Positions 1 to 64,000 of a stretch of DNA of 64,000 bases are shown in pieces (the first letter of the stretch is position 1; every line of letters begins with the position of its first letter). The position numbers and the translations under genes were made by a program. This DNA is from Polynucleobacter sp. UB-Tiil-W10 (GTDB taxonomy: Bacteria > Pseudomonadota > Gammaproteobacteria > Burkholderiales > Burkholderiaceae), in NCBI RefSeq assembly GCF_018881605.1, contig NZ_JACVPZ010000001.1, forward strand, positions 1,178,001 to 1,242,000, written 5' to 3'. Below the pieces are notes generated by a model. The model was not told where the DNA came from, did no database searches, and saw nothing but the letters and a program-made list of their open reading frames with translations.

Positions 1-843
1 ATCGGTAACAAGTTATTTGATCCGGTTAAGTTGGTAGACGATTCTCGCTTTTATAATTGCGGAATTGCTGAGGGCAATATGATGGGCGTCGCGGCAGGGA
101 TGGCTCTTTCAGGATTGCGCCCAATTGTTTATACGATAGCTCCGTTTACTACGACTCGGTGTTTTGAGCAGATTCGAGTAGACGTCTGTTATCACAAGGC
201 CCCAGTAATTATCGTGGGCACTGGCTCGGGACTCTCATACGCAGAATTGGGTCCAACGCATCACTCTCTAGAAGACATGGCAATTCTTCGCTCTCTTCCG
301 GGTATGCGAGTGGTTGCACCATGTGATGCAAATGAACTAAGGTCGGTGCTAAGAGCGGCATTAAATGACAATGCCCCAACTTATATACGGATTGGAAAAA
401 AGGGCGAAACAACAATTTTCCCTGAGCCACCCGAGTTAAAAATTGGTAAATCTACTGTCGTTAAGCAAGGTAAAGATATTGCATTGATATGCTCTGGCAC
501 TCTCATGGGTGAGGTTGTTCAAGCAGCACAAAACCTAGCCGAAGTTGGTGTATCTGCAGAAGTAGTGAGCATGCATTCGGTTAAGCCTCTAGATGAAGAT
601 TATCTATTGAGTGCCCAATCTCGTTTTAAGCTAATTGCTAGTATTGAAGAGCATGGTTTGATAGGGGGGCTTGGTGGCGCAATAGCTGAATGGAGGTCCC
701 AAGGAAACCATGCGATAAAACACGTGATGCTAGGTACGCCAGATGAATTTATGCATGAAGTAGGTACGCAAGAATATGCGAGAAATAAGTATGGTTTGAC
801 TTGCAAGAATATCGTAAAGCGTATTCAACAGGCGTTAAGGTAA
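1..843 (+). CDS. Transketolase-type C-terminal subunit (5' end outside window)
   Basis: The frame is open from base 1, so the gene begins before the window. The visible part corresponds to the pyrimidine-binding and C-terminal domains of a transketolase or DXS-like thiamine-diphosphate enzyme. The motif YNCGIAEGNMMGVAAG carries the Glu that in this family activates the cofactor. GTGSGLSYAELGPTHH and the segment SLPGMRVVAPCDANE are also typical. The length fits the second half of a split two-subunit transketolase, as found in many sugar-biosynthesis clusters, with the N-terminal subunit presumably just upstream. It ends 9 bases before a HAD gene and probably starts this operon's visible part. 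The substrate is unknown; family assignment is firm, function in surface-sugar synthesis is inferred from context. Confidence 0.85.
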   Translation: MGNKLFDPVKLVDDSRFYNCGIAEGNMMGVAAGMALSGLRPIVYTIAPFTTTRCFEQIRVDVCYHKAPVIIVGTGSGLSYAELGPTHHSLEDMAILRSLPGMRVVAPCDANELRSVLRAALNDNAPTYIRIGKKGETTIFPEPPELKIGKSTVVKQGKDIALICSGTLMGEVVQAAQNLAEVGVSAEVVSMHSVKPLDEDYLLSAQSRFKLIASIEEHGLIGGLGGAIAEWRSQGNHAIKHVMLGTPDEFMHEVGTQEYARNKYGLTCKNIVKRIQQALR

Positions 844-852
844 GGTCTATTG

Positions 853-1485
853 ATGAGAATTGGATTGGACTTTGATAATACGATAGTTAGCTACGATCAC
901 TTGTTTCATAAAGTTGCCCTAGAAAAATCTCTTATCTCCCATGAAGTTCCCATTAATAAGGTAGCAGTAAGGGATTACTTGCGTAATACGAACCAAGAAG
1001 ATGCATGGACTGAGATGCAAGGTTATGTATATGGTGCGAGAATGAATGAGGCAATTGCCTATCCCGGCCTAATAGCTGCACTAAGGGCTATTAGGGACGC
1101 TGGTCATGAACTCTTTATTGTGAGTCATAAAACGCAATATCCATATGCCGGTGAACGTTATGACCTTCATGAAGCATCTCGCTCTTGGATTGCCTATCAT
1201 CTTCAGGCCCCTGAATCCACACTGATTCACAAATCGAATGTATTTTTCAATCCTAGTAAAGATGAAAAAATTGAAAAGATTTCTCAGTTAAAGTGCGATA
1301 TTTTTTTGGATGACTTACCAGAGATACTCTTGGCAACACACTTTCCTCAAGATACAAAAAAATGCTTGTTTGATCCAGAGGGTCATTATGTCGGCCTTGA
1401 AAATGAGATTCTTGTGAATCTTCAGTCCTGGAAAGCATTTTCCGATTGGGTTCATAACCTAGGACGGAATAATGAATCCAGCTAA
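853..1485 (+). CDS. HAD-like hydrolase family protein
   Basis: A protein of 210 residues with HAD-type signatures: DFDNT near residues 6-10 supplies the nucleophile-plus-two Asp pair, FIVSHKT fits motif II, and FLDDLPE near residue 150 fits the acidic motif IV. A TTG lies directly before the ATG at 853; the ATG is taken as the start. The gene follows the transketolase by 9 bases and overlaps the next gene by 14 bases, so all are likely co-transcribed. A phosphatase acting on a sugar phosphate of the same pathway is possible, but the substrate cannot be read from sequence. Confidence 0.75.
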   Translation: MRIGLDFDNTIVSYDHLFHKVALEKSLISHEVPINKVAVRDYLRNTNQEDAWTEMQGYVYGARMNEAIAYPGLIAALRAIRDAGHELFIVSHKTQYPYAGERYDLHEASRSWIAYHLQAPESTLIHKSNVFFNPSKDEKIEKISQLKCDIFLDDLPEILLATHFPQDTKKCLFDPEGHYVGLENEILVNLQSWKAFSDWVHNLGRNNESS

Positions 1486-2515
1486 TTTGATAGAAGAGAT
1501 CAGGAAGTCGCTTGATGCTAACAATATACTCGATGAGCTCACCGAAATTAAGGTGCTGAAGGGCGGTAAAAATAATCAAACATATAAGGTAGATTTAAGA
1601 ACTGGAGCTAGCTACGTTGTAAAGAAATACTTTAAACATTCCCACGATTTACGTAATCGTCAAAATGCAGAATTTTTATTTACCACCTATGCCAATAAAG
1701 TCGCCTCAAATTTTGTACCTCGGGTACTTTTTTCCGATGCAATGAATGGAATGACACTTTTTGAGTATCTTCAGGGCTCCCCCGTTATTGATAAAGAGGT
1801 TGCAGATTTAGAAGTTAAGTACGCCATTGATTTTGTGAATGCATTGAACGATAAAACGCTTAAAAAAACAGAAGCTCAATTACCTGATGCCTCAGAAGCA
1901 TGCTTTACGATTAAAGCTCACTTAGATTTAATTGATTCCCGTATTGATGTATTGCATGACGTTTTAAATAAAGGCAAAGACCAAGATGCATCAGAATTTA
2001 TTGGGCAATTGGCTCACCATTGGAATGAGCTCAAAAGATCTATATTTCAGTATTGCACCAATTCTGCTATTGCAATTGATCTCGCCTTGCCGCCTGAGGA
2101 TAGATGTATTTCGCCCTCAGATTTTGGATTTCATAATGCACTCAAGGATCCCTGTGGTGCCATGCGCTTTATAGACTTTGAATATGCCGGTTGGGACGAC
2201 CCCGCTAAATTAGTGGGAGATTTTTTTGCCCAACTAGAAGTTCCAGTTCCAGAGAAATTTGCTGAAGTTTTTATAGAATCCATTTCGCATAATTTTTCAG
2301 GAGCGCATGAATTTAAAATTCGCTCAAAATTATTGCTGCCGGTTTATAAAATAAAATGGTGTTGTATTGCATTAAATGTTTATCTTCCGGCTCATTTAAG
2401 CCGTCGTCAATTTTCCAATCCTTTGGTTGATGTTTCTGGCTTACAGTCTGATCAGTTATCAAAGGCGAAAACTATTCTTTCAAACTTGCAGAAAAAAAAC
2501 TATGAACTACATTGA
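1472..2515 (+). CDS. Phosphotransferase of the APH/choline-kinase fold
   Basis: The 347-residue protein has the layout of aminoglycoside/choline kinase-like enzymes. The N-lobe has KVLKGGKNNQTYKV and YVVKKYF, the latter giving a plausible ATP-binding Lys. SDFGFHNAL near residue 217 matches the catalytic-loop motif (Asp with a following Asn), and FIDFEYAGWDDP near 232 supplies the metal-binding Asp. Such kinases in polysaccharide loci phosphorylate sugars, amino alcohols or choline-like groups. It overlaps the HAD gene by 14 bases and the following methyltransferase by 14 bases, so it sits inside a tightly coupled operon. The substrate is unknown. Confidence 0.8.
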   Translation: MNPANLIEEIRKSLDANNILDELTEIKVLKGGKNNQTYKVDLRTGASYVVKKYFKHSHDLRNRQNAEFLFTTYANKVASNFVPRVLFSDAMNGMTLFEYLQGSPVIDKEVADLEVKYAIDFVNALNDKTLKKTEAQLPDASEACFTIKAHLDLIDSRIDVLHDVLNKGKDQDASEFIGQLAHHWNELKRSIFQYCTNSAIAIDLALPPEDRCISPSDFGFHNALKDPCGAMRFIDFEYAGWDDPAKLVGDFFAQLEVPVPEKFAEVFIESISHNFSGAHEFKIRSKLLLPVYKIKWCCIALNVYLPAHLSRRQFSNPLVDVSGLQSDQLSKAKTILSNLQKKNYELH

Positions 2516-3173
2516 TTTTATGTCTCCTCTTCATAAGAGTACTGTTCGTGATTATTTAGCTCGCGTTAATGACTCGGAGTATCCAAAAGCCAAGGCAGCA
2601 GATCTTGCTAAAAAATGGGCATTTGATTATTGGGATGGAGATCGACGAATTAACTACGGCGGGTATCGATATATGGAAGGTCGCTGGGAGAAGGTTGCGC
2701 GCTTGATGGCAGAGCATTACGGAATAAAGCCTGGCGATAAAATATTAGATATTGGGTGCGGCAAAGGTTTTTTACTGTTTGACTTTTTAAAAGTGGTTCC
2801 CGGAATAGAGATATATGGAATCGATATCTCGAGTTACGCTATTGACAATAGTAAGGAAGAAATTCGAGATCAACTACAAGTTGGTAGTGCAACAGCGCTA
2901 CCATGGAAAGATCAGACATTTGACTTTGTTTATTCCATCAATACATTTCATAATCTTCATAATTACGATCTTGATTTGGCCCTAAAAGAGATGGAACGAG
3001 TAGGCAAGAATAATAAGTATGTTTGTGTTGAGTCTTATCGCAATGAAATTGAAAAAATGAATTTGCTTTATTGGCAAGTAACTTGCGAGGCTTTTTGTAC
3101 GCCTGAAGAATGGCAGTGGTGGTTCAAGCAAACGGGCTATAGCGGTGATTATTCTTTTATCTATTTTGAGTAG
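2502..3173 (+). CDS. Class I SAM-dependent methyltransferase
   Basis: A protein of 223 residues with a clear Rossmann methyltransferase core: ILDIGCGKGFLLFDF near residue 80 is SAM motif I, YGIDIS the acidic motif II, and FDFVYSINTFHNL motif IV. The frame is open further upstream to 2427, but the ATG at 2502 is preferred because it gives a normal N-terminus and a 14-base overlap with the kinase gene, like its neighbours. The C-terminus mentions no extra domain. It belongs to the modification operon at the left of the polysaccharide locus; the methyl acceptor is not known. Confidence 0.8.
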   Translation: MNYIDFMSPLHKSTVRDYLARVNDSEYPKAKAADLAKKWAFDYWDGDRRINYGGYRYMEGRWEKVARLMAEHYGIKPGDKILDIGCGKGFLLFDFLKVVPGIEIYGIDISSYAIDNSKEEIRDQLQVGSATALPWKDQTFDFVYSINTFHNLHNYDLDLALKEMERVGKNNKYVCVESYRNEIEKMNLLYWQVTCEAFCTPEEWQWWFKQTGYSGDYSFIYFE

Positions 3174-3181
3174 GTCTTAAT

Positions 3182-4231
3182 ATGACAATGCCACGTACTA
3201 TGAGGGCGGCCATATTGGTCGAGCAAAAGAAACCTTTAATTGTTGATGAAATTCAATTACCCGATGCCTTGGAAATAGGTCAAGTATTAGTTAAGGTTCA
3301 CTTTAGCGGAATTTGTGGCTCGCAACTTGGTGAGATTGATGGCGCTAAAGGTGAGGATAAATTCTTGCCGCACTTGTTAGGGCATGAAGCTTCTGGAACG
3401 GTAATTGAGATAGGCGCCGGCGTAAAGCATGTAAAGCCTGGCGACGTGGTGGTATTGCATTGGCGTAAAGGGTTGGGTATAGAAGGCGCCCCTCCAAATT
3501 ATTTATGGAATGGCAAAAAATTAAATGCTGGATGGATAGCTACATTTAATGAATATGCCATTGTTTCGGAAAACCGACTTACCTCAATACCGGCAAACAG
3601 TGATTTAGAGGTTGCTGCTTTGTTTGGCTGTGCGGTAACTACCGGATTTGGAGTGATTGAAAATAATGCAAAGGTGAGAATTGGTGAGTCAGTTGTAGTT
3701 TTTGGTGCTGGTGGGGTAGGTCTTAATATAGTGCAGGCCGCTTCTTTGGTAGGCGCCTATCCGATCATCGCAGTCGATCTTTATGATAATCGCCTAGCCT
3801 TAGCTAAGGAAATGGGAGCCACTCATTTAATCAATTCGAGCAAAGTAGATGCGAAATTAGGCATTGAAGAAGTGGTAGGGAATTTAGGACTCGATGTTTT
3901 CATTGATAACACTGGACAGCCCAAAATTATTGAGCTTGGATATCAGATTACTAAGCAGCAAGGAAGGATAGTTTTAGTGGGTGTCCCAAGAAAAGGTAAT
4001 GAAATTCAGGTGTATTCACTACCTTTGCATTTCGGGAAAAAAATTACAGGATCACATGGCGGGGAATCTGTTCCGCAAGATGATATACCGAGATATCACA
4101 ATATGTATTTGGCAAACAGAATATCTTTAGAAGAGCTTATTACTGAGAAATATTGTCTTGAAGATGTGAATATTGCAATAGAAAATATGCGTAATGGCCA
4201 AGCATCTGGCCGCTGTTTAGTTCAATTGTAA
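3182..4231 (+). CDS. Zinc-type medium-chain alcohol dehydrogenase family protein
   Basis: An MDR oxidoreductase of 349 residues. The catalytic-zinc ligands are in place: Cys45 in FSGICGSQLGE and His68-Glu69 in LLGHEASG. The Rossmann motif VVFGAGGVGLNIVQAA begins near residue 172. The four-Cys structural zinc loop normal in yeast-type ADHs is absent from the region around residues 90-115, which instead reads VVVLHWRKGLGIEGAPPNY, as in some sugar or polyol dehydrogenase-like members. The gene sits 8 bases after the methyltransferase and 11 before the dioxygenase. Oxidation or reduction of a sugar-like intermediate is the likely role by context. Confidence 0.85.
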   Translation: MTMPRTMRAAILVEQKKPLIVDEIQLPDALEIGQVLVKVHFSGICGSQLGEIDGAKGEDKFLPHLLGHEASGTVIEIGAGVKHVKPGDVVVLHWRKGLGIEGAPPNYLWNGKKLNAGWIATFNEYAIVSENRLTSIPANSDLEVAALFGCAVTTGFGVIENNAKVRIGESVVVFGAGGVGLNIVQAASLVGAYPIIAVDLYDNRLALAKEMGATHLINSSKVDAKLGIEEVVGNLGLDVFIDNTGQPKIIELGYQITKQQGRIVLVGVPRKGNEIQVYSLPLHFGKKITGSHGGESVPQDDIPRYHNMYLANRISLEELITEKYCLEDVNIAIENMRNGQASGRCLVQL

Positions 4232-4242
4232 AAGAGGCTTAG

Positions 4243-5004
4243 ATGAGTTTAAGAGATCAAATCTTTGGTGAAATGGGATATTCATCTGATTACAGACTAA
4301 ATCAGGAGGAGTTAAAAGCATTACGCTTATTTGTCAGCGATCATTGGCTACAGGGAATTGCAAAAAGTAATCCAGAGCTATTGAATGAAGCAAAAGAGAT
4401 TGGAATTGAAAACTATCATTTAATTGCTGATAAATTAAATCACAAGCAAGTTTGGCCTAAATCGAATCGTGTATTGACTCAATCAGTTGTTGAGAAAATA
4501 AAAACTTTTCCCTTTATTGCCAAATTAAAGGATGAATTGGGGGAATTTACTATTTCAGACGTTTACGATACTTATCAACACTGCGGAGAGCAGGAAATAT
4601 ATTGGAGGCTTGTTCGACCAAATGTTGCTAGTGATGTTGGTCCACTGCATGTGGATAAATGGTTCCACGAATCTTTCAATATGGGTGAAGGAATGTTTCC
4701 GGCCGGAGTTGTAACTGTGAAAATTTGGATCCCACTATTTTGTGAGCCTGGAAAAAATGGCCTTTCACTCGTTCCTGGGTCTCACTTACATAAATGGAGC
4801 TTTCACGTAGAGAATATTGAGGGCTTACCAAAACCAATCCCTGAAGACGATTTATCTAAATTGAATGCCCAACTGATGCATACAGAATCCGGAAATATGC
4901 TGATATTCCATGAGAATACGCTTCATGGTGGCGTGGTAAATAGAGGTAATAAAACAAGGGTCAGCGCAGAAATAACTTTGGTTTTAAGTAATAATAATTT
5001 TTAA
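4243..5004 (+). CDS. Phytanoyl-CoA dioxygenase (PhyH) family protein
   Basis: A 253-residue protein with the Fe(II)/2-oxoglutarate dioxygenase metal triad: His and Asp in GPLHVDKWFHE (about residues 136 and 138) and the distal His in HENTLHGGVVNRGNKTRVS (about 228), followed by an Arg ten residues on that fits 2-oxoglutarate binding. KIWIPLFCEPGKNGLSLVPGSH is the usual PhyH mid-region. It would hydroxylate or otherwise oxidise a substrate of the operon. The small gap on both sides supports co-transcription with the dehydrogenases around it. Confidence 0.8.
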   Translation: MSLRDQIFGEMGYSSDYRLNQEELKALRLFVSDHWLQGIAKSNPELLNEAKEIGIENYHLIADKLNHKQVWPKSNRVLTQSVVEKIKTFPFIAKLKDELGEFTISDVYDTYQHCGEQEIYWRLVRPNVASDVGPLHVDKWFHESFNMGEGMFPAGVVTVKIWIPLFCEPGKNGLSLVPGSHLHKWSFHVENIEGLPKPIPEDDLSKLNAQLMHTESGNMLIFHENTLHGGVVNRGNKTRVSAEITLVLSNNNF

Positions 5005-5021
5005 GGTATTAATAGGAAAAA

Positions 5022-5762
5022 ATGGCACATACATTAATAGTTGGTGGAACTAAAGGCTTGGGTCGAGTTGTATTACGTCTTTTGGCAAAGCGTGGAGATT
5101 TAGTTTCTGTCATCGGTAGGAGCGAGCTCTCGCCTGAGGATAAGAATTCGGGAAGTATTGATGGGTACCAGGCAGACCTTTCTGATCTAAAGTCCATTGA
5201 GAAGGCTGTGAATCAGATGGTAGCTAAAAATGGGGGGATCAATTACTGCATCTTTCTTCAAAGATATAGAGGCAAAGATAATGAATGGATTGGGGAGTTG
5301 GAGACAACTCTCACGGCAACTAAATCTGTCGTTGAAACTATCTTGCCCGTATTTTCTAAAGAGGGTGACAAAGCATTGTTGATGGTGAGCTCCGTTTTTA
5401 GTAAGTACGTCGGTGAAGGCCAATCTGCAAGCTACCATGTTGCCAAAGCTGGCCTTGATCAACTAATGCGTTTTTATGCTTTAAATTTAGGTCCCCAAGG
5501 TATTCGTTCTAATGGCGTAACTCCATTCACTTTTTTGAAGGAAGAGTCTAAAAAATTCTATTTTGATAATCCACAAATCATGAAGGTTTATGAAGACATT
5601 ATTCCCTTATCAAGGATGGCAACGGCTGAAGATTCAGCGAATGCGATTGAGTTTTTATGTAGCCCTAAAGCGGGTTTTGTTACCGGCCAGAATATTACTA
5701 TTGACGGGGGTTTATCGTTGGTTTGGCCAGAATCGTTGGCGCGAAGATTGATGGGGGTTTGA
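5022..5762 (+). CDS. Short-chain dehydrogenase/reductase
   Basis: An SDR of 246 residues. LIVGGTKGLGR at residues 5-15 is a variant of the TGxxxGxG cofactor motif, with GG in place of TG. The catalytic Ser lies in LMVSSVFSKY and Tyr138/Lys142 in YHVAKAG. The C-terminal GQNITIDGGLSLVW is the standard SDR ending. A ribosome-binding stretch (AGGAAAAA) precedes the ATG. Together with the MDR enzyme and the dioxygenase it gives the operon three oxidoreductases. NAD or NADP preference is not clear. Confidence 0.85.
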   Translation: MAHTLIVGGTKGLGRVVLRLLAKRGDLVSVIGRSELSPEDKNSGSIDGYQADLSDLKSIEKAVNQMVAKNGGINYCIFLQRYRGKDNEWIGELETTLTATKSVVETILPVFSKEGDKALLMVSSVFSKYVGEGQSASYHVAKAGLDQLMRFYALNLGPQGIRSNGVTPFTFLKEESKKFYFDNPQIMKVYEDIIPLSRMATAEDSANAIEFLCSPKAGFVTGQNITIDGGLSLVWPESLARRLMGV

Positions 5763-5768
5763 AATAGT

Positions 5769-7034
5769 ATGAGTCAAATATCAACCAAGAGAGAGAATTG
5801 CCGTCTCTGTGGCAGCAAAAATTTAAGATTAGTGTTGCCAATAAAAGCCTCCCCTATAGCTGATGCTTTCGTTGGAGCAGATAAGTTACTGATTACACAG
5901 CCACTCGCTCCTCTAGATTTATACATGTGTAGTGACTGTGGGCATGCACAAAATCTAGATGTGGTTAATCCCGAATTGCTTTTTAGAGAATATATTTTTA
6001 CAACCTCAAGCTCCAAGGGGCTAATAGATCACTTTAAAAAATATGCGACAGATGTAGTTGATCATTTTAAGATCAATCGCGGTTCCTTGATTATTGAATT
6101 GGGTAGTAATGACGGGACCTTGCTAAAGTTTTTTAAAGATCTTGGTATGAAAGTATTGGGGGTGGATCCCGCAAGAGAGATTGCCAATAAAGCCACGGTT
6201 TCAGGAATAAAAACCATACCTGACTACTTCGACAGTGAGCTATCCAAAAAAATCTTATCAGAATACGGTCCAGCAAAGCTCATAGTAGCTAATAATGTCT
6301 ATGCTCACGCTGACCAATTAGGTGATATTACTAAAGGTATTGCTCAATTACTGGATGATGACGGAGTTTTTATTTTTGAGGTTTCTTATCTCCTAGATAT
6401 AGTCGATAAATTTGTATTTGACACTATTTACCACGAACATTTGTCTTATCACTCAATAAAACCATTCGTTCAATTTTTTAAATCTCATGGTTTGCAATTA
6501 TTTGACGTTGAGTCCATTGGGACTAAGGGCGGATCAATCCGTGGTTTTGTTCAAAAGGTAAATGGCGGTCGTCCTGAAAAGCCCATCATTCAAAAAATGC
6601 TTAGTATTGAAAACGAGCGAGGACTCCATGAGATCGGTATATTTTCAGAATATGCCCATCAAATTGAGGAAAGAAAAAATTCCTTACTTAACGTTATAAA
6701 AAAATTAAGGGCAGAAGGTAAAAAAGTTGTTGGCTATGGCGCCTCAACCACTGTCACAACGTTAATGTATCACTTTGAATTAACCGATCAACTGGATTAT
6801 TTGATCGATGACAATGAGCGTAAGCATGGTTTATTCAGCCCAGGTTGCCATCTCCCAGTCGTTCCCTCTAGTGTATTGCGAGAAGATCCTCCGGATGTTG
6901 TGGTTATCTTGGCATGGCAGTATGCAAAACCAATTATGGAAAAGAATAAGGACTTCTTGGAGCGTGGCGGATTATTCATTGTTCCACTGCCAAATCTTCA
7001 AGTAATTTCAAAACAGAACATTGGGGATATTTAA
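5769..7034 (+). CDS. Zinc-finger C-methyltransferase-like protein (Methyltransf_13/14 layout)
   Basis: The 421-residue protein has the three-part layout of sugar C-methyltransferases such as TylCIII/NovU: an N-terminal zinc-binding region with Cys11/Cys14 and Cys54/Cys57 (CRLCGS and CSDCGHAQ), a SAM domain with IIELGSNDGTLL near residues 107-118, and a C-terminal domain with VVGYGASTTVTTLM and YLIDDNERKHG. Members usually methylate NDP-keto-sugars. It follows the SDR by 6 bases and abuts the next gene directly. Compare the related gene at 8921-10123, where the SAM motif is not recognisable. Confidence 0.85.
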   Translation: MSQISTKRENCRLCGSKNLRLVLPIKASPIADAFVGADKLLITQPLAPLDLYMCSDCGHAQNLDVVNPELLFREYIFTTSSSKGLIDHFKKYATDVVDHFKINRGSLIIELGSNDGTLLKFFKDLGMKVLGVDPAREIANKATVSGIKTIPDYFDSELSKKILSEYGPAKLIVANNVYAHADQLGDITKGIAQLLDDDGVFIFEVSYLLDIVDKFVFDTIYHEHLSYHSIKPFVQFFKSHGLQLFDVESIGTKGGSIRGFVQKVNGGRPEKPIIQKMLSIENERGLHEIGIFSEYAHQIEERKNSLLNVIKKLRAEGKKVVGYGASTTVTTLMYHFELTDQLDYLIDDNERKHGLFSPGCHLPVVPSSVLREDPPDVVVILAWQYAKPIMEKNKDFLERGGLFIVPLPNLQVISKQNIGDI

Positions 7035-8213
7035 ATGCATTCAAACGAGGCATTAAAGCGGCAAACACACCTTGAGTTTTACCAACAACATGGAATAAGT
7101 CCAGTTAGTTACGACATTAAAAACTTAAGTGACCATTTTGAGCGCAGAGCGTCTTTGTATGATCAGCTTGCGCTACCAACCCTTGCATTTTCAAAATCTA
7201 GGGTATTGGAAGTTGCAGCAGGAACCGGACATAACAGTCTTTATATAGCTGCTCAACATCCTGCAAGCTTAGTATTGTTAGAGCCAAATTCTGTAGGTAT
7301 TAATGAAATTAAATCCACGTATAGTCAATTTGGGGCTGACTTTATAGAGCCAATATTGATAACAAAAAAGCTAGAGGACTATTTTCCTGAGTCCCCCTAT
7401 GAAATTGTAATTTGTGAAAATTGGCTTGGAACGTCTAAGCATGAGCAATTGTTGCTCAATAAATTAAAATCATTTGTCGGCCCCAGGGGAATACTTGTTA
7501 TAACGACTGTCTCGCCTGTAGGCTTTTTACCTAATCTAATTAGACGTTTTTTATCTTCTTTAGTTGCCCCACTAAATTTATCATTTGAAGAGAGATCGAC
7601 AATATTAAAAAATGCGTTTCAGTCGCATTTAGATACATTAAAGGCGATGACAAGAAATGTAGAAGATTGGGTGCACGATAATATGATTAATCCTGCTTAT
7701 TTTGATCTTTGCCTAAGTACACCTACAGCATTGGATTTGTTCGGGGTCGAATTTGAAATCTTAGGATCATCACCATCCATCTCAGAAGATTGGCGGTGGT
7801 TCAAAAGTCTCTATGGCGAAGATAAAAGCAGCAATATTCATTACCTAAAAGAATATTGGAAAAAAAATCATAATTTCTTGGACTCTAGGCTAGAACCGTC
7901 CTCTGGAGACGCTGAAGTAAATATTGGATTGGAAAACAAAGCCATTGAATTTTTAGAGGCTGTGAGGGCGCATGAAGATGGTCTTATTCAGGGTAAAAAT
8001 GTTGAAAAGTTACGATCTAAGGTTGCATCAGTTCTACAGGAGTTTATTGGACTTCTTCCTGAGTCTGTTCTCCTAGCAAAGGTTGCTCTAGAGGATGCTT
8101 TAAATCTCATCCAAAATAACAATAAAATTAATGTCGCAGATATAGCCGACTCTGAAAATTTTGCCCACTTATTTGGACGTGAAACTTCTTATATTTCTGT
8201 GCAAAAAATATAA
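7035..8213 (+). CDS. Class I SAM-dependent methyltransferase, long C-terminal region
   Basis: A protein of 392 residues. VLEVAAGTGHNSLYIAA near residues 57-73 is a SAM motif I (AxGTGxN variant) and LVLLEPN follows as the acidic strand. The methyltransferase core spans roughly 30-230; the remaining 160 residues are helical and polar, with no domain I recognise. It starts immediately after the stop of the preceding gene, which argues for translational coupling. DNA is strongly AT-rich like the rest of the left part of the locus. Acceptor unknown. Confidence 0.7.
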   Translation: MHSNEALKRQTHLEFYQQHGISPVSYDIKNLSDHFERRASLYDQLALPTLAFSKSRVLEVAAGTGHNSLYIAAQHPASLVLLEPNSVGINEIKSTYSQFGADFIEPILITKKLEDYFPESPYEIVICENWLGTSKHEQLLLNKLKSFVGPRGILVITTVSPVGFLPNLIRRFLSSLVAPLNLSFEERSTILKNAFQSHLDTLKAMTRNVEDWVHDNMINPAYFDLCLSTPTALDLFGVEFEILGSSPSISEDWRWFKSLYGEDKSSNIHYLKEYWKKNHNFLDSRLEPSSGDAEVNIGLENKAIEFLEAVRAHEDGLIQGKNVEKLRSKVASVLQEFIGLLPESVLLAKVALEDALNLIQNNNKINVADIADSENFAHLFGRETSYISVQKI

Positions 8214-8240
8214 ATATTGAATAATGAAAAGGTTAGCAAA

Positions 8241-8924
8241 ATGACTGCTAGAACAGTAGAAGCTCAATATGATGGGCATGTCGAATTAAAGTTAAATCAA
8301 GGTTTAACTAAATTAGGCATTGAAAAAAATGCAAATTGGCACACAGATCCAAGAAGGCTTGTTTTTGCATTATCAAGATACAAATTTGTATCAAAAATGT
8401 TAAGTGGAAAAAATAGAGTATTGGAAGTAGGATGTGGTGATGCATTTCCTATGAGAATTCTTCTTCAAGAAGTAAAAAGTGTGCATGGAATTGATATAGA
8501 CCCAATCTTTATTGAGGATGCCCTTGCTCGAATGGATCCGAAATGGCCATTTACATGTGCTGTTCACGATATAACTAGTGGCCACTTGCAGGAAAAGTTC
8601 GATGCTGCGTTTTCACTCGATGTTCTGGAGCATATCCCCAAAGAGCAAGATGATGTGTATTTCACCAATATTGCAGCTAGCCTGACTAATAGCGGTGTGC
8701 TGATTGTGGGCATGCCGTCGCTCGAATCGCAAGCCTATGCTTCCCCGCTCAGCAAAATCGGACATGTCAATTGCAAAACCGGCGCTGAACTTAAAACGCT
8801 GGCTGAAAGGCATTTCCAAAATGTGTTTATTTTTTCGATGAACGACGAAGTTGTACACACTGGCTATCAACCCATGTCGCAGTACCTTTTTGCGCTGTGC
8901 GTTGGTAAGCTTTCTACATCATGA
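8241..8924 (+). CDS. Class I SAM-dependent methyltransferase with a compositional break
   Basis: A methyltransferase of about 227 residues: VLEVGCGDAFPMRILL near residue 60 is SAM motif I, VHGIDIDP the second acidic strand, and FDAAFSLDVLEHIPKE motif IV-V. An upstream TTG at 8217 is in frame, but the ATG at 8241 has AAGG 9-12 bases before it and is preferred. The first half is AT-rich with codons such as TTA and AAA; from about 8600 onward codon use changes to GC-richer choices (CTG, GGC, GCC), continuing into the next gene. The reading frame is intact across the change. The gene overlaps the next by 4 bases (ATGA). Confidence 0.8.
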   Translation: MTARTVEAQYDGHVELKLNQGLTKLGIEKNANWHTDPRRLVFALSRYKFVSKMLSGKNRVLEVGCGDAFPMRILLQEVKSVHGIDIDPIFIEDALARMDPKWPFTCAVHDITSGHLQEKFDAAFSLDVLEHIPKEQDDVYFTNIAASLTNSGVLIVGMPSLESQAYASPLSKIGHVNCKTGAELKTLAERHFQNVFIFSMNDEVVHTGYQPMSQYLFALCVGKLSTS

Positions 8925-10123
8925 GCTCTGCCGCTCTGGTGCCATGCACGGTGTGTGGTGCAGGTTTGCCGGCACCACAAATCTCCTTTGGCAAGCAGCC
9001 GCCGTCCAACCGCTTCATGTCAGACAGCGCAAGCGCTGCCCAATTAGAAAGTCATGCCTTAAGCCTTTCTACTTGTACTCATTGCTGTACCATCCAGTTG
9101 TTTGACCGCATGCCTATAGAGGCATATCGCCCCCGCTACGACTGGTTAGTCTATAACGAGCCTGAAGGTCACCTTGACGATGTTGCCAGTCATCTAGCAG
9201 CGCTTCCAGGAATCAGCACTTCTTCGCGCTTCATGGGCATCACCTACAAAGATCAAAGCACCCTGACAAGAATGGCGAATATGGGCTTTGCAGACACGCT
9301 TTGCCTCCAGGACTCAGATCTCGAATGCACGGTAGCCCCCTTTGGACTTGAGACTGTGCAAGCTGTGCTCAGCAGTCCGGTCAACGTCAACAGGCTCGTG
9401 GCCCGTTTCGGTCAGGCTGATGTTTTGCTGGTCAGGCACATCACCGAGCACTCATTGAGCTCCAGCCGATTACTCACGTCGCTGAGTGCACTGGTGTCAT
9501 CCGGAGGGTATATGATGCTGGAGCTGCCTGATAGCCAGCGCGTGTTCGATGTAGGTAACTACCCTTTTATCTGGGAGGAGCATATTAGTTACTTCACCGA
9601 AGTTACTGCTAGACGCCTAGCACAGGAAGTCAATGCAGAAGTGGTCTGGCTGGGTCGTTATGCCTATCCGTATGAAGATTCATTGAATGTCGTGCTGCGC
9701 TTTCCCGCAGCCTCCGCGGGAAAGCGCAGCACGACCAGCCAAGTCGGTGTGCAAAAACAGGCTACACATTTCTTTGGCCATTTTAGAACCGCGCGCGACC
9801 AATGGCGCACCAGATTGCAGGACATACGCGCCAAAGGCAACCAGGTTGCAGTATTCGGTGCCGGTCACTTGGCAGCGAAGTTCATCAATTTCTTTGAACT
9901 CAAAGACCTCATCACCTGCGTCATCGATGACCATCCCCAAAAGGTGGGCATGTATATGCCAGGTTCTGGGCTGCCCATTGTTCCGTCAACTCAGCTGCAA
10001 GAACTGGGCATCCGCTACTGCGTATCCACCCTGAGTCCTGAGAGCGAGATCAAGGTTCGTGGTAAGTTAGCTCACTTTTTTGACAATGGTGGATGCTTCA
10101 TGCCTGCCTTCAGTACCATTTAG
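8921..10123 (+). CDS. C-methyltransferase-like protein with degenerate SAM motif
   Basis: This 400-residue protein resembles the gene at 5769-7034 in layout: N-terminal Cys pairs (Cys9/Cys12 and Cys52/Cys55, with an extra Cys56) and a C-terminal Methyltransf_14-like part with VAVFGAGHLAAKFINFFEL and CVIDDHPQKVGMYMPGSGL. The middle domain, however, reads SRFMGITYKDQSTL around residues 102-115 where ELGSNDGTLL is expected, so the usual SAM-binding glycines are missing. It may have lost methyltransferase activity, bind another ligand, or work as a partner of a real methyltransferase. A 20-bp-stem inverted repeat lies in the coding sequence at 9689-9735. Confidence 0.75.
   Translation: MSSAALVPCTVCGAGLPAPQISFGKQPPSNRFMSDSASAAQLESHALSLSTCTHCCTIQLFDRMPIEAYRPRYDWLVYNEPEGHLDDVASHLAALPGISTSSRFMGITYKDQSTLTRMANMGFADTLCLQDSDLECTVAPFGLETVQAVLSSPVNVNRLVARFGQADVLLVRHITEHSLSSSRLLTSLSALVSSGGYMMLELPDSQRVFDVGNYPFIWEEHISYFTEVTARRLAQEVNAEVVWLGRYAYPYEDSLNVVLRFPAASAGKRSTTSQVGVQKQATHFFGHFRTARDQWRTRLQDIRAKGNQVAVFGAGHLAAKFINFFELKDLITCVIDDHPQKVGMYMPGSGLPIVPSTQLQELGIRYCVSTLSPESEIKVRGKLAHFFDNGGCFMPAFSTI
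9689..9735. repeat. Perfect 20-bp inverted repeat inside a coding sequence
   Basis: The arms 9689-9708 and 9716-9735 are exact reverse complements, separated by a 7-base loop (AGCCTCC). The left arm begins GTCGTGCTGCGC and the right arm ends GCGCAGCACGAC. It lies within the C-methyltransferase-like gene, encoding about residues 257-272 (VVLRFPAASAGKRSTT), and keeps the frame open. Such a long GC-rich stem should fold strongly in mRNA. No T-run follows, so it is not a standard terminator. Confidence 0.9.
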
Positions 10124-10135
10124 CCAAGTCTGTAT

Positions 10136-10723
10136 ATGACAACCTCTTACTCACCATCTTCTTCGATCTTGCCGTCGTCCGCCTCATTGCCTTTGAGAAA
10201 AGTCAACGACGAGGTCTTCATGGCGACTGATGAAGTTATACGGTTTGATTCGCGTTACGTCGATCTCATCAAGCAAAGCGCTGCCAAAAATGCACGCGGT
10301 AGAGCCCGCATTTGTGCGCATCGCGGGCCGTCTGACATCCTTCACGAGATGCTAATCGCCATTCGCTCGGACAGCTACATCCGTCCGCATCGCCACCATC
10401 AGAAGGTCGAGTCTTTTCATTTGGTTGATGGTTTGGTAGATGTTGTTGTTTTGAACGAGGACGGCAGTATTGCCGACGTGGTTGAATTGAGTCACCAGGG
10501 AAATTTTTATTACCGCCTTGATTTACCCAGGTACCACACCTTGTTGATTCACTCACCCGTGCTTGTTATTCACGAAATTACCAATGGCCCCTTTGAAGCT
10601 ACGCAAAGCGATTGGGGTAGTTTCTCGCCGGCGGAGGGCTCTGTTGAGGTCACCGCCTACATTTCCCAGTTGCGCAAAGAAGTTCTTCTGAGAAAAGCCA
10701 CCATGAGTATTAAAGAGAGCTAG
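10136..10723 (+). CDS. WbuC-family cupin metalloprotein
   Basis: A cupin of 195 residues. The metal-binding motif PHRHHQKVESFHLVDG covers residues 84-99, giving His85, His87 or His88, Glu92 and His95; IHEITNGPF later supplies the second cupin motif. This matches WbuC-like proteins, which are recurrent passengers in O-antigen clusters without a settled reaction. The Met at 10136 leaves an unusually Ser/Pro-rich N-terminus of about 20 residues; a later start is possible. It lies between the C-methyltransferase-like gene and a large glycosyltransferase. Confidence 0.75.
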   Translation: MTTSYSPSSSILPSSASLPLRKVNDEVFMATDEVIRFDSRYVDLIKQSAAKNARGRARICAHRGPSDILHEMLIAIRSDSYIRPHRHHQKVESFHLVDGLVDVVVLNEDGSIADVVELSHQGNFYYRLDLPRYHTLLIHSPVLVIHEITNGPFEATQSDWGSFSPAEGSVEVTAYISQLRKEVLLRKATMSIKES

Positions 10724-10729
10724 GGTTAG

Positions 10730-12598
10730 ATGATCTCGCGATTTATAAGGTTTTTCATTCACTCCTGTGTTCTATCAGCTGGTCGTTTTGCCGTCCTCAT
10801 GCTTCGACTGCTGGCAAAGAGCCAATTGTCAGACAATGCGGTGATTCGTATCCTGGGCTATATACCATTCAAGCTGATCGATATTATTTTTGGCGTCATG
10901 GTGCTGCACCTGATCGGCTATGTGGCCCGACAGGAAAGACGGCCTGTCAACTTTCTGATGCGCGTGAAAAGAAAACTGTGGTTCGTAGCTATGCGCTCAC
11001 AGCAATTTGTTTCAAGTACTTTGAATGCGATTTATGATCGATTTTTTGGTGCAGCCCCAGCCGAGAAATCTAGACTGAATACTCATATTCGAAATCGGCG
11101 TTTGCGTTCTTACCTATATCTGTTATATGCAAAAACTGACCCTTTATTGACATCACAATTACAACCAGAAATTTTTCGGCAAGAATTAATCAATGAGAAG
11201 CTGGATGCGAAAGCCTTGTACCTACTTGGTCATCATTTGTTTAATATTGGTAAGCTTGACTTGGCATGTGAAGTCTTTGTTGCTCTTGCGGAACACACAT
11301 TTGATGAGCTGGCTAAAGAGCGTCAACTGGAGGCACTTCGTTTCGCTGGTATCACTAGTTTTTTGCTTGGAAAAATTACCCAGGCCAGCCACTATTGGGT
11401 TCGTGCAGGCAAGCTACGCCGTACTATTTTGGGTGAAGAGTTTGGCCCGATGTATCGGATAGTGGGGTCTGCGTGGTATGCGGCAATAGGCCATGTAGCC
11501 ATGCTGGACTTCTACGTCAAATACAATAAACTTTATCGGGGCGACGAGGTTCGTGTTGTAGCTGCGCAAACCATAAGTCTTATACCCGGCGAGTATCTGT
11601 GCAAGGCCCTAGGTGAGACTGGCATCGAGTTTTTATCGCCAGAGGAATTGTCTGCGGACTACGACTTGTGGGCTATGTATAACGACAAGCCTACTTGGGA
11701 AACACTAACTCCTGCTTACCGCTCTGCCATGATCGATGATTTCTGGGAATTTGAGTTCCCAGATGGTGAAATCTTGGGTTATACCCATGCCGCCAATCGC
11801 ATTCAGAAAGATTGGGAACGGCAGCAGCGCCCGCCGCTGCTTTCGGTGACTGCGGGTGAACAAAAGTTCCTGCGCAGGACGTTGTCCCTTTTGGGTCTGC
11901 CTGATGGAGCATGGTATGTGTGCCTCCATGTACGGGAATCAGGCTTCCATAAGGGCTGGAATACGCTTTACCCGACTATGCGCGATGCCAACATCGACGA
12001 CTACCTGCCAGCTATCGATCTAATTGTGAAGCAGGGTGGTTGGGTAATCCGCATGGGTGATCCATCCATGAAGCCACTGCCACCCATGGCAGGGGTTATT
12101 GATTACGCACACAGCACGCTTAAGACGCCTAAGGCAGATATCCTCATCGCAATTGACTGCCGCTTCTTTTTGGGCACCAACTCGGGCTTTGCCACCATAC
12201 CCGCCATCTACGGGGTTCGGTGTGTATTTTCAAATTGGGTGCCTATTGGTTTGCCCCTGTGGCCTAGTCAAGACTTAATGATGCCGAAACTGTTTTGGAA
12301 CGAGCATCAGGCGCGTTACCTCAGTTTTGACGAAGTTTTTTCATCAGGCTTGGCCTTCATTCAAAACTGGGCAGATCTGCCCAAAGGCATCATCCTGCGG
12401 GACAACACTCCACAAGAGATTCTTGAGCTAACCGCTGAGGCTTTGGGCATAACATCCCCACCAGCTGATCTAAGCCTGTGTGCTAATGCACACCATGCTT
12501 ACCAGCAAACAGCCACTCAATATAACGGCTACTGCGGCAGCCGCCTGGCTGATTCGTTTGTGCAGCGGCACCATGCTTTGCTGCTTCATTCAAAATAA
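10730..12598 (+). CDS. TIGR04372-type glycosyltransferase, long form
   Basis: A protein of 622 residues with hydrophobic segments near residues 10-25 and 45-65 and a helical, TPR-like stretch around 145-250. The C-terminal half carries the conserved features shared with the 414-residue protein at 17457-18701: YVCLHVRESGF, GGWVIRMGDPSM, VIDYAHS and FFLGTNSGFATIPAIYG. I recognise this as the putative glycosyltransferase family TIGR04372 from surface-polysaccharide loci. Base composition is uneven, with 11030-11570 more AT-rich than the flanks. It starts 6 bases after the cupin gene. Sugar and acceptor are unknown. Confidence 0.75.
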   Translation: MISRFIRFFIHSCVLSAGRFAVLMLRLLAKSQLSDNAVIRILGYIPFKLIDIIFGVMVLHLIGYVARQERRPVNFLMRVKRKLWFVAMRSQQFVSSTLNAIYDRFFGAAPAEKSRLNTHIRNRRLRSYLYLLYAKTDPLLTSQLQPEIFRQELINEKLDAKALYLLGHHLFNIGKLDLACEVFVALAEHTFDELAKERQLEALRFAGITSFLLGKITQASHYWVRAGKLRRTILGEEFGPMYRIVGSAWYAAIGHVAMLDFYVKYNKLYRGDEVRVVAAQTISLIPGEYLCKALGETGIEFLSPEELSADYDLWAMYNDKPTWETLTPAYRSAMIDDFWEFEFPDGEILGYTHAANRIQKDWERQQRPPLLSVTAGEQKFLRRTLSLLGLPDGAWYVCLHVRESGFHKGWNTLYPTMRDANIDDYLPAIDLIVKQGGWVIRMGDPSMKPLPPMAGVIDYAHSTLKTPKADILIAIDCRFFLGTNSGFATIPAIYGVRCVFSNWVPIGLPLWPSQDLMMPKLFWNEHQARYLSFDEVFSSGLAFIQNWADLPKGIILRDNTPQEILELTAEALGITSPPADLSLCANAHHAYQQTATQYNGYCGSRLADSFVQRHHALLLHSK

Positions 12599-12817
12599 AG
12601 AACAGGGTTGCAGTGTTCTAGGTTACTCTGTGACTTGAGATTTGACATTTGACGAATGACATTTTTATGCAAAAAATAATCAATTTTTTTAGTAGCCAAA
12701 TGCCGGTAACTGCTGTAGTACTGTCTGATTCAAAACCAGTGATTACAACAGTGCATACCAAGCACCGCGACCAGCTTAAGTGTCTCAATTACTTTTGATT
12801 TTTAAGTGTTTAAAAAA
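12599..12817. other. Gap with a 43-codon ORF, no supported gene
   Basis: This 219-base interval separates the TIGR04372 gene from the broken membrane-protein gene. It is more AT-rich than the flanks. A short frame at 12667-12798 (+) begins MQKIINFFSSQMPVTAVV and could encode 43 residues, but I find no ribosome-binding site or recognisable family and do not call it a gene. It may hold a promoter for the downstream genes. Confidence 0.4.
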
Positions 12818-14434
12818 ATGGCAAATAAGGACTTTCCGAATTTAGTGAATCTAGGCTTAATTTCTTCTATCTCCTACAGCAAAAGATGTCAGATTCTTAC
12901 GTTTATTTCTTTAGCTTTGATTACTGTCATTTTTCAGCGCGGTATACAACTCGACCTGATTAGCTCTGTAACTGATAGGATTCGATTCCACGCTATACCT
13001 GTAGCTATTTCATTTTTGTATCATGGCCAACCACATGATTACACGGCCTTGCGTGAGGTTGCTATCCCTTTTCAGGGGGCTGGCCCGCTACATGATCTCA
13101 TAGCAGATGCAGTTAATAAAAAGGTAACCGGACGCGACGCCTATTACTGAGTAGCTGATGACAAGGGTTTTGGCGACTTTGTCATTATTGCATTCAAATT
13201 CTTCGGGCCGAAAGTATCAAGCATGTATTTACTGTGGTTCGTTTGTCTAATATTTTCAACAATACTCTTCTTGAGAAGCTTCAACCGCTGTATGTGGGCA
13301 CTAGGTTTGCTGGGTATGGTTCTAGCGGGTGTGTACACTGCAATTTCGACCCTTCCGCTGGTAGATGAAGCCAATTTCTTAAGCGTCCTAGGGAAAGTCC
13401 CTTTATCTTCGGTCAGCGTTTACGAAACAAGATTCCTGGACGTCCTGGCCATGATTCCGGTCATTCACATATCCCTTTTTGCATTGCGTAGAAGCTGGTC
13501 TACTGGTGCCTTGCAGATCAGCTTACTATTGGGGCAAGTGGGTTTGTTCTTTTTTCTCTACCACGCGAGATCTTCTTTGGGGTGGCAACTAGTCGGCATG
13601 ATTGGATTTTTGGGTCTGATTGTTTTTTACCGCTTTTGGCGGGGTAGAAAGAAAAAAGTCAAGAACATTGCAGTCTTCTTTCGCCCAATATTTGTTTTAG
13701 TGACTCTAATTACTTGCTTGATTACTTTGTCAATCTACAAAAATGCAAGCTACAACTCTCGATACTTTCAGGATATGGGAACCCGGACGTTTTGGCACAA
13801 TGCCTTAATGGGTATCAATGAGCCTGTACTCGCGAAGAAATATAACCTGGGTTATGGCGACCTAGAGTCCGCACGTTCTGTTATTCAGTTTGCGCAACGG
13901 GGTACTTGTGAAAATTCAGTGGCTAAGCTGGATCCACAAGGCTTATTAAACTCATTGGGTGGACATGGCGAGCAAGACTGGTTTGCTTATGAAAATTGCG
14001 CAAAAAAATTCTATTTTTCCTTATGGAAGAATGATTTATTGCGCATGATCTATAACTACCTGATAGTTAAGCCTCAAGCGGCTTTTAATCTTGTGTTGAA
14101 AGTCGCAAAGAGCGCAGGAGCTTCCGCATCGGACGTAATAGGGGACCGATTCTCTATTGGCTGGCATCCATTGGTTGGGATGCCCTTCGCATTTGCCATT
14201 GTAATTCTATTGGTTGCCAACAGAGCGTTGTACCAAAGACGCGCCCAGTTATTGGTTCTCTTGGGCGTATTGCTTGCAACCAGCCTCATACCGTCGATAT
14301 TCTTTTATTCCGCCATTCTCACAATGGGCGGATTTTTTGTAACGCTGACTATCATTTACTACATGCTCCTACTGATTGTCGTTCGTGGCTTCGTTCGCTG
14401 GCTCTATGCTGCTCCCAGTAAGATGACAAAGTGA
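12818..14434 (+). pseudogene. Polytopic membrane protein split by an in-frame TGA
   Basis: Two open stretches in the same frame, 12818-13150 and 13151-14434, are separated only by the stop TGA at 13148-13150. The text reads across it as GRDAYY, stop, VADDKGFGDFVIIAFKFFGP with no other stop between. Joined, it would give about 538 residues: one N-terminal TM (residues 20-40), a periplasmic region, then several TM helices, a large loop and C-terminal TMs. The second half could restart at the ATG at 13223. I do not recognise the family; a polysaccharide-locus membrane protein is likely. The gene overlaps the next by 4 bases. A nonsense mutation, or a base error in the assembly, is the simplest reading. 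Confidence 0.75.
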
Positions 14435-15426
14435 AATTCGGCAAAGTTTTTTCACTCGGCTGGAAAATTACCCTGGGTGTGACTCTGTTCGTCTACATTG
14501 GTAACCTTGTTGACTGGGCCGACGTTTACATCAAATTCAAAAACATGTCTCCGGTTTATGTGGGGCTTGGCTTTGTGATTGTGATGCTGCAGGCTAATGT
14601 GTTGGGCTGGCGCTGGGAGCGTATTGGCAAGCTTGATCATATTAATATTCAAGTGCTGCCCCACAGCAAAGCGATTTTGATCAGCTTCTTTTTCTCGCAA
14701 GGTTTGCCTGCCTCACTGGGGGCAGATGCTTTTCGTGTCTGGTGGTATTCAAAATATCAGGTGGGTACAGCACAGGGACTGAAGATCATTGCTTTTGATC
14801 GGGTTATTGGCCTTGTCTCTCTGGCGATGGTGTGTGTGGCAAGCATTGCAGTATTTACGGCGCGGGGTAATAGTTCAACTGCTGTTAACTCTTTGGTGTT
14901 GGTGGTGGTGGTTGCGCTGTTTGGTTTTGGCACCTTGGTGCTACCGTTTCGGTTTGGCTTAACACCGTTTTTGGCTCAGCAAGGAAGTAAGTTGCCCAAG
15001 TCTGCGGCTAGCTTGCTGGCGTGGCTGATCGAGATACGAGAATTCTTTCGTGTGGGCACCAAAGCTGATCTGGCCCTAATTCTTTTTCTGGGGATGTCCG
15101 TACATTTGTTGACGGTGTTGCTGGGCTTCGTTCTAGCGTGGGGGCTGGGTGTACAGGTAAGTTTTTTCAGCTGCCTTGCCGTCATAGCCCCTGCGCTGCT
15201 AGTGAGTTATGTACCCATCAGCATTGCGGGCTGGGGTGTGCGTGAGGCATTGTTTGTGCTGGCCTTTAGCCTGATTGGTGTTGACGCTGAAACTGCGTTG
15301 TTGATTTCTCTAGGTATAGGCATTCTTGTATTACTGGTGTCGCTGGTGGGGGGTGTTTTGTGGGCAGGGTCCGGCATGCGACATATTTATATAAGCGAGA
15401 CGCGCAAAAAGGACACGGTGGCGTAA
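14431..15426 (+). CDS. YbhN/UPF0104-type integral membrane flippase-like protein
   Basis: A 331-residue protein with about eight hydrophobic helices and the features of the lysylphosphatidylglycerol synthase TM-region/UPF0104 family: WRWERIGKLD, SFFFSQGLPASLGADAFRVWW and a later VSYVPISIAGWGVREALFV. Members move or support transfer of lipids and lipid-linked sugars. The start is GTG at 14431, overlapping the preceding stop (GTGA), which indicates translational coupling with the broken membrane-protein gene. A role in the local glycan pathway is inferred. Confidence 0.75.
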   Translation: MKFGKVFSLGWKITLGVTLFVYIGNLVDWADVYIKFKNMSPVYVGLGFVIVMLQANVLGWRWERIGKLDHINIQVLPHSKAILISFFFSQGLPASLGADAFRVWWYSKYQVGTAQGLKIIAFDRVIGLVSLAMVCVASIAVFTARGNSSTAVNSLVLVVVVALFGFGTLVLPFRFGLTPFLAQQGSKLPKSAASLLAWLIEIREFFRVGTKADLALILFLGMSVHLLTVLLGFVLAWGLGVQVSFFSCLAVIAPALLVSYVPISIAGWGVREALFVLAFSLIGVDAETALLISLGIGILVLLVSLVGGVLWAGSGMRHIYISETRKKDTVA

Positions 15427-15428
15427 CC

Positions 15429-15956
15429 ATGATTTTTTTACCTGGGGCCATCATAGGCCTTGCGCTTCTCTGCGGGGTAAGCATCGTGCCGGTGCTGATG
15501 TCGCTTTCTCATGGGCCTACGCGTATAGAGGCAGCCAAAACTCGCTTCCTGACTGCAGTGGCCATCTGTTTTTTGGTCTGGGTAGCTGGCGCCTGGCTCC
15601 TTTGGTGGCTGGCCTATCCGTGCTCCTGGCTCGACGTTCTAGCCAGCATGGCTATTATTTTCACAGCGACGGTAGCCTTGGGCATGTTGTGGTCCCTAGT
15701 CTGCTGGGGTTTCACAACCTCGCTGCTTTCGGCGCTGTGTATGCTTGATGGACCAGCAAGCCGCGAGGTTTGGTTTCGTGCTTACGGTGGCGGTAGCAGC
15801 ATTGCTGATTTTTTAGACGATCGGCTGTCCATCCTGCTGGCTTTGGGGCTTACCAAGGTGGATGGTTCATCAGTGGCACTGTCTGGCAAAGCTGGGAAGT
15901 GCATGGCTCTGCTGGTGCTGAATCTGAGAAAGTTCTACGGGATTCCCAATGAATGA
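15429..15956 (+). CDS. Hypothetical membrane protein, 175 residues
   Basis: The frame is open further upstream, but the ATG at 15429 lies 2 bases after the previous stop and gives a membrane protein starting MIFLPGAIIGLALLCGVS. Three hydrophobic helices fill residues 1-110, followed by a soluble tail of about 65 residues. I recognise no family. The tail ends 8 bases inside the next gene, so the small membrane-protein genes here look like one transcription unit with the flippase-like gene. Confidence 0.6.
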   Translation: MIFLPGAIIGLALLCGVSIVPVLMSLSHGPTRIEAAKTRFLTAVAICFLVWVAGAWLLWWLAYPCSWLDVLASMAIIFTATVALGMLWSLVCWGFTTSLLSALCMLDGPASREVWFRAYGGGSSIADFLDDRLSILLALGLTKVDGSSVALSGKAGKCMALLVLNLRKFYGIPNE

Positions 15957-16458
15957 AGAACTATTATCGATGATAACCGGGCTGTTTGTGGGTCTAGGCG
16001 CGGTTGTGCTAATTGCGGGGGTGATACGCCTTCGCCGTGATCTGGCTCCCGTAGCCATATTTGCCGTCTGCATTGCCTTGTCGGAGCTGGTGACTCTGGC
16101 CATTGGTGCCACATGGCTTGACCGGTTTTATGTCTGGCCAGCGACTGCCATGGTTTGCTTTATCGGCATCGTCAACTTTTTTCTATTTGGCGCAGTTTAC
16201 AAGTCGGTGTCGCTGCAGATACTGGGGCTGCTAAATACTCAGCCAGGTGGCCGCGCTGACAAAAAGTTGCTGGTTGATGTGATTGCCCAGCCATGTGTGG
16301 AGCAACGCATGGAATTGCTGGTGGAGATGGGGCAGGTGAACAAGTCAGCTGAGCAGACTTACGCACCCACCCTCCAAGGCTTGAAGGCTGTTAGCCATCT
16401 ACACAAGCTTCAGCGTCTGTTGGGTATTTATAAAAGCGGTCTGTACGGCAAGACCTGA
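15949..16458 (+). CDS. Hypothetical membrane protein, 169 residues
   Basis: Begins at ATG 15949 with an 8-base overlap with the preceding gene. Residues 5-25, 35-60 and 65-90 are hydrophobic; the C-terminal 80 residues are soluble and helical (DKKLLVDVIAQPCVEQRMELL). The layout of a short TM bundle plus cytoplasmic tail resembles its upstream neighbour, though I see no clear sequence match. Family unknown. It ends the plus-strand part of the GC-rich block, facing a convergent glycosyltransferase gene. Confidence 0.6.
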   Translation: MNEELLSMITGLFVGLGAVVLIAGVIRLRRDLAPVAIFAVCIALSELVTLAIGATWLDRFYVWPATAMVCFIGIVNFFLFGAVYKSVSLQILGLLNTQPGGRADKKLLVDVIAQPCVEQRMELLVEMGQVNKSAEQTYAPTLQGLKAVSHLHKLQRLLGIYKSGLYGKT

Positions 16459-16572
16459 GGTAACTGAATTCGGGGAGCCCCCGCCCTCTAGGGGGTAGTT
16501 CGGTTGGGGAGTTGTACTGATAAATTTAACCTCCCCAGTGCGCTTGTCCAGTCATTTTTTCGTTTTTTAGCG

Positions 16573-16600
16573 CTTGCACAGATTTTTCTTGCTGTGCAAG
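16573..16600. terminator. Hairpin in the convergent gap
   Basis: CTTGCACAG at 16573-16581 pairs perfectly with CTGTGCAAG at 16592-16600 across a 10-base T-rich loop. It lies between the convergent genes ending at 16458 (+) and 16648 (-). Neither side has a long T-run directly after the stem, so termination is a reasonable but unproven reading. Confidence 0.4.
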
Positions 16601-16647
16601 TTAAATCTTAGTAATTGGGCTTCCTGGGTGCGTGCCAGGCCCAGACT

Positions 16648-17421
16648 CTAGCGGAAGCGTGCGCCCAAGGCGACTTTTCGCGGTGGTTGGATGCCTAGCC
16701 TAGCAAAAGATGCTATGGTCAGTAGCGACAGTCGCCATGCCAGAGTGGCGACGGTACCTAGTCGCAAAACCCTTGAAAATTCGTCAGGCTTGGGTGTAAG
16801 GGTAACGGGTAATTCTGCGTACGTGGTGACCTTTTGCAACAGGCTGACCAGGGTGACTAAGTGGTAAGAGTAGTCGGGTGGAATATTGATGCTTCGCGCT
16901 AGTTTGACTGGCCATACATATAGACTATGCCCGTCACGCAGCCAGCAACGTGTGGTTATGCGAAGTTGCATGGTGCAAATCCTAGACAGCTGGCGGCGCA
17001 CGGGTGAGCGTGCGCGGGGGTTGGCGCTGTATGAAATGATCATGTCGGCTTTTCCAACGGCGGAAAATAGGTCTAGCAATCCCGATTTTTCAAAAGCCTG
17101 GTCACCGGGCACCAGCGAGATGTTGCCGTAGCGTGCAGCCTCAAGCCCGGCCCTGTAAGCGGCACCCACTCCACGATTGGTCTCGAAATGAATTACCGAG
17201 ACGCACTTGTGTTTAGTTGCGAGTATATCTGCCACTGCTCGGGTGTTGTCTGTTGACCCGTCGTTAATGATGATGACTTCAAAATCATCCAGGGTCTCCA
17301 AAGCGGCGGAGATTACTTCATTTGTCGTGAGCGCAAGCCGGTCTTGCTCGCAATATGCCGGTATCACAATGGTTAGCTGGCGCTGGGCTATGGTTGTGGA
17401 AAGGGGCGGCTGATTGTTCAT
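16648..17421 (-). CDS. Family 2 glycosyltransferase
   Basis: A GT2 of 257 residues, dolichyl-phosphate-sugar-synthase-like: TIVIPAYCEQ at about 17-26, VIIINDGSTDN near 50-60, and NRGVGAAYRAGLEAARY. At the metal-binding position the sequence is LVPGDQAFEK rather than the usual DADxQ, so one Asp is replaced. No C-terminal TM pair is evident beyond a hydrophobic stretch near 230. It lies 35 bases downstream of the TIGR04372-type gene on the same strand and is probably co-transcribed with it. Confidence 0.85.
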   Translation of the reverse strand: MNNQPPLSTTIAQRQLTIVIPAYCEQDRLALTTNEVISAALETLDDFEVIIINDGSTDNTRAVADILATKHKCVSVIHFETNRGVGAAYRAGLEAARYGNISLVPGDQAFEKSGLLDLFSAVGKADMIISYSANPRARSPVRRQLSRICTMQLRITTRCWLRDGHSLYVWPVKLARSINIPPDYSYHLVTLVSLLQKVTTYAELPVTLTPKPDEFSRVLRLGTVATLAWRLSLLTIASFARLGIQPPRKVALGARFR

Positions 17422-17456
17422 ATGGTAATAATCAATTCTAGATTGAACGAAGTGAG

Positions 17457-18701
17457 TTAATGTTTTTTGAGAAGCATCTGGTGGCGCTCTAGAAAAGTTT
17501 GACTCAGGCGGGAAGATGTGCCAAAAGAATAATGGTGAGAGCCCAGCATGGATAGAAACACCGCTGACAGACCTGCAACTGAGTCGCTGTCGGGCTGTGT
17601 CTTGTCAATATCGGCCATCATCTCAATCGCTAGTTCCCGGATTTCCTCGGGGCTGTTTTCTTCTAGTCGGATGCCAGATTGGGTAAATTCGCTACTGTAC
17701 TGGGACTGAGACAATTTTGATGAGAAGATTTCTGAGAAAGTCAGGTAACGCTGTTCAGCCAAAGACCAGTAAAGCTTGGGAATGGATATATCCATGGGGC
17801 TGACACCAACCGCGGCTAGTGGCACCATATTTGTCAGTGCACATGGCGTGCCAAATACGGTGCCGACTAAGGCAATGCCAGAGGTGTTTCCGAGGATGAA
17901 CCTAGCCTCAGCGCATAGAACGATGTCAAGGCGCGCCGATTTGAGTCGATGGTGGGCATAATCAACTACCTGCGGCATGGGTGCAAGGCGGTTCATGCTG
18001 GTGTCACCGATACGGATCACCCAGCCCCCGCGATTGACAATTTCTTGGATGGCTGGTGTGAAGTTTTCGATCAGGCTATTGCGGTGCCCATGTAATGATT
18101 CGTCAACCGGCGAAAAACCTGGCCCCCGAGCATGCACGCATGCGAACCAGGCACCTTCGGGCAGACCGAGCTCCGCAAGCTGTTGGCGACTCCACTGCTG
18201 GTCTTCTTTGCTGATCTTTAGCAGGGGCGCCCGCATGCCCCAATCAGCATAAGTTGAATATGCTGATTGCGCTTTCCCGATAGCTCGAATGGCGTGGTCG
18301 AGGTCGTAATGCATCAGGCCCCACTGGCTCATGCTCCGTATTAAAAAAACTAGGGTAGGGTTCTGCACGATGTAAAAAAAGGGTTGCCAGTACAGTAGTA
18401 AATGCGCGTTGGCGACTCGCTTCGCCGGCGCCAGCATGATCCATTTTCGTTTTTTCAGCTGCCCTAGAGCCTGCATTTTCAACAGGCAGTCGGGCTCCAG
18501 CGCTAGGTGACCGATGCGATCGGTGAAGACGGTCACGTAGCGGTACCCAGCTAAGTGCAACAGTGCCGTGCTGGGCAACAGCATTAAGCCAATACCCAAA
18601 CCGAGCAGCTTGGCTGCCGCTTTTCTGGCCAGTGTTATCCATGGCATTTGACGTAAGCGTGAGTACTCGAAAGTCAGTTGTTGGCGATTGAATGATTTCA
18701 T
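17457..18701 (-). CDS. TIGR04372-type glycosyltransferase, short form
   Basis: A 414-residue relative of the protein at 10730-12598, lacking its helical N-terminal region. Shared elements, in order: WFACVHARGPGF, GGWVIRIGDTSM, VVDYAHHRLKS, ARFILGNTSGIAL and YLTFSEIFSSKLS. The N-terminus has a hydrophobic stretch near residues 30-50 that could anchor it in the inner membrane. It heads a two-gene minus-strand unit with the GT2, opposite to the other genes of the locus. Substrates are unknown. Confidence 0.75.
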   Translation of the reverse strand: MKSFNRQQLTFEYSRLRQMPWITLARKAAAKLLGLGIGLMLLPSTALLHLAGYRYVTVFTDRIGHLALEPDCLLKMQALGQLKKRKWIMLAPAKRVANAHLLLYWQPFFYIVQNPTLVFLIRSMSQWGLMHYDLDHAIRAIGKAQSAYSTYADWGMRAPLLKISKEDQQWSRQQLAELGLPEGAWFACVHARGPGFSPVDESLHGHRNSLIENFTPAIQEIVNRGGWVIRIGDTSMNRLAPMPQVVDYAHHRLKSARLDIVLCAEARFILGNTSGIALVGTVFGTPCALTNMVPLAAVGVSPMDISIPKLYWSLAEQRYLTFSEIFSSKLSQSQYSSEFTQSGIRLEENSPEEIRELAIEMMADIDKTQPDSDSVAGLSAVFLSMLGSHHYSFGTSSRLSQTFLERHQMLLKKH

Positions 18702-19285
18702 TACGAAAGACTGGTTGTTGGTGGGGTAGCGTGTGATTAATTTCGAGGTTTTGAATATAAATGCCGAGCAGGTTCATTGTTTCACGGTTCGCCAAGCTCT
18801 AAAATAGCCTCCTCGCCGCATGAAGAGTAGAAAGGAAGCTTAGCTCATTCGAAGTAAAAAGAGGTATAAACCGACGAGTTTCATGCTATGAAGAGGTTGC
18901 CCAACCTCATAATGGTTCTGGCGCTTAAGGATAGGATGGCACTTAGAGTCCAGTTTGCATCACATGTTGTGGTGATGGATCGCTTGGCGGCAAATCTGAC
19001 ATCCAAACAGAACTTGACTAGGTGAAGGCTGTTCAATAGATTCGGTTGACGCGGAGGATCGAGATAGAGCCAGCTCAGGCCGAACTAATGGAAGCCTAAA
19101 ATTTCAATATTCGTTATGAGCAGAGTAAATCCCGTTTGCCTTGGGTGCGTCCCATACATTCTTTGAGGTCTGCGTAAAATAGGCCTGAAGACGCAAAAAA
19201 TTTATAATTACCAAATATACTGATTTCGTCAGGCAGATTGGCGGTTATTATTAAACTTATAAATATTTTATGGCAAGGACAATGT
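18702..19285. other. 584-base gap without a supported gene
   Basis: This lies between the divergent TIGR04372-type gene and the HldE-like gene, so promoters for both should be here. Short frames exist on both strands but are broken and carry no family I recognise; part of 18900-19090 looks like decayed coding sequence on the minus strand. A small hairpin (GAGGTTG, 2-base loop, CAACCTC) occupies 18893-18908. The last 90 bases before 19286 turn AT-rich. Confidence 0.5.
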
Positions 19286-20788
19286 GTGGCTTTCAACGCT
19301 AAAGAGCCGATAACAACTGCTGTGGCAGTAGCTGATGACATAAGGCACATAGCGGGTACCAATGCTTCAATTGTTTTTGTATCCGGTAATTTTAATATAT
19401 TACACCCGGGACATCTTCGACTGCTGAACTTTGCTGCAGATTGCGGTGACTTTCTAGTAGTTGGTCTCACTGACGATAGTAACCCTGGCGCCTTTATAAG
19501 CCAAGATTTACGTTTGGAGAGTTTGAAGTTAGTTAACGTTGTTAATTACGCATTCATCCTGCGGGATCCGGTGGAGGAGTTTTTAAATCTCCTTCAGCCG
19601 CACATTGTAGTGAAGGGTAAAGAGCATGAGGCGTGCTACAACCTTGAGCAACCTGTCGTAGAGAGCTATGGAGGCAAGATTCTTTTTAGCTCAGGTGAAG
19701 TGCGTTTCTCCTCGCTAGATTTGCTTCAAGAGGAGTTTCGAGCGACATCTTTTTCCTTATTCAAAAAGCCTATAGAGTTCTCCAGGCGCCACCAGTTCGA
19801 GAACAAGTCATTGGTGCCCGTCATCAATACATTTTCTGCGTTGCGTGTGGTCGTCATTGGCGATTTAATTGTGGACGAGTACATTACTTGCGATGCGCTT
19901 GGCATGTCCCAAGAAGACCCTACCATCGTGGTGACGCCAATTAAAGAGGACTTATTCGTTGGTGGTGCCGGCATTGTTGCGGCACATGCGGCGGGCTTGG
20001 GGGCGCATGTTTCGTATTTTGGTATTGTAGGCAATGACAAGACAGCAGCATTTGTTGGTCAGACCTTGGCGGACCATGGTGTCAATGCGAGCTTGGTCTT
20101 TGATGAAAGTCGCCCCACCACACTGAAGCAACGTTTTCGGGCGAACGGCAAAACATTATTGCGGGTCAGCCACCTAAAGCAGCACGATATCAGTCAGGCG
20201 CTAGCAGCGGAGTTGCTGGAGCAACTTGCACCCCAGCTGGAAATAGCTGACTTAGTAATTTTTTCAGACTTCAATTACGGCTGCCTACCCAAATCCTTGG
20301 TTGATAAAATAATTTCACACTGCACCAAGTTGGGCGTGCCGATGGTAGCCGACAGCCAGTCGTCGTCACAGATTGGCGATGTGTCGCGGTTCAAGGATAT
20401 GTTATTGATTACACCAACCGAGCATGAAGCCCGATTGGCACTGCAGGATTCAACCTCTGGTCTGGTTGTACTGGCAGATACCCTGTGCCGTAAAGCCAGG
20501 GCGAAGCACGTTTTTATTACGCTTGGCGCTGAAGGGATGTTGGTGCATTCACCCCATAGCGCTAAGAATGTTCTGGAGACAGACGAGTTGCCTGCGCTCA
20601 ATATGTTGCCAAAAGATGTCTCAGGCGCTGGGGACTGCATGTTGACCTCTGCCTCTATGGCGCTAGTTGCCGGTGCCAATGTTTGGGAGAGCGCCTTCAT
20701 TGGCTCCGTGGCGGCAGCCTGTCAAGTGAGTCGTTTAGGTAATCTGCCACTGACTGCTAAGGAGCTTAAGGAAGCGTTGGCGCGATGA
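19286..20788 (+). CDS. HldE-like protein with reversed domain order (nucleotidyltransferase, then PfkB kinase)
   Basis: The protein has an N-terminal cytidylyltransferase-fold domain (residues about 25-160; HPGH at 40-43, FVSGNF before it) and a C-terminal ribokinase/PfkB domain (about 185-495; VIGDLIVDEY, FVGGAGIVAAHAAGLGA, DVSGAGD near 445 with the catalytic Asp). Canonical HldE, which makes ADP-L-glycero-D-manno-heptose precursors, has the kinase first. GTG 19286 is preferred to TTG 19238 because AAGGA stands 6 bases upstream (19275-19279). It overlaps a sugar nucleotidyltransferase gene by 4 bases. Heptose-type sugar activation is likely but the exact substrate is inferred. Confidence 0.8.
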   Translation: MAFNAKEPITTAVAVADDIRHIAGTNASIVFVSGNFNILHPGHLRLLNFAADCGDFLVVGLTDDSNPGAFISQDLRLESLKLVNVVNYAFILRDPVEEFLNLLQPHIVVKGKEHEACYNLEQPVVESYGGKILFSSGEVRFSSLDLLQEEFRATSFSLFKKPIEFSRRHQFENKSLVPVINTFSALRVVVIGDLIVDEYITCDALGMSQEDPTIVVTPIKEDLFVGGAGIVAAHAAGLGAHVSYFGIVGNDKTAAFVGQTLADHGVNASLVFDESRPTTLKQRFRANGKTLLRVSHLKQHDISQALAAELLEQLAPQLEIADLVIFSDFNYGCLPKSLVDKIISHCTKLGVPMVADSQSSSQIGDVSRFKDMLLITPTEHEARLALQDSTSGLVVLADTLCRKARAKHVFITLGAEGMLVHSPHSAKNVLETDELPALNMLPKDVSGAGDCMLTSASMALVAGANVWESAFIGSVAAACQVSRLGNLPLTAKELKEALAR

Positions 20789-21483
20789 GGGCGCTGTTAC
20801 TGGCTGCTGGGTTTGGAACCCGACTAAGGCCAATTACCAATACAGTCCCAAAGTGCATGGTGCCGATCCATGGCAAGCCACTGTTGGGTTACTGGTTAGA
20901 TTTGCTCTTGAACGACGGTATTGATTGCGTATTGATTAACACTCATTACATGCCTATGTCTGTTTGCAGTTTTGTGGCCTCCTCACCGTGGGCGCCGTCA
21001 ATTAGCTTGGTTCACGAGGACCATTTGCTGGGTACTGGAGGAACGGTTCTGAAAAACCGAGCCTTTGCTGCCGGTCAAGCTCTGATGGTGGCACATGCTG
21101 ACAACCTAACGCGTTTTAAGCCTTCAGAATTTATCGCCGCGCATATCAATCGTAGTGCGGGTACGGTGATGACGATGATGACGTTTGACACTGATGCACC
21201 GCAGACCTGTGGAATTGTGGAGCTGGACGCGCGGGGTGTGGTTCAGGCGCTTCATGAAAAGGTGGCTAACCCACCGGGCACGAGGGCAAACGCAGCTGTT
21301 TACATCTTAGAGCCATTCATAATTGATTTCATCTCCTCTTTGGATAAGGAGTTCTGTGACATTAGCACAGAAATTCTTCCGCACTTTCTTGGAAAAATCC
21401 AAACTTTTCACAATACTGATTATCATCGTGACATTGGAACCCCTGAAAGTTTGGCTCTTGCTAACAATGAATTCATCAAATAA
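20785..21483 (+). CDS. Sugar-1-phosphate nucleotidyltransferase
   Basis: A 232-residue NTP_transferase protein. LLLAAGFGTRLRPITNTVPKC at the N-terminus holds the nucleotide-binding GxGTRL and the following Lys; HEDHLLGTGGTVL and the late DIGTPESLALAN are typical of sugar-nucleotide pyrophosphorylases including HddC-like heptose guanylyltransferases. Coupling to the HldE-like gene (ATGA overlap) suggests it activates the sugar phosphate that enzyme makes. DNA becomes AT-rich again in the last 150 bases of the gene. Confidence 0.8.
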   Translation: MRALLLAAGFGTRLRPITNTVPKCMVPIHGKPLLGYWLDLLLNDGIDCVLINTHYMPMSVCSFVASSPWAPSISLVHEDHLLGTGGTVLKNRAFAAGQALMVAHADNLTRFKPSEFIAAHINRSAGTVMTMMTFDTDAPQTCGIVELDARGVVQALHEKVANPPGTRANAAVYILEPFIIDFISSLDKEFCDISTEILPHFLGKIQTFHNTDYHRDIGTPESLALANNEFIK

Positions 21484-22270
21484 CTCCAGAGTAATGCTCA
21501 GTGATGTATTTGAGGGTATGCGCAGTTGGCATTTATGTTTGTTTATGGCTTGGGAGGAAACAAAGCAAAAGTATAGGAGGTCGCTGCTCGGACCATTTTG
21601 GATTACGATCAACTCCGCAGTTTTTATGCTGGCTATGGGTCCTTTATATGGGACGCTGATGAAGCAACCGATTGCAAATTATTTTCAATATTTTGCGGTG
21701 GGATATGTTGTTTGGAATTTTATTGCTAGTTATTTAAATGATTCATGCGGAATATTTATTAGTGCGGAAGGATATATTAAGCAAATTAAGTTGCCATATA
21801 CTTTTTATTTATTTAAAGCATTGGCTAAAAACTCGATTATCTTTGCGCATAATTTTATTATCATCTTAATAGTCCTTGTTTTTTTTCCTCCTGATAATCT
21901 AGCATATGTACTCTTTGCTCCTCTTGGGGGGGTATTATTGGTTGGGAATTTATTTTGGATGAGTGTTTTACTCTCAATCATATCCATCAGGTTTAGGGAT
22001 ATTCCACAAATTCTTTCAAATATATTACAGCTCCTTTTCTTTTTAACGCCAATCATGTGGTATTCAACTATGGTTGCAGAAAGTAGATCCTCTATATTGG
22101 TTAATTTTAATCCTGCATACTACATGCTAGAGGTTGTACGAGGGCCATTGTTGGGCGAGCCGCCAAATATGCTTGCATTTAAAGTTGCTGGCCTAATGTT
22201 GTTTATTGGATTTTTTATTTCTGGCGCTATATTTTCTAAGTATCGATCAAAAATTAGCTACTGGGTGTGA
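21467..22270 (+). CDS. ABC-2 type polysaccharide exporter permease (Wzm-like)
   Basis: A permease of 267 residues with six hydrophobic segments and the ABC-2 polysaccharide-export features MAWEETKQKYRRSLLGPFWITI and RFRDIPQILSNILQLLFFLTPIMW. The open frame extends to 21323, but the ATG at 21467 (or 21494) gives the normal N-terminus; 21467 overlaps the previous gene by 17 bases. With the ATPase that follows it forms an ATP-driven exporter of undecaprenyl-linked glycan. Confidence 0.85.
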   Translation: MNSSNNSRVMLSDVFEGMRSWHLCLFMAWEETKQKYRRSLLGPFWITINSAVFMLAMGPLYGTLMKQPIANYFQYFAVGYVVWNFIASYLNDSCGIFISAEGYIKQIKLPYTFYLFKALAKNSIIFAHNFIIILIVLVFFPPDNLAYVLFAPLGGVLLVGNLFWMSVLLSIISIRFRDIPQILSNILQLLFFLTPIMWYSTMVAESRSSILVNFNPAYYMLEVVRGPLLGEPPNMLAFKVAGLMLFIGFFISGAIFSKYRSKISYWV

Positions 22271-22273
22271 CAG

Positions 22274-22987
22274 ATGCCTTCATTAGTAGGTAAAAATATT
22301 ACAGTTGATTTCCCTATTTATGGAGGTGGATCACGGTCTCTAAAAAAATCCATAGTTAATGCAGCATCTGGCGGTTTTTTCGCTCGCGATGCATCTGAGC
22401 GTCTGGTTGTCAGGGCATTAGATGGAATTTCATTTAATTTTTCATCTGGCGATCGCGTCGGTCTATTTGGACATAACGGTGCTGGCAAGTCAACCTTGCT
22501 AAGAGTTATGGCTGGAATTTATGAACCAACTTCCGGAAGTTTTATTTCTAAAGGAAGAGTTGCGTCGATGCTAAGCATTACTTTAGGTATAGATCCTGAG
22601 GCAACTGGCTTTGAGAATATCTTCACCCGGGGATACTTAATGGGGATTAAACCTAAGGCAATGAATACTTTGGTCGATGAAATTGTTCATTTTTCTGGGC
22701 TTGGGGATTTTTTACATCTACCATACCGCACTTACTCAAGTGGCATGGCCATGCGCTTAGCTTTCTCAATAGCAACATGTGTAAATGCCGATATTATTTT
22801 GATGGATGAGTGGTTAAGCGTTGGTGATGCTGAATTTGTTGATAGGGCAAAGGTAAAATTAGAGAAGATGATTAATGAGGCGGGAATAGTGGTGCTGGCC
22901 TCTCATAATCTTGATCTAATTAAATCCCAGTGCAATAAAATATACCAAGTTAATCATGGAAAAATAGACATTTACTCAGAATTTTGA
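22274..22987 (+). CDS. ABC polysaccharide exporter ATPase (Wzt-like)
   Basis: A 237-residue ATPase with Walker A GHNGAGKST (about 65-73), signature YSSGMAMRLAF (about 153-163) in the form used by polysaccharide exporters, and Walker B DIILMDEWLSVGD (about 173-185). The length is that of an ATPase without the extra C-terminal carbohydrate-binding domain seen in some Wzt proteins, so export need not depend on recognition of a chain-terminating group. It starts 3 bases after the permease gene. Confidence 0.9.
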   Translation: MPSLVGKNITVDFPIYGGGSRSLKKSIVNAASGGFFARDASERLVVRALDGISFNFSSGDRVGLFGHNGAGKSTLLRVMAGIYEPTSGSFISKGRVASMLSITLGIDPEATGFENIFTRGYLMGIKPKAMNTLVDEIVHFSGLGDFLHLPYRTYSSGMAMRLAFSIATCVNADIILMDEWLSVGDAEFVDRAKVKLEKMINEAGIVVLASHNLDLIKSQCNKIYQVNHGKIDIYSEF

Positions 22988-23179
22988 CGGCTAATTAATG
23001 AGTTGAATGAGTAAAAAATTCTTTTTTTGGTAGTCTGAAAAAAATTGATAATAGGATCTAATTTTGATAAAGGAGAAGAAGGGTAGTACTGCTAATACCT
23101 CTTGGTAGCTCTCTAATCCTAATTTCAAACCTTAGTCTTATTCCCTTAAGATAGACTAATTCTTATATTATTAGGGCCT

Positions 23180-24280
23180 ATGAGCGTTTTAGCCACTTCC
23201 TTTTTAATCTCCCTGCTGGCAACCATGCTGGTCATACGCTACAACCATCTTCACGCTCGGTTTACGGCTGACTCAGATACTTCTGGCATACAAAAATTTC
23301 ATTTTGAACCCGTACCTAGAATTGGTGGAGTAGGTATATTTCTTGGTTTATTGGGCGCTTTTGTTGTGCGTTATTTTCAAAATAGCGAGGTGGGAAGTTT
23401 TGGGTTTTGGTTGTTAATTTGCTGTTTGCCAGCATTCGTTTTTGGGTTTGCGGAGGATTTAACGAAAAAAGTGGGTGTAAAGGCCCGTCTAGTTGCCACC
23501 ATTCTTTCGGCCATCCTCGCTGGGCACTTTCTCGGGGGTTGGCTAACTTCAGTGCAGATTTTTGGTATCGATAACTTGATGCTTGCCTATCCTCTAGTTG
23601 CCATTTTAGTTACCTGTTTTGCGGTTGCAGGTGTTGCTAATGCATTTAATATCATTGACGGCTATAACGGCTTATCAAGCATGGTGGCCATAATCATTTT
23701 GGGAGGGGTAGCCTATGTTGCCTTTCAGGTGAATGATGCTCCAATCATGATTGCTGCAATTGCCTTGATTGGTTCATTATTGGGATTTTTTGTTTGGAAC
23801 TACCCGCGTGGCCTGATTTTTCTTGGGGATGGCGGTGCTTATTTGATCGGCTTTTGGATAGCCGAACTCTCAGTTTTACTAACATCTAGACATCCTGAGG
23901 TATCTAAATGGTTTCCTTTACTACTCTGTTTGTACCCCATTTTTGAAACGATTTTTACTATCTATCGCAGGGTGGTTCTAAAGAGAGTGCATCCTGGAAT
24001 GCCTGACGCATCACATTTGCATCAACTAATATATCGACGCGTGGTCCGCTTATCAAGCGGTGTAGAGAGCGGTAAGGGTCGGGCTTATCGCAATTCAATG
24101 ACATCACCATACCTGTGGTTAATTTGTCTGCTGGCAGTGATTCCTGCAGTCTTATTTTGGCGCTCACACCTGATCTTAAAGGCATTTTGCTTGGTATTTG
24201 CAATTACCTATATTTGGATTTATTGGGCAATTGTTCGTTACAAAATACCTGAATATCTCATCTATCGAAAAGATGATTAA
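23180..24280 (+). CDS. Glycosyltransferase family 4, WecA/MraY-like undecaprenyl-phosphate sugar-1-phosphate transferase
   Basis: A polytopic protein of 366 residues with about ten hydrophobic helices. FNIIDGYNGLSSM near 155-167 and FLGDGGAYLIGFW near 214-226 are the cytoplasmic acidic motifs of this family; HPGMPDASHLHQLIYRR matches the late His-rich loop. It would attach the first sugar phosphate to undecaprenyl phosphate to begin repeat-unit or primer synthesis. It is 192 bases after the exporter, and likely has its own promoter. It closes the polysaccharide locus on the right. Confidence 0.85.
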   Translation: MSVLATSFLISLLATMLVIRYNHLHARFTADSDTSGIQKFHFEPVPRIGGVGIFLGLLGAFVVRYFQNSEVGSFGFWLLICCLPAFVFGFAEDLTKKVGVKARLVATILSAILAGHFLGGWLTSVQIFGIDNLMLAYPLVAILVTCFAVAGVANAFNIIDGYNGLSSMVAIIILGGVAYVAFQVNDAPIMIAAIALIGSLLGFFVWNYPRGLIFLGDGGAYLIGFWIAELSVLLTSRHPEVSKWFPLLLCLYPIFETIFTIYRRVVLKRVHPGMPDASHLHQLIYRRVVRLSSGVESGKGRAYRNSMTSPYLWLICLLAVIPAVLFWRSHLILKAFCLVFAITYIWIYWAIVRYKIPEYLIYRKDD

Positions 24281-24302
24281 ATTCCTTAATGGATATTGTT
24301 AT

Positions 24303-25322
24303 CTAAGGCACCAAACTCAAAAACAAATACTCGCAGAAAATAATGAGGTGCACCACACCTTGTAATAGGGTAGTTCTGCCAATCGCTAGCGTCAATGCTC
24401 CAATAAAGAATGAAAGATACATCAAGGTTATATTTAAGCTACTGATTCCTAGGCTGAGCGGCAAATCAAAGAAGATAGCTATTGCTGCAATAGCTGGAAT
24501 GGACAGTCCAATACTCGCTAAGGCAGAGCCCAAGGCTAGGTTCAGACTGCTTTGTAATCGATTGGCTCTAGCCGCCCTAACTGCCGCAAAGCCCTCCGGT
24601 AAAAGTACTAGCAGAGCAATGGCAATACCCACAATAGTTTTGGGTGCGCCTGCCGCCTTTACCCCTGCCTCAATAGCCGGACTGAGTAATTCTGCAAGAC
24701 CAACCACAACGATAAGCGAGAGTATGAGCAGCGCGACGCTCGCCGCAGTTTTCAGGTTGCTAGGTTTGAGTGCATGAAAATTAATATCTGTTTTTTTATC
24801 CTCAGTTTTGGGTAAGTAATAGTCACGATGGCTCACGGTCTGAAAAAATAAGAAAGCTGCATAAAGTACAAAAGAGGCAATACCAGCAAAAGCGAGTTGC
24901 CCTTTTGTAAAGTCAGGCCCGGGCGTACTCACGGTGACAATGGGCATCACTAAAATAAAAGTTGCCAAAGCGGTCAGTACAGCCAAAGCGGAATTAGTAC
25001 CCTCGTTACGAAAGCTCATCTCATGATGGGTGAGCCCTCCAATAAAAATACAAAGACCAATGACGCCATTGATGACGATCATGACTGTGGCAAATACAGC
25101 ATCTCTCGCAATAAATTCCGAACCTTCATGCCCTGTAAGCATCATCGAGATGATAAGTGAAACCTCAATTATGGTTACACAGATCGCTAGCACTAAGGAC
25201 CCAAATGGTTCCCCAGTTTTATGAGCAACGACTTCAGCATGGTGAACGGCCGAAAGTACGCCTCCGATTAAGGTAATGCTCATCAGCAGGATGAACCAGG
25301 TTTGACTAAGAAGATTGGTCAT
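24303..25322 (-). CDS. Calcium/proton antiporter, ChaA-like
   Basis: A 339-residue protein with about ten TM helices and the two repeated cation-exchanger motifs: GEPFGSLVLAICVTIIEVSL near 37-56 and SLNLALGSALASIGLSIPA near 265-283, each with acidic or polar residues inside a helix, as in CaCA-type antiporters. It is convergent with the WecA-like gene (22-base gap) and divergent from cbiX. Ion choice (Ca2+, or Na+/K+ as in E. coli ChaA) cannot be read here. Confidence 0.85.
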   Translation of the reverse strand: MTNLLSQTWFILLMSITLIGGVLSAVHHAEVVAHKTGEPFGSLVLAICVTIIEVSLIISMMLTGHEGSEFIARDAVFATVMIVINGVIGLCIFIGGLTHHEMSFRNEGTNSALAVLTALATFILVMPIVTVSTPGPDFTKGQLAFAGIASFVLYAAFLFFQTVSHRDYYLPKTEDKKTDINFHALKPSNLKTAASVALLILSLIVVVGLAELLSPAIEAGVKAAGAPKTIVGIAIALLVLLPEGFAAVRAARANRLQSSLNLALGSALASIGLSIPAIAAIAIFFDLPLSLGISSLNITLMYLSFFIGALTLAIGRTTLLQGVVHLIIFCEYLFLSLVP

Positions 25323-25392
25323 ATGAGCGCTATTGATTATTTAGGGTTAAGCTTACGTCACTTTAGAAGATTATCTTGAAAGTTTGACATAT

Positions 25393-25755
25393 ATGAAAGC
25401 CATTATCCTATTTGGCCATGGGGCCCGCGATATTCGTTGGCGTGAGCCATTTGATCGCTTGGCTAGCTTATGGCGTGAGCAGCATGCAGGGGTAGCAGTA
25501 GAGCTTGCTTTCTTGGAAATGATGCAACCTAGCCTGGAAGAGGCAGTGACTTCTTTGAGTGGTTTAGGTGCCACGCACATTACAGTGGTACCAGTCTTTT
25601 TTGGCCAAGGCGGCCATTTAAGAAATGATTTTCCAGTACTGCTTTCTGCTTGCCAGGAAAAGTTTCCTCAGATCACTTTAAGCACGACGCCTGCTGTTGG
25701 AGAAGACTTGGCCGTCTTGCAAGCCATTATTGATTTTGGCGCTAGAGCTCTCTGA
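25393..25755 (+). CDS. cbiX: Sirohydrochlorin chelatase-like protein (CbiX)
   Basis: A single-domain, 120-residue chelatase of the CbiX/SirB type. The metal-chelating His is in ILFGHGARDIRWREPF at the N-terminus and VVPVFFGQGGHLRNDFP supplies the second conserved region, with Gly-Gly-His. It probably inserts iron into sirohydrochlorin for siroheme. An in-frame TTG lies at 25384; ATG 25393 is preferred. Its last 78 bases overlap the convergent cobA gene on the other strand. Confidence 0.8.
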   Translation: MKAIILFGHGARDIRWREPFDRLASLWREQHAGVAVELAFLEMMQPSLEEAVTSLSGLGATHITVVPVFFGQGGHLRNDFPVLLSACQEKFPQITLSTTPAVGEDLAVLQAIIDFGARAL

Positions 25756-26505
25756 TTTTCTCAAAGCTTCGCCAATCATGATAAGCGCTGGTGAGCTGCT
25801 ATCAAACCACTGATCTGCTTTGCCTTGTGCCATCTCTTCTAGGGTGCTTACCCACTGACGCTCACGTTCTGTGCTGACCGCTTCTAATATTTGAACCGGG
25901 GTAGTGTTGGTATGAGGACCTTGCGCAATCAGTTGCTGTGCAATCTTGGTGGCATCCTTACGACCCATGTAATACACCAGGGTATCAGCATTGGGATTCT
26001 CAATTGGCTGCACTTTTTCTTGAGGATGTTCTGTACCAATATTTTTGTCTGCTTGGGCTAGAGTAACAAAAGCGACGCTACGAGAGATACCACGCAGAGT
26101 TAAGGACTGCTGCAGGCTAGCAGCCCCAGCTAATGCGGCGGTAATACCAGGTACCACCTCAACTGCAATGCCAGCCATCTTCAGCGCTTGGATTTCTTCA
26201 TCAGCGCGCCCAAAGAGCATGGGGTCCCCACCTTTAAGGCGCACAATAAGTTGATGTTTTTGAGCGGCATCCACTAAACGCTTATTAATAAACTGCTGAG
26301 CTGAAGATAGCTTGCCACAACGTTTACCGACAGGCACTTTAATAGCTTGTGGGCATAGCGCTAACATCTCTGGTTCGACGAGAGCATCATAAAAAACAAT
26401 ATCAGCTTTTTCTAAAAGCTTAGCGCCACGCACAGTAATGAGATCAGCTGCGCCTGGGCCGGCGCCAACTAAATACACTTTACTTGGTGAGGGATTGTTT
26501 GTCAT
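25678..26505 (-). CDS. cobA: Uroporphyrinogen-III C-methyltransferase
   Basis: A 275-residue SUMT. VYLVGAGPGAADLITVRGAKLL at residues 10-31 and RLKGGDPMLFGRADEE near 95-110 are the family signatures, with VVPGITAALAGAA after. It methylates uroporphyrinogen III at C2 and C7 to give precorrin-2, toward siroheme for the sulfite reductase encoded upstream. The C-terminal 25 residues (from SSSAKINNG) are an extra polar tail coded in the DNA that overlaps cbiX. It follows the DUF934 gene by 13 bases. Confidence 0.9.
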   Translation of the reverse strand: MTNNPSPSKVYLVGAGPGAADLITVRGAKLLEKADIVFYDALVEPEMLALCPQAIKVPVGKRCGKLSSAQQFINKRLVDAAQKHQLIVRLKGGDPMLFGRADEEIQALKMAGIAVEVVPGITAALAGAASLQQSLTLRGISRSVAFVTLAQADKNIGTEHPQEKVQPIENPNADTLVYYMGRKDATKIAQQLIAQGPHTNTTPVQILEAVSTERERQWVSTLEEMAQGKADQWFDSSSPALIMIGEALRKSESSSAKINNGLQDGQVFSNSRRRA

Positions 26506-26518
26506 GACAGTGTATTAG

Positions 26519-27136
26519 TTAAGGGGCGTTGTTGATTGATGCTTGGTTTGTTGCAAGCAAAGTTCTCTTACCGCGCCAGCTGTTTTGGGTAGTCACTGAA
26601 AATAGATCAAACTGCTTTAAGGCAACATCGACTTTTTGATCTGGGCGCAATGCAAAGCTATCAAAGCCAACACGTGCCCCTTGTAATAATTGATCAATGA
26701 GTACATCACCGATAGCGCGGATCTCACCATCCCATTGAAATCGGCCTCTTAGCAAAGCAGCCGTACTAAAACTGCGACCATCTCTAAAGATGGGGAAGTG
26801 CGCTGCTACCACTGGCCAAACTTTTTTGCCATTCTCAATCACTTCTGCGTGTTTCAGAATATCGTCATCTGCAGCAAACCAAACCCCAAGTTGACCTTTT
26901 TTGGCTGTAGCAAGAACGCCAGCTTCTTTTTGATGGCCTTCAACTTGGCTGCACCACCAAGAAAATGGCACTAGCACCTTACTATTTGCAAGTTCTGTGG
27001 GTAGCTCGCTTTCTTCTTGGGGTTCCCAAACTTGCCATTCATTCGGGGTAAGTGTTGGCTTGCCACCTTTAGGAAAGCGCAAGATTTCTTGCTGGGTATT
27101 GATGGTGCTGAATGTGTTTGGCGTTACTTGGCTCAT
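26519..27136 (-). CDS. DUF934 family protein of the sulfate-assimilation operon
   Basis: A 205-residue soluble protein in the standard position of DUF934, directly after cysI with a 4-base ATGA overlap. FRDGRSFSTAALLRGRFQWDGEIRAIGDVLIDQL (here cited as two parts, FRDGRSFSTAALL and EIRAIGDVLIDQL) is the conserved family core. Its biochemical role is not established; genomic linkage places it in assimilatory sulfite reduction. This version has a long N-terminal region before the core. Confidence 0.8.
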   Translation of the reverse strand: MSQVTPNTFSTINTQQEILRFPKGGKPTLTPNEWQVWEPQEESELPTELANSKVLVPFSWWCSQVEGHQKEAGVLATAKKGQLGVWFAADDDILKHAEVIENGKKVWPVVAAHFPIFRDGRSFSTAALLRGRFQWDGEIRAIGDVLIDQLLQGARVGFDSFALRPDQKVDVALKQFDLFSVTTQNSWRGKRTLLATNQASINNAP

Positions 27137-28842
27137 GCGTCGACTCCTGCTTTGGCATCAGCTTTATCTTTCTTCTTGGCATTTTTATAGGCAGCCTCTT
27201 TGAATGGGGCTACCCCTAAGCGCTTATAGGCTTGGATAAAAGATTCATTATCAGCTCTATGCTCTACATAGGTATTGATGATATTAGTCATGACATCAGG
27301 GATTTCATCTGCGTAAAAAGATGGGCCAATGACTTTCCCAATCGCAGCATCATTACCTTGCTCACCACCCAAAGTGATTTGATACCACTCTTCACCGTCT
27401 TTATCGACACCAAGAACGCCAATATTTCCGACGTGATGGTGACCGCAAGAGTTAATGCAGCCAGAGATGTTCAGGCTAATATCACCCAAATCAAACAAGT
27501 AATCCAAATCATCAAAGCGTTCCTGAATCGCTTTAGCAATCGGGAGTGATTTGGCATTAGCGAGTGAGCAGAAATCACCGCCAGGGCAGGCAATGATGTC
27601 GGTGAGTAAGCCAACGTTAGGTAATGCAACATTTTGTTTTTTAGCGGCTTGCCAGAGCTCAAATAACTTAGCCTGCTCAACATCCGCTAGCACTAAGTTC
27701 TGTTCGTGGGTTGCACGCAGTTCACCAAAGCTATATTGATCTGCAAGATCGGCAATTGCGTTCATCTGCGCGGTAGAAGCATCGCCTGGAGCCGCAACGA
27801 CGTGTGGCTTTAACGAGAGAGTCACGATGGCATAGCCTGGCACTTGATGGGCGCTAACATTGCGCTCTAACCAACGAGTAAAGGCAAGCTTATCTATTTC
27901 TGGTGCTAGCGCTAATACTTGTTCGGCAGTCAGTGCTGGAAGACTCTTGTAGGCAGGCTTAGTAAAGTGTTTGGCAACCCGATCCCATTCAGCTTGGGTG
28001 AAGTTGTCGTCACTCTTCTGAATATGAAGCCATTCGCCTTCCACTTGGCGTGCAAATTCTTCGGGACCTAGTGCTTTAACTAAAATCTTGATGCGGGCCT
28101 TATAGAGATTGTCTCTGCGGCCAAAGCGGTTATAAACCCGCAGTAGGGCAGTGAGATAGCTGGGCAATGCTTGCCAAGGTAGTTCTTGCTTAATGAGTGA
28201 ACCCAGAATTGGTGTGCGACCCATGCCGCCGCCAGCGTAGATGGCGGCAATCAGTTCACCTTGCGCATTCTTCTTGAGCTCAATACCCACATCATGGCAA
28301 AGCAATACCGTGCGGTCTTCTTTAGCACCATTGACTGCAAATTTAAATTTACGCGGCAAGTGGGCAAACTCTGGATGCAGAGTAGACCATTGACGGAGTA
28401 GTTCACAAACAGGACGTGGATCCACATATTCATCAGCGGCAACTCCAGCGAAGGCATCACTCGTAATATTGCGAATACAGTTGCCTGAAGTTTGAATAGC
28501 ATGCATCTCTACTGTTGCAAGATCAGCCAAGACACGAGGCGAGTCTTCAAGTGTGAGCCAGTTGTATTGAATATTTTGACGAGTAGTGAAGTGACCATAG
28601 CCACGGTCATATTTGTCAGCAATTGTTGCCATCATGCGCAACTGCTTGGAGTTAAATAAGCCATAGGGAATAGCCACACGCAGCATGTAGGCATGGCGCT
28701 GGTGGTACAAACCATTTTGCAAACGCAGGGGGCGGAATTCTTCTTCGGCTAATGAGCCGTCAAGGCGCCTTGAAACCTGGTCTCTAAATTGGGCAACCCG
28801 TTGATTTACAAGGGTTTGGTCAATGTGGTCATATTTATACAT
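27133..28842 (-). CDS. cysI: Sulfite/nitrite reductase hemoprotein subunit
   Basis: A 569-residue siroheme/4Fe-4S reductase. The two cysteine motifs for the shared cluster are CPGGDFC (about residues 417-423) and CINSCG (about 457-462, followed by HHH). The N-terminal half-domain has GNCIRNITSDAFAGVAADEYVD, the usual siroheme-site Arg/Thr region. It reduces sulfite to sulfide in cysteine synthesis, most likely with DUF934 and the siroheme genes downstream. The name cysI follows the common Burkholderiales usage; nitrite reduction is not excluded. Confidence 0.88.
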   Translation of the reverse strand: MYKYDHIDQTLVNQRVAQFRDQVSRRLDGSLAEEEFRPLRLQNGLYHQRHAYMLRVAIPYGLFNSKQLRMMATIADKYDRGYGHFTTRQNIQYNWLTLEDSPRVLADLATVEMHAIQTSGNCIRNITSDAFAGVAADEYVDPRPVCELLRQWSTLHPEFAHLPRKFKFAVNGAKEDRTVLLCHDVGIELKKNAQGELIAAIYAGGGMGRTPILGSLIKQELPWQALPSYLTALLRVYNRFGRRDNLYKARIKILVKALGPEEFARQVEGEWLHIQKSDDNFTQAEWDRVAKHFTKPAYKSLPALTAEQVLALAPEIDKLAFTRWLERNVSAHQVPGYAIVTLSLKPHVVAAPGDASTAQMNAIADLADQYSFGELRATHEQNLVLADVEQAKLFELWQAAKKQNVALPNVGLLTDIIACPGGDFCSLANAKSLPIAKAIQERFDDLDYLFDLGDISLNISGCINSCGHHHVGNIGVLGVDKDGEEWYQITLGGEQGNDAAIGKVIGPSFYADEIPDVMTNIINTYVEHRADNESFIQAYKRLGVAPFKEAAYKNAKKKDKADAKAGVDA

Positions 28843-28967
28843 AGACCACGATTGTGAAGGATTTTCAATATTCCTTCAAATACTAAAAAGTCCATTCTAT
28901 ATATCAAATTTTATATATGCCAGAATGTCACAGGCGGTTTTTTATCCCAACCGATTGGGCCAAGGTC

Positions 28968-29237
28968 TTAACGATAGACTTCTTTTCGATTTCCGACCTC
29001 GATGACTAAAACGCAAAGCTGATGGTCCTGAATATTACAAATGATTCGATAATCGCCAACCCGATATCGCCAATACGTCCCTAATTTAGGGCCGGAGAGC
29101 ACTTTTCCAGTTGAGCGTGGATTTTCGCCCCCAGAAATTCTCGCATCCATAAAATCCAAAATACGGATGGCACTTTGTTTATCTAGCTTTTTGAGTTGCT
29201 TTCGTGCTGAATCGGTGTATTTAATGATCCAGACCAA
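28968..29237 (-). CDS. RelE/ParE-family toxin
   Basis: An 89-residue toxin: IIKYTDSARKQLKKLDKQ at the N-terminus, LSGPKLGTYWRYRVGDYRIIC in the middle and VLVIEVGNRKEVYR at the end, as in RelE-type mRNA interferases. The start is TTG at 29237, inside the end of the antitoxin gene (17-base overlap), so expression is probably coupled to it. No in-frame ATG exists before the conserved core. Confidence 0.85.
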   Translation of the reverse strand: MVWIIKYTDSARKQLKKLDKQSAIRILDFMDARISGGENPRSTGKVLSGPKLGTYWRYRVGDYRIICNIQDHQLCVLVIEVGNRKEVYR

Positions 29238-29448
29238 GATCGCCCCTTACCTCTGTAGAGGAAAAAGTGCCTTCATCGCCTTTGCGAACACGTTCCATCG
29301 TCGCGTCAGCCAAGTAAAAGTCTTCCAAGTCATCAAGTCCGTTTATAACTAGTTCTCGAAGATAGTAGGCTTTTGTTCTGCCTGTTGCTGATGCTAAATG
29401 GTCTAGTCGTTTTTCAATAGCAGGGTCTAAACGGATTGAGGTAGCCAT
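29221..29448 (-). CDS. RelB-type ribbon-helix-helix antitoxin
   Basis: A 75-residue protein beginning MATSIRLDPAIEKRLDHLA, which is the beta-strand and first helix of a ribbon-helix-helix DNA-binding domain, with TGRTKAYYLRELVINGLDDLE as second helix. The C-terminal tail is acidic and should bind the toxin. The ATG at 29448 with AGGAG just upstream on the minus strand is the start. It precedes and overlaps the toxin gene, the usual order of relBE modules. Confidence 0.85.
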   Translation of the reverse strand: MATSIRLDPAIEKRLDHLASATGRTKAYYLRELVINGLDDLEDFYLADATMERVRKGDEGTFSSTEVRGDLGLDH

Positions 29449-29460
29449 AATTGCTCCTAA

Positions 29461-29486
29461 GTGAATACATGTACTCAATGTATCAC
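29461..29486. promoter_or_regulatory. Putative antitoxin operator upstream of the relBE-like module
   Basis: ATACAT at 29465-29470 and ATGTAT at 29478-29483 form an inverted repeat, extended by flanking GTG and CAC with one extra A on the left. It is 13 bases upstream of the antitoxin start on the minus strand, where RelB-type autorepressors bind. No binding data; position and symmetry are the evidence. Confidence 0.45.
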
Positions 29487-29547
29487 ATCGTGACAAACAA
29501 TCCAATCCCCCTGGGTCATACAGCTAAAAAAGTAATAAAAGTTCCAT

Positions 29548-29576
29548 TTGACAGATTCTGTACTGCAGAATATTAT
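29548..29576 (+). promoter_or_regulatory. Sigma-70 promoter and operator-like repeat of higBA
   Basis: TTGACA at 29548-29553 and TATTAT at 29571-29576 are separated by exactly 17 bases, a near-consensus promoter. The spacer holds the inverted repeat ATTCTG, 5 bases, CAGAAT (29555-29571), a likely HigA site. The toxin ATG is at 29582, only 5 bases after the -10 hexamer, so transcription would start at or next to the start codon and leave no room for a ribosome-binding site. Confidence 0.65.
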
Positions 29577-29581
29577 ATTGA

Positions 29582-29860
29582 ATGATCCGTTCATTTGCAT
29601 GTGCACTTACTGAAGACTTATTTAATAGCAGGCCTTCCCGAAGGTTTGGAAATATTGAAAGAGTGGCTAGGCGAAAGTTGTTGCAACTGCATGCGGTAGT
29701 TAACTTATTAGATTTGCGAATTCCACCTGGCAATATGCTGGAGTTATTAAGTGGGGGTCGCAAAGGACAGCATAGCATTCGAATAAATAGCCAATGGCGC
29801 ATTTGTTTTGTCTGGAAAGAGGATGGGGCCTATAGCGTAGAGATTGTGGATTACCACTGA
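29582..29860 (+). CDS. higB: HigB-type toxin
   Basis: A 92-residue HigB/RelE-superfamily toxin: MIRSFACALTEDLF, a middle LLQLHAVVNLLDLRIPPGN and the C-terminal GGRKGQHSIRINSQWRICF with Arg and His residues used in ribosome-dependent mRNA cleavage by the family. Gene order toxin-then-antitoxin is typical for higBA. The ATG follows a strong promoter so closely that the mRNA should be leaderless. It is divergent from the relBE-like module. Confidence 0.88.
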   Translation: MIRSFACALTEDLFNSRPSRRFGNIERVARRKLLQLHAVVNLLDLRIPPGNMLELLSGGRKGQHSIRINSQWRICFVWKEDGAYSVEIVDYH

Positions 29861-29864
29861 GGAT

Positions 29865-30173
29865 ATGATGAATACAAAACTGCTTGATGAAATTCACCCT
29901 GGTGAAATATTGCTAGAAGACTTTATGAAGCCGATGGGCATCACAGCTCGTCAGCTGGCCGCAGATATTGATGTTTCACCCAGTCGCATTAGTGAAATCG
30001 TACATGGGGCACGTCCAATCACTGCAGATACAGCGTTACGCTTGGGCCTATTTTTTGCCATGGAACCTCGTTTTTGGCTGAATTTGCAGTCTGAGTACGA
30101 TATGAGGGTGGCCAAAAGAAAGCTCCAGAATTTAATCGAGCCGCGGATTCGGGTATTTAAAATGGCCGCTTAA
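29865..30173 (+). CDS. higA: HigA-type antitoxin, XRE family
   Basis: About 102 residues with a helix-turn-helix: HPGEILLEDFMKPMGITARQ then LAADIDVSPSRISEIVHGAR. This is the classic VapI/HigA form. ATG codons lie at 29865 and 29868; GTG 29844 inside higB is also in frame but would overlap the toxin. The start is 5-8 bases after the toxin stop with TGAGGA just ahead. It neutralises HigB and should repress the promoter at 29548. Confidence 0.88.
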   Translation: MMNTKLLDEIHPGEILLEDFMKPMGITARQLAADIDVSPSRISEIVHGARPITADTALRLGLFFAMEPRFWLNLQSEYDMRVAKRKLQNLIEPRIRVFKMAA

Positions 30174-30254
30174 GCATCAAGGATCGAGTCATGTCTGGGA
30201 AATGGGGTCCAGCCAAATATTATTAGGGACCAAGGGCTAGGTTATATTCTTGTT

Positions 30255-31703
30255 ATGAATAAGAGCACAGACACCAGCCCCTACGAATTAGAGTTTGCCG
30301 ACTATCAGAAGCGACGGGAGCAGTTTTGGGATGGGGTGAACGGCTCCTCTAGTCATTCTTGGGGTACTTATTATCAGAAAAAGTTAGCGCACATTTACCA
30401 AAATATCGTACCTAGCGATTGCAAGGTATTGGAATTAGGCTGTCGTGGTGGTGAGTTGTTGCATGCGCTCAAGCCGTCCTTTGGGTTAGGTGTTGATTTC
30501 AGTGAGCAGGCTCTCATTAAAGCCCGCAAGCGCTATCCGCATTTGCATTTTATTTGCGCCGATGCTCATCAGCTGAATCTTGGCGATCACGTTTTTGATT
30601 ACATTGTGATCTCGGACTTGGTGAACGACTTATGGGATGTGCAAACTGTACTAGACAGTATTCGCCCTTACTGTCATGCAGAGACCCGTATCGTATTTAA
30701 TTTTTTCAGTCACGCCTGGAATTTACCCTTACGAGCGGCTCGTGCATTAGGTTTAGCCACCCCAAATTTGCCGCAGAACTGGCTCACTCGTCATGATATG
30801 AATAATTTGCTGGAAATTTCAGAGTATGAGAGCTTGCGTCAGTGGCGTGAAATTATTGCGCCGCTCAATATTCCTTTGATCTCTAATTTTTGCAATCGCT
30901 ACTTGGCAAAAATTTGGCCATTTGAGTTGTTGGCAATTACCAATTTCATCATTGCAAGACCTGTAGGGATGCAAGAGAGGAAAAACCCAAGCGTCTCTGT
31001 GATTATTGCTGCCCGCAACGAGTCTGGACATATTGCTGAGCTCTTTGAGCGTGTTCCCCATATGGGATCCGGGACTGAGATCATTTTTGTTGAGGGGAAC
31101 TCGACTGACGATACCTACGAGATGATCGCTAGCGAAATACTAAAGCGTCCGCAATGTAACTGTAAGTTGCTTAAGCAAACTGGTAAAGGCAAAGGTAACG
31201 CTGTGCGCAATGGTTTTGATGCTGCCACTGGCGATATCTTAATGATCTTGGACGCCGATATCACTGTGCCGCCAGAAGATTTAACCCGTTGCTACAACAT
31301 TATGGCTAGCGGACTTGGGGAGTTTGTTAATGGCGTGCGTTTGGTCTATCCAATGCAAGATGAAGCAATGCGCTTTCTCAATCTACTCGGTAATAAATTT
31401 TTCTCATGGGCATTTAGTTGGCTAATTGGTCAGCCTATTCGCGATACATTGTGCGGAACCAAGGTCCTTTGGAAAACGGACTATGAGCGTATTGCGCATA
31501 ATCGTAAATATTTTGGCGATTTTGACCCGTTTGGTGACTTTGACTTACTCTTTGGCGCTGCACGTCTAAACCTCAAGATCGTTGAGGTGCCCATTCGGTA
31601 TCGTGCAAGGCGCTATGGCGAGACCAATATTTCTCGATGGAGTCATGGCTGGCTCTTACTCAAGATGGTCGCCTTTGCTGCACGCCGCATTAAATTTACC
31701 TAA
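30255..31703 (+). CDS. Fusion of a SAM methyltransferase and a family 2 glycosyltransferase
   Basis: A 482-residue protein with two catalytic domains. Residues about 30-200 are a class I methyltransferase (VLELGCRGGELLHAL near 58, GVDFSEQAL, FDYIVISDLVNDLWD). Residues about 245-480 are a GT2 of the dolichyl-phosphate mannose synthase type: SVSVIIAARNES, EIIFVEGNSTDDT, GKGKGNAVRNGFD and MILDADITVPPED (DAD metal motif), ending in a positively charged helix. It likely transfers a sugar to a polyprenyl phosphate. The adjacent convergent gene encodes a GT-C-like membrane protein that could use such a donor. Confidence 0.85.
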   Translation: MNKSTDTSPYELEFADYQKRREQFWDGVNGSSSHSWGTYYQKKLAHIYQNIVPSDCKVLELGCRGGELLHALKPSFGLGVDFSEQALIKARKRYPHLHFICADAHQLNLGDHVFDYIVISDLVNDLWDVQTVLDSIRPYCHAETRIVFNFFSHAWNLPLRAARALGLATPNLPQNWLTRHDMNNLLEISEYESLRQWREIIAPLNIPLISNFCNRYLAKIWPFELLAITNFIIARPVGMQERKNPSVSVIIAARNESGHIAELFERVPHMGSGTEIIFVEGNSTDDTYEMIASEILKRPQCNCKLLKQTGKGKGNAVRNGFDAATGDILMILDADITVPPEDLTRCYNIMASGLGEFVNGVRLVYPMQDEAMRFLNLLGNKFFSWAFSWLIGQPIRDTLCGTKVLWKTDYERIAHNRKYFGDFDPFGDFDLLFGAARLNLKIVEVPIRYRARRYGETNISRWSHGWLLLKMVAFAARRIKFT

Positions 31704-31733
31704 GGCTTTTACCTAAGATTTACAAGTTACAGC

Positions 31734-33251
31734 CTATTGTTCTGCAGAGGGCTGAGCGCACTCCAGCTCAATTCTGTTGGCATCCATTTTTTGATGAAAG
31801 TGAATGAGTCCAGATTGACAGAAAGGGTGGGACCCTTTGCGGATTAGCCAATTGTAGTAATTGGTATAGGGAACTAGGTTGGAGAGTAGGCATAAAAAAA
31901 TCAAAATACCTAGGGTTCTTTTTTGTCCACGTTGCGGCATTCTATAAATCAGAAAAATTGCAAATGTGAATAAGAAAAACTCAGAGAAAATTCGGTAATG
32001 TGGATTATCTAAATAGCGAATTTTGTTCACTAGATTGACGATATAAAAACTCGCTAAGTTAAATCCTGCGAACCACCATTCCTTTTGGGTAATGCTATGG
32101 CGGTGATAAATCAAGTAGCCTAAACAAAACCCAATGAGCAAAGTGGGTGATGTGAACTTACTAAAAGTCTCCACCAATGGGCTTCCCATAAAACTGATGG
32201 CATTCAATATGCCTTCAGCTGGTGTAGAGCTTGTCAAAGCAATGCTCTCAGACCCCTTTAAAAATCTGGTCATGCTCATGGGGTCAGCAATATTGCCAAA
32301 AATCGATATACCCAAATTGATCTGGGTACTTATTGTTTCTACAGCTAAAAAAGCAATCAGATAGCAAATATTAAAAATAGTCATTGATGCGAAGGCATTA
32401 TTGCGTTGGATCTTCAATGCAATGCCTGCAACAAGAACATTAAAAAAGCTCACCAAAAGTGCATTTAGGACAAATCCCAGGCCTATTGACTGGGTGGAAT
32501 AAAAGTAGAGCAAGATTGCATAAGAAAGCGCCGCCAAAAACGCATAAACAAAGTGATGAGATTCTGGTTTCTCAATCCGGTTTTTATTGGGGATAAAGTA
32601 AGCCGCCCAGCAAAAATAGAAGGGGGCTAATATGATAATTTGTGCTTTGTTAAGTGCGGCACAGAAAAAGCAAATGAGACAGAGTTGCAGTAAGTAATAT
32701 GACTTAAAAGAGTTATTTTTATAACTTGCAATAAAGCAGTAAAGCGCCAGCATTAAAAAGATAAAGGTGATCGGCTCTGTGCGTGTAGCAGTGAAGTGAT
32801 AAAAAACACCATTGCTTACAAACGCTAAAAATGCCACGAGCAATGCAATGCCAACGCTCTGAAAGATTTTCTTGCTTACGTAGTAAACACCAAAAATCAA
32901 TGCGATAGTGGTTAGCAGTGCAGCATGCCGCGCGGAAATAACAAGGTATCGCATTGCATCAAACATGGATGATGCTTGATTGAATTGCGAAATATTGTTG
33001 ATATCGCTTAAGCCTAAGAGGCTGCCCACCTTCAGTAGAAGAGCAATCAGGTGAATGGAGAAAAATCCAGGGTGATCAATATATTCTTGATTCAAGCCTG
33101 AATTAATTAAGAGAGCGTTATAGCCCAGAGTTAATTCTTGATCAGCCCAAAAAGACCAATTGCGGTTATATCCTGTGCTGTAAAAAAGTGCCGTCAGCAA
33201 GGTGCCAATAATGAAATAAGGCAGACATTGCTTTAAAAAGGATTTAGTCAT
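31734..33251 (-). CDS. GT-C-like polytopic membrane protein
   Basis: A 505-residue protein with about eleven hydrophobic helices. The first periplasmic loop has WADQELTLGYNALLINSGL and YIDHPGFFSIHL, acidic and His positions like those of lipid-linked GT-C/GT39 transferases. I cannot place it in a named family. It faces the methyltransferase-GT2 fusion with a 30-base gap; a polyprenyl-phosphate sugar made there could be its donor. The two small membrane genes upstream on the same strand may be part of the same operon. Confidence 0.6.
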   Translation of the reverse strand: MTKSFLKQCLPYFIIGTLLTALFYSTGYNRNWSFWADQELTLGYNALLINSGLNQEYIDHPGFFSIHLIALLLKVGSLLGLSDINNISQFNQASSMFDAMRYLVISARHAALLTTIALIFGVYYVSKKIFQSVGIALLVAFLAFVSNGVFYHFTATRTEPITFIFLMLALYCFIASYKNNSFKSYYLLQLCLICFFCAALNKAQIIILAPFYFCWAAYFIPNKNRIEKPESHHFVYAFLAALSYAILLYFYSTQSIGLGFVLNALLVSFFNVLVAGIALKIQRNNAFASMTIFNICYLIAFLAVETISTQINLGISIFGNIADPMSMTRFLKGSESIALTSSTPAEGILNAISFMGSPLVETFSKFTSPTLLIGFCLGYLIYHRHSITQKEWWFAGFNLASFYIVNLVNKIRYLDNPHYRIFSEFFLFTFAIFLIYRMPQRGQKRTLGILIFLCLLSNLVPYTNYYNWLIRKGSHPFCQSGLIHFHQKMDANRIELECAQPSAEQ

Positions 33252-33287
33252 GCCATTAACCTACTGTTTGACTGCTCGGAGGATCGA

Positions 33288-33659
33288 TTAAAGACCGAAC
33301 TCTCGATAGTGCCTGTAAAGATTGGCAATCGATGCAAAGCCAAGAACAACAATCAGGACTGCAAATAAGTATTCAATGGTGAGGTAGGTGTAGATACCTA
33401 GCTGCACCAAGGCAGTTGCAGCAATGAAAGCAGCAATCGACCCTAGTGCGACTAACTTAAAGTTAGGAACAAAAGCGCCTAATGTAATAGCGATAAATAC
33501 GATGTAAAGATCGGAAACAAGCTGATCAGCGGTTACAAAAATAGCATTAGTGAGTTCAGGGTTGATGAATTTACCCAAAACGGCAATGCCCAGAATGGCA
33601 GCTAGGATTGCAAAGTTCAGCTTTGCTTTAAGAAAAATAGTCTTAAATTGATCGCCCAT
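33288..33659 (-). CDS. Small membrane protein, 123 residues
   Basis: Four hydrophobic helices almost fill the chain (about 14-32, 45-65, 66-88 and 92-112), with short charged ends (KTIFLKAK at the N-terminus, NLYRHYREFGL at the C-terminus). No signature is recognised. ATG 33659 lies 4 bases after the stop of the preceding small membrane gene, so the two are co-translated or at least co-transcribed, and the GT-C-like gene follows 36 bases on. Confidence 0.6.
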   Translation of the reverse strand: MGDQFKTIFLKAKLNFAILAAILGIAVLGKFINPELTNAIFVTADQLVSDLYIVFIAITLGAFVPNFKLVALGSIAAFIAATALVQLGIYTYLTIEYLFAVLIVVLGFASIANLYRHYREFGL

Positions 33660-33663
33660 GGTT

Positions 33664-33888
33664 TTATGAGACGCTGCCGTTAAATACTAGGCTTATGCCA
33701 ATCCACAAAATAATAAAAGCAACTAAAACAGTTGAGCCAATTTTTTTCAGGAAATATTCCAAGGTATCCATGTATGCCTCATCACCTCTGCCGAAGTAAT
33801 GATCAAAGCGTTTCCAAAAAAGACGCCCCACAACTAGTGGCAGGAGTATTGCGACAATTCCTAAGGTAACAGTAAGCGTGTTGTCCAT
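33664..33888 (-). CDS. Small membrane protein, 74 residues
   Basis: Two TM helices (about residues 5-24 and 48-69) with a charged loop FWKRFDHYFGRGDEAYMDTLEYFLKK between. The orientation is probably both ends out or both in. No family recognised. It is the first gene of a three-gene minus-strand group with the 123-residue membrane protein and the GT-C-like gene. Its upstream gap (79 bases) to the amidohydrolase gene may hold the promoter. Confidence 0.6.
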   Translation of the reverse strand: MDNTLTVTLGIVAILLPLVVGRLFWKRFDHYFGRGDEAYMDTLEYFLKKIGSTVLVAFIILWIGISLVFNGSVS

Positions 33889-33966
33889 ATTTATTTGTAA
33901 ACTTTCTTGCTAAATTCAATATTGTGATGCCCCGCACCTTTCGGGTTTTGGGTCATTTGGCTAGCT

Positions 33967-34869
33967 TCATGCCGGGAAGTCATACAGGATACAGGGGTTG
34001 TGAACCAATATCGATTTTCTGAGGTTTTCGTCCTGCACCCAGTCCCCAAAGAGGTCGCATAGATCGGCGTCATGTGGCATTTGCTTTTTCACCATGACAT
34101 GAGGCCAATCACTTCCCCAAATGAGTCGGCCGGAGTTTGCTTGAATCACAGCATCCGAGAATGGACGCATATCGAGGTAGGGAAGATTGCCGTCGCAAAT
34201 GCGATAGGGCCCTGTCATTTTTACCCACGCGCGCTGGTTTTTCATTAAATCCAGAAGACCCTGAAATCCTTTGTCGGCAACACCATGTTTTGCATGGGTA
34301 TAACCAAAGTGACCAAACACTAAATCCACCGGAAAATCTTCGAAAGTTTTGGCAAGATTAGGATATTCATTCACGTGCATTAATAATTCTAAGTGCCAGC
34401 CAAGCGGTTGAATACGTCTAGCCAGGCTCCTCAATTGCTCAATTGGAAGTCCACCCGATTTATCAGCAATATCGACAATATTGCAACGTAATCCTCTTAC
34501 CCCAGCTGCATGCAAATCAGTAAGCTGTTGATCGCTCACTGCGGTGGGATCGTTGGGAATAACTGCAACACCTCTAAATTGTTGTGGGTTAGATTTCAGG
34601 GCAGCCAGCATTGCTCTATTGTCAGTGCCATAAACGCTTGGTTGTACCAATACAGCGCGATCTACTCCTAGCGTCTGCAGTAATGCTTGATAGCTTTCGA
34701 GTGTGGCATCTGGGGGTGTGTAGATACGCTCTTGTGCGTATGGATATTGGGTGGCGGGACCACAGACATGGGCATGAGAATCCACTGATCCTGCAGGCAG
34801 CTTAATAAGGGGCGAACGCATTTCTGCGATCGGCGCCTGGCAAAGAGGCGCTGTAAGAGTTGGATTCAA
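33967..34869 (-). CDS. Amidohydrolase, 2-pyrone-4,6-dicarboxylate lactonase-like
   Basis: A TIM-barrel amidohydrolase of 300 residues. VDSHAHVCGP near 28-37 is the HxH metal motif on strand 1; VDLVFGHFGY and LIWGSDWPHV near the end supply the His and Asp of later strands, and VLVQPSVYGTDN and GVRGLRCNIVD agree with LigI-type lactonases. The start is TTG at 34869; a Met at 34821 would cut close to the first metal motif. It lies 27 bases after a Bug-type binding-protein gene, so catabolism of a small carboxylate is likely. Confidence 0.75.
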   Translation of the reverse strand: MNPTLTAPLCQAPIAEMRSPLIKLPAGSVDSHAHVCGPATQYPYAQERIYTPPDATLESYQALLQTLGVDRAVLVQPSVYGTDNRAMLAALKSNPQQFRGVAVIPNDPTAVSDQQLTDLHAAGVRGLRCNIVDIADKSGGLPIEQLRSLARRIQPLGWHLELLMHVNEYPNLAKTFEDFPVDLVFGHFGYTHAKHGVADKGFQGLLDLMKNQRAWVKMTGPYRICDGNLPYLDMRPFSDAVIQANSGRLIWGSDWPHVMVKKQMPHDADLCDLFGDWVQDENLRKSILVHNPCILYDFPA

Positions 34870-34896
34870 GTGAGAGAAGGTTTTAGTGGTGATGAA

Positions 34897-35895
34897 CTAT
34901 TGCGGTTCAATCGCTGCTTCTTTAGCGATCTTTTGATACTTGCCCATCTCTTCGCGGACGAACTTCGTAAACTCTGCGGGAGTCATTGGGGTTGCCTTAA
35001 TGCCTTTAGTCTCGTATGCAGTTTTGACTTCGGGATCTTGCATTGCTTGATTAATATCTTGATTAATCTTTTTCACAATGGCTGGTGGGGTGGCTGCAGG
35101 TGCCCATACTCCAAACCACAAACCAATTTCAAAATTGGCATAGCCTTGTTCGGCAACGCTTGGAATATCTGGGACAGCAGGATTGCGAGTTTTGCTAGTC
35201 ACTCCTAAGGCACGCACTTTGCCGCCTTTGAGTTGGCCAATAGCAGTGTCTAAAGGTGCCATATAAAAAGCAGTGCGGCCAGACATAGTGTCCTGAATCG
35301 CTTCGGGCGAACCTTTGTAGGGAACGTGAATGAGTTTGATGCCCATTACCTGATTGAAATACTCAGCTGCCAGATGGGTTGAGCTGCCAACGCCAGCAGA
35401 AGCAAAAGTAATTTCATTAGGCTTAGACTTTGCGGCAATGACCAGGTCGCGAATGGATTGATAAGGGCCATCTGCTGCAGTAATCATGACATAGGGTGTT
35501 TGCCCCAAAATAGCGACATCTACCAAGCTCTTGAGGGGATCGTAGGGAAGCTTCTTATAAATTGCAGGATTAGCAGCATATGAAGCAGATTGCACTAACA
35601 ATGTGTATCCATCTGGATCTGAGTTCACAACTACTCCGGTGCCAATCAGGCCGCCAGCACCAGGCCGATTTTCAATAATGACGGACTGCTTCCACGTTTC
35701 TGTGAGACTTTTTGCTACAACCCGTCCAGCAATATCGGCACCAGAGCCTGTGGTTAAGGGAACAATCATTTTCACGGTGCGGTTGGGGTAGCTTTGGGCA
35801 TAGGTAAGGCTAGCCCCAAAAGCGAGGAAAAATGTGAGGATAAGACTATTGAGCTTATGAGCGCCTCGCCCCCGCCCGAGTGTTGTAAACATCAT
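34897..35895 (-). CDS. Bug-type tripartite tricarboxylate transporter binding protein
   Basis: A periplasmic protein of 332 residues with a signal peptide (hydrophobic 17-33, ending ASLTYAQ). SYPNRTVKMIVPLTTGSGADIAGRVVAK is the Bug-family opening (cited here in two parts: SYPNRTVKMIVPL and TTGSGADIAGRV), with VIENRPGAGGLIG after it. Bug proteins capture carboxylates for TctAB-type carriers, but no TctAB gene is in this window. The pair ATG ATG starts at 35895 with GGAG upstream. Same strand and likely same operon as the lactonase-like gene. Confidence 0.88.
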   Translation of the reverse strand: MMFTTLGRGRGAHKLNSLILTFFLAFGASLTYAQSYPNRTVKMIVPLTTGSGADIAGRVVAKSLTETWKQSVIIENRPGAGGLIGTGVVVNSDPDGYTLLVQSASYAANPAIYKKLPYDPLKSLVDVAILGQTPYVMITAADGPYQSIRDLVIAAKSKPNEITFASAGVGSSTHLAAEYFNQVMGIKLIHVPYKGSPEAIQDTMSGRTAFYMAPLDTAIGQLKGGKVRALGVTSKTRNPAVPDIPSVAEQGYANFEIGLWFGVWAPAATPPAIVKKINQDINQAMQDPEVKTAYETKGIKATPMTPAEFTKFVREEMGKYQKIAKEAAIEPQ

Positions 35896-35993
35896 GTCTC
35901 CTGAGTATTTTTATAGTTTCGTTGGATAATCTAACATGCTCTGACAAATAGATAAATAGAAGATAAACAGAACTTGAGATAGGGTGGAGATAA

Positions 35994-36809
35994 ATGACTC
36001 AAATGCAGGATCAGCAAATCATCAAGGTAAATGGTGTCGATATTGCCTATCGTTTTGATGGCCCACAAGACGGCCCTGTTTTGTTGGTCGCAAACAGTTT
36101 GATGGCTAATGGCAGCATGTGGGATGGAAACGTGCCTGCACTAGCAGACCGCTACCGCGTATTACGCTATGACAAAAGAGGGCATGGAGGTTCTGGTCTT
36201 AGTGCCGGTCCTTACACCATTGCTCAATTGGCAGATGACGCAATCGGATTATTGGATGCGCTTGGTATTCAGAAAGCCCACTTTATGGGCTTATCCATCG
36301 GCGGCATGATTGGTCAGCAATTGGCTGCGCGATTCCCTGATCGAATTCTCTCATTGTCACTTTGTAATACCGCTTCAGAAATGCCACCACGTAGCTTGTG
36401 GGAGGAGCGTTTTGAAATTGCTCGCTCTCAAGGCATTGCTGGATTAGTGGAGGGTACGATTAAGCGCTGGTTTACTGCGCCTTTTATTGAAAGAGCCCCT
36501 CAAGAAATTGAAAAGGTACGTCAGATGATTTTGGGTACCAATGTCGATGGCTATATGGCTTGCGGTAGTGCGGTGCGCGATATGGCCCAAAGTACAATGC
36601 TTCTAAAGATTAAAGCTCCCACCCTAGTGCTGTCAGGGCGCGATGATCCAGCGTGTACTGTTGACCAAGGTATTGTGTTGCATCGTTTAATAGAGCACTC
36701 CAAAATGGTGATACTTGAGCAAGCAGCCCACTTATCTAATATTGAGCAGCCTGAAGCATTTAACAAGACGGTGCGTCAATTTATAGATTCCGTTTACGAC
36801 ACTTTGTAA
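35994..36809 (+). CDS. pcaD: Alpha/beta hydrolase, 3-oxoadipate enol-lactonase-like
   Basis: A 271-residue hydrolase. The nucleophile Ser101 lies in FMGLSIGGMIGQ, the acid in VLSGRDDPACTV (about 215) and the His in EQAAHLSNIEQP (about 245). Overall form matches PcaD, which opens 3-oxoadipate enol-lactone in the protocatechuate branch, but the rest of the pca pathway is not in the window, so substrate assignment is by resemblance only. It is divergent from the Bug/lactonase pair, which supports a shared catabolic theme. GTGGAG stands 7 bases before the ATG. Confidence 0.7.
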   Translation: MTQMQDQQIIKVNGVDIAYRFDGPQDGPVLLVANSLMANGSMWDGNVPALADRYRVLRYDKRGHGGSGLSAGPYTIAQLADDAIGLLDALGIQKAHFMGLSIGGMIGQQLAARFPDRILSLSLCNTASEMPPRSLWEERFEIARSQGIAGLVEGTIKRWFTAPFIERAPQEIEKVRQMILGTNVDGYMACGSAVRDMAQSTMLLKIKAPTLVLSGRDDPACTVDQGIVLHRLIEHSKMVILEQAAHLSNIEQPEAFNKTVRQFIDSVYDTL

Positions 36810-36867
36810 TTTGTTGTCATTATTTAGATTTTATTAACAGCATTCATTTAGAAAAGAAGGTACCTTT

Positions 36868-37446
36868 ATGGCCGAACTATCAAACGCTCAAATTCAAGAG
36901 CTCCGCACGAAAGTATTAGGCGCGGCTGCCAAAATTCCAGGCGCTTTAATTGGTCTGGGAATTTTATTCATTGTGCTGGGCATGATTGGCATCGCAGGCC
37001 AAACCTTGTTTTCATTTATTACAGTCAATGTTCTAGGCATTTTCTTATTTGCTGGCGGCGTGCTGCAAGGCGCTCATGCCTTGAAATCACAAGGCTGGAA
37101 AAGTGTTGGCGTACAACTCATTTTGGCTGCTCTCTATATTGCAGCAGCAATCTTTACTTGGGCCTTCCCAATCCCAGCACTTGAGGCGATTACGCTTTGG
37201 TTGGCAGCAATCTTTTTTGTAACTGGTGCATTGCGTTTGATCTCCGCATTCCAGCATCGCCACTTCCGCGAATGGTTCTGGTTGGTTCTATCTTCAGCAA
37301 TCTCTATCTTGATGGGCGTTCTGATCATGAACGGCTATCCAGAGTCTAGCCTTTGGCTTCCTGGAATGTTGATTGCGATTGAATTGCTATTACAGGGTTG
37401 GTCATTGTTGTTTATGGGTTTAGCGGCTCGCTCACTTACTAAATAA
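36868..37446 (+). CDS. HdeD/DUF308-type membrane protein
   Basis: A 192-residue protein with six hydrophobic helices arranged as three similar pairs (about 30-75, 85-130, 140-185), as in HdeD-like proteins. Short loops carry FQHRHFREWFW. Function is not established; relatives are linked to acid or envelope stress. AGAAGG precedes the ATG by about 9 bases. A 58-residue gene follows after 47 bases. Confidence 0.7.
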   Translation: MAELSNAQIQELRTKVLGAAAKIPGALIGLGILFIVLGMIGIAGQTLFSFITVNVLGIFLFAGGVLQGAHALKSQGWKSVGVQLILAALYIAAAIFTWAFPIPALEAITLWLAAIFFVTGALRLISAFQHRHFREWFWLVLSSAISILMGVLIMNGYPESSLWLPGMLIAIELLLQGWSLLFMGLAARSLTK

Positions 37447-37493
37447 CTCAGTAAACAATTTAATCAAGAACCGCAGAGAAAAGAGTCTTCATC

Positions 37494-37670
37494 ATGTCAA
37501 TGAAAAAAACGGATCTCTATAAGAATTTAGCTTTGAAGACTGCGCAGGGAATGAAAAATGCTTCCAAGACTCCTAAACTCGGCGCAGATGAGAAGGCAAA
37601 GTCCAAAAAAGAACTAGCAAGCGCAAATCCATTGCTAGCTTCTTTGATGGGCAAGACTAAATCTAAGTAG
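37494..37670 (+). CDS. Small Lys-rich protein, 58 residues
   Basis: A short frame starting MSMKKTDLYKNLALKTAQG and ending LLASLMGKTKSK. It is strongly basic and Ala/Lys-rich, without a TM helix or signal peptide. Start is ATG 37494; no strong ribosome-binding site, though AAGAG is 8-12 bases upstream. It is followed after 3 bases by the TTG start of an acyltransferase gene. Amphipathic helix and basic charge could suit nucleic-acid or membrane contact, but no family is recognised. Confidence 0.5.
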   Translation: MSMKKTDLYKNLALKTAQGMKNASKTPKLGADEKAKSKKELASANPLLASLMGKTKSK

Positions 37671-37673
37671 TTC

Positions 37674-38735
37674 TTGAAGCAAACATCCCCGCTTTTTCTG
37701 GTTGATATCCTCAAGGTCCTAGCGGCCTTGATGATCATTCTTCATCATCTCTCGAGTTATGGGCAAATTGCTGAGGATGCCCGTAGAGTTCTTCCTGGTC
37801 TAATGACTTGGTTATTTGAGTACGGGCGTTATGCAGTACAAATCTTTTTAGTCATGGCAGGTTATTTGGCTGCCCAGTCTTTGAGTAGATATGCCAATAC
37901 CAAATTTAGTGCTAATGGTTTGCTCAAACTGATTCTGAATCGTTATCTCCGTTTATTTGCCCCGTATGCTGCCGCATTAATTTTTACAATTGTGTGCGCA
38001 TACATTGCGCGTATTTGGGTGAATGATGAGTTTGTTGGGCAATCAGAAACTCTCTCGCAATTTTTAGCGCATCTCTTTTTTATTCAGGGCATCTTAGGGC
38101 TTGATTCCATTTCTGCAGGCGCTTGGTATGTTGCAATTGATTGGCAGTTATATTCAGTATTAGCTATCGTGTTTGTCTCTTTCCCAAGTTATCGAGCGCT
38201 GATTTGGTTGATTAGTATTTTCGCGGTGAGCTCTTTGTTATTTTTTAATCGTTCGAGCGAATATGAGGCGTTTTTTATTTATTTCCTGGGCTCTTATGGA
38301 TTAGGTGTCTTAGCTTATTTGGCTAGCGGCTTTCAAGATGCTGGTGTGAAGCGCGTAGCGAAGATAGCTCTGATCTTAATTGGCCTCATCATTGCTGCTG
38401 CCTCGTTTCAGCAGATTTGGTTAAGAAACTTCCTTGCCTGGTTTGTGGCGTTGGCTTTGTATTTATGGGGCAACACGCACTACCCAAAAAGTCTTAGTGG
38501 AAGCAACTTATTAAAATGTATTTCCTGGGGAAGTAAGCGCTCTTACTGCGCTTTCTTAATTCACTTCGCATTTATTTTGTTAGCGAATACGCTCTATATT
38601 GCCCTGGGTTTTCATATACAAAAAAGCGGTGCGCTAGCGCTTGCGTTGATGCTAGGAGTTATTGCTTGCAGCATCTTTGCGGCTAATTACTTTTATCGCT
38701 GGATAGAAGTTCCTGCGAACAAACTTAAAGTCTAG
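37674..38735 (+). CDS. Acyltransferase 3 family membrane protein
   Basis: A 353-residue integral membrane acyltransferase of the OafA/YrhL type with about ten TM helices. The conserved His pair is at residues 24-25 (MIILHHLSSYG), then LNRYLRLFAPY and AGAWYVAIDWQLY. Members O-acylate glycans and lipids, and a polysaccharide target would fit the locus earlier in the window. The start is TTG at 37674; the frame has no ATG before the His motif. It ends one base before the convergent DUF615 gene. Confidence 0.8.
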   Translation: MKQTSPLFLVDILKVLAALMIILHHLSSYGQIAEDARRVLPGLMTWLFEYGRYAVQIFLVMAGYLAAQSLSRYANTKFSANGLLKLILNRYLRLFAPYAAALIFTIVCAYIARIWVNDEFVGQSETLSQFLAHLFFIQGILGLDSISAGAWYVAIDWQLYSVLAIVFVSFPSYRALIWLISIFAVSSLLFFNRSSEYEAFFIYFLGSYGLGVLAYLASGFQDAGVKRVAKIALILIGLIIAAASFQQIWLRNFLAWFVALALYLWGNTHYPKSLSGSNLLKCISWGSKRSYCAFLIHFAFILLANTLYIALGFHIQKSGALALALMLGVIACSIFAANYFYRWIEVPANKLKV

Positions 38736-38736
38736 T

Positions 38737-39264
38737 TTATAGACCCATATCTTTGAGTACGCGGAAAATCTCGCGGTAAGCCTTGGGCGGCTTGTTTTGT
38801 TCTTTCTCACGACGCGCATTCCGTATTAAGGTGCGCATATTCTGAATATCCATATTAGGATATTGCTCAATCATTTTGGTGAAGGCTTCATCATTTGCAA
38901 TCAGCCTATCGCGATAGCTCTCTAAAAAATGCAGCTTAGCTGTTTCTGCTTTGCTGACACCTTGGATTGCATCCAAACGTTTCTGAATAGTATCTAATTC
39001 TTCCTCATCTAAGAAGCGCATGAGTTTGCCAAGATATTGTTTATGACGGCGAATCGCCTCAAAACTCTTAATCTTGTTCGTCTCTGCAATTGCTGTTTTA
39101 ATCGCCTCATCCATGGGGATGGTTTTTAAGGCATCGCTACTTAAGGCGGCCAAAACTTCCGCCAATTTCTGGCGCTCAGTCATTTGGCGCTTTAGCTCAG
39201 ACTTACTAGGCCCATCATCAGCCTCAACCAGCTTGGGAGTGCGATTCTTCTCATTAATATGCAT
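38737..39264 (-). CDS. darP: DUF615 ribosome-associated protein (YjgA/DarP)
   Basis: A 175-residue, highly charged protein with the DUF615 features GPSKSELKRQM near residue 19, RRHKQYLGKLMR in the middle and RTLIRNARREKEQNKPPKAY near the end. E. coli YjgA/DarP binds the large-subunit precursor. Nothing unusual is seen. The ATG at 39264 is downstream of the HTH/toxin pair on the same strand, but with its own 31-base gap and possible promoter. Confidence 0.85.
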   Translation of the reverse strand: MHINEKNRTPKLVEADDGPSKSELKRQMTERQKLAEVLAALSSDALKTIPMDEAIKTAIAETNKIKSFEAIRRHKQYLGKLMRFLDEEELDTIQKRLDAIQGVSKAETAKLHFLESYRDRLIANDEAFTKMIEQYPNMDIQNMRTLIRNARREKEQNKPPKAYREIFRVLKDMGL

Positions 39265-39295
39265 ACGGGTATTTTAGACGGGTATTGGAATTTTA

Positions 39296-39613
39296 CTATT
39301 CTTTGTTGATTTTCTGCTTCAGTAGTTTTAGATCGGTACTTGAAAATAATTGGCTTCTACCAATGATTGATGTTGGCTTCAATCTACCGGCCTGAACGTA
39401 TCTACGTAGGGTGGGAAGTGAGACCTCTAAAAATTCTGCAGCCTCTTCTGCTGAAAAGGTTGCATTTCTTAGGTGTCCAAATACTTGCTCATGTGTATAG
39501 TCAGACTCTTGGAACGCATTTATCGCAATCAAAGAGAAAAATTTAATACGTTCTTTTGAGGGCATTTTTCGTACGTGATCAAATAGATCCTCTGCAGTCA
39601 TGTATTGAGTCAT
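39296..39613 (-). CDS. Excisionase-type helix-turn-helix protein, putative antitoxin
   Basis: 105 residues. The C-terminal part is a MerR/excisionase-type winged HTH: FSAEEAAEFLEVSLPTLRRYV then AGRLKPTSIIGRSQLF. The N-terminal 50 residues are helical and would suit contact with a toxin. It follows the RelE-like gene by 40 bases in the same direction, so the order is toxin first. It is the best candidate for the repressor that binds the 18-bp palindrome upstream of the pair. Confidence 0.75.
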   Translation of the reverse strand: MTQYMTAEDLFDHVRKMPSKERIKFFSLIAINAFQESDYTHEQVFGHLRNATFSAEEAAEFLEVSLPTLRRYVQAGRLKPTSIIGRSQLFSSTDLKLLKQKINKE

Positions 39614-39653
39614 ATATAGACCTTACTTTCTGTATTGAAGTGGCTTGAAGATG

Positions 39654-39956
39654 TCATTTGAATCGAATAGATTTCTTTAATTGCGTATAAAAATTTTCAT
39701 GATGTCCGATTTGACAAAATTCAATCCAGGTTATTTCTGTCACACCTGAAAAATAATCAAATTGATACGCCATCAAATATTCCTGTGTATTAAAGCGAAA
39801 TTTATAAACAAACACCCCCTGTAAATCACCCAGCTTTTGTTGGCCTATCCTAGGGTTATTACAAACTTCAGCCACCCTAATTTCAATTGCTAACTGCAAA
39901 GGCTTAGAGGCCTTTTTTACAAATTGGGCAAAAGCTTTTTTATAGGTAGTTCTCAT
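39654..39956 (-). CDS. RelE/ParE-like toxin
   Basis: A 100-residue protein: TTYKKAFAQFVKKASKPLQ, then KLGDLQGVFVYKFRFNTQEYLMAY and a C-terminal GHHENFYTQLKKSIR, matching the mRNA interferase RelE-superfamily layout with a final Tyr/His-rich strand. ATG 39956 is inside the first base of an 18-bp palindrome. With the HTH protein downstream it forms a likely toxin-antitoxin pair with reversed (toxin-first) order. Confidence 0.75.
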   Translation of the reverse strand: MRTTYKKAFAQFVKKASKPLQLAIEIRVAEVCNNPRIGQQKLGDLQGVFVYKFRFNTQEYLMAYQFDYFSGVTEITWIEFCQIGHHENFYTQLKKSIRFK

Positions 39957-39973
39957 GATCTAATATTAGATCA
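39956..39973. promoter_or_regulatory. Perfect 18-bp palindrome, likely operator of the toxin-HTH pair
   Basis: TGATCTAATATTAGATCA reads the same on both strands and touches the toxin start codon at 39956. Upstream on the minus strand TTGGTA and TAGAAT with a 17-base spacer form a possible promoter whose transcript would begin near the palindrome. Position and perfect symmetry point to autorepression by the excisionase-type protein. Confidence 0.7.
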
Positions 39974-40070
39974 ATTTTGATTCTATAACAAATCAACAAA
40001 AATACCAAGAAATACCTGAATTTTTGTATTGGTAAATAATGGGGTCAATTTCGTTTTCGGCGGCGGACAT

Positions 40071-41696
40071 ATGACTCAAACAAATACTTACGACTACATC
40101 ATTATTGGGGCAGGTAGTGCCGGCTGCATGTTGGCTAAGCGTTTGACGGAGAATCCTAATAAGAGGGTCTTGTTGATTGAGGCGGGTAAGAACGATAACT
40201 ACATCTGGATACATATTCCGGTGGGGTATTTGTATTGCATCGATAACCCTAGGGCAGATTGGCGTTTCAAAACGGCTGCAGAAAAAGGCTTGAACGGACG
40301 CTCATTGTTATATCCCCGTGGCCGTGTTTTGGGTGGATGCTCTTCAATCAACGGCATGATTTATATGCGCGGCCAAGCGGGCGACTATGAGTCTTGGGTG
40401 CGGGCAACCGGAGACGATTCATGGTCTTGGGAAAATGCGCTTCAGCGCTACAAGTCATTTGAGGATTACCACAGCGCTGCTAATCAATGGCATGGCAAAG
40501 GTGGTGAGTGGACTGTTTCCAAGCAGCGCCTCCGTTGGCCCATCATGGATCGATTTAAGGAGGCTGCGGTTGAAGCTGGTATTCCGGCCTCCGACGACTT
40601 TAATTGTGGTGATAACTTTGGCGTAGGTTACTTTGATGTGAGTCAGCGTGCCGGTTGGCGCTTAAATACTTCCAAAGCTTTTTTAAGGGATGCCGCCAAG
40701 CGCAGCAACCTTACGGTTCTCACTGAAGCCATAGTCACCAAACTGAAAATAGATCCCATTACAAAAAATTGTCTTGGAGTGGAATTCATTCAAAATGGAC
40801 AAGCCCGCGAAGCCTTATGTGCAATCGAGCAGGGTGGCGAAGTATTGCTAAGTGCCGGTGCAATTGGTAGCGTACAAATTTTGGAACGCTCTGGTATTGG
40901 TTCTGCTGCACATCTTAGTCAATTGGGCATCCCTGTTATCGCCGATCTCCCGGGGGTTGGTGAGAATCTGCAAGACCACTTACAACTGCGCATGGTTTAC
41001 AAAGTAAATGGCATTAAGACCTTGAATACCAAAGCCAATACGCTCTGGGGCAAGATGATGATTGGCTTAGAGTATGTGCTTAAGCGCTCTGGCCCAATGT
41101 CGATGGCGCCTTCGCAGTTGGGTGCCTTCGCCTATAGTTCACCAGAACAAAAGAGTGCAAACGTGGAGTATCACGTGCAACCATTGTCTTTAGAGAAGTT
41201 TGGCGAAGACTTGCATTCATTCAATGCCTTCACAGCAAGTGTGTGCAATTTACGTCCCACTTCGCGAGGTAGTGTGCATATTCACTCAACAGATCCAGAA
41301 GCACCGCCAGTCATTAGCCCAAATTATTTATCGACCGATGAAGATCGCAAAGTGGCAGCAGAGTCTTTGCGTTTGACTCGCAAGATTGTCCAGCAAGCTG
41401 CGCTCGGTCCTTATGCCCCAGAGGAATATAAGCCTGGCATGCAATATCAAACTGATGATGAGTTAGCAAAAGCTGCTGGTGACATTGGTACAACGATCTT
41501 CCATCCGGTAGGCACTTGCAAGATGGGACGTGCTGATGACCCGATGGCTGTACTTGATTCGGAGTTGCGCGTGATGGGTATTCATCATCTGCGCGTTGTA
41601 GATGCTTCAGCCATGCCTACGATTACCTCTGGCAATACTGCTGCACCTACGATGATGATTGCAGAGCGCGCAGCGGAATTGCTTACGAGTGCCTAA
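40071..41696 (+). CDS. GMC-family FAD oxidoreductase (choline/alcohol dehydrogenase-like)
   Basis: A 541-residue flavoprotein: YIIIGAGSAGCMLAKRL near 8-24 for FAD, PRGRVLGGCSSINGMIYMR near 80-98, and the C-terminal IFHPVGTCKMGR with the catalytic His plus NTAAPTMMIAERAAELL. Substrates in the family include choline and long-chain or aromatic alcohols; not resolvable here. The open frame extends to 40029, but ATG 40071 gives the standard N-terminus. It overlaps the transporter gene by 8 bases. Confidence 0.88.
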   Translation: MTQTNTYDYIIIGAGSAGCMLAKRLTENPNKRVLLIEAGKNDNYIWIHIPVGYLYCIDNPRADWRFKTAAEKGLNGRSLLYPRGRVLGGCSSINGMIYMRGQAGDYESWVRATGDDSWSWENALQRYKSFEDYHSAANQWHGKGGEWTVSKQRLRWPIMDRFKEAAVEAGIPASDDFNCGDNFGVGYFDVSQRAGWRLNTSKAFLRDAAKRSNLTVLTEAIVTKLKIDPITKNCLGVEFIQNGQAREALCAIEQGGEVLLSAGAIGSVQILERSGIGSAAHLSQLGIPVIADLPGVGENLQDHLQLRMVYKVNGIKTLNTKANTLWGKMMIGLEYVLKRSGPMSMAPSQLGAFAYSSPEQKSANVEYHVQPLSLEKFGEDLHSFNAFTASVCNLRPTSRGSVHIHSTDPEAPPVISPNYLSTDEDRKVAAESLRLTRKIVQQAALGPYAPEEYKPGMQYQTDDELAKAAGDIGTTIFHPVGTCKMGRADDPMAVLDSELRVMGIHHLRVVDASAMPTITSGNTAAPTMMIAERAAELLTSA

Positions 41697-42606
41697 GACC
41701 CCACAGAAAACTTACTCATTACCAGCGAGTCATTTATTGCTGGCGCTAGCCATAGTGGCGGTGTGGGGTACAAACTTTGTAGTGATTAAGTTATCGCTTG
41801 GCGCATTTCCACCATTTCTGTTTGCCGCATTGCGCTACACATTTGCTTTTCTGCCGCTGGTGTTTTTTATGCCAAGACCTAAAGTGTCTTGGATCAATCT
41901 CTGTATTTATGGCTTGGCAGTGGGGGTGGGGCAGTTCGGTATTTTGTACTTTGCGATTGATGGGCGCATTTCCCCAGGCCTAGCTTCGCTAGTCATCCAG
42001 ACACAGGTATTTTTCACAATCGGCTTTGCAATGTTTTTTGCGAAAGAGCGTTTGCGTATTTATCAAATGCTGGCCGTGCTGGTAGCTATGACCGGTTTAG
42101 GAATTATTGCGCTGCACACTGATGCGAATACGACCTTCCTCGGTTTGGCTTTGGTTGTATTTACTGGGTTCTCTTGGGGGGTGGCAAACACCGTCAGTCG
42201 TAGGGCGGGCTCTATCAATATGCTGGCCTACGTGGTTTGGGCGAGCGCTTTTGCAATTCCCCCCTTATTTGCGATTTCTTACCTTTTTGAGGGTGGGTGG
42301 GAGCATATGAGTACTTCTTTAACCTCAGCCCCAGTAGGGTCATGGGCTGGTGTTCTTTGGCAGTCTTGGGGAAACACCATCTTTGGTTATTCGGCTTGGG
42401 CTTGGCTCCTTTCTAAGCATCCAGCGGCAGTGGTAGCGCCTGCGCCCTTGCTGGTACCTATTTTTGGCATGGGGGCGGCAGCCTATTTCTTGGGAGAGTC
42501 TTTGCCAGCATGGAAGATCTTGGCAGCGGGCTTGGTGATCGTTGGGCTGATCATCAACCTTTTTTGGCCAAACATTGAGCGTGGCCTTAAAAGACGATTT
42601 TCATAA
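41689..42606 (+). CDS. EamA/DMT-family transporter
   Basis: A ten-TM exporter-type protein of about 305 residues: AVWGTNFVVIKLSLGAFPP opens the first EamA repeat and VVFTGFSWGVANTVSRRAG the second. Members export amino acids or metabolites. The start is best placed at GTG 41689, overlapping the stop of the GMC gene; the more upstream TTG at 41659 lies deep in the GMC gene. Linked expression with the oxidoreductase is likely. Confidence 0.8.
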   Translation: MPKTPQKTYSLPASHLLLALAIVAVWGTNFVVIKLSLGAFPPFLFAALRYTFAFLPLVFFMPRPKVSWINLCIYGLAVGVGQFGILYFAIDGRISPGLASLVIQTQVFFTIGFAMFFAKERLRIYQMLAVLVAMTGLGIIALHTDANTTFLGLALVVFTGFSWGVANTVSRRAGSINMLAYVVWASAFAIPPLFAISYLFEGGWEHMSTSLTSAPVGSWAGVLWQSWGNTIFGYSAWAWLLSKHPAAVVAPAPLLVPIFGMGAAAYFLGESLPAWKILAAGLVIVGLIINLFWPNIERGLKRRFS

Positions 42607-42631
42607 GCCTCTAGAGCTAATGTAAAACCCT

Positions 42632-42661
42632 AATACAAAGCCCTTTTTTTGCCTTTGTATT
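42632..42661. terminator. Possible terminator after the EamA transporter gene
   Basis: AATACAAAG at 42632-42640 pairs perfectly with CTTTGTATT at 42653-42661 around a T-rich 12-base loop. It stands 25 bases after the EamA stop and 80 before livK. The stem is AT-rich and the T-run sits in the loop, so efficiency is doubtful. Confidence 0.4.
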
Positions 42662-42741
42662 AACAGTAAGATAACTGTTCGTTTCGGTTTTACATATAAA
42701 AAAGTATTTATTAATTAGCAATTTTTAGTCATGGAGACTTT

Positions 42742-43926
42742 ATGAACATTCGTCATCACATTTTTGCAGTAGCCGCTGCTGCAATGCTTACAACCGGCGC
42801 TTATGCTGCCGATATCAAACTTGGTGTTGCAGGTCCATTTACTGGTGGTTCATCCTCAATGGGTGTCAGTATGCGTGACGGTGTTCGCCTTGCTGCAAAA
42901 GAAATTAATGCTGCTGGTGGCATCAACGGCAACAAAATCGTTTTGGTTGAGCGCGATGATGAAGCAAAAAACGAACGTGGCGTACAAATTGCACAAGAAT
43001 TAATTAACAACGAAAAAGTAGTTGCTACTTTGGGTTACATTAATACTGGTGTTGCATTGGCCTCACAACGCTTCTATCAAGAAGCAAAGATTCCAGTATT
43101 TAACAACGTTGCAACAGGTACATTGATTACTCATCAGTTCCCAAATGCTGCTGAAAACTACGTATTCCGTAATGCTGCAGCTGACAATATTCAAGCACCA
43201 ATGATCGCCAAAGAAGCGGTTGAGAAGCGTGGTTTAAAGAAGGTAGCAATTTTGGCTGACTCAACAAACTACGGTCAGTTAGGCCGTGAGGACTTAGAGA
43301 AGGCATTGAAAGGTTACGGCGTAACTCCAGTCGCAACTGAAAAGTTCAATATTGGTGACGTAGATATGACTTCACAATTGCTCAAAGCAAAGAATGCTGG
43401 CGCTGATGTTGTTTTGACATACGCAATCGGACCTGAGTTGGCACAAATTGCTAACGGTATGGCGAAGTTGGGTTGGAAAAAACCAATGATTGGTAGCTGG
43501 ACATTGTCAATGGCGAGCTTTATTGATACAGCCGGTAAGAATGGTGATGGCGCAACAATGCCAGAAACTTTCATTCAAAGTCCTGCAACAACTCCAAAGC
43601 GTAAAGCTTTCGTTGAAGCTTACTTGAAAGACTTCAAGCCTAAGAATGGCATTATTGCTTCTCCAGTTTCTGCTGCTCAAGGATATGACTCTGTTTATTT
43701 GTTGGCTGCCGCTATCAAGCAGGCAAACAGCACAGAGGGACCAAAGATTTTGGCGGCATTGCAAGATCTCAAGACTCCTGTTGAAGGCGTTGTGATTACT
43801 TACAACAAGCCATTCACTGCAACAGACCATGAGGCTATCAAGTCAAAAGACGTAGTTATGGGTGTGGTTGAAAGCGGCCGTGTTCAGTTCTTGAATGCTG
43901 AAGACGCAACAGCGAAAAAGAAGTAA
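42742..43926 (+). CDS. livK: Branched-chain amino acid ABC transporter substrate-binding protein
   Basis: A periplasmic binding protein of 394 residues with signal peptide (HIFAVAAAAMLTTGAYA, cleavage near residue 22) and the type I fold typical of LivK: IKLGVAGPFTGGSSSMGVSM, then LAAKEINAAGGINGNKI. Codons are the preferred ones of the genome, fitting high expression. GGAG stands before the ATG. A strong terminator follows, separating it from livH, so it can be expressed above the membrane components. Ligand may be leucine or another amino acid or amide. Confidence 0.88.
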   Translation: MNIRHHIFAVAAAAMLTTGAYAADIKLGVAGPFTGGSSSMGVSMRDGVRLAAKEINAAGGINGNKIVLVERDDEAKNERGVQIAQELINNEKVVATLGYINTGVALASQRFYQEAKIPVFNNVATGTLITHQFPNAAENYVFRNAAADNIQAPMIAKEAVEKRGLKKVAILADSTNYGQLGREDLEKALKGYGVTPVATEKFNIGDVDMTSQLLKAKNAGADVVLTYAIGPELAQIANGMAKLGWKKPMIGSWTLSMASFIDTAGKNGDGATMPETFIQSPATTPKRKAFVEAYLKDFKPKNGIIASPVSAAQGYDSVYLLAAAIKQANSTEGPKILAALQDLKTPVEGVVITYNKPFTATDHEAIKSKDVVMGVVESGRVQFLNAEDATAKKK

Positions 43927-43981
43927 TTTAAGCTCTAGGGCAGGCAATCTAAATAATTATTTTGCACTGCAGCATTAGATA

Positions 43982-44015
43982 AAGCAAAACGCCGCCTAGA
44001 AGCGGCGTTTTGCTT
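43982..44015 (+). terminator. Strong intrinsic terminator between livK and livH
   Basis: AAGCAAAACGCCGC at 43982-43995 is exactly complementary to GCGGCGTTTTGCTT at 44002-44015 with a 6-base loop. The GC-rich core followed by TTTT fits a Rho-independent terminator, which could act partly to set the ratio of binding protein to permease. Confidence 0.85.
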
Positions 44016-44067
44016 ACAATGTCGGATTCGTTAATAAAACAGTTTTAAGAATATTTAGGCCAATAAC

Positions 44068-44946
44068 ATGGACATGTTTGCACAAATCCTCTCGAGCGGC
44101 ATAGCGGTGGGGATGATCTACGCGGTCATCGCTTTCGGCTTTCAGCTCACATTTGCCACATCTGGCACCTTGAACTTCGGTCAGGGTGAAGCGCTGATGT
44201 TAGGTGCTCTTGTAGGTTTAACTTGCGTGGATACCTTTGGTATGAATTACTGGGTGATGATTCCAGTGGTTTGCTTGTTTGGTATGTTGCAAGGTAGCTT
44301 CGTTGAGCTCATCGGCGTCCGTCCTGCAATTAAGATTAAATCGGAGTTTGGTTGGATTATGTCTACCATCGCTCTCGGTATTATTTTCAAGAACGTGGCT
44401 GAAAATATTTGGGGTCGTGATGCATTGCCATTTCCACCACCGTTACCAATGGAGCCAATGAGTTTCTTGGGTGCAAATATTCTGCCAATGGAAATTTTAG
44501 TAGTCGTTGGCGCATTAGTGATGATGTTGTTAGTGGAGTTCTTTAACCGTAAAACGATTTACGGTAAAGCGGTTGTTGCGACAGCAAACGACCGTGATGC
44601 AGCTGGCTTGATGGGGATTAATACCAGCGTAGTCATTACATTCTCATATGCACTTTCTTCTTTAACAGCTGCATTCGCAGGTGTATTGATTGCACCACTG
44701 ACTTTGACTGGCGCAACTATGGGCGGCGCCTTAGGTTTGAAGGCTTTCGCGGTAGCGATTATTGGTGGCTTATCGAGCGGTCTTGGAATTATTGTGGGTG
44801 GTTTGATTTTGGGTATTGTCGAAACAGCTACCGGTTTTTATATCTCTACTGGTTACAAAGATGTTCCAGGTTTGATTTTGTTATTGCTTGTATTGGCATA
44901 CAAACCATCTGGTCTCTTCGGCAAATCTGCGATTAAGAAAGTTTAA
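44068..44946 (+). CDS. livH: Branched-chain amino acid ABC transporter permease
   Basis: A 292-residue inner-membrane permease with about eight TM helices. SGTLNFGQGEALMLGALVG near 35-55 and AATANDRDAAGLMGINTS near 173-190 are the family features, and the C-terminal ends LVLAYKPSGLFGKSA. It pairs with the LivM part of the next protein. Its stop TAA overlaps the next ATG (TAATG), so the two permeases should be made in equal amounts. Confidence 0.9.
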   Translation: MDMFAQILSSGIAVGMIYAVIAFGFQLTFATSGTLNFGQGEALMLGALVGLTCVDTFGMNYWVMIPVVCLFGMLQGSFVELIGVRPAIKIKSEFGWIMSTIALGIIFKNVAENIWGRDALPFPPPLPMEPMSFLGANILPMEILVVVGALVMMLLVEFFNRKTIYGKAVVATANDRDAAGLMGINTSVVITFSYALSSLTAAFAGVLIAPLTLTGATMGGALGLKAFAVAIIGGLSSGLGIIVGGLILGIVETATGFYISTGYKDVPGLILLLLVLAYKPSGLFGKSAIKKV

Positions 44947-46877
44947 TGATGAAATTGAAGTCTCTATTACCCATATTAATTGCGATTGCGGGGCTGTTTG
45001 TATTGCCCTTATTTATCCATAATCCTTATTACATTCACCTAGTTGAAACTATCCTGATCTACACCATTTTGTTATTTGGTTTGGATATTGTGGTGGGTTA
45101 TGTAGGTCAGGTCTCCTTAGGGCATGCAGCCCTTTTTGGAATTGGTTCCTATACCGCTGGTGTTCTGTACTTCCACTTTGGTTTGCCAATTTGGGTCAAT
45201 ATCCCAGCTTCCATCATCGTTACTGCGATCTTTGGCGGGATATTAGCGTTGCCAGCCTTGAAGGTAATCGGGCCATATCTTGCGATGGTGACCTTAGCAT
45301 TCGGTACGATCGCTCAGATTTTAATTAATGAAATGACTTGGTTGACCGAGGGTCCTTTAGGTATCAAGATTCCAAAGCCCGAACTCATGGGTGTACCTAT
45401 GACCAAGGCAGAGTATTTCTGGTTGGTCTCTGCAGTCCTCATTATTTCCATGATCGTAGTTGATCGTTTTGTGAAATCCCAAATCGGCCGTGCTTTCGAA
45501 GCTTTGCGTGATAGCCCGATTGCTTGTGACTGTATGGGCGTTTCTGTTTATCGCTTTAAGGTGATTGCGTTTGTACTTAGCGCGGGCTTTGCTGGCTTGG
45601 CTGGTTGCTTGTACGCCTACTCAGAGCAATACATTTCCCCAAACACTTATAACAATGAATTAGCTGTTTTGTTCCTACTTGGCATCATTATGGGGGGACG
45701 CAAGTCCCGCTTGGGCGCAGTGATTGGCGCTGCCATCATCGTATTATTGCCAAAACTGCTTGACGATATCTTCCTGTTCCGTATTGTTGCCTCGATTATT
45801 GCAATCGTTGTAGTGGCGGGCGCTGCTATGGCCCTATCCAAGCAATTAACTACCCCTAAACGTGTAGCAGTTCCGATTGCTGGTGTTGTAGGTTTAGCTG
45901 CGTTTTCATTCTGGCTCAACAGCATCTCTGACTGGCGCTTGAGTATTTTCGGCTTCATGATTTTGCTCGTTGTCTACTACTTGCAAAACGGTATTGTTGG
46001 CTTTGCGAAAAGCTTCTATCAATCCATGGTCGGTAAAGCTAAAACTACCCGTGGTGGTGATCACGAAGAAGTGGATGACTCCATTAGCTTTATTAGTACT
46101 GTTGCCAATCAAAATACTGGTGCTGAGCTCCTCAAGGTTGATTCTGTATTGATGCAATTTGGCGGTTTGAAGGCCTTGAACAATGTTGATCTGAGCATCA
46201 AGCGTGGCACTATTCATGGCTTGATCGGCCCTAACGGTTCCGGCAAGAGCACCATGATGAACGTGTTGACTGGTATTTATGTGCCTACAGCCGGTAACGT
46301 GTTGTACGCAGGCGCAAGTGTTGTTGGTAAGACATCTTCCGATATTGCCTTGTCCGGTATTGCGCGTACTTTCCAAAACGTTCAACTTTTCGGTGAAATG
46401 ACTGCCATCCAAAATATTTTGGTTGGTTTACATCACACCTTTAAATCGAACATGGTAGAAATTGCTTTGCATCTACCGCGTTACAAGAAGGAAGAAGCTG
46501 AAGCCCATGCTCGTGCAATGGCGCTTCTCAAGTTCGTTGGTCTTGATGACTTAGCGAACGAAGAGGCTCGTAACTTGCCATACGGTAAGCAGCGTTTGCT
46601 AGAGATTGCTCGCGCTTTGGCTTTGGATCCTGAACTACTCTTGTTGGATGAGCCTGCTGCAGGATTGACAGCTCCTGATATTAAAGAGCTCTTGCGCATT
46701 ATTCGTAAGATCCGCGATAGCGGTATTACCTTCATCCTGATTGAGCATCACATGGATGTGGTGATGTCAGTTTGCGATACCGTTTCTGTATTGGACTTCG
46801 GTCAGAAGATTGCAGAAGGTAAACCAGCTGAAGTTCAGGCAGACGAGAAGGTGATTCATGCCTACTTGGGCGCTTAA
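44946..46877 (+). CDS. livM: LivM-LivG fusion: permease plus ATPase
   Basis: A 643-residue protein in which LivM and LivG are one chain. Residues 1-360 are a permease with about ten TM helices (GYVGQVSLGHAALFGIGSY near 50-68, EALRDSPIACDCMGV near 190). After a short linker, residues about 395-643 are an ATPase with Walker A GPNGSGKST (about 429), the LivG-type signature LPYGKQRLLEIARAL (about 543) and Walker B LLLLDEP (about 563). Similar fusions exist in other Burkholderiales. The linker (PVGKAK-like, residues 360-395) is cytoplasmic. Confidence 0.9.
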   Translation: MMKLKSLLPILIAIAGLFVLPLFIHNPYYIHLVETILIYTILLFGLDIVVGYVGQVSLGHAALFGIGSYTAGVLYFHFGLPIWVNIPASIIVTAIFGGILALPALKVIGPYLAMVTLAFGTIAQILINEMTWLTEGPLGIKIPKPELMGVPMTKAEYFWLVSAVLIISMIVVDRFVKSQIGRAFEALRDSPIACDCMGVSVYRFKVIAFVLSAGFAGLAGCLYAYSEQYISPNTYNNELAVLFLLGIIMGGRKSRLGAVIGAAIIVLLPKLLDDIFLFRIVASIIAIVVVAGAAMALSKQLTTPKRVAVPIAGVVGLAAFSFWLNSISDWRLSIFGFMILLVVYYLQNGIVGFAKSFYQSMVGKAKTTRGGDHEEVDDSISFISTVANQNTGAELLKVDSVLMQFGGLKALNNVDLSIKRGTIHGLIGPNGSGKSTMMNVLTGIYVPTAGNVLYAGASVVGKTSSDIALSGIARTFQNVQLFGEMTAIQNILVGLHHTFKSNMVEIALHLPRYKKEEAEAHARAMALLKFVGLDDLANEEARNLPYGKQRLLEIARALALDPELLLLDEPAAGLTAPDIKELLRIIRKIRDSGITFILIEHHMDVVMSVCDTVSVLDFGQKIAEGKPAEVQADEKVIHAYLGA

Positions 46878-46907
46878 TCACTAGAACATATTGAATCGGT
46901 AAATACC

Positions 46908-47636
46908 ATGTTATCTATTAAGAATCTTGAAGCAGGCTACGGCAAAGTTAAAGTCCTCCACGGCATCAATATTGATGTTCCTAAAGGCCAAGTGATTACC
47001 TTGATTGGCTCAAACGGTGCTGGCAAAACCACCACCATGCGTGCTATTACAGGCATGATTAAGCCAACTGCTGGTGAAGTAACTTTAGGCGGCGAAAAAA
47101 TTGATGGTTACGACTCTCATAAAATTGCCCGCTTAGGCTTGGCTCATAGTCCTGAAGGTCGTCGTGTATTTACGACGATGTCAGTTACTGACAATTTGTT
47201 GCTTGGAGCATTTCCACGCTTCACAGGCAGCCGCCCAAAAGGCGACATCAAGAACGATCTCGAGAAGTCTCTAGAAATGTTCCCACGCCTTAAAGAGCGT
47301 CGCAATCAATTGGCGGGAACATTGTCTGGTGGTGAGCAGCAGATGTTGGCTATGGCACGTGCTGTGATGCTGAACCCAGAAATTATCCTCTTGGATGAGC
47401 CATCAATGGGTCTGGCGCCAATTTTGGTTGAAGAGGTGTTTAGGATCATTTCTGACTTGAAGTCTCAAGGGGTAACGATGTTGTTGGTTGAGCAGTTCGC
47501 TGCTGCTGCCTTGAACGTCGCTGACTATGGCTATGTTCTTGAGAACGGCAAAATCGCTACTCACGGACCTGCTGAAAAGCTCAAGGATGACCCTGCTGTC
47601 AAAGCCGCCTACTTAGGTGGTGCAGGTGGTCACTAA
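46908..47636 (+). CDS. livF: Branched-chain amino acid ABC transporter ATPase
   Basis: A 242-residue ATPase: Walker A GSNGAGKT near 34-41, signature LSGGEQQMLAMARA near 138-151, Walker B IILLDEPSMGLAP near 159-171. LivF forms the second nucleotide-binding subunit with the fused LivG domain. It starts 30 bases after the fusion gene and ends before a terminator, closing the operon. Confidence 0.92.
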   Translation: MLSIKNLEAGYGKVKVLHGINIDVPKGQVITLIGSNGAGKTTTMRAITGMIKPTAGEVTLGGEKIDGYDSHKIARLGLAHSPEGRRVFTTMSVTDNLLLGAFPRFTGSRPKGDIKNDLEKSLEMFPRLKERRNQLAGTLSGGEQQMLAMARAVMLNPEIILLDEPSMGLAPILVEEVFRIISDLKSQGVTMLLVEQFAAAALNVADYGYVLENGKIATHGPAEKLKDDPAVKAAYLGGAGGH

Positions 47637-47660
47637 GTAGCTGTCTAAACTACATGTAAT

Positions 47661-47690
47661 AAAAAAGCCCTTAGTCATAAGGGCTTTTTT
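47661..47690. terminator. Intrinsic terminator after livF
   Basis: AAAAAAGCCCTTA pairs with TAAGGGCTTTTTT across a 4-base loop (47661-47690). The stem is bounded by A and T runs on both sides, so it can act for livF and for the convergent gene at 47727. Confidence 0.85.
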
Positions 47691-47726
47691 ATTTAATCGA
47701 CATGAACAACTGGCTTTATTTGCGAT

Positions 47727-48296
47727 CTAGTTAGAAAGTAGCTTTACAGCTTCCCGAATGAGTAAGGCTCGGTAGCCCATATATATGGCAACCAAGGTAA
47801 AGCCAAATAGAAAGAGCTTGGGAATGATTGCACCCTCGATGACAAGCTCGCTATTCAGCAAGCCAATTGCTACCGCGAAGAAGAAAAGAGAGCCCAGGAC
47901 CAGCACAACCCAATTCTCATTGCTAGTTACTTGCTGCGTTTGATTTTGATACGCAAGAACTTGAAGGGCGCCATCTTTTTGATATCCCGATACGGTAATT
48001 TGATCGCCTTCGGAAATCTTCATGGGAGATGAAAACTTTGCCTCAATAGCCTTGTCACCTAAATTAAATTTGGAGATGAAAAAGCGTTTGTAATATTGCG
48101 AGGAATGGTCGTGCGTAGGCTTTTCTGGGTTTACGTATTCAAGTAATTCATTGTTGAGATTGTTGACCGTTCCTGAAATGCTGCTGATTGAGCTAGATAG
48201 AAAAGTACTTGGTTTGGCAATGGTCATCAGCAAAACTCCTAAAAGACTAATGCCCAGTATAAAGAGAAGTGTAAGAAGTGGTCTTTTGACTCGCAC
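47727..48296 (-). CDS. Hypothetical membrane protein, 189 residues
   Basis: GTG start at 48296. One TM near residues 8-25, a periplasmic-type region of about 100 residues (KISEGDQITVSGYQKDGALQV, a small beta domain), then two TMs near 130-185. I do not recognise a family with confidence; the architecture is like membrane-anchored proteins with an OB-like or DUF3592-like insert. It is upstream of the TauE/SafE gene only by opposite order: both are minus strand, with 66 bases between. Confidence 0.55.
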   Translation of the reverse strand: MRVKRPLLTLLFILGISLLGVLLMTIAKPSTFLSSSISSISGTVNNLNNELLEYVNPEKPTHDHSSQYYKRFFISKFNLGDKAIEAKFSSPMKISEGDQITVSGYQKDGALQVLAYQNQTQQVTSNENWVVLVLGSLFFFAVAIGLLNSELVIEGAIIPKLFLFGFTLVAIYMGYRALLIREAVKLLSN

Positions 48297-48362
48297 AAAA
48301 GGGGTGTCGCGTATTAATGTTTTCGAAGGCTAAAAGTTTTAGTCAAAAACTGGTTCTTAAGT

Positions 48363-49175
48363 TTAATTTAATGCCTTGATGAGAAGGCTTATGGCGATGA
48401 TTAAGGTAAAGATCGCAAAAATTTGTTGCACCCTGGGACCACTGATTTTCTTCTCTAGAAATTTTCCAAGCAATAAGCCAAATAAAGAGCCGATTGAAAA
48501 TGGAATTGCCATTCCTGTATTAAGAGTCCCAGAGGCGAGTGAAATAAATGCCCCTCCAGCTGAAACAATTGCCAATACCCCAAGAGAGGTTGCAACAATG
48601 GACTTCATGGGAAGGTCAGTAAATTTGTTGAGTGCCGGTACTAGAATAAATCCACCCCCAACACCAAGTAAGCCCGATAGAAATCCTGCGCTGGCCCCTG
48701 CGAACATAAGAGCTCTTGCGCAAGGGACCGTCCAGATTAGTTTTCCAATGGAGAGATCCAATTGGCATGGCGGAGCTTTAGCGCTATGTATGGGTTTTCC
48801 TGAGAGGATTCTTGCAACTTGTAATAGCATACGAATAGAAACATACATTAGCACCAAGCTAAATAGTATTAGGAGTGGAGTATTAGGAGTTTGCTGGGCA
48901 AGCCATAAGCCTAAGGGAGATAACAGTAAGCCAAATAAAGCCATAAATGCAGCTGCTTTATAGCGGAGCAGTTTGGCATTCAAACCTATCATTGCTCCAG
49001 CGCCGGCAGAAATAGTAATTGCTGTTAATGCAATTGGGCCCGCTTCAGAAATCGGAAGGTGAAGAAGAAAAACCAGCAAAGGCACCGATAGGATACCCCC
49101 GCCAGCTCCGGTAAGCCCCATCAAGATGCCAACAAATGCTCCAATGGCTAAAGTTAGGTAGGGTAAAAGATCCAT
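48363..49175 (-). CDS. TauE/SafE-family sulfite exporter
   Basis: A 270-residue protein with about eight TM helices and the two family repeats: LMGLTGAGGGILSVPLLVFLL near residues 20-40 and LSGLLGVGGGFILVPAL near 165-181. ATG 49175 overlaps none of the SQR stop but is 3 bases after it, so the genes are coupled. In this setting it should export sulfite or thiosulfate made by the persulfide pathway. Confidence 0.85.
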   Translation of the reverse strand: MDLLPYLTLAIGAFVGILMGLTGAGGGILSVPLLVFLLHLPISEAGPIALTAITISAGAGAMIGLNAKLLRYKAAAFMALFGLLLSPLGLWLAQQTPNTPLLILFSLVLMYVSIRMLLQVARILSGKPIHSAKAPPCQLDLSIGKLIWTVPCARALMFAGASAGFLSGLLGVGGGFILVPALNKFTDLPMKSIVATSLGVLAIVSAGGAFISLASGTLNTGMAIPFSIGSLFGLLLGKFLEKKISGPRVQQIFAIFTLIIAISLLIKALN

Positions 49176-49178
49176 CAA

Positions 49179-50423
49179 TTAATTTTCAAATGGACGTGCT
49201 AACCATTCCCTGCCTTTCAGCATGGCATTCCAGTAAAGCCAAGGAAGTACATCTTTCTTCAGGATCCAGGCAAGCTTTGTAGCCTTGAGTGGATTAATGA
49301 GCCAAGGAAAGGTGGGGAGAAGTTTTCCACCAAAGCCAAACTCGGCCAAAATAATTTTTCCATTCTCAACCGTCAAGGGGCATGAACCATATCCATCATA
49401 TTTGGTTGGCAACGGTTTGTTATGTTTGGCAGCCAGTAGATTTTCTGCAACAACTACGATTTGTTTTCTGGCTGCTGCAGCTGTCTTGGAGTTTGGTGAA
49501 GAGCAACAGTCGCCTAAACCAAAAATATTAGGATAGCGAGTATGTTGCAGTGTGAATTGGTCAACATCTACAAAGCCATCAACATTAGCCACCGAACTGC
49601 CTTTAAGACAGTCTTGAGGCCCTTGAGGAGGTACTACATGCAGAATATCAAAGGATTTTTCTACTTGACTGACATTGCCGTTAGCATCTTTGACTGCAAA
49701 AATCGCCTTTTTAGAAGGGCCATCAACCCTAATGAGATTGATGTTGAAATTGAGTTTTGCGTTATATTTTTTAACGTATTCCATTAAGGGTGGAACAAAA
49801 TCCGCCACACCAAAGAGGGCGGCACCTGCATTATTTAATTCCACCTCAATATTTTTCAATCTACCCTGCTTTTGCCACTCATAGCAAGATAGATACATTG
49901 CCTTTTGGGGTGCACCCGGGCATTTGATTGGCATAGGAGGTTGTGTAAAAATCGCTTTCCCAGACTTGAGATTTTTAACTAGCTCCCAAGTATATGGGGA
50001 GTATTCAAAGCTGTAGTTAGAGGTCACACCATTTTTACCGATTGTTTCTGCGAGTCCTGGAATTGCATCCCAGTTGGATTTGATGCCCGTAGCAATAGCT
50101 AATTGCTTATATTTGATAGGCGTACCACTTTGGACTAGAACTTCATTTGTCTCTGGATTAAAGCCGGTGATCTTATCCTTGATCCACTTAACTCCTAGTG
50201 GAATTAAATCTTTAGTTTGGCGACGAGTATTTTTTATCTTAAATGCACCACCGCCCACCAGAGTCCATGCGGGCTGGTAATAATGCACTTCAGAGGGTTC
50301 AATAATGGCAATACTTAGTGATGAATCCCTGAGTTTTAGGCTGGCGGCCAAGCCTATGCCGGCAGCGCCGCCGCCCGCAATCACAACATCAAATACGGTT
50401 AAGTCTGCTTGCGCTGAAACCAT
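49179..50423 (-). CDS. sqr: Sulfide:quinone oxidoreductase, type-II-like
   Basis: A 414-residue flavoprotein with FDVVIAGGGAAGIGLAA (residues 11-27). Catalytic cysteines are identifiable: Cys168 in KCPGAPQKAMYLSC and Cys348 in GSCPLTVENGK, the positions matching those that form the trisulfide in human-type SQOR. It oxidises sulfide, passing electrons to quinone and the sulfane sulfur to an acceptor. A C-terminal amphipathic stretch fits monotopic membrane binding. It is divergent from the persulfide dioxygenase and in operon with the TauE/SafE gene. Confidence 0.85.
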   Translation of the reverse strand: MVSAQADLTVFDVVIAGGGAAGIGLAASLKLRDSSLSIAIIEPSEVHYYQPAWTLVGGGAFKIKNTRRQTKDLIPLGVKWIKDKITGFNPETNEVLVQSGTPIKYKQLAIATGIKSNWDAIPGLAETIGKNGVTSNYSFEYSPYTWELVKNLKSGKAIFTQPPMPIKCPGAPQKAMYLSCYEWQKQGRLKNIEVELNNAGAALFGVADFVPPLMEYVKKYNAKLNFNINLIRVDGPSKKAIFAVKDANGNVSQVEKSFDILHVVPPQGPQDCLKGSSVANVDGFVDVDQFTLQHTRYPNIFGLGDCCSSPNSKTAAAARKQIVVVAENLLAAKHNKPLPTKYDGYGSCPLTVENGKIILAEFGFGGKLLPTFPWLINPLKATKLAWILKKDVLPWLYWNAMLKGREWLARPFEN

Positions 50424-50520
50424 TTTGTCCCCACTTCTATATATTGGTTGGATTTAGGACACTAAATTAGCCTGAAATACGGCAATTGCCTATCAGGGTT
50501 TATTATTAGTTTATATTTTT

Positions 50521-50535
50521 GTATAGTATCTATCC
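50521..50535. promoter_or_regulatory. Imperfect palindrome in the SQR/persulfide dioxygenase divergent region
   Basis: GTATAGTATCTATCC has ATAG and CTAT arms around a 3-base centre, with 5 of 6 outer pairs matching, and overlaps a possible -10 (TATAGT) for the rightward gene. BigR/SqrR-type repressors bind AT-rich dyads in such divergent regions, and an ArsR gene of that type lies two genes away. Tentative. Confidence 0.3.
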
Positions 50536-50571
50536 TAAAATAAACCATTCAATGCAAACTGGAAAAAATAC

Positions 50572-51432
50572 ATGAAACCGATTGTTAAGGGCTTTTTTGA
50601 CCCAGATACGTGGACCGTCACTTATGTAGTTTATGAGAAACCTGGGTCACCCTGTTTGATCGTTGATTCAGTCCTCAATTATGACCATAAGTCTGGGCGA
50701 ACTAAAACCAAATCAGCCGACGAGGTGATTGATTTTGTCAAAAAGAATAACTTGGTTACACAATGGATTTTAGAAACCCATGCGCACGCTGACCATGTCT
50801 CAGCCGCTCCTTATCTCAAGTCTCAGCTTGGCGGCAAGATTGCCATTGGCGATCATATAGCGTTGGTACAGAGTGTATTTAAGAAAGTGTTCAATTTAGA
50901 GGAGGGGTTCTCAACTGATGGCTCCCAATTTGATTACTTACTCAAAGATGGCGAGGAAGTCCAATTTGGCAATTTAAGCTTTAAATCTCTGTTTGTTCCT
51001 GGACATACTCCAGCCTGTATGGCCTATCAAGTGGGGGATGCTGTTTTTGTGGGCGACACCATGTTTATGCCTGATGTTGGTAGTGCAAGATGTGACTTTC
51101 CTGGAGGGGATGCGCATACCCTTTATCGGTCCATGAAAAAGATCCTGAGTCTGCCGGATCAAACCAGATTGTTCATGTGTCATGACTATCCTCCAAATGG
51201 GCGCGCTGTAAATTATGAGACAACCGTAGCCGAGCAAAAGAAGTCAAATATTCATATGCATGATGGCATTACCGAAGACGAGTTTGTACAAATGCGCAGC
51301 AAGCGAGATGCTTCATTAGATATGCCAGTGCTTATTTTGCCGTCGATCCAAATCAATATTCGAGCTGGTGAGATGCCTCCCAAGGAAAACAATGGGATCG
51401 CTTATTTAAAAATTCCACTAAACGCTCTTTAA
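50572..51432 (+). CDS. Metallo-beta-lactamase-fold persulfide dioxygenase
   Basis: A 286-residue protein of the ETHE1/BLH class. THAHADHVSAAPYLK near 69-83 is the HxHxDH motif; VPGHTPACMAYQVGDAVFVGD holds the next His and Asp; ARCDFPGGDAHTLYRSM is typical of the non-glyoxalase persulfide dioxygenases, as is MCHDYPPNGR. It oxidises glutathione persulfide to sulfite. The TAA overlaps the ATG of the ArsR gene. Divergent from sqr, whose product it would consume. Confidence 0.87.
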   Translation: MKPIVKGFFDPDTWTVTYVVYEKPGSPCLIVDSVLNYDHKSGRTKTKSADEVIDFVKKNNLVTQWILETHAHADHVSAAPYLKSQLGGKIAIGDHIALVQSVFKKVFNLEEGFSTDGSQFDYLLKDGEEVQFGNLSFKSLFVPGHTPACMAYQVGDAVFVGDTMFMPDVGSARCDFPGGDAHTLYRSMKKILSLPDQTRLFMCHDYPPNGRAVNYETTVAEQKKSNIHMHDGITEDEFVQMRSKRDASLDMPVLILPSIQINIRAGEMPPKENNGIAYLKIPLNAL

Positions 51433-51758
51433 TGCTTATGTTGGCTGATAAACGTCGGGTTGCGGAATTTAAAAAAATGCAGGCTTCCGCAGTAAAGGCT
51501 TGTGATTTCCTAAAGGTGATCTCGAACCCCAATCGCTTAATGCTGCTTTGTGAAATTGCGGTTGGAGAGAGGTGCGTTGGCGATCTGGAGGATTCAACGG
51601 GAATACGCCAGCCAACATTATCGCAACAGCTTACCGTTCTCAGGACAAAAAAAATGGTTAAAACACGTAGAGAGGGCAAGCAGATTTATTACTCGCTTGC
51701 TAGTGATGTTGCTCTTTCTGTAATGAATGTGCTGTACGATCATTTTTGTAAAAAGTAA
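51432..51758 (+). CDS. ArsR-family persulfide-sensing repressor, BigR/SqrR-like
   Basis: A 108-residue winged-helix protein: LKVISNPNRLMLLCEIAVGE, then RQPTLSQQLTVLRTKKMV (recognition helix) and EGKQIYYSLAS (wing). Cys40 and Cys106 correspond to the pair that forms a tetrasulfide crosslink in BigR/SqrR; a further Cys24 and Cys48 are present. No metal-site Cys motif of ArsR/SmtB type is seen. By linkage it should derepress the dioxygenase gene and probably the divergent sqr-tauE genes when persulfides build up. Confidence 0.85.
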   Translation: MLMLADKRRVAEFKKMQASAVKACDFLKVISNPNRLMLLCEIAVGERCVGDLEDSTGIRQPTLSQQLTVLRTKKMVKTRREGKQIYYSLASDVALSVMNVLYDHFCKK

Positions 51759-51772
51759 ACCACTCACGGAGT

Positions 51773-52195
51773 TCAATTGGGTGTTGTTTGTTTTTTCTGA
51801 ATCAGGGTATGTAGCAAGAACACGAAGAAAAAGAGTAATCCCACTATCCAATGGATATTTATTACTCCATCCCTAATCTCTTCAGGTCCGTAATATAGAA
51901 GAGCGCCAGAAATAAGCAGTACGGCAAGAAAACCCAGCTGACTAAAGCCGCTCCACCATTGCTTCTTAGACTTATACCCTGCCTTGAGATGGAATGGTAA
52001 TACCGAGCCAAGAGCCAAGGTTGCCAATATTGCAGCAATGCCGTGTGCCGCAAGGATACTGTGGGCGCCAAGAGCAGATCTTTGAATTTGGAATTGATGA
52101 CCTAGTAAATACATCAGGCCTGTGATGGAGCAGGCCGCCATGCCATAGATGACAAACATTCTTTGCCAGTGCGGCATCTTCCCAAGGCGACTCAT
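51773..52195 (-). CDS. Four-helix membrane protein with His residues, possible b-type cytochrome
   Basis: 140 residues in four TM helices (about 13-33, 45-66, 85-102, 113-131). His45, His51 and His69 lie in or at the end of helix 2 and His115 and His129 in helix 4, a spacing that could bind heme b in the way of cytochrome b561-like proteins; this is inference. It overlaps the apbE stop by 4 bases (ATGA) and is the last gene of the Fur-box operon. It would suit passing electrons from quinol or another donor to the FMN-binding protein. Confidence 0.55.
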   Translation of the reverse strand: MSRLGKMPHWQRMFVIYGMAACSITGLMYLLGHQFQIQRSALGAHSILAAHGIAAILATLALGSVLPFHLKAGYKSKKQWWSGFSQLGFLAVLLISGALLYYGPEEIRDGVINIHWIVGLLFFFVFLLHTLIQKKQTTPN

Positions 52196-53013
52196 GCACT
52201 AATCCTTATGGCTTGTGCCGAGAATTTATTAAAACAAGGGTGATGCTCATTATTGGATAGGGCAAGAACCTTTGTTAGCGCATCTGCATAGACGCATTCT
52301 TTTGCAAGAATGGAGAATGATCCGGAAACCTCTGCATGGACTTCAGAAAAATGCTGAGCCAAGGGGTTGATGATGTGACTCTTCTGGCGATCTCTTTTTG
52401 CAAAGTAAAGACTGCTCGTGGCAATCGCACCGTCTTTCAAAGAACCAATTTCAATAATCTCATTAGGGGTTTCGGGGTTACGAACTTGAATAGGAAGAGA
52501 AGTGCCCCCGAATACCCGTAGGTCCCCACCAGCATTTACTGAGCCTGATGAAATACCTTCTGATATCAAGACTCTAACCGCCATATCTACCGCAAACCCC
52601 TTAGCAATTCCGCCTAGATCCAAGCAGGCTGGACGGGAGGACTTTATCAAGTCGGGCGCTAAGAAGTAAATATCTTCAATTCCACCGAGCTCATGATTTG
52701 ACAGGGTGATATGACCTGGAAGCAAGCCTGCGGCAACCAGTCGGTGGCCGATTCCGCAATTAAATAAGCCATTAGATTCAATATGAACCTCTTTCGCAAT
52801 CCGGATGACTTGGGCAGTCCACGGATGAATTTCAACGACCTCTAAGTGGGCACGTTGATTGATTTGGCTGAGCTCGCTTTTAGGATCATGAAATCCCATC
52901 AAGTCATGAACGTTTTGAATGGCTGCAAAAGCATTCTCAATGGCTACTGGACCATCATCTTGATCTATGGAGATTTCAACAAAGGTTCCGAGTAGGGGTT
53001 TGCATCGAATCAT
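52192..53013 (-). CDS. apbE: FAD:protein FMN transferase (ApbE)
   Basis: A 273-residue ApbE: LLGTFVEISI near residues 6-15, DLGGIAKGFAVDMAV near 133-147 and VNAGGDLRVFG near 160-170, the metal and FAD sites. It covalently attaches FMN to a Thr of an acceptor protein, which is almost surely the adjacent FMN-binding protein. No signal peptide is obvious at the N-terminus (MIRCKPLLGTF), which suggests either cytoplasmic action or a missed exported start; ApbE usually works outside the cytoplasm. It starts 6 bases after the FMN-binding gene. Confidence 0.88.
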   Translation of the reverse strand: MIRCKPLLGTFVEISIDQDDGPVAIENAFAAIQNVHDLMGFHDPKSELSQINQRAHLEVVEIHPWTAQVIRIAKEVHIESNGLFNCGIGHRLVAAGLLPGHITLSNHELGGIEDIYFLAPDLIKSSRPACLDLGGIAKGFAVDMAVRVLISEGISSGSVNAGGDLRVFGGTSLPIQVRNPETPNEIIEIGSLKDGAIATSSLYFAKRDRQKSHIINPLAQHFSEVHAEVSGSFSILAKECVYADALTKVLALSNNEHHPCFNKFSAQAIRISA

Positions 53014-53019
53014 TTTTAC

Positions 53020-53577
53020 CTACTTGCCAGGAATGGACTTTGAATTGGTATTCTTTAGTGCCAAATCGTATAAAACGGTTACACGCTTAACGCCATCTGT
53101 AATGTGCTTACAAGAAAGCGTTGCGCCACTAATATTCTGGATATCTTGGTTAAGCTTGATGGGGTCGTTTATCGTCTTGCCAATAAATTGCTTACGCCAT
53201 TGGGGCTCTGCAACCTCATACCCATAAGATTCAACATATTCTAGGATTTCAATTCCTAGGATGCCACCGGTTGCACTAAGCGCTACTGCATAAGTGACCA
53301 TTTCATGTTTGCCAATGACTTCGTCGATTACAAGCCAGCCGCCATCAGCCGACTTCCAGATGCGCTGTCCCTGGAATGGGTAGCGAATGCTGGATGCAGC
53401 ACGCATCTTTTCTTGTAGATCATCTGTAATGATGATGGGATTTATCGTAAGCGTTTTATTTGGGAATAGAATTTTTTGAGCTTGCTCTGCCGAAACATAA
53501 ATTTTTGCATGCGCAATGATGGGTGCGCTTATGATTGCAAGGCCAAAAATAGCTATTGGGCTGGGTTTCCAGATCAT
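53020..53577 (-). CDS. Periplasmic FMN-binding domain protein
   Basis: A 185-residue protein with a signal peptide (IAIFGLAIISAPIIAHA, cleaved near residue 24). The FMN_bind domain has VALSATGGILGIEILEY and the flavinylation motif DIQNISGATLSCKHIT near 145-160, where the Thr of SGAT is the expected covalent FMN site. EGVxx-like Tyr-Gly-Tyr (YVESYGYEVAEP) follows the first part. It is a likely periplasmic one-electron carrier. The order barrel, 59-residue protein, FMN protein, ApbE, membrane protein is on one strand with short gaps. Confidence 0.82.
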   Translation of the reverse strand: MIWKPSPIAIFGLAIISAPIIAHAKIYVSAEQAQKILFPNKTLTINPIIITDDLQEKMRAASSIRYPFQGQRIWKSADGGWLVIDEVIGKHEMVTYAVALSATGGILGIEILEYVESYGYEVAEPQWRKQFIGKTINDPIKLNQDIQNISGATLSCKHITDGVKRVTVLYDLALKNTNSKSIPGK

Positions 53578-53613
53578 GATGAATAAGTTTAGATAAAAGA
53601 TTGAGAATTCAAT

Positions 53614-53793
53614 TTATGTGGCGAGTAATTCATTGGCTTCATAGCAAAGCATTTGAATGTTTGTGTCTATACCTTGTTTTTCTGCCAATGCTTCAAACAT
53701 CATCAATGCCCTCCTTCTTGCTGTGGGGCATTGTGTCGATTGAAACTTCACTAAGTGAGTTAAAGCTGCAACTAATAGGTTCTGAATTTCCAT
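53614..53793 (-). CDS. Small conserved-looking protein of the Fur-box operon, 59 residues
   Basis: Translating the minus strand between the barrel gene and the FMN-binding gene gives a 59-residue protein starting MEIQNLLVAALTHLVKF, followed by QSTQCPTARRRALMMFEAL and ending CYEANELLAT. It is mostly helical, with two Cys (22 and 50) and no signal peptide or TM. ATG 53793 is 13 bases after the barrel gene's stop, with GGAT about 9 bases ahead. No family is recognised; codon pattern and position argue for a real gene. Confidence 0.6.
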   Translation of the reverse strand: MEIQNLLVAALTHLVKFQSTQCPTARRRALMMFEALAEKQGIDTNIQMLCYEANELLAT

Positions 53794-53806
53794 AATGTCT
53801 ATCCAA

Positions 53807-54721
53807 TCAATTTAGTGGGAAGCCAACTTTTACAATGAATTCATTTACAGAATGGCTATCCCAAACACGTGCGTTAGAGCATTCGGCCTCTCCGCCACCC
53901 ATACAGTTGCCACCGGCCAGCTGATAGCGCCATGCTCCTGTGACCCACCAATCCTTTGCGGCATAGTGCATATTGGGCCCCACAAAAGTGGCTCTTTGTA
54001 CTTGATTGCGTAAGTTCAATTCTGAATAGTCGTTATGAAAGCGAGCCTCAACACCCGCTGACCATTTGGGGGCAAAACGATAGCTGGCGCCTATTAAAAA
54101 ATCCATCATTGATTCCGGCACATTTCCGTTTTCAATAAACTTTAATCGTTCATTGGCGAGCACGATATTTCCTGCCAAAATTAATCGATCATCAATAAAG
54201 TTTGATTGGAGTAAGAGCCTCGCTTCAAGCTCATCTTTATTTTTCCCCCATGTCGGCTCAAGATAAAGCCCCACACCGACAGGTGATGTCACTGGATTTG
54301 TAATCCGATAGATCGCCTCTAAGGAGCCACCTTCAATCCCGCTTTTCTTATAGGCTGTAGATGGGTCATGTGATGAAGGCACACCGTATCCCCCTGTACA
54401 AGTTGGCGAATCTCCGCATGCCTCTGGATTGGTGTAATTTTGATTGGCATTTGTATAGTAGGAGTTTATGTAGCCGGCAACTTGTAAGTCATTGGTTAGA
54501 CCATATTCCAGTTCAGATCTTGCGGTCCATGCTTCATAAGTTCCTGAAGACTGCTGTTGATTGAGTTGCAGACGCTGCTCAAATTCCAGTTTTCCCTTAG
54601 GTTGTAAATCTAGGGTGTAGATCCAGCCAAATACTCCCTCACCAGCGTGGGCTAACGAAAAATGAAGTGTGGCAACTAAGAAGAGGCTAAATGCAAGAAG
54701 TCTATTAATGGTCAATTTCAT
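53807..54721 (-). CDS. Outer-membrane beta-barrel-type protein (DUF6662-like)
   Basis: A 304-residue exported protein with signal peptide (LLAFSLFLVATLHFSLAHA, cleaved near residue 26). Alternating hydrophobic/polar strands throughout, GLYLEPTW, AGYINSYY and a final IVKVGFPLN, are typical of an outer-membrane barrel. The opening GEGVFGWIYTLDLQPKGKLEF resembles what I recall of DUF6662 proteins. No TonB box or plug domain, so it is not a TonB-dependent receptor. It is the first gene after the Fur-box promoter. AAGGGA lies before the ATG. Confidence 0.7.
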   Translation of the reverse strand: MKLTINRLLAFSLFLVATLHFSLAHAGEGVFGWIYTLDLQPKGKLEFEQRLQLNQQQSSGTYEAWTARSELEYGLTNDLQVAGYINSYYTNANQNYTNPEACGDSPTCTGGYGVPSSHDPSTAYKKSGIEGGSLEAIYRITNPVTSPVGVGLYLEPTWGKNKDELEARLLLQSNFIDDRLILAGNIVLANERLKFIENGNVPESMMDFLIGASYRFAPKWSAGVEARFHNDYSELNLRNQVQRATFVGPNMHYAAKDWWVTGAWRYQLAGGNCMGGGEAECSNARVWDSHSVNEFIVKVGFPLN

Positions 54722-54751
54722 GGTCCCTTATGGTTGATAGTGATTAATCTA

Positions 54752-54770
54752 AATGAGAATGGTTCTCAAT
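54752..54770. promoter_or_regulatory. Fur box 1
   Basis: AATGAGAATGGTTCTCAAT contains TGAGAAT-N-GTTCTCA, a Fur-type inverted repeat with one mismatch. On the minus strand it overlaps the end of the -10 hexamer and the transcription start of the barrel-protein operon. Confidence 0.75.
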
Positions 54771-54797
54771 ATATCACCAAATGAGAATCATTCTCAA
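54768..54797 (-). promoter_or_regulatory. Sigma-70 promoter of the Fur-box operon
   Basis: On the minus strand TTGAGA (plus coordinates 54792-54797) and TATATT (54768-54773) are separated by 18 bases. The -35 lies in Fur box 2 and the -10 touches Fur box 1, so both boxes would block RNA polymerase when iron-loaded Fur is bound. The transcript would run about 40 bases before the barrel gene's ATG at 54721. Confidence 0.6.
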
Positions 54798-54798
54798 A
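54780..54798. promoter_or_regulatory. Fur box 2
   Basis: AATGAGAATCATTCTCAAA contains the perfect inverted repeat TGAGAAT-C-ATTCTCA, near-identical to the classic Fur core. Its centre (54789) is 28 bases from that of box 1 (54761), that is, on a similar helical face. It overlaps the -35 of the minus-strand promoter. Confidence 0.8.
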
Positions 54799-54872
54799 TA
54801 GGAAAATGACCATTAAGTAAAAAATGGCGGAATTTATAGGCCTATTCTTGTTTGCTTGTAAGATTCCTCCAA

Positions 54873-55115
54873 ATGAACGCTGAGTCCTTGGAAAAATTAG
54901 TTTTAATGAAGATGCCCTTTGGGAAGCACGCTGGGCGTGCATTGGCTGATTTGCCAGGGAACTATTTGGCATGGTTTGCTCGCAAAGGTTTTCCTAAAGG
55001 CGAGCTTGGTCAATTATTAGAATTAATGCACACCTTGGACCACAATGGTTTGCGCGGACTCTTAGCGCCTATAAAGAAGGCTCATGGCTTACAAGCGAAA
55101 TCTAAATTACTTTGA
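54873..55115 (+). CDS. DUF3820 family protein
   Basis: An 80-residue protein with the DUF3820 signature LMKMPFGKHAGRALADLPGNYLAWF, cited as two parts MPFGKHAGRALADL and PGNYLAWFARKGFP. Members resemble the QueS/exodeoxyribonuclease-associated small proteins; function is unknown. ATG 54873 is preferred over the in-frame TTG at 54852. Its last 9 bases overlap the convergent endonuclease gene. Confidence 0.75.
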   Translation: MNAESLEKLVLMKMPFGKHAGRALADLPGNYLAWFARKGFPKGELGQLLELMHTLDHNGLRGLLAPIKKAHGLQAKSKLL

Positions 55116-56132
55116 GCGAACGATCAGTGTGACGCGATTCCGTTCGTAAGTCACCGTTGGTGATTCTGGTGGGCTACTTTGAATCGAACTGACCTTGAGG
55201 TTGGTCTGAGATTCAATTTGAGAGGCAATCTGTTTTGCAAGAGTTTCATTGCGGTCATATTGAATCTGAATGCTAGCGACCTTGCCCGACTTGACGTTGT
55301 TAAGGACTTCATTGAGTTTGCTGGGTGAGTACCCATCAAAAAAAACTGGGTACCAACCCCCAACAAGAGTCTTCTGCGCCTTTATTTCGCTAGTCTGGGC
55401 GGTTGGATTGCTTGCCAGATTGGTATCGTCAACTACGGGTAAATGAAAGTCGATCCCAGTCTTTTGCATCAACTCTTGATAGGAAATTGGGGGATTCATA
55501 CTTGCTTCATTAGTGTTCTCAACCCAATAAGCCCAAGCAGTATTTTTACTGGGATCGAAGACTAATTTATAGAGGTGGCTGGGAATCGTCACACGACTTC
55601 TGCCAATACTGCCGCTGCTACCGGTTGAGCCCGTGAATACATAAATATCGCCAGACGCTCTTTTGATATAGGCTCTAGTTGGCTCTTCCACGTTTTTAGC
55701 CCAGATTCCCTGATTATTTTGCCTTGCTTGGGGCATCATATTGGCCAAGGAAAAAGATTGAGCCATTGAGCGTTCATTGCTCATATCACCAGCAGGGGCG
55801 TTATGACCCCGGTCAAAACCGCTGCCGCGGTAATCCGAGAGTAGGGCTCGCTCAGAGAAAGGTAGCCTAGCTTCTTCGTAAAACTGATTGCTTCTCCGCG
55901 GGTGTGGAGTAGAGAGCTGTTCTTTACTGAGCCTCTCAACGGTATAGATTGGCTTCTTCTCCTGCGGCGAGTAGTAGATGGCGAAACTATCAAAGCAAAG
56001 ATCTCGCCCCACCTGCGGACTTGTCGGTATTTGCTGGGCTGGAAATAGATCTTTGCAGTTTTCAAAAGCCGCAAGCGCGTTGAATGAGACGGTAATCGCC
56101 ACAAGGGTAAGAAGGTTGCGAAGGAAATTCAT
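55107..56132 (-). CDS. DNA/RNA non-specific endonuclease, secreted
   Basis: A 341-residue protein with signal peptide (MNFLRNLLTLVAITVSFNALA, cited as FLRNLLTLVAITVSF) and the NUC/Serratia-nuclease motif GFDRGHNAPAGDM, with DRGH at 107-110 and catalytic His110. ANMMPQARQNNQGIW holds the metal-binding Asn and following residues. ATG 56132 is chosen over 56171 because it starts the signal peptide. The C-terminal 100 residues (NVKSGKVASIQIQYD) are extra. Probably a nutrient or DNA-scavenging nuclease in the periplasm or outside. Confidence 0.82.
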   Translation of the reverse strand: MNFLRNLLTLVAITVSFNALAAFENCKDLFPAQQIPTSPQVGRDLCFDSFAIYYSPQEKKPIYTVERLSKEQLSTPHPRRSNQFYEEARLPFSERALLSDYRGSGFDRGHNAPAGDMSNERSMAQSFSLANMMPQARQNNQGIWAKNVEEPTRAYIKRASGDIYVFTGSTGSSGSIGRSRVTIPSHLYKLVFDPSKNTAWAYWVENTNEASMNPPISYQELMQKTGIDFHLPVVDDTNLASNPTAQTSEIKAQKTLVGGWYPVFFDGYSPSKLNEVLNNVKSGKVASIQIQYDRNETLAKQIASQIESQTNLKVSSIQSSPPESPTVTYERNRVTLIVRSK

Positions 56133-56627
56133 GGGTTCTAAGTGTATGACCTCTGCCTCAGATGCTTGCAACTTTTGGTCTTGAGCAAGTAATAGTCAGG
56201 GCTTTCTTGATATTTTTGTGGGCATGAGAACAAATTTTTTCCGTAAGAGTGACCAGTAAATAGTACCGCGCAATCACTCCCGTCTGACTACTACCCCTAG
56301 AAAATGAGAGGCTTCAAAGCACTAGATGTATGGTTTTTGCAGCTCAATTTTTGTTCGAAAGTGTAAAAAAGTCCTTTTCAGATCATTTTTTTATAGAGTG
56401 AAATTAGCGCTCCCTAACTTTTATAAGCCATTGATTTTATTGACTTATATATGAAAATATAGGGTTCTATACGGGATCTCCCGCATTTCTAGATCAATTA
56501 GTTATTGATTTCCATTTCTTTATTCTTGACTTGATATAAGAATCTTCTTAGGATGACCCATGTTTTTTAAATATTGCAATGCAGCATAAAACAGTAATTC
56601 AGTTTTTTGGTGCTTAGCAAATAATGA
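56133..56627. other. 495-base intergenic region with a possible promoter
   Basis: This AT-rich interval separates the divergent endonuclease and transglycosylase genes. TTGACT at 56526-56531 and TAGGAT at 56549-56554 have a 17-base spacer and form a modest rightward promoter. A short perfect hairpin CGGGA-TC-TCCCG lies near 56474-56485. I see no coding sequence or RNA gene in it. Confidence 0.45.
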
Positions 56628-57620
56628 ATGAGTAAATGTTTATTTAATAATTTGAGCGACATGCAGAATGTGCAGCCAACACTGTTGACTGCCAAAGAGC
56701 TGCTAGCGCACGCTATGGCTCCGGTCTATCGAGTCATTAACGGCCTGCTTGTTGTGACTGTATTTATGGTGGTTGGACTTTGGCTTTCGGGTAATGGTAC
56801 TAATGCCGGTCCTTTTGACATGGCTCGCATCTTGGTTCCTGATGAGGCCCGCCACATGGTTTGGAGCAATGGCTTTGGCATGCTCAATCAATATAAAGAT
56901 TCCAATGAAGTAATGGCTCCTCAAGCCGTTGATACTGAGATTGCTGCTGTTATCTACAACAAGTCCATGACGCCAGCTACAACTGGCTTAGCCAGCGCTA
57001 AACAGCAAACCGTTGCCTTGTTGATGCCTTCGGTAGCGCAAATGCAGGTAAAGTCGATTTCCCATCTGTCAGACCGTATTCCAACCTCGAAGATCGATCC
57101 CCAGGCTTTAGATAGTAATTTGATGGGCTCTATTCAAAATCAACGTGCGGTTGCTGACTTCTTTGAGAAAAAATACAATTTAGATCGTGCCAAGATTGAA
57201 GAGTATGTTTCAAACACTATCTTGATTGCAAAAGAGGTCAACATTGACCCGGTGCTATTGTTGGCAGTCATTTCAGTGGAATCGAATTTCAATCCAAATA
57301 CCAAGAGTCATGCTGGGGCTGAAGGCCTCATGCAAGTGATGACTTCAGTGCATAAGGATAAGTACGCAATCTTTGGTGGCACTTCTGAGGCTGCTAAACC
57401 TGAAGTAAATATTCGTGTTGGCGCTTACATCTTGAAATACCTCATTGCCACCGCTGGTTCATTGCGCAATGGCTTAAAGTACTACGTTGGCGCTGCGAAT
57501 GCTGAGGATGATGGCGGCTATACCGAAAAGGTAATGGCCGAAAGAAATCGTCTTATCAGCTTATGTCAAACCCGATCGTCCAATCGCTTGACGCTGAACG
57601 GTAAGGATTTGCGTTCTTAA
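56628..57620 (+). CDS. Lytic transglycosylase with membrane anchor
   Basis: A 330-residue protein: one TM near 38-56 (LLVVTVFMVVGLWLS), a linker, then an SLT domain from about residue 190 with the catalytic Glu in VISVESNFNPNTKSHAGAEG (about 218) and LMQVMTSVHKDKY next, and NIRVGAYILKYL and YYVGAANA motifs. It cleaves murein from the periplasmic face. The position of the anchor predicts a short cytoplasmic N-terminus of about 35 residues. Confidence 0.85.
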   Translation: MSKCLFNNLSDMQNVQPTLLTAKELLAHAMAPVYRVINGLLVVTVFMVVGLWLSGNGTNAGPFDMARILVPDEARHMVWSNGFGMLNQYKDSNEVMAPQAVDTEIAAVIYNKSMTPATTGLASAKQQTVALLMPSVAQMQVKSISHLSDRIPTSKIDPQALDSNLMGSIQNQRAVADFFEKKYNLDRAKIEEYVSNTILIAKEVNIDPVLLLAVISVESNFNPNTKSHAGAEGLMQVMTSVHKDKYAIFGGTSEAAKPEVNIRVGAYILKYLIATAGSLRNGLKYYVGAANAEDDGGYTEKVMAERNRLISLCQTRSSNRLTLNGKDLRS

Positions 57621-57652
57621 ATAGCAAGATCATGAATTGATCAAAGCATATA

Positions 57653-57676
57653 AAAAGCCACCCTCGGGTGGCTTTT
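57653..57676. terminator. Bidirectional intrinsic terminator
   Basis: AAAAGCCACCC at 57653-57663 pairs with GGGTGGCTTTT at 57666-57676 around a 2-base gap. It serves the transglycosylase gene on the plus strand and the convergent FKBP gene on the minus strand. Confidence 0.85.
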
Positions 57677-57700
57677 GTTTTATCGCTATTTCTGAATGCC

Positions 57701-58048
57701 TTAATTAACGCCGTGTAATTCGACATCAAATACGAGGGTGGCATTTGGAGGAATCACTCCGCCTGCCCCACGCGGGCCATAACCCATTTCCGAAGGAATG
57801 ATGAGGGTGCGTTTACCGCCAATTTTCATGCCTGCGACGCCTTCATCCCAGCCTTTGATGACATGTCCAGCGCCAAGGGGAAAGCTAAATAATTGACCGC
57901 GATCCAAGGAGCTATCAAACTTTTGACCCTTATGATCGGCAGCTTTCTCGTCAAAGAGCCAGCCGGTGTAATGCACATCTACATGATTGCCCGCTGCAGC
58001 TTCTTTACCCTCACCTACAACAGTGTCTATTTTTTTGAGTTCACTCAT
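57701..58048 (-). CDS. FKBP-type peptidyl-prolyl cis-trans isomerase
   Basis: A compact 115-residue [29 protein letters not shown] opens it (cited in parts [12 protein letters not shown] and [15 protein letters not shown]), with [20 protein letters not shown] and [23 protein letters not shown] completing the active-site pocket. No signal peptide, so cytoplasmic. A Gly-rich 80s-loop is normal. Nothing unusual. Confidence 0.92.
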
Positions 58049-58135
58049 GATGTTTTCCTATTTCACGCAAATTAAGCGGCTAGTATATTCTGAGCTTTGT
58101 AAATTCTCACGGTAAGCTTTATTTAGCTAAAACGC

Positions 58136-59152
58136 ATGACAAATTATTGGGCAAATTCTGCATATAGCACTCTGGAAATTAGTCCTGATCATCAGCTGAT
58201 GGTGACGGATGACTTTTTGCGGACCTACATGGATAGGCCGGAGCTCAAGCTTGTGCCGGAATCTTGCCCCATCGAGCGCTCATTGCACCAACGCCTGACT
58301 GAAAACCCCCGCGCCGATTTGGCGGATGATGAAATCTCGGCTATGGCTGATGAGGATATTCAGGAGAACTATCGCATTTGGTTGCGTTATCGGAAGCGCT
58401 TATTGGCGGCAGATTCTTTAGAGGGCTTTTATATGAGCCTATTTAAAGGTGAGGGGGTAGATGTGCCCCCTTTATTTATCTCTCAACTTGCGCAAATTTT
58501 CATAAGGCATATTTTGGGGGATGAAGCACATCCATTGGAGGTGCGGATGGGCGAACTTTTTTTCAGAACTCAGAAAATTAGCGTTATCGAAGACGGTATT
58601 GTGATGGGTGCAGATGAGGAGGTCATTGCACGAAATGCTCAGGCTAGCGATACGGGCAACATTATGGATTTACTGAAAGGTAAATCGATGACCATGCGTT
58701 CGGCCGACCTAGATGTCCTACATGAAGATAATGCTGAATCCTATTGGGCTCGAAATGAAGATTTTGATCTAGCGGTTCAGTTAAATTTTGGGCATGAACC
58801 CATTAATCATTTTTGCCGCGTGTTAGAGAAATGGATAAAGCATTTTCTCGGTGTTAGCGTCCGAATTACTCCGATGCAGCAAATTACTGATCCTAAGTGG
58901 TCATGGCATGTTGGCTTAGATGTAGCTGCTACTGAAATACTGAATAAGCTATATAACAAAGAGCTAGTTGAATCCGACGAGTTGCAAAAAGTAATTTGTT
59001 TATTCCGTCTGGACTTTATTGACGAGGCTGCTGTAGCTCAAGCACAGGCTGGTAAGCCTGTTTATATGGCTATTGCCATGAATGATCAACAGCAACTGAA
59101 GTTAAAGCCTCAAAATTTATTATTTAACTTGCCGCTAGCAAAGACTTCTTAG
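58136..59152 (+). CDS. DUF6352 family protein
   Basis: A 338-residue soluble protein, acidic, of a kind found in most Burkholderiales as DUF6352. Features: FYMSLFKGEGVDVPPLFISQLAQIF near 105-129 (cited as FYMSLFKGEGVDVPPLF), then LEVRMGELFFRTQKISV and SWHVGLDVAATEILNKLYN. No catalytic motif is clear. The family is conserved in position-independent fashion and its role is unknown. Its stop overlaps the convergent MFS gene's stop by 4 bases. Confidence 0.75.
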   Translation: MTNYWANSAYSTLEISPDHQLMVTDDFLRTYMDRPELKLVPESCPIERSLHQRLTENPRADLADDEISAMADEDIQENYRIWLRYRKRLLAADSLEGFYMSLFKGEGVDVPPLFISQLAQIFIRHILGDEAHPLEVRMGELFFRTQKISVIEDGIVMGADEEVIARNAQASDTGNIMDLLKGKSMTMRSADLDVLHEDNAESYWARNEDFDLAVQLNFGHEPINHFCRVLEKWIKHFLGVSVRITPMQQITDPKWSWHVGLDVAATEILNKLYNKELVESDELQKVICLFRLDFIDEAAVAQAQAGKPVYMAIAMNDQQQLKLKPQNLLFNLPLAKTS

Positions 59153-60345
59153 ACTTTGTTTCTCAATAGCTTGCGCTGCTGAGCTAGCCAGAAAATCGCC
59201 AGCCCGCTCACCACCACGGGAATGAGTGACCCCCAATTCAGGATGCTCCAGCCGTGAGATGTGATGAGGGCACCTGACCCAAAAGAAGTGAAGGCCATTG
59301 TGCCAAAGACACAGAAGTTGATAGCAGCCTGCGCCTTGTCACGCTCATTAGGTTGATAGGCCGTCATTGCCAAAGAAGTAGCGCCAGTAAATAAAAAGTT
59401 CCAGCCGACACCAAGTAAAAATAAGGCGATGAAGAATTGATGAAGATCAGTTCCAGTCAGGGCAATAGCAATACAAATAAAATTCAGTGCGACCCCAGTC
59501 CCCATAATTTTTAATACCCCAAATCTTTGTATGAGGGAGCCCGTAAAAAATCCAGGGGCAAACATTCCTATGACATGCCATTCGAGTACTAGTGCGGTAT
59601 CTGAAAACGGTAGCCCACAGATTTGCATTGCCAAAGGTGTGGCAGCCATCAGCAGGTTCATGACTCCGTAGCCTAATGCTGCCCCAATAATGGCAACCAT
59701 GAAGGTTGGTTGTTGGAGGATGACCTTTAGGGGGCGACCATCAGTCAGTGCATGCTGAGTCTTAAATTCTTGAGGAAAGTGAATGAACAGCATCACGAAT
59801 ATGCCAATAAACCCAGCGATCGACAGGGTTAGATAGGCCCCGAGAAATGCAGTATCAAATAGATCTCGAGTCCATGATGCGAGATTAGGTCCAATGACGG
59901 CGCCAAGAATGCCACCAGCCAATACCCAAGAAACTGCTTTATCACGTTGACTTATGTCGGTCAGCTCTGCAGCGGCAAAGCGATACAGCTGACCATTGGC
60001 GCTGTAATAGCCCGCAATAAATGTGCCCAATACCAATAGCCAAAAGTTCCTACTGGAAGCTGCATAGGCGCATAAAAGGGCAGATAGCATTGCCACTAGC
60101 AAGCCAAGCTGAAAGGAAATCTTGCGTCCAAAGTAATTTTGGGATTTGGCAACAATCGAGGTGGAAAAAGCACCTCCAACTACATAGCCCATGACGGGGA
60201 GGGTGGCCATCCAGCTCACTGGCGCTAGGCTAAGACCAACGAGGCCATTAATGGCAATAAAAGTGACGTTATTGGTAAGGAATAGGCCCTGACAAATGAT
60301 CAGCAGCACCAGATTTTTATTGAGTAAGGGATGCTTGCTGGTCAT
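59149..60345 (-). CDS. MFS transporter
   Basis: A 398-residue protein with twelve predicted TM helices in two bundles joined by a loop near residue 200 (HFPQEFKTQHALTDGRP). The cytoplasmic loop 2-3 motif is weak (KSQNYFGRKISFQLG). GYYSANGQLYRFAAAELTD near 117-135 and FLLGVGWNFLFTGATSLAM near 312-330 are the best conserved. Substrate unknown. Convergent with the DUF6352 gene. Confidence 0.85.
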   Translation of the reverse strand: MTSKHPLLNKNLVLLIICQGLFLTNNVTFIAINGLVGLSLAPVSWMATLPVMGYVVGGAFSTSIVAKSQNYFGRKISFQLGLLVAMLSALLCAYAASSRNFWLLVLGTFIAGYYSANGQLYRFAAAELTDISQRDKAVSWVLAGGILGAVIGPNLASWTRDLFDTAFLGAYLTLSIAGFIGIFVMLFIHFPQEFKTQHALTDGRPLKVILQQPTFMVAIIGAALGYGVMNLLMAATPLAMQICGLPFSDTALVLEWHVIGMFAPGFFTGSLIQRFGVLKIMGTGVALNFICIAIALTGTDLHQFFIALFLLGVGWNFLFTGATSLAMTAYQPNERDKAQAAINFCVFGTMAFTSFGSGALITSHGWSILNWGSLIPVVVSGLAIFWLAQQRKLLRNKV

Positions 60346-60581
60346 GGCTTGCAGTTTACGGCGAATTTATAGCCTCTGCTGCCTCGGTGGATTCCCTTAA
60401 ATTGCCCTATATCGGGTGCTTTCAGGTGCAAAACCGCCATTTTTGACAAGCCCGATGATTTAAAATAACCCTCTCGCCTCATTGGCAAAAGGTGCGCTAA
60501 AAGCGACTTGCTCGATGTGGATTTGAGGGCGACAGGGTAAAAACCTGACTCTGTAATTTTTTCAATATTGAGGAAACATTC

Positions 60582-62816
60582 ATGGCTTCAGAGAAATCAA
60601 AGATTATTTATACGCTGACAGATGAGGCGCCACTTTTGGCTACCCGTGCATTTCTGCCAATTATTCGTACTTTTGCAGCTCCTGCTGGCGTGGAGATCGT
60701 GACGAGTGATATTTCAGTTGCCGCCCGTATCTTGACTGAGTTTCCTGAATGCCTGACTCCTGAGCAGCAAGTTCCCAATAACTTGGCTGAGCTAGGCAAA
60801 ATGACTTTATTGCCTGATACCAACATCATTAAGTTGCCAAATATTAGTGCTTCTGTTCCTCAGTTACTCGCAGCTATTAAAGAGTTGCAGACTAAGGGCT
60901 ACAAGATCCCTAGTTTTCCGGAAGATCCAAAAACAGACGAAGAGAAATCTATTCGCACTCGCTATTCCAAATGCTTGGGTAGCTCAGTAAACCCAGTATT
61001 GCGCGAAGGTAACTCTGACCGCCGCGCTCCTCCGGCAGTGAAACGCTACGCGCGTAAGAATCCTCACTCGATGGGGGAATGGAGTCAGGCGTCGCGCACT
61101 CACGTATCCCATATGCATGGCGGTGATTTTTACGCTGGTGAGAAGTCCTTAACGATGACTAAGGCGTGCGATGTGAAGATGGACTTGGTGACGAACAGTG
61201 GCAAGACTGTTGTCCTCAAACCAAAAGTCTCTTTATTGGCTGGTGAAATTATCGACAGCATGTATATGAGTAAAAAAGCTCTTTGTGATTTTTATGAAAA
61301 AGAAATCGAAGACGCTTATAAGACCGGTATGATGTTGTCCTTGCACGTCAAGGCAACCATGATGAAGGTTTCCCATCCAATCGTGTTTGGTCACGCGGTA
61401 AAGATTTTCTACAAAGATGCTTTTGAAAAGCATGCTAAGTTGTTTGAAGAGTTGGGTGTGAATGCTAATAACGGTATGAGCAGCCTGTACGAAAAGATCA
61501 AAACTTTGCCAGAATCTAAGCGCGAAGAAATCATTCAAGATTTGCATGCTTGTCACGAACATCGCCCTGCATTGGCGATGGTGGACTCTGCTAAAGGCAT
61601 TACCAATCTGCACTCTCCAAGCGATGTGATCGTAGACGCTTCTATGCCTGCAATGATTCGTGCTGGCGGCAAGATGTGGGGTGCTGATGGTCGTTTGCAT
61701 GACACGAAGGCTGTTATTCCAGAAAGTACTTTTGCCCGCATCTATCAAGAAATGATTAATTTCTGTAAAACGCACGGCAACTTTGATCCAACAACAATGG
61801 GTACAGTACCTAACGTTGGTTTGATGGCTCAACAGGCTGAAGAGTACGGTTCACACGACAAGACTTTTGAAATTCCAGAGGCTGGTGTCGCTCGTATCGT
61901 CACCGATGACGGCACTGTATTGCTTGAGCAGAATGTGGAAGAGGGCGATATCTGGCGTATGTGTCAGGTTAAAGATGCGCCAATCCGTGACTGGGTGAAG
62001 TTGGCTGTAAATCGTGCACGCCTTTCTAATACGCCAGCAGTATTCTGGCTCGATGAGTACCGTCCCCACGAAGCTGAATTAATTAAGAAGGTGCATACCT
62101 ACCTCAAAGACTATGATCTCACTGGCGTAGATATTCAGATCATGTCGCAGACACGTGCAATGCGTTACACCTTAGAGCGCGTCATTCGTGGCAAGGACAC
62201 CATCTCTGTAACCGGTAATATTTTGCGTGACTATCTCACTGACTTATTCCCAATTATGGAATTAGGTACCAGCGCGAAGATGTTGTCCATTGTGCCTTTG
62301 ATGGCCGGTGGCGGCTTGTTCGAAACGGGTGCTGGTGGTTCAGCTCCTAAGCACGTTCAACAGTTAGTAGAAGAAAACCATTTGCGTTGGGATTCACTTG
62401 GCGAGTTCATGGCTTTAGCTGTATCTCTTGAGGATATCGGCGATAAGACAGGTAACAATAAGGTAAAAATCTTAGCCCGCACTTTGGATGAGGCGACTGG
62501 TAAGTTGTTGGATAACAATAAGTCACCTTCACCACGCACTGGCGAGTTGGACAACCGTGGTAGCCAGTTCTACTTAGCGATGTACTGGGCCGAAGCATTG
62601 GCTGCTCAAACAGAAGATAAAGAATTGCAAGCGCACTTCGCTCCTTTAGCAAAATCTTTGATTGAGAATGAGCAAAAGATTGCAGCCGAACTCAAAGCGG
62701 TTCAAGGTAAGCCAGCAGATATTGGCGGTTACTTTATGCCTGATTCTGAGAAGTTTGAAGCAGTAATGCGTCCTAGCGCTACTTTGAATGCAGCTTTAAA
62801 GGCAGCAAGTGCCTAA
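60582..62816 (+). CDS. icd: Isocitrate dehydrogenase, NADP-dependent, monomeric type
   Basis: A 744-residue monomeric IDH, the full family length. The substrate/metal region is recognisable in [21 protein letters not shown] and [21 protein letters not shown] (each cited in full at up to 20 residues: [20 protein letters not shown] and [20 protein letters not shown]), with [19 protein letters not shown] and [20 protein letters not shown] later. It oxidises isocitrate to 2-oxoglutarate in the TCA cycle. GAGGAAAC precedes the ATG. A terminator follows. Confidence 0.95.
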
Positions 62817-62862
62817 TATATGGAAGCGATAAACGTCTAATTTTATAATTAGGTTTAGCACT

Positions 62863-62891
62863 AAAGGCAAACTTTCGGGTTTGCCTTTTTT
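62863..62891 (+). terminator. Intrinsic terminator after icd
   Basis: AAAGGCAAAC at 62863-62872 pairs with GTTTGCCTTT at 62879-62888 across a 6-base loop (TTTCGG), followed by three more T. It lies 46 bases after the icd stop. Confidence 0.85.
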
Positions 62892-63054
62892 CTTGATGAA
62901 TCGCGTTTCTAAGCTCTACCAAAACCAAAAGACCCAGCGGAGCTGAATTATTGGAAATTCGCAAAATAGCACGCATGCCAGCCTTCATCAGGGCTCAGCA
63001 AGAAATTCCCATCGGTAGCAAAATAGGGCTATTACATTCTTTAAGGAGTGCGTT

Positions 63055-64000
63055 ATGGGTTTCTTAGATAAAACCATTATTGCGAGCGATATCACTCCAA
63101 AAGCTGTTTTTGAAAATCGCCGCAACCTCATCAAGACTGCAGCTGCCGGCGGCTTTGGAATGGCTCTGGCACCATGGTTTTCTAGAGAGGCGCTTGCCGC
63201 CGCCTCAGAAAAGCTAGCGGCTACTCTTAATCCTGCTTTTGCAGATAAAGATGGACTTACTCCATACAAGTACATCACCAGCTATAACAATTTTTATGAG
63301 TTTGGCACTGATAAAGCAGATCCAGCTGCAAATGCGGAGACCTTGCAAACTCGTCCTTGGACGATATTGATTGAGGGCCTGGTAAAAAAACCAATGACGC
63401 TCGATATCGACTCACTCCTCAAATTAGCCCCAATGGAAGAGCGTATTTACCGGATGCGCTGCGTTGAAGGTTGGTCGATGGTTATTCCCTGGGATGGTTT
63501 CTCACTCTCAAAACTCATTAATAAAGTAGAGCCACTCGCATCTGCAAAGTATGTGGAATTTACTTCTTTAGCTGATCGTAAGCAAATGACGGGGGTGAAG
63601 AGCAATATTATTGACTGGCCCTATCGCGAAGGTTTGCGTATGGATGAGGCCATGAATCCATTAACACTGCTTACCTTTGGCTTGTATGGCGAAGTCTTGC
63701 CCAAGCAAAATGGCGCACCAGTACGGATTGTGGTGCCCTGGAAGTATGGTTTCAAGAGCGCCAAGTCAATTGTCAAAATCCGCTTTACTGAGGAAATGCC
63801 AAAGACCAGCTGGAGTCAATTTGATGCACGAGAGTATGGCTTCTATTCCAATGTGAATCCTCAGGTAGATCACCCGCGTTGGAGTCAAGCCGTTGAGCGT
63901 CGTATTGGCGATCCTAAGGGAATGTTTGCGCCCAAGATTAAAACCCAAATGTTTAATGGCTATGGCGAGCAAGTAGCTAGTATGTATTCAGGTATGGATC
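63055..64000 (+). CDS. msrP: MsrP (YedY) molybdopterin sulfoxide reductase, catalytic subunit; truncated by window end
   Basis: The frame runs open to the end of the window (about 315 residues). The N-terminus has a Tat signal with twin Arg in [20 protein letters not shown], followed by a hydrophobic stretch and ALAA-like cleavage site. [16 protein letters not shown] carries the molybdenum-ligand Cys of the sulfite-oxidase-fold family; [20 protein letters not shown] is also typical of MsrP. It repairs oxidised methionines in the periplasm with the heme membrane partner MsrQ, expected next. AAGGAG precedes ATG 63055. Confidence 0.9.

Follow-up and report, generated by a model that had tools for sequence, protein, structure and literature searches.

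The 64,000-nucleotide stretch of Polynucleobacter sp. UB-Tiil-W10 DNA analysed here (hereafter the window) carries on its minus strand a five-gene unit, 51773-54721, all five open reading frames of which are present as an earlier note had described them. The genes are closely packed, with intergenic spacings, from barrel to membrane gene, of 13, 36 and 6 bases and then a 4-base overlap. In the order of transcription, the features are as follows:

54782..54796, no strand: Fur-type palindrome 1, TGAGAATCATTCTCA, an exact 7-1-7 form, conserved in the loci of the genus
54768..54797, minus strand: sigma-70-like promoter TTGAGA-18-TATATT, with its -35 in box 1 and its -10 abutting box 2
54754..54768, no strand: Fur-type palindrome 2, TGAGAATGGTTCTCA as read on the plus strand, 1 mismatch, 28 bp from palindrome 1, with the same letters upstream of feoA
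53807..54721, minus strand: DUF6662 outer-membrane barrel, 304 aa, signal peptide by eye, 12 predicted strands
53614..53793, minus strand: accessory 59-aa protein, which only some of the Polynucleobacter loci have
53020..53577, minus strand: FMN_bind protein of 185 aa with a signal peptide that, by eye, ends in Ala-X-Ala; putative acceptor Thr153 in NISGATLSCKHIT
52192..53013, minus strand: ApbE flavin transferase, 273 aa, without an N-terminal signal peptide
51773..52195, minus strand: four-helix membrane protein, 140 aa, with invariant His51, 69, 115 and 129, DUF4405/cytochrome-b-like, predicted to hold two haems b

The first protein matches Pfam DUF6662 (PF20367) at 49.9 bits against a cut-off of 27, best over residues 201-271, a family not mentioned in the literature searched. 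Its model has 12 strands and lies nearest to FapF and the COG4313 channel, and a PDB sequence search with the barrel profile returned no barrel. The 59-aa protein has no Pfam family above cut-off, and a common origin with the small ORF that precedes a porin-type operon was rejected, as the two could not be aligned. The FMN_bind protein (Pfam FMN_bind, 39.7 bits against a cut-off of 22) has, like its homologues, a signal peptide whose Ala-X-Ala end was recognized by eye from the alignment, and its sequence marks it as a putative secreted flavinylation substrate. The flavinylation motif that the earlier note gave as SGAT is present at residues 150-153, but the published form, D-x-x-[S/T]-G-A-[S/T] (PMC12052999), begins with an Asp that is Gln here, so that the window's Q-N-I-S-G-A-T departs from it. 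Among the aligned FMN_bind proteins, GAT is kept in 16 of 16, Asp occurs at -6 in none of the 16, and Gly replaces Ser at -3 in six; the replacement of this Asp by Ala is described as having only minor effects (PMC12052999). The divergence of the motif, with Asp missing and Ser changed to Gly in six proteins, counts against the ferric-reductase reading set out below. ApbE scores 135 bits with Pfam ApbE (PF02424; cut-off 25.6), as expected of an ApbE cluster, and among solved chains it comes closest to TM1553 and FAD:protein FMN transferases. It starts with MIRCKPLLGT, has an in-frame TAG two codons upstream and no signal peptide, and thus differs from the secreted, usually lipid-anchored ApbEs; cytosolic ApbEs are known. 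The pairing of a signal-less ApbE with an exported substrate also weighs against the ferric-reductase reading.

The last protein was correctly described as a His-rich four-helix membrane protein: 7 of its 140 residues are His, and its hydrophobic segments number four. It reaches 20.2 bits with Pfam DUF4405 (PF14358), below the cut-off of 26.7, and a PDB sequence search with the four-helix profile returned no cytochrome. Its four invariant histidines, shared by all 18 aligned homologues, are as expected for a two-haem cytochrome b, and haem binding is predicted. No Pfam match to P19 or FTR1 was found among the eight proteins of or beside the operon, nor to PepSY or DUF2271 among its five proteins, and Rfam gave zero matches at the gathering threshold in 51000-56500. 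Downstream of the DUF6662-type operons of Polynucleobacter lie genes for a persulfide dioxygenase and a BigR-like protein; in the window, the ArsR/BigR-like gene is convergent, 14 bases past the operon end and after a persulfide-dioxygenase-like gene, and its top-scoring model is BigR, at a score below the BigR cut-off.

The order of barrel, FMN_bind, ApbE and four-helix genes is kept across Proteobacteria and Acidobacteria. All four were present in 31 of 35 loci, three of the others being cut by contig ends (L041, L055, L057) and one lacking a match to the four-helix protein (L063). The check on gene order proposed in the earlier note thus held for these four genes, but not for the 59-aa gene, which is outside the conserved core. 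Most loci read have a barrel- or porin-like ORF ahead of FMN_bind, and this ORF can be of either of two unrelated barrel types (DUF6662 or Porin_O_P/OmpL-like) while the core stays the same, so selection seems to favour a partner in the outer membrane.

Both palindromes are as claimed, one being perfect (TGAGAATCATTCTCA) and the other one mismatch away (TGAGAATGGTTCTCA), and they are the only sites with at most one mismatch in the 64-kb window. At up to three mismatches the window holds 8 sites where chance would give 4.4, and since 10 of 100 shuffles yield at least as many, this is not an excess. Genome-wide, 5 distinct places match at up to one mismatch and 17 at up to two, against 5 at up to two for a reversed control pattern. 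The promoter TTGAGA-18-TATATT is present at 54797-54768, but to call it covered by the boxes was slightly generous, since the first base of the -35 lies outside box 1 and the -10 meets box 2 by one base. As promoter-like matches in the region are not above chance (3 found, 7.2 expected), the evidence for this promoter is its conservation, with TATATT kept in 20 of 21 aligned promoters, and not its presence.

Within the genus the boxes are kept. At least one site with up to two mismatches precedes the barrel in 30 of 30 loci from the best-scoring of 113 FMN_bind genomes, and in 25 of 25 further loci (L032-L056) from Polynucleobacter or unnamed betaproteobacterial bins, which may share genomes with the first set; two sites are present in 29 of 30 and 23 of 25, respectively. 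Across 66 loci, 107 of 109 such sites lie upstream of the barrel. Twenty lower-scoring members of the genus had the barrel in 19 cases, at least one Fur-type site in 17 of these, and a locus starting at a contig end in the other two, so in the genus loci read at least one box precedes the barrel unless the contig cuts it off, even where FMN protein identity is 44-52%. L183 keeps boxes and other genes and has no barrel match, which counts against the ferric-reductase reading set out below. Outside the genus, this part of the earlier expectation mostly failed, which also counts against that reading. Nine of ten more distant loci have no box (L057, L059-L066) and the tenth, L058, two sites with three mismatches; the seven orthologues at class level (L154-L160) include one with a good site (L155), one with a weak site (L157) and five without any. 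At the family level, a weak Fur-like site lies at the barrel start in four of five DUF6662-type operons (L208-L211, the first three of which resemble one another in both layout and site; the barrel frame of L212 is broken and no site precedes it) and in one of 11 porin-type operons (L221). In Bradyrhizobium, where 15 of 117 genomes encode an FMN_bind protein of this family, Irr/ICE-like sites are only a lead: TTTAGATCAATTCTGAG-like elements, at 3-4 mismatches to an Irr/ICE consensus, precede the barrel in L064-L066 and L228-L230 (L229 and L065 being the same genome) and are absent in L231-L232.

The genome contains one Fur-family match, which is above the cut-off of the Fur equivalog NF006999, and its feoAB genes carry a box identical to the second box of the operon. 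Iron control is better supported on these two grounds. All 20 feoB loci read, including that of the same genome, have an upstream site that differs from TGANAATNATTNTCA at no more than 2 positions. Two proteins of this genome match TonB-dependent receptors and are closest to those for B12 and zinc. Among 151 genomes of the genus, the FMN_bind gene occurs in 85 of 90 with feoB and 28 of 61 without (Fisher 1.2e-11, ignoring kinship among genomes; 12 match rows of the FMN_bind search were flagged with internal stops), and in genomes at least 90% complete in 72 of 75 and 19 of 42 (table derived by hand). As a comparison gene we used Nramp, which exceeds its cut-off in 32 of the 151: FMN_bind is present in 30 of 32 genomes with Nramp and 83 of 119 without (p 0.005), an association that vanishes inside both the feoB-positive and the feoB-negative genomes, and the association with feoB persists in genomes without Nramp (p 1e-9). 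That 28 of the 113 FMN_bind genomes have no FeoB match counts against the reading given next. A published statement on P. asymbioticus may do so as well: this species is described as having ferrous uptake (FeoAB) only and as unable to draw on the Fe3+ in its medium (PMC6629928).

We consider it probable that the operon is a Fur-repressed, periplasmic, assimilatory ferric reductase feeding FeoB. When iron is scarce, Fur would leave both boxes, and the operon and feoAB would be expressed at the same time. Electrons would cross the inner membrane through the four-helix protein, via two haems b held between its four invariant histidines, and would most likely come from quinol, because the protein has no NAD(P)H domain. 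They would then reach FMN, attached by the dedicated ApbE to the periplasmic FMN_bind protein, whose flavin would reduce ferric iron or ferric chelates entering through the 12-stranded DUF6662 channel, and FeoB would take in the ferrous iron. What the DNA shows directly is which genes are present and in what order, that the genus conserves the boxes, that feoAB shares one of them, and that the histidines of haem type are conserved; iron repression, the quinol donor, covalent FMN, the iron substrate and the cargo of the channel are what we infer. The earlier interpretation is to this extent partly supported, in its gene order and genus-level boxes, and so, on sequence grounds, is its electron-transfer reading; of the two roles it offered, import is less likely than reduction, since the operon holds no inner-membrane iron transporter and the likely importer, FeoAB, is encoded elsewhere. 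A wider version, in which DUF6662 channel, covalent-FMN shuttle, a signal-less ApbE reading a divergent motif and the dihaem b protein form, with FeoAB, a TonB-independent flavin route across the whole envelope and the main ferric supply of this freshwater genus, possibly with reduction at the surface, is unlikely.

The neighbours of the relatives are varied. Cytochrome c peroxidase-like genes lie beside L180, L213-L218, L220 and L223, multicopper oxidase and ferritin genes beside L178, and, by eye, copC/copD-like ORFs after L065 and L066; these peroxidase and copper neighbours, together with the other porins, count against the ferric-reductase reading. They would fit an electron-transfer module of general use in the periplasm, with an acceptor that varies by lineage (peroxide via a MauG/CCP-type peroxidase, copper proteins, iron) and a Fur control that in Polynucleobacter would serve redox or iron-sparing needs and not uptake. 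Porin-type relatives in Ideonella are downstream of a CCP_MauG protein, an ORF similar to it lies upstream, by eye, in 8 of 11 porin-type family loci, the Methylocystis relative adjoins a multicopper oxidase and ferritin, and another Fur-type site of the genome studied here precedes a HiPIP-like electron-carrier gene. However, no peroxidase or copper neighbour was found beside the DUF6662-type operons of Polynucleobacter, and the box shared with feoAB and the strong co-occurrence with feoB make this module rather improbable. Distinctly improbable is an export route in which the FMN_bind protein and the DUF6662 barrel jointly deliver electrons to the cell surface or beyond it, with humics or ferric minerals as acceptors, in the manner of porin-cytochrome conduits, where Fur control would follow from iron being the acceptor. 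The barrel- or porin-like ORF ahead of FMN_bind in most loci and the alternation of two unrelated types favour it, but a 12-strand barrel would be narrow for a folded FMN_bind domain, which disfavours a wide electron conduit; moreover, the operon has no multihaem cytochrome, L183 has no barrel match, and L158, L159, L164 and L233-L245 are outside the barrel tally. That the boxes, putative as they are, bind Zur, PerR or an ArsR protein, leaving the operon without iron control, is favoured by the ArsR/BigR-like gene 14 bases past the operon end but is very improbable and was rejected, given the single Fur equivalog (30.6 bits as Zur against a cut-off of 167, and also far below that for PerR), the form of the box, its presence at feoA, the convergent position of the BigR-like gene behind a persulfide-dioxygenase-like gene, and TGATAATCATTATCA, which we take to be the classic 7-1-7 Fur box, in the divergent member L189.

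Several known systems resemble the ferric reductase proposed here. NqrC and RnfG, to which both sequence and fold searches lead among solved structures, share the FMN_bind fold but are subunits of large ion pumps, whereas the operon's protein is free-standing and exported. Porin_O_P - FMN_bind - PepSY_TM operons, present in Gammaproteobacteria (Pfam run on L165), share the order of barrel, periplasmic FMN_bind protein and membrane carrier, and some have Fur-like boxes, L166 being divergent from feoAB-like ORFs (by eye); they differ in their barrel, in having PepSY in place of the DUF4405-like protein and in a remote FMN_bind family (E values from 8.5e-11 to 1.8e-20, compared with 2.3e-57 or better), and none of the 13 loci read gave an ApbE match. 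Their promoters, 12 of the 13 fetched (L164, differently arranged, was left out), gave a mixed result when scored against GATAATGATAATCATTATC: five of 12 reach 13 of 19, and three of 12 are equalled or beaten by at most 4 of 200 shuffles. FrcB, a dihaem ferric reductase, reportedly reduces ferric iron outside the cytoplasm to feed FeoAB. In Bradyrhizobium japonicum, the periplasmic siderophore reductase FsrB/FoxB (COG3182) acts ahead of FeoAB in a similar role, with no flavin protein, ApbE or barrel mentioned in the available part of PMC10760861, according to which the reductase for inorganic iron in that species is still unknown. The operon is a candidate reductase type for inorganic ferric iron ahead of FeoAB in general, B. 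japonicum not being singled out. FezC cytochromes and DUF4405 proteins, encoded with apbE or ferrosomes, share conserved membrane histidines with the four-helix protein; haem-b DUF4405 proteins lie beside apbE, and haem b binding is described for a DUF4405 and a FezC protein, one purified example of each (PMC11334425). The published DUF4405 has six helices and often clusters with a flavodoxin-type substrate, whereas the operon's protein has four and stays below the Pfam cut-off. The closest precedent makes the earlier claim of a different kind of iron system too strong: PepSY-DUF2271-DUF4198-ApbE flavinylation clusters are described as Fur-repressed in Shewanella and Caulobacter and proposed to act in ferric reduction and assimilation (PMC8238504), the Caulobacter cluster being CC_3059-3063 (PMC3751524). 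Like the operon, they combine ApbE, a secreted substrate and an inner-membrane electron carrier under Fur (predicted here); the operon differs in its substrate, FMN_bind and not DUF2271, in its small DUF4405-like carrier in place of PepSY, in lacking DUF4198 and in adding the outer-membrane barrel. No Fur-repressed flavinylation cluster with DUF6662 was found in the literature searched. Because this candidate ferric-reductase operon has Fur boxes and accompanies feoB across the genus, the way these bacteria acquire iron in oxic water becomes directly testable, and DUF6662 gains a likely role.

In this genome of 2.04 Mb (window C2:1178001-1242000), whose closest named matches belong to Polynucleobacter, a single promoter precedes five minus-strand open reading frames, which are spaced by 13, 36 and 6 bases, the last pair overlapping by 4. 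The features are as follows:

51773-54721, minus strand: the operon
First gene, minus strand: outer-membrane barrel of family DUF6662, 304 aa
Second gene, minus strand: 59-aa protein without a family
Third gene, minus strand: exported FMN_bind protein, 185 aa
Fourth gene, minus strand: ApbE, 273 aa
Fifth gene, minus strand: membrane protein with four hydrophobic segments, 140 aa
54797-54768, minus strand: promoter TTGAGA-18-TATATT
54782-54796: palindrome, box 1
54754-54768: palindrome, box 2

The two 15-bp palindromes flank the promoter, and the best-kept columns in 21 aligned promoters include the palindromes, TATATT and a block where the divergent gene begins. Promoter-like words as such are not commoner than chance in the operon region (3 vs 7.2 in shuffles). 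At up to one mismatch, TGAGAATNATTCTCA occurs at 5 distinct places in the whole genome, 2 of them at the operon promoter and one upstream of feoA; of the remaining two, whose neighbours were labelled by eye, one precedes a HiPIP-like gene and one is close to an efflux-like gene. Allowing two mismatches gives 17 places vs 5 for the reversed pattern. The only Fur-family match in the genome is a Fur equivalog, above cut-off. The genome's own feoA is preceded, 72 bp upstream, by TGAGAACCATTCTCA, identical in every letter to box 2 of the operon; a second, degenerate copy follows after a further 31 bp. A related site lies upstream in all 20 feoB loci examined. A P. asymbioticus transcriptome study reports feoA and feoB to be up about four-fold in samples taken as iron-limited, and mentions ferrous uptake only (PMC6629928). 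Among the few other strong Fur-type sites of the genome is the one before the HiPIP-like gene, TGAGAACAATTCTCA, at the centre of locus L068 (C2:1148136-1148150) and ~150 bp from that gene as judged by eye.

Across 66 loci, 107 of 109 sites with up to two mismatches lie upstream of the barrel; the count draws mainly on two sets that possibly share genomes (30 loci from the best-scoring of 113 genus genomes, and L032-L056). Twenty lower-scoring genus members were added, so that the sample is not one of close relatives only; 19 have the barrel, and 17 of these carry a Fur-type site (4 with two, 13 with one), the remaining 2 starting at a contig end. In several lower-scoring members the site is closer to the classic Fur box, e.g., TGATAATCATTATCA in L189. 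A Polynucleobacter locus with no barrel match (L183, genome G026) retains the 59-aa gene, FMN_bind, ApbE and the membrane-protein gene, and two boxes, seen by eye, precede the 59-aa gene. Outside the genus, no Fur-type site was found in L057 and L059-L066, L058 has two weak ones, and among seven class-level orthologues (L154-L160) a good site occurs in L155 only. The Fur boxes, whose conservation in relatives the earlier note proposed to test, are a feature of the genus, but mostly absent beyond it.

Among 151 genus genomes, scored on the FMN_bind gene rather than on the whole operon, FMN_bind is present in 113 and FeoB in 90 (both 85, FMN_bind alone 28, FeoB alone 5, neither 33; Fisher 1.2e-11, a test that ignores descent); 12 match rows of this FMN_bind search contain internal stops. 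For genomes at least 90% complete, the counts are 72, 19, 3 and 23, respectively. Nramp, used as a control, was more weakly associated with the FMN_bind gene, and the association was gone once feoB was held fixed. The genome's two TonB receptor matches are closest to B12 and zinc receptors.

The membrane protein has four histidines invariant across 18 sequences, with identity down to 25%; its match to DUF4405 is under threshold, and the profile built for the membrane protein, searched against PDB sequences, returned no cytochrome. One DUF4405 protein encoded beside apbE has been purified and binds haem b, according to PMC11334425. The FMN_bind protein is nearest to RnfG/NqrC both by sequence and by fold. 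The acceptor region NISGATLSCKHITDGV hardly varies among 16 aligned sequences, but Ser or Ala replaces the Cys in 3 of 4 plasmid-borne relatives examined. The flavinylation motif of the FMN_bind protein has no Asp at -6, where replacement is described as having only minor effects in section 8 of PMC12052999. ApbE has the core residues and no signal peptide, and contains a HIINP segment missing from several relatives; cytosolic ApbEs exist, one of which serves a cytosolic fumarate reductase. The barrel model (pLDDT 81) has 12 strands, with FapF and a COG4313 channel nearest.

In the reading that we favor for Polynucleobacter, electrons would pass from quinol, the presumed source, to two haems b predicted from the histidines, and on to the FMN protein, a family member by sequence with a putatively covalent flavin. 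The acceptor, as the Fur boxes and feoB suggest, would be ferric iron, which after reduction would go to FeoB; the barrel might be the entry route for ferric chelates, the least certain step. FsrB offers a precedent for periplasmic reduction ahead of FeoAB (PMC10760861).

Convergent with the operon lies a sulfur island (48363-51758), comprising:

TauE-like permease and sulfide:quinone-reductase-like protein, both by eye
Blh-like persulfide dioxygenase and BigR-like ArsR regulator

Of the 24 longer genus loci (L032-L054, L056), 17 likewise have the dioxygenase and the regulator past the operon; some of the others are cut.

The gene order, which the earlier note proposed to look for in other genomes, extends beyond the genus to Reyranella, Novosphingobium, Bradyrhizobium and Acidobacteria, with L057 cut after ApbE and L063 lacking a match to the membrane protein. 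In the class, 8 of 369 genomes, our own counted, have a closely related FMN_bind protein (E below 1e-50), and 80 have a match of any kind at 1e-10. Of 13 loci from weaker matches, 12 read porin-like ORF, FMN_bind, PepSY-like ORF (Pfam run on L165 alone) and L164 is arranged differently; in L166 this operon is, by eye, divergent from feoA/feoB-like ORFs. In the taxonomic family, 49 of 299 genomes have matches, 34 of them from Polynucleobacter. Sixteen loci examined from its other genera are of the DUF6662 type (L208-L212), with a weak Fur-like site at the start of the barrel gene in 4 of 5 and none in L212, where the barrel frame is broken, or of a type with a porin in place of the barrel (L213-L223), with a comparable site in 1 of 11 (L221); 8 of these 11 are downstream of a peroxidase-like ORF. 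Both types occur together in two genomes (L208 and L222 in G636; L209 and L223 in G651). From the loci examined in class and family, we conclude that an outer-membrane barrel usually belongs to the system, that its type can change, and that within the family Fur-type sites accompany mainly the DUF6662 type.

Porin-FMN_bind-ApbE-membrane protein operons without Fur boxes follow a MauG/CCP-type peroxidase or look-alike in L213-L218, L220, L223 and L180 (Pfam on L180, the others by eye), a possible flavin-fed peroxidase system. Small ORFs with CxxC and an LTMGS-T-R stretch, matching no Pfam family, lie upstream of the porin in L155, directly after the Fur-like box, and in L165; L154 has a similar small-ORF start before its DUF6662 gene. 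TTTAGA-TCAATTC-like elements upstream of the barrel in L064-L066 and L228-L230 resemble Irr iron control elements, and copC/copD-like ORFs follow downstream in L065 and L066.

In the literature, Fur-repressed ApbE clusters are described in PMC8238504, whose main text mentions neither porin nor DUF6662, and in a Caulobacter table entry in PMC3751524. The main text of PMC11334425 contains neither barrel nor DUF6662, a term absent from the openly licensed literature searched, whose titles and abstract openings gave no account of this gene set. Since such clusters are known but no account of the set was found, the comparison suggests that the gene set, apparently undescribed in itself, is a new variant of the published Fur-repressed ApbE kind.
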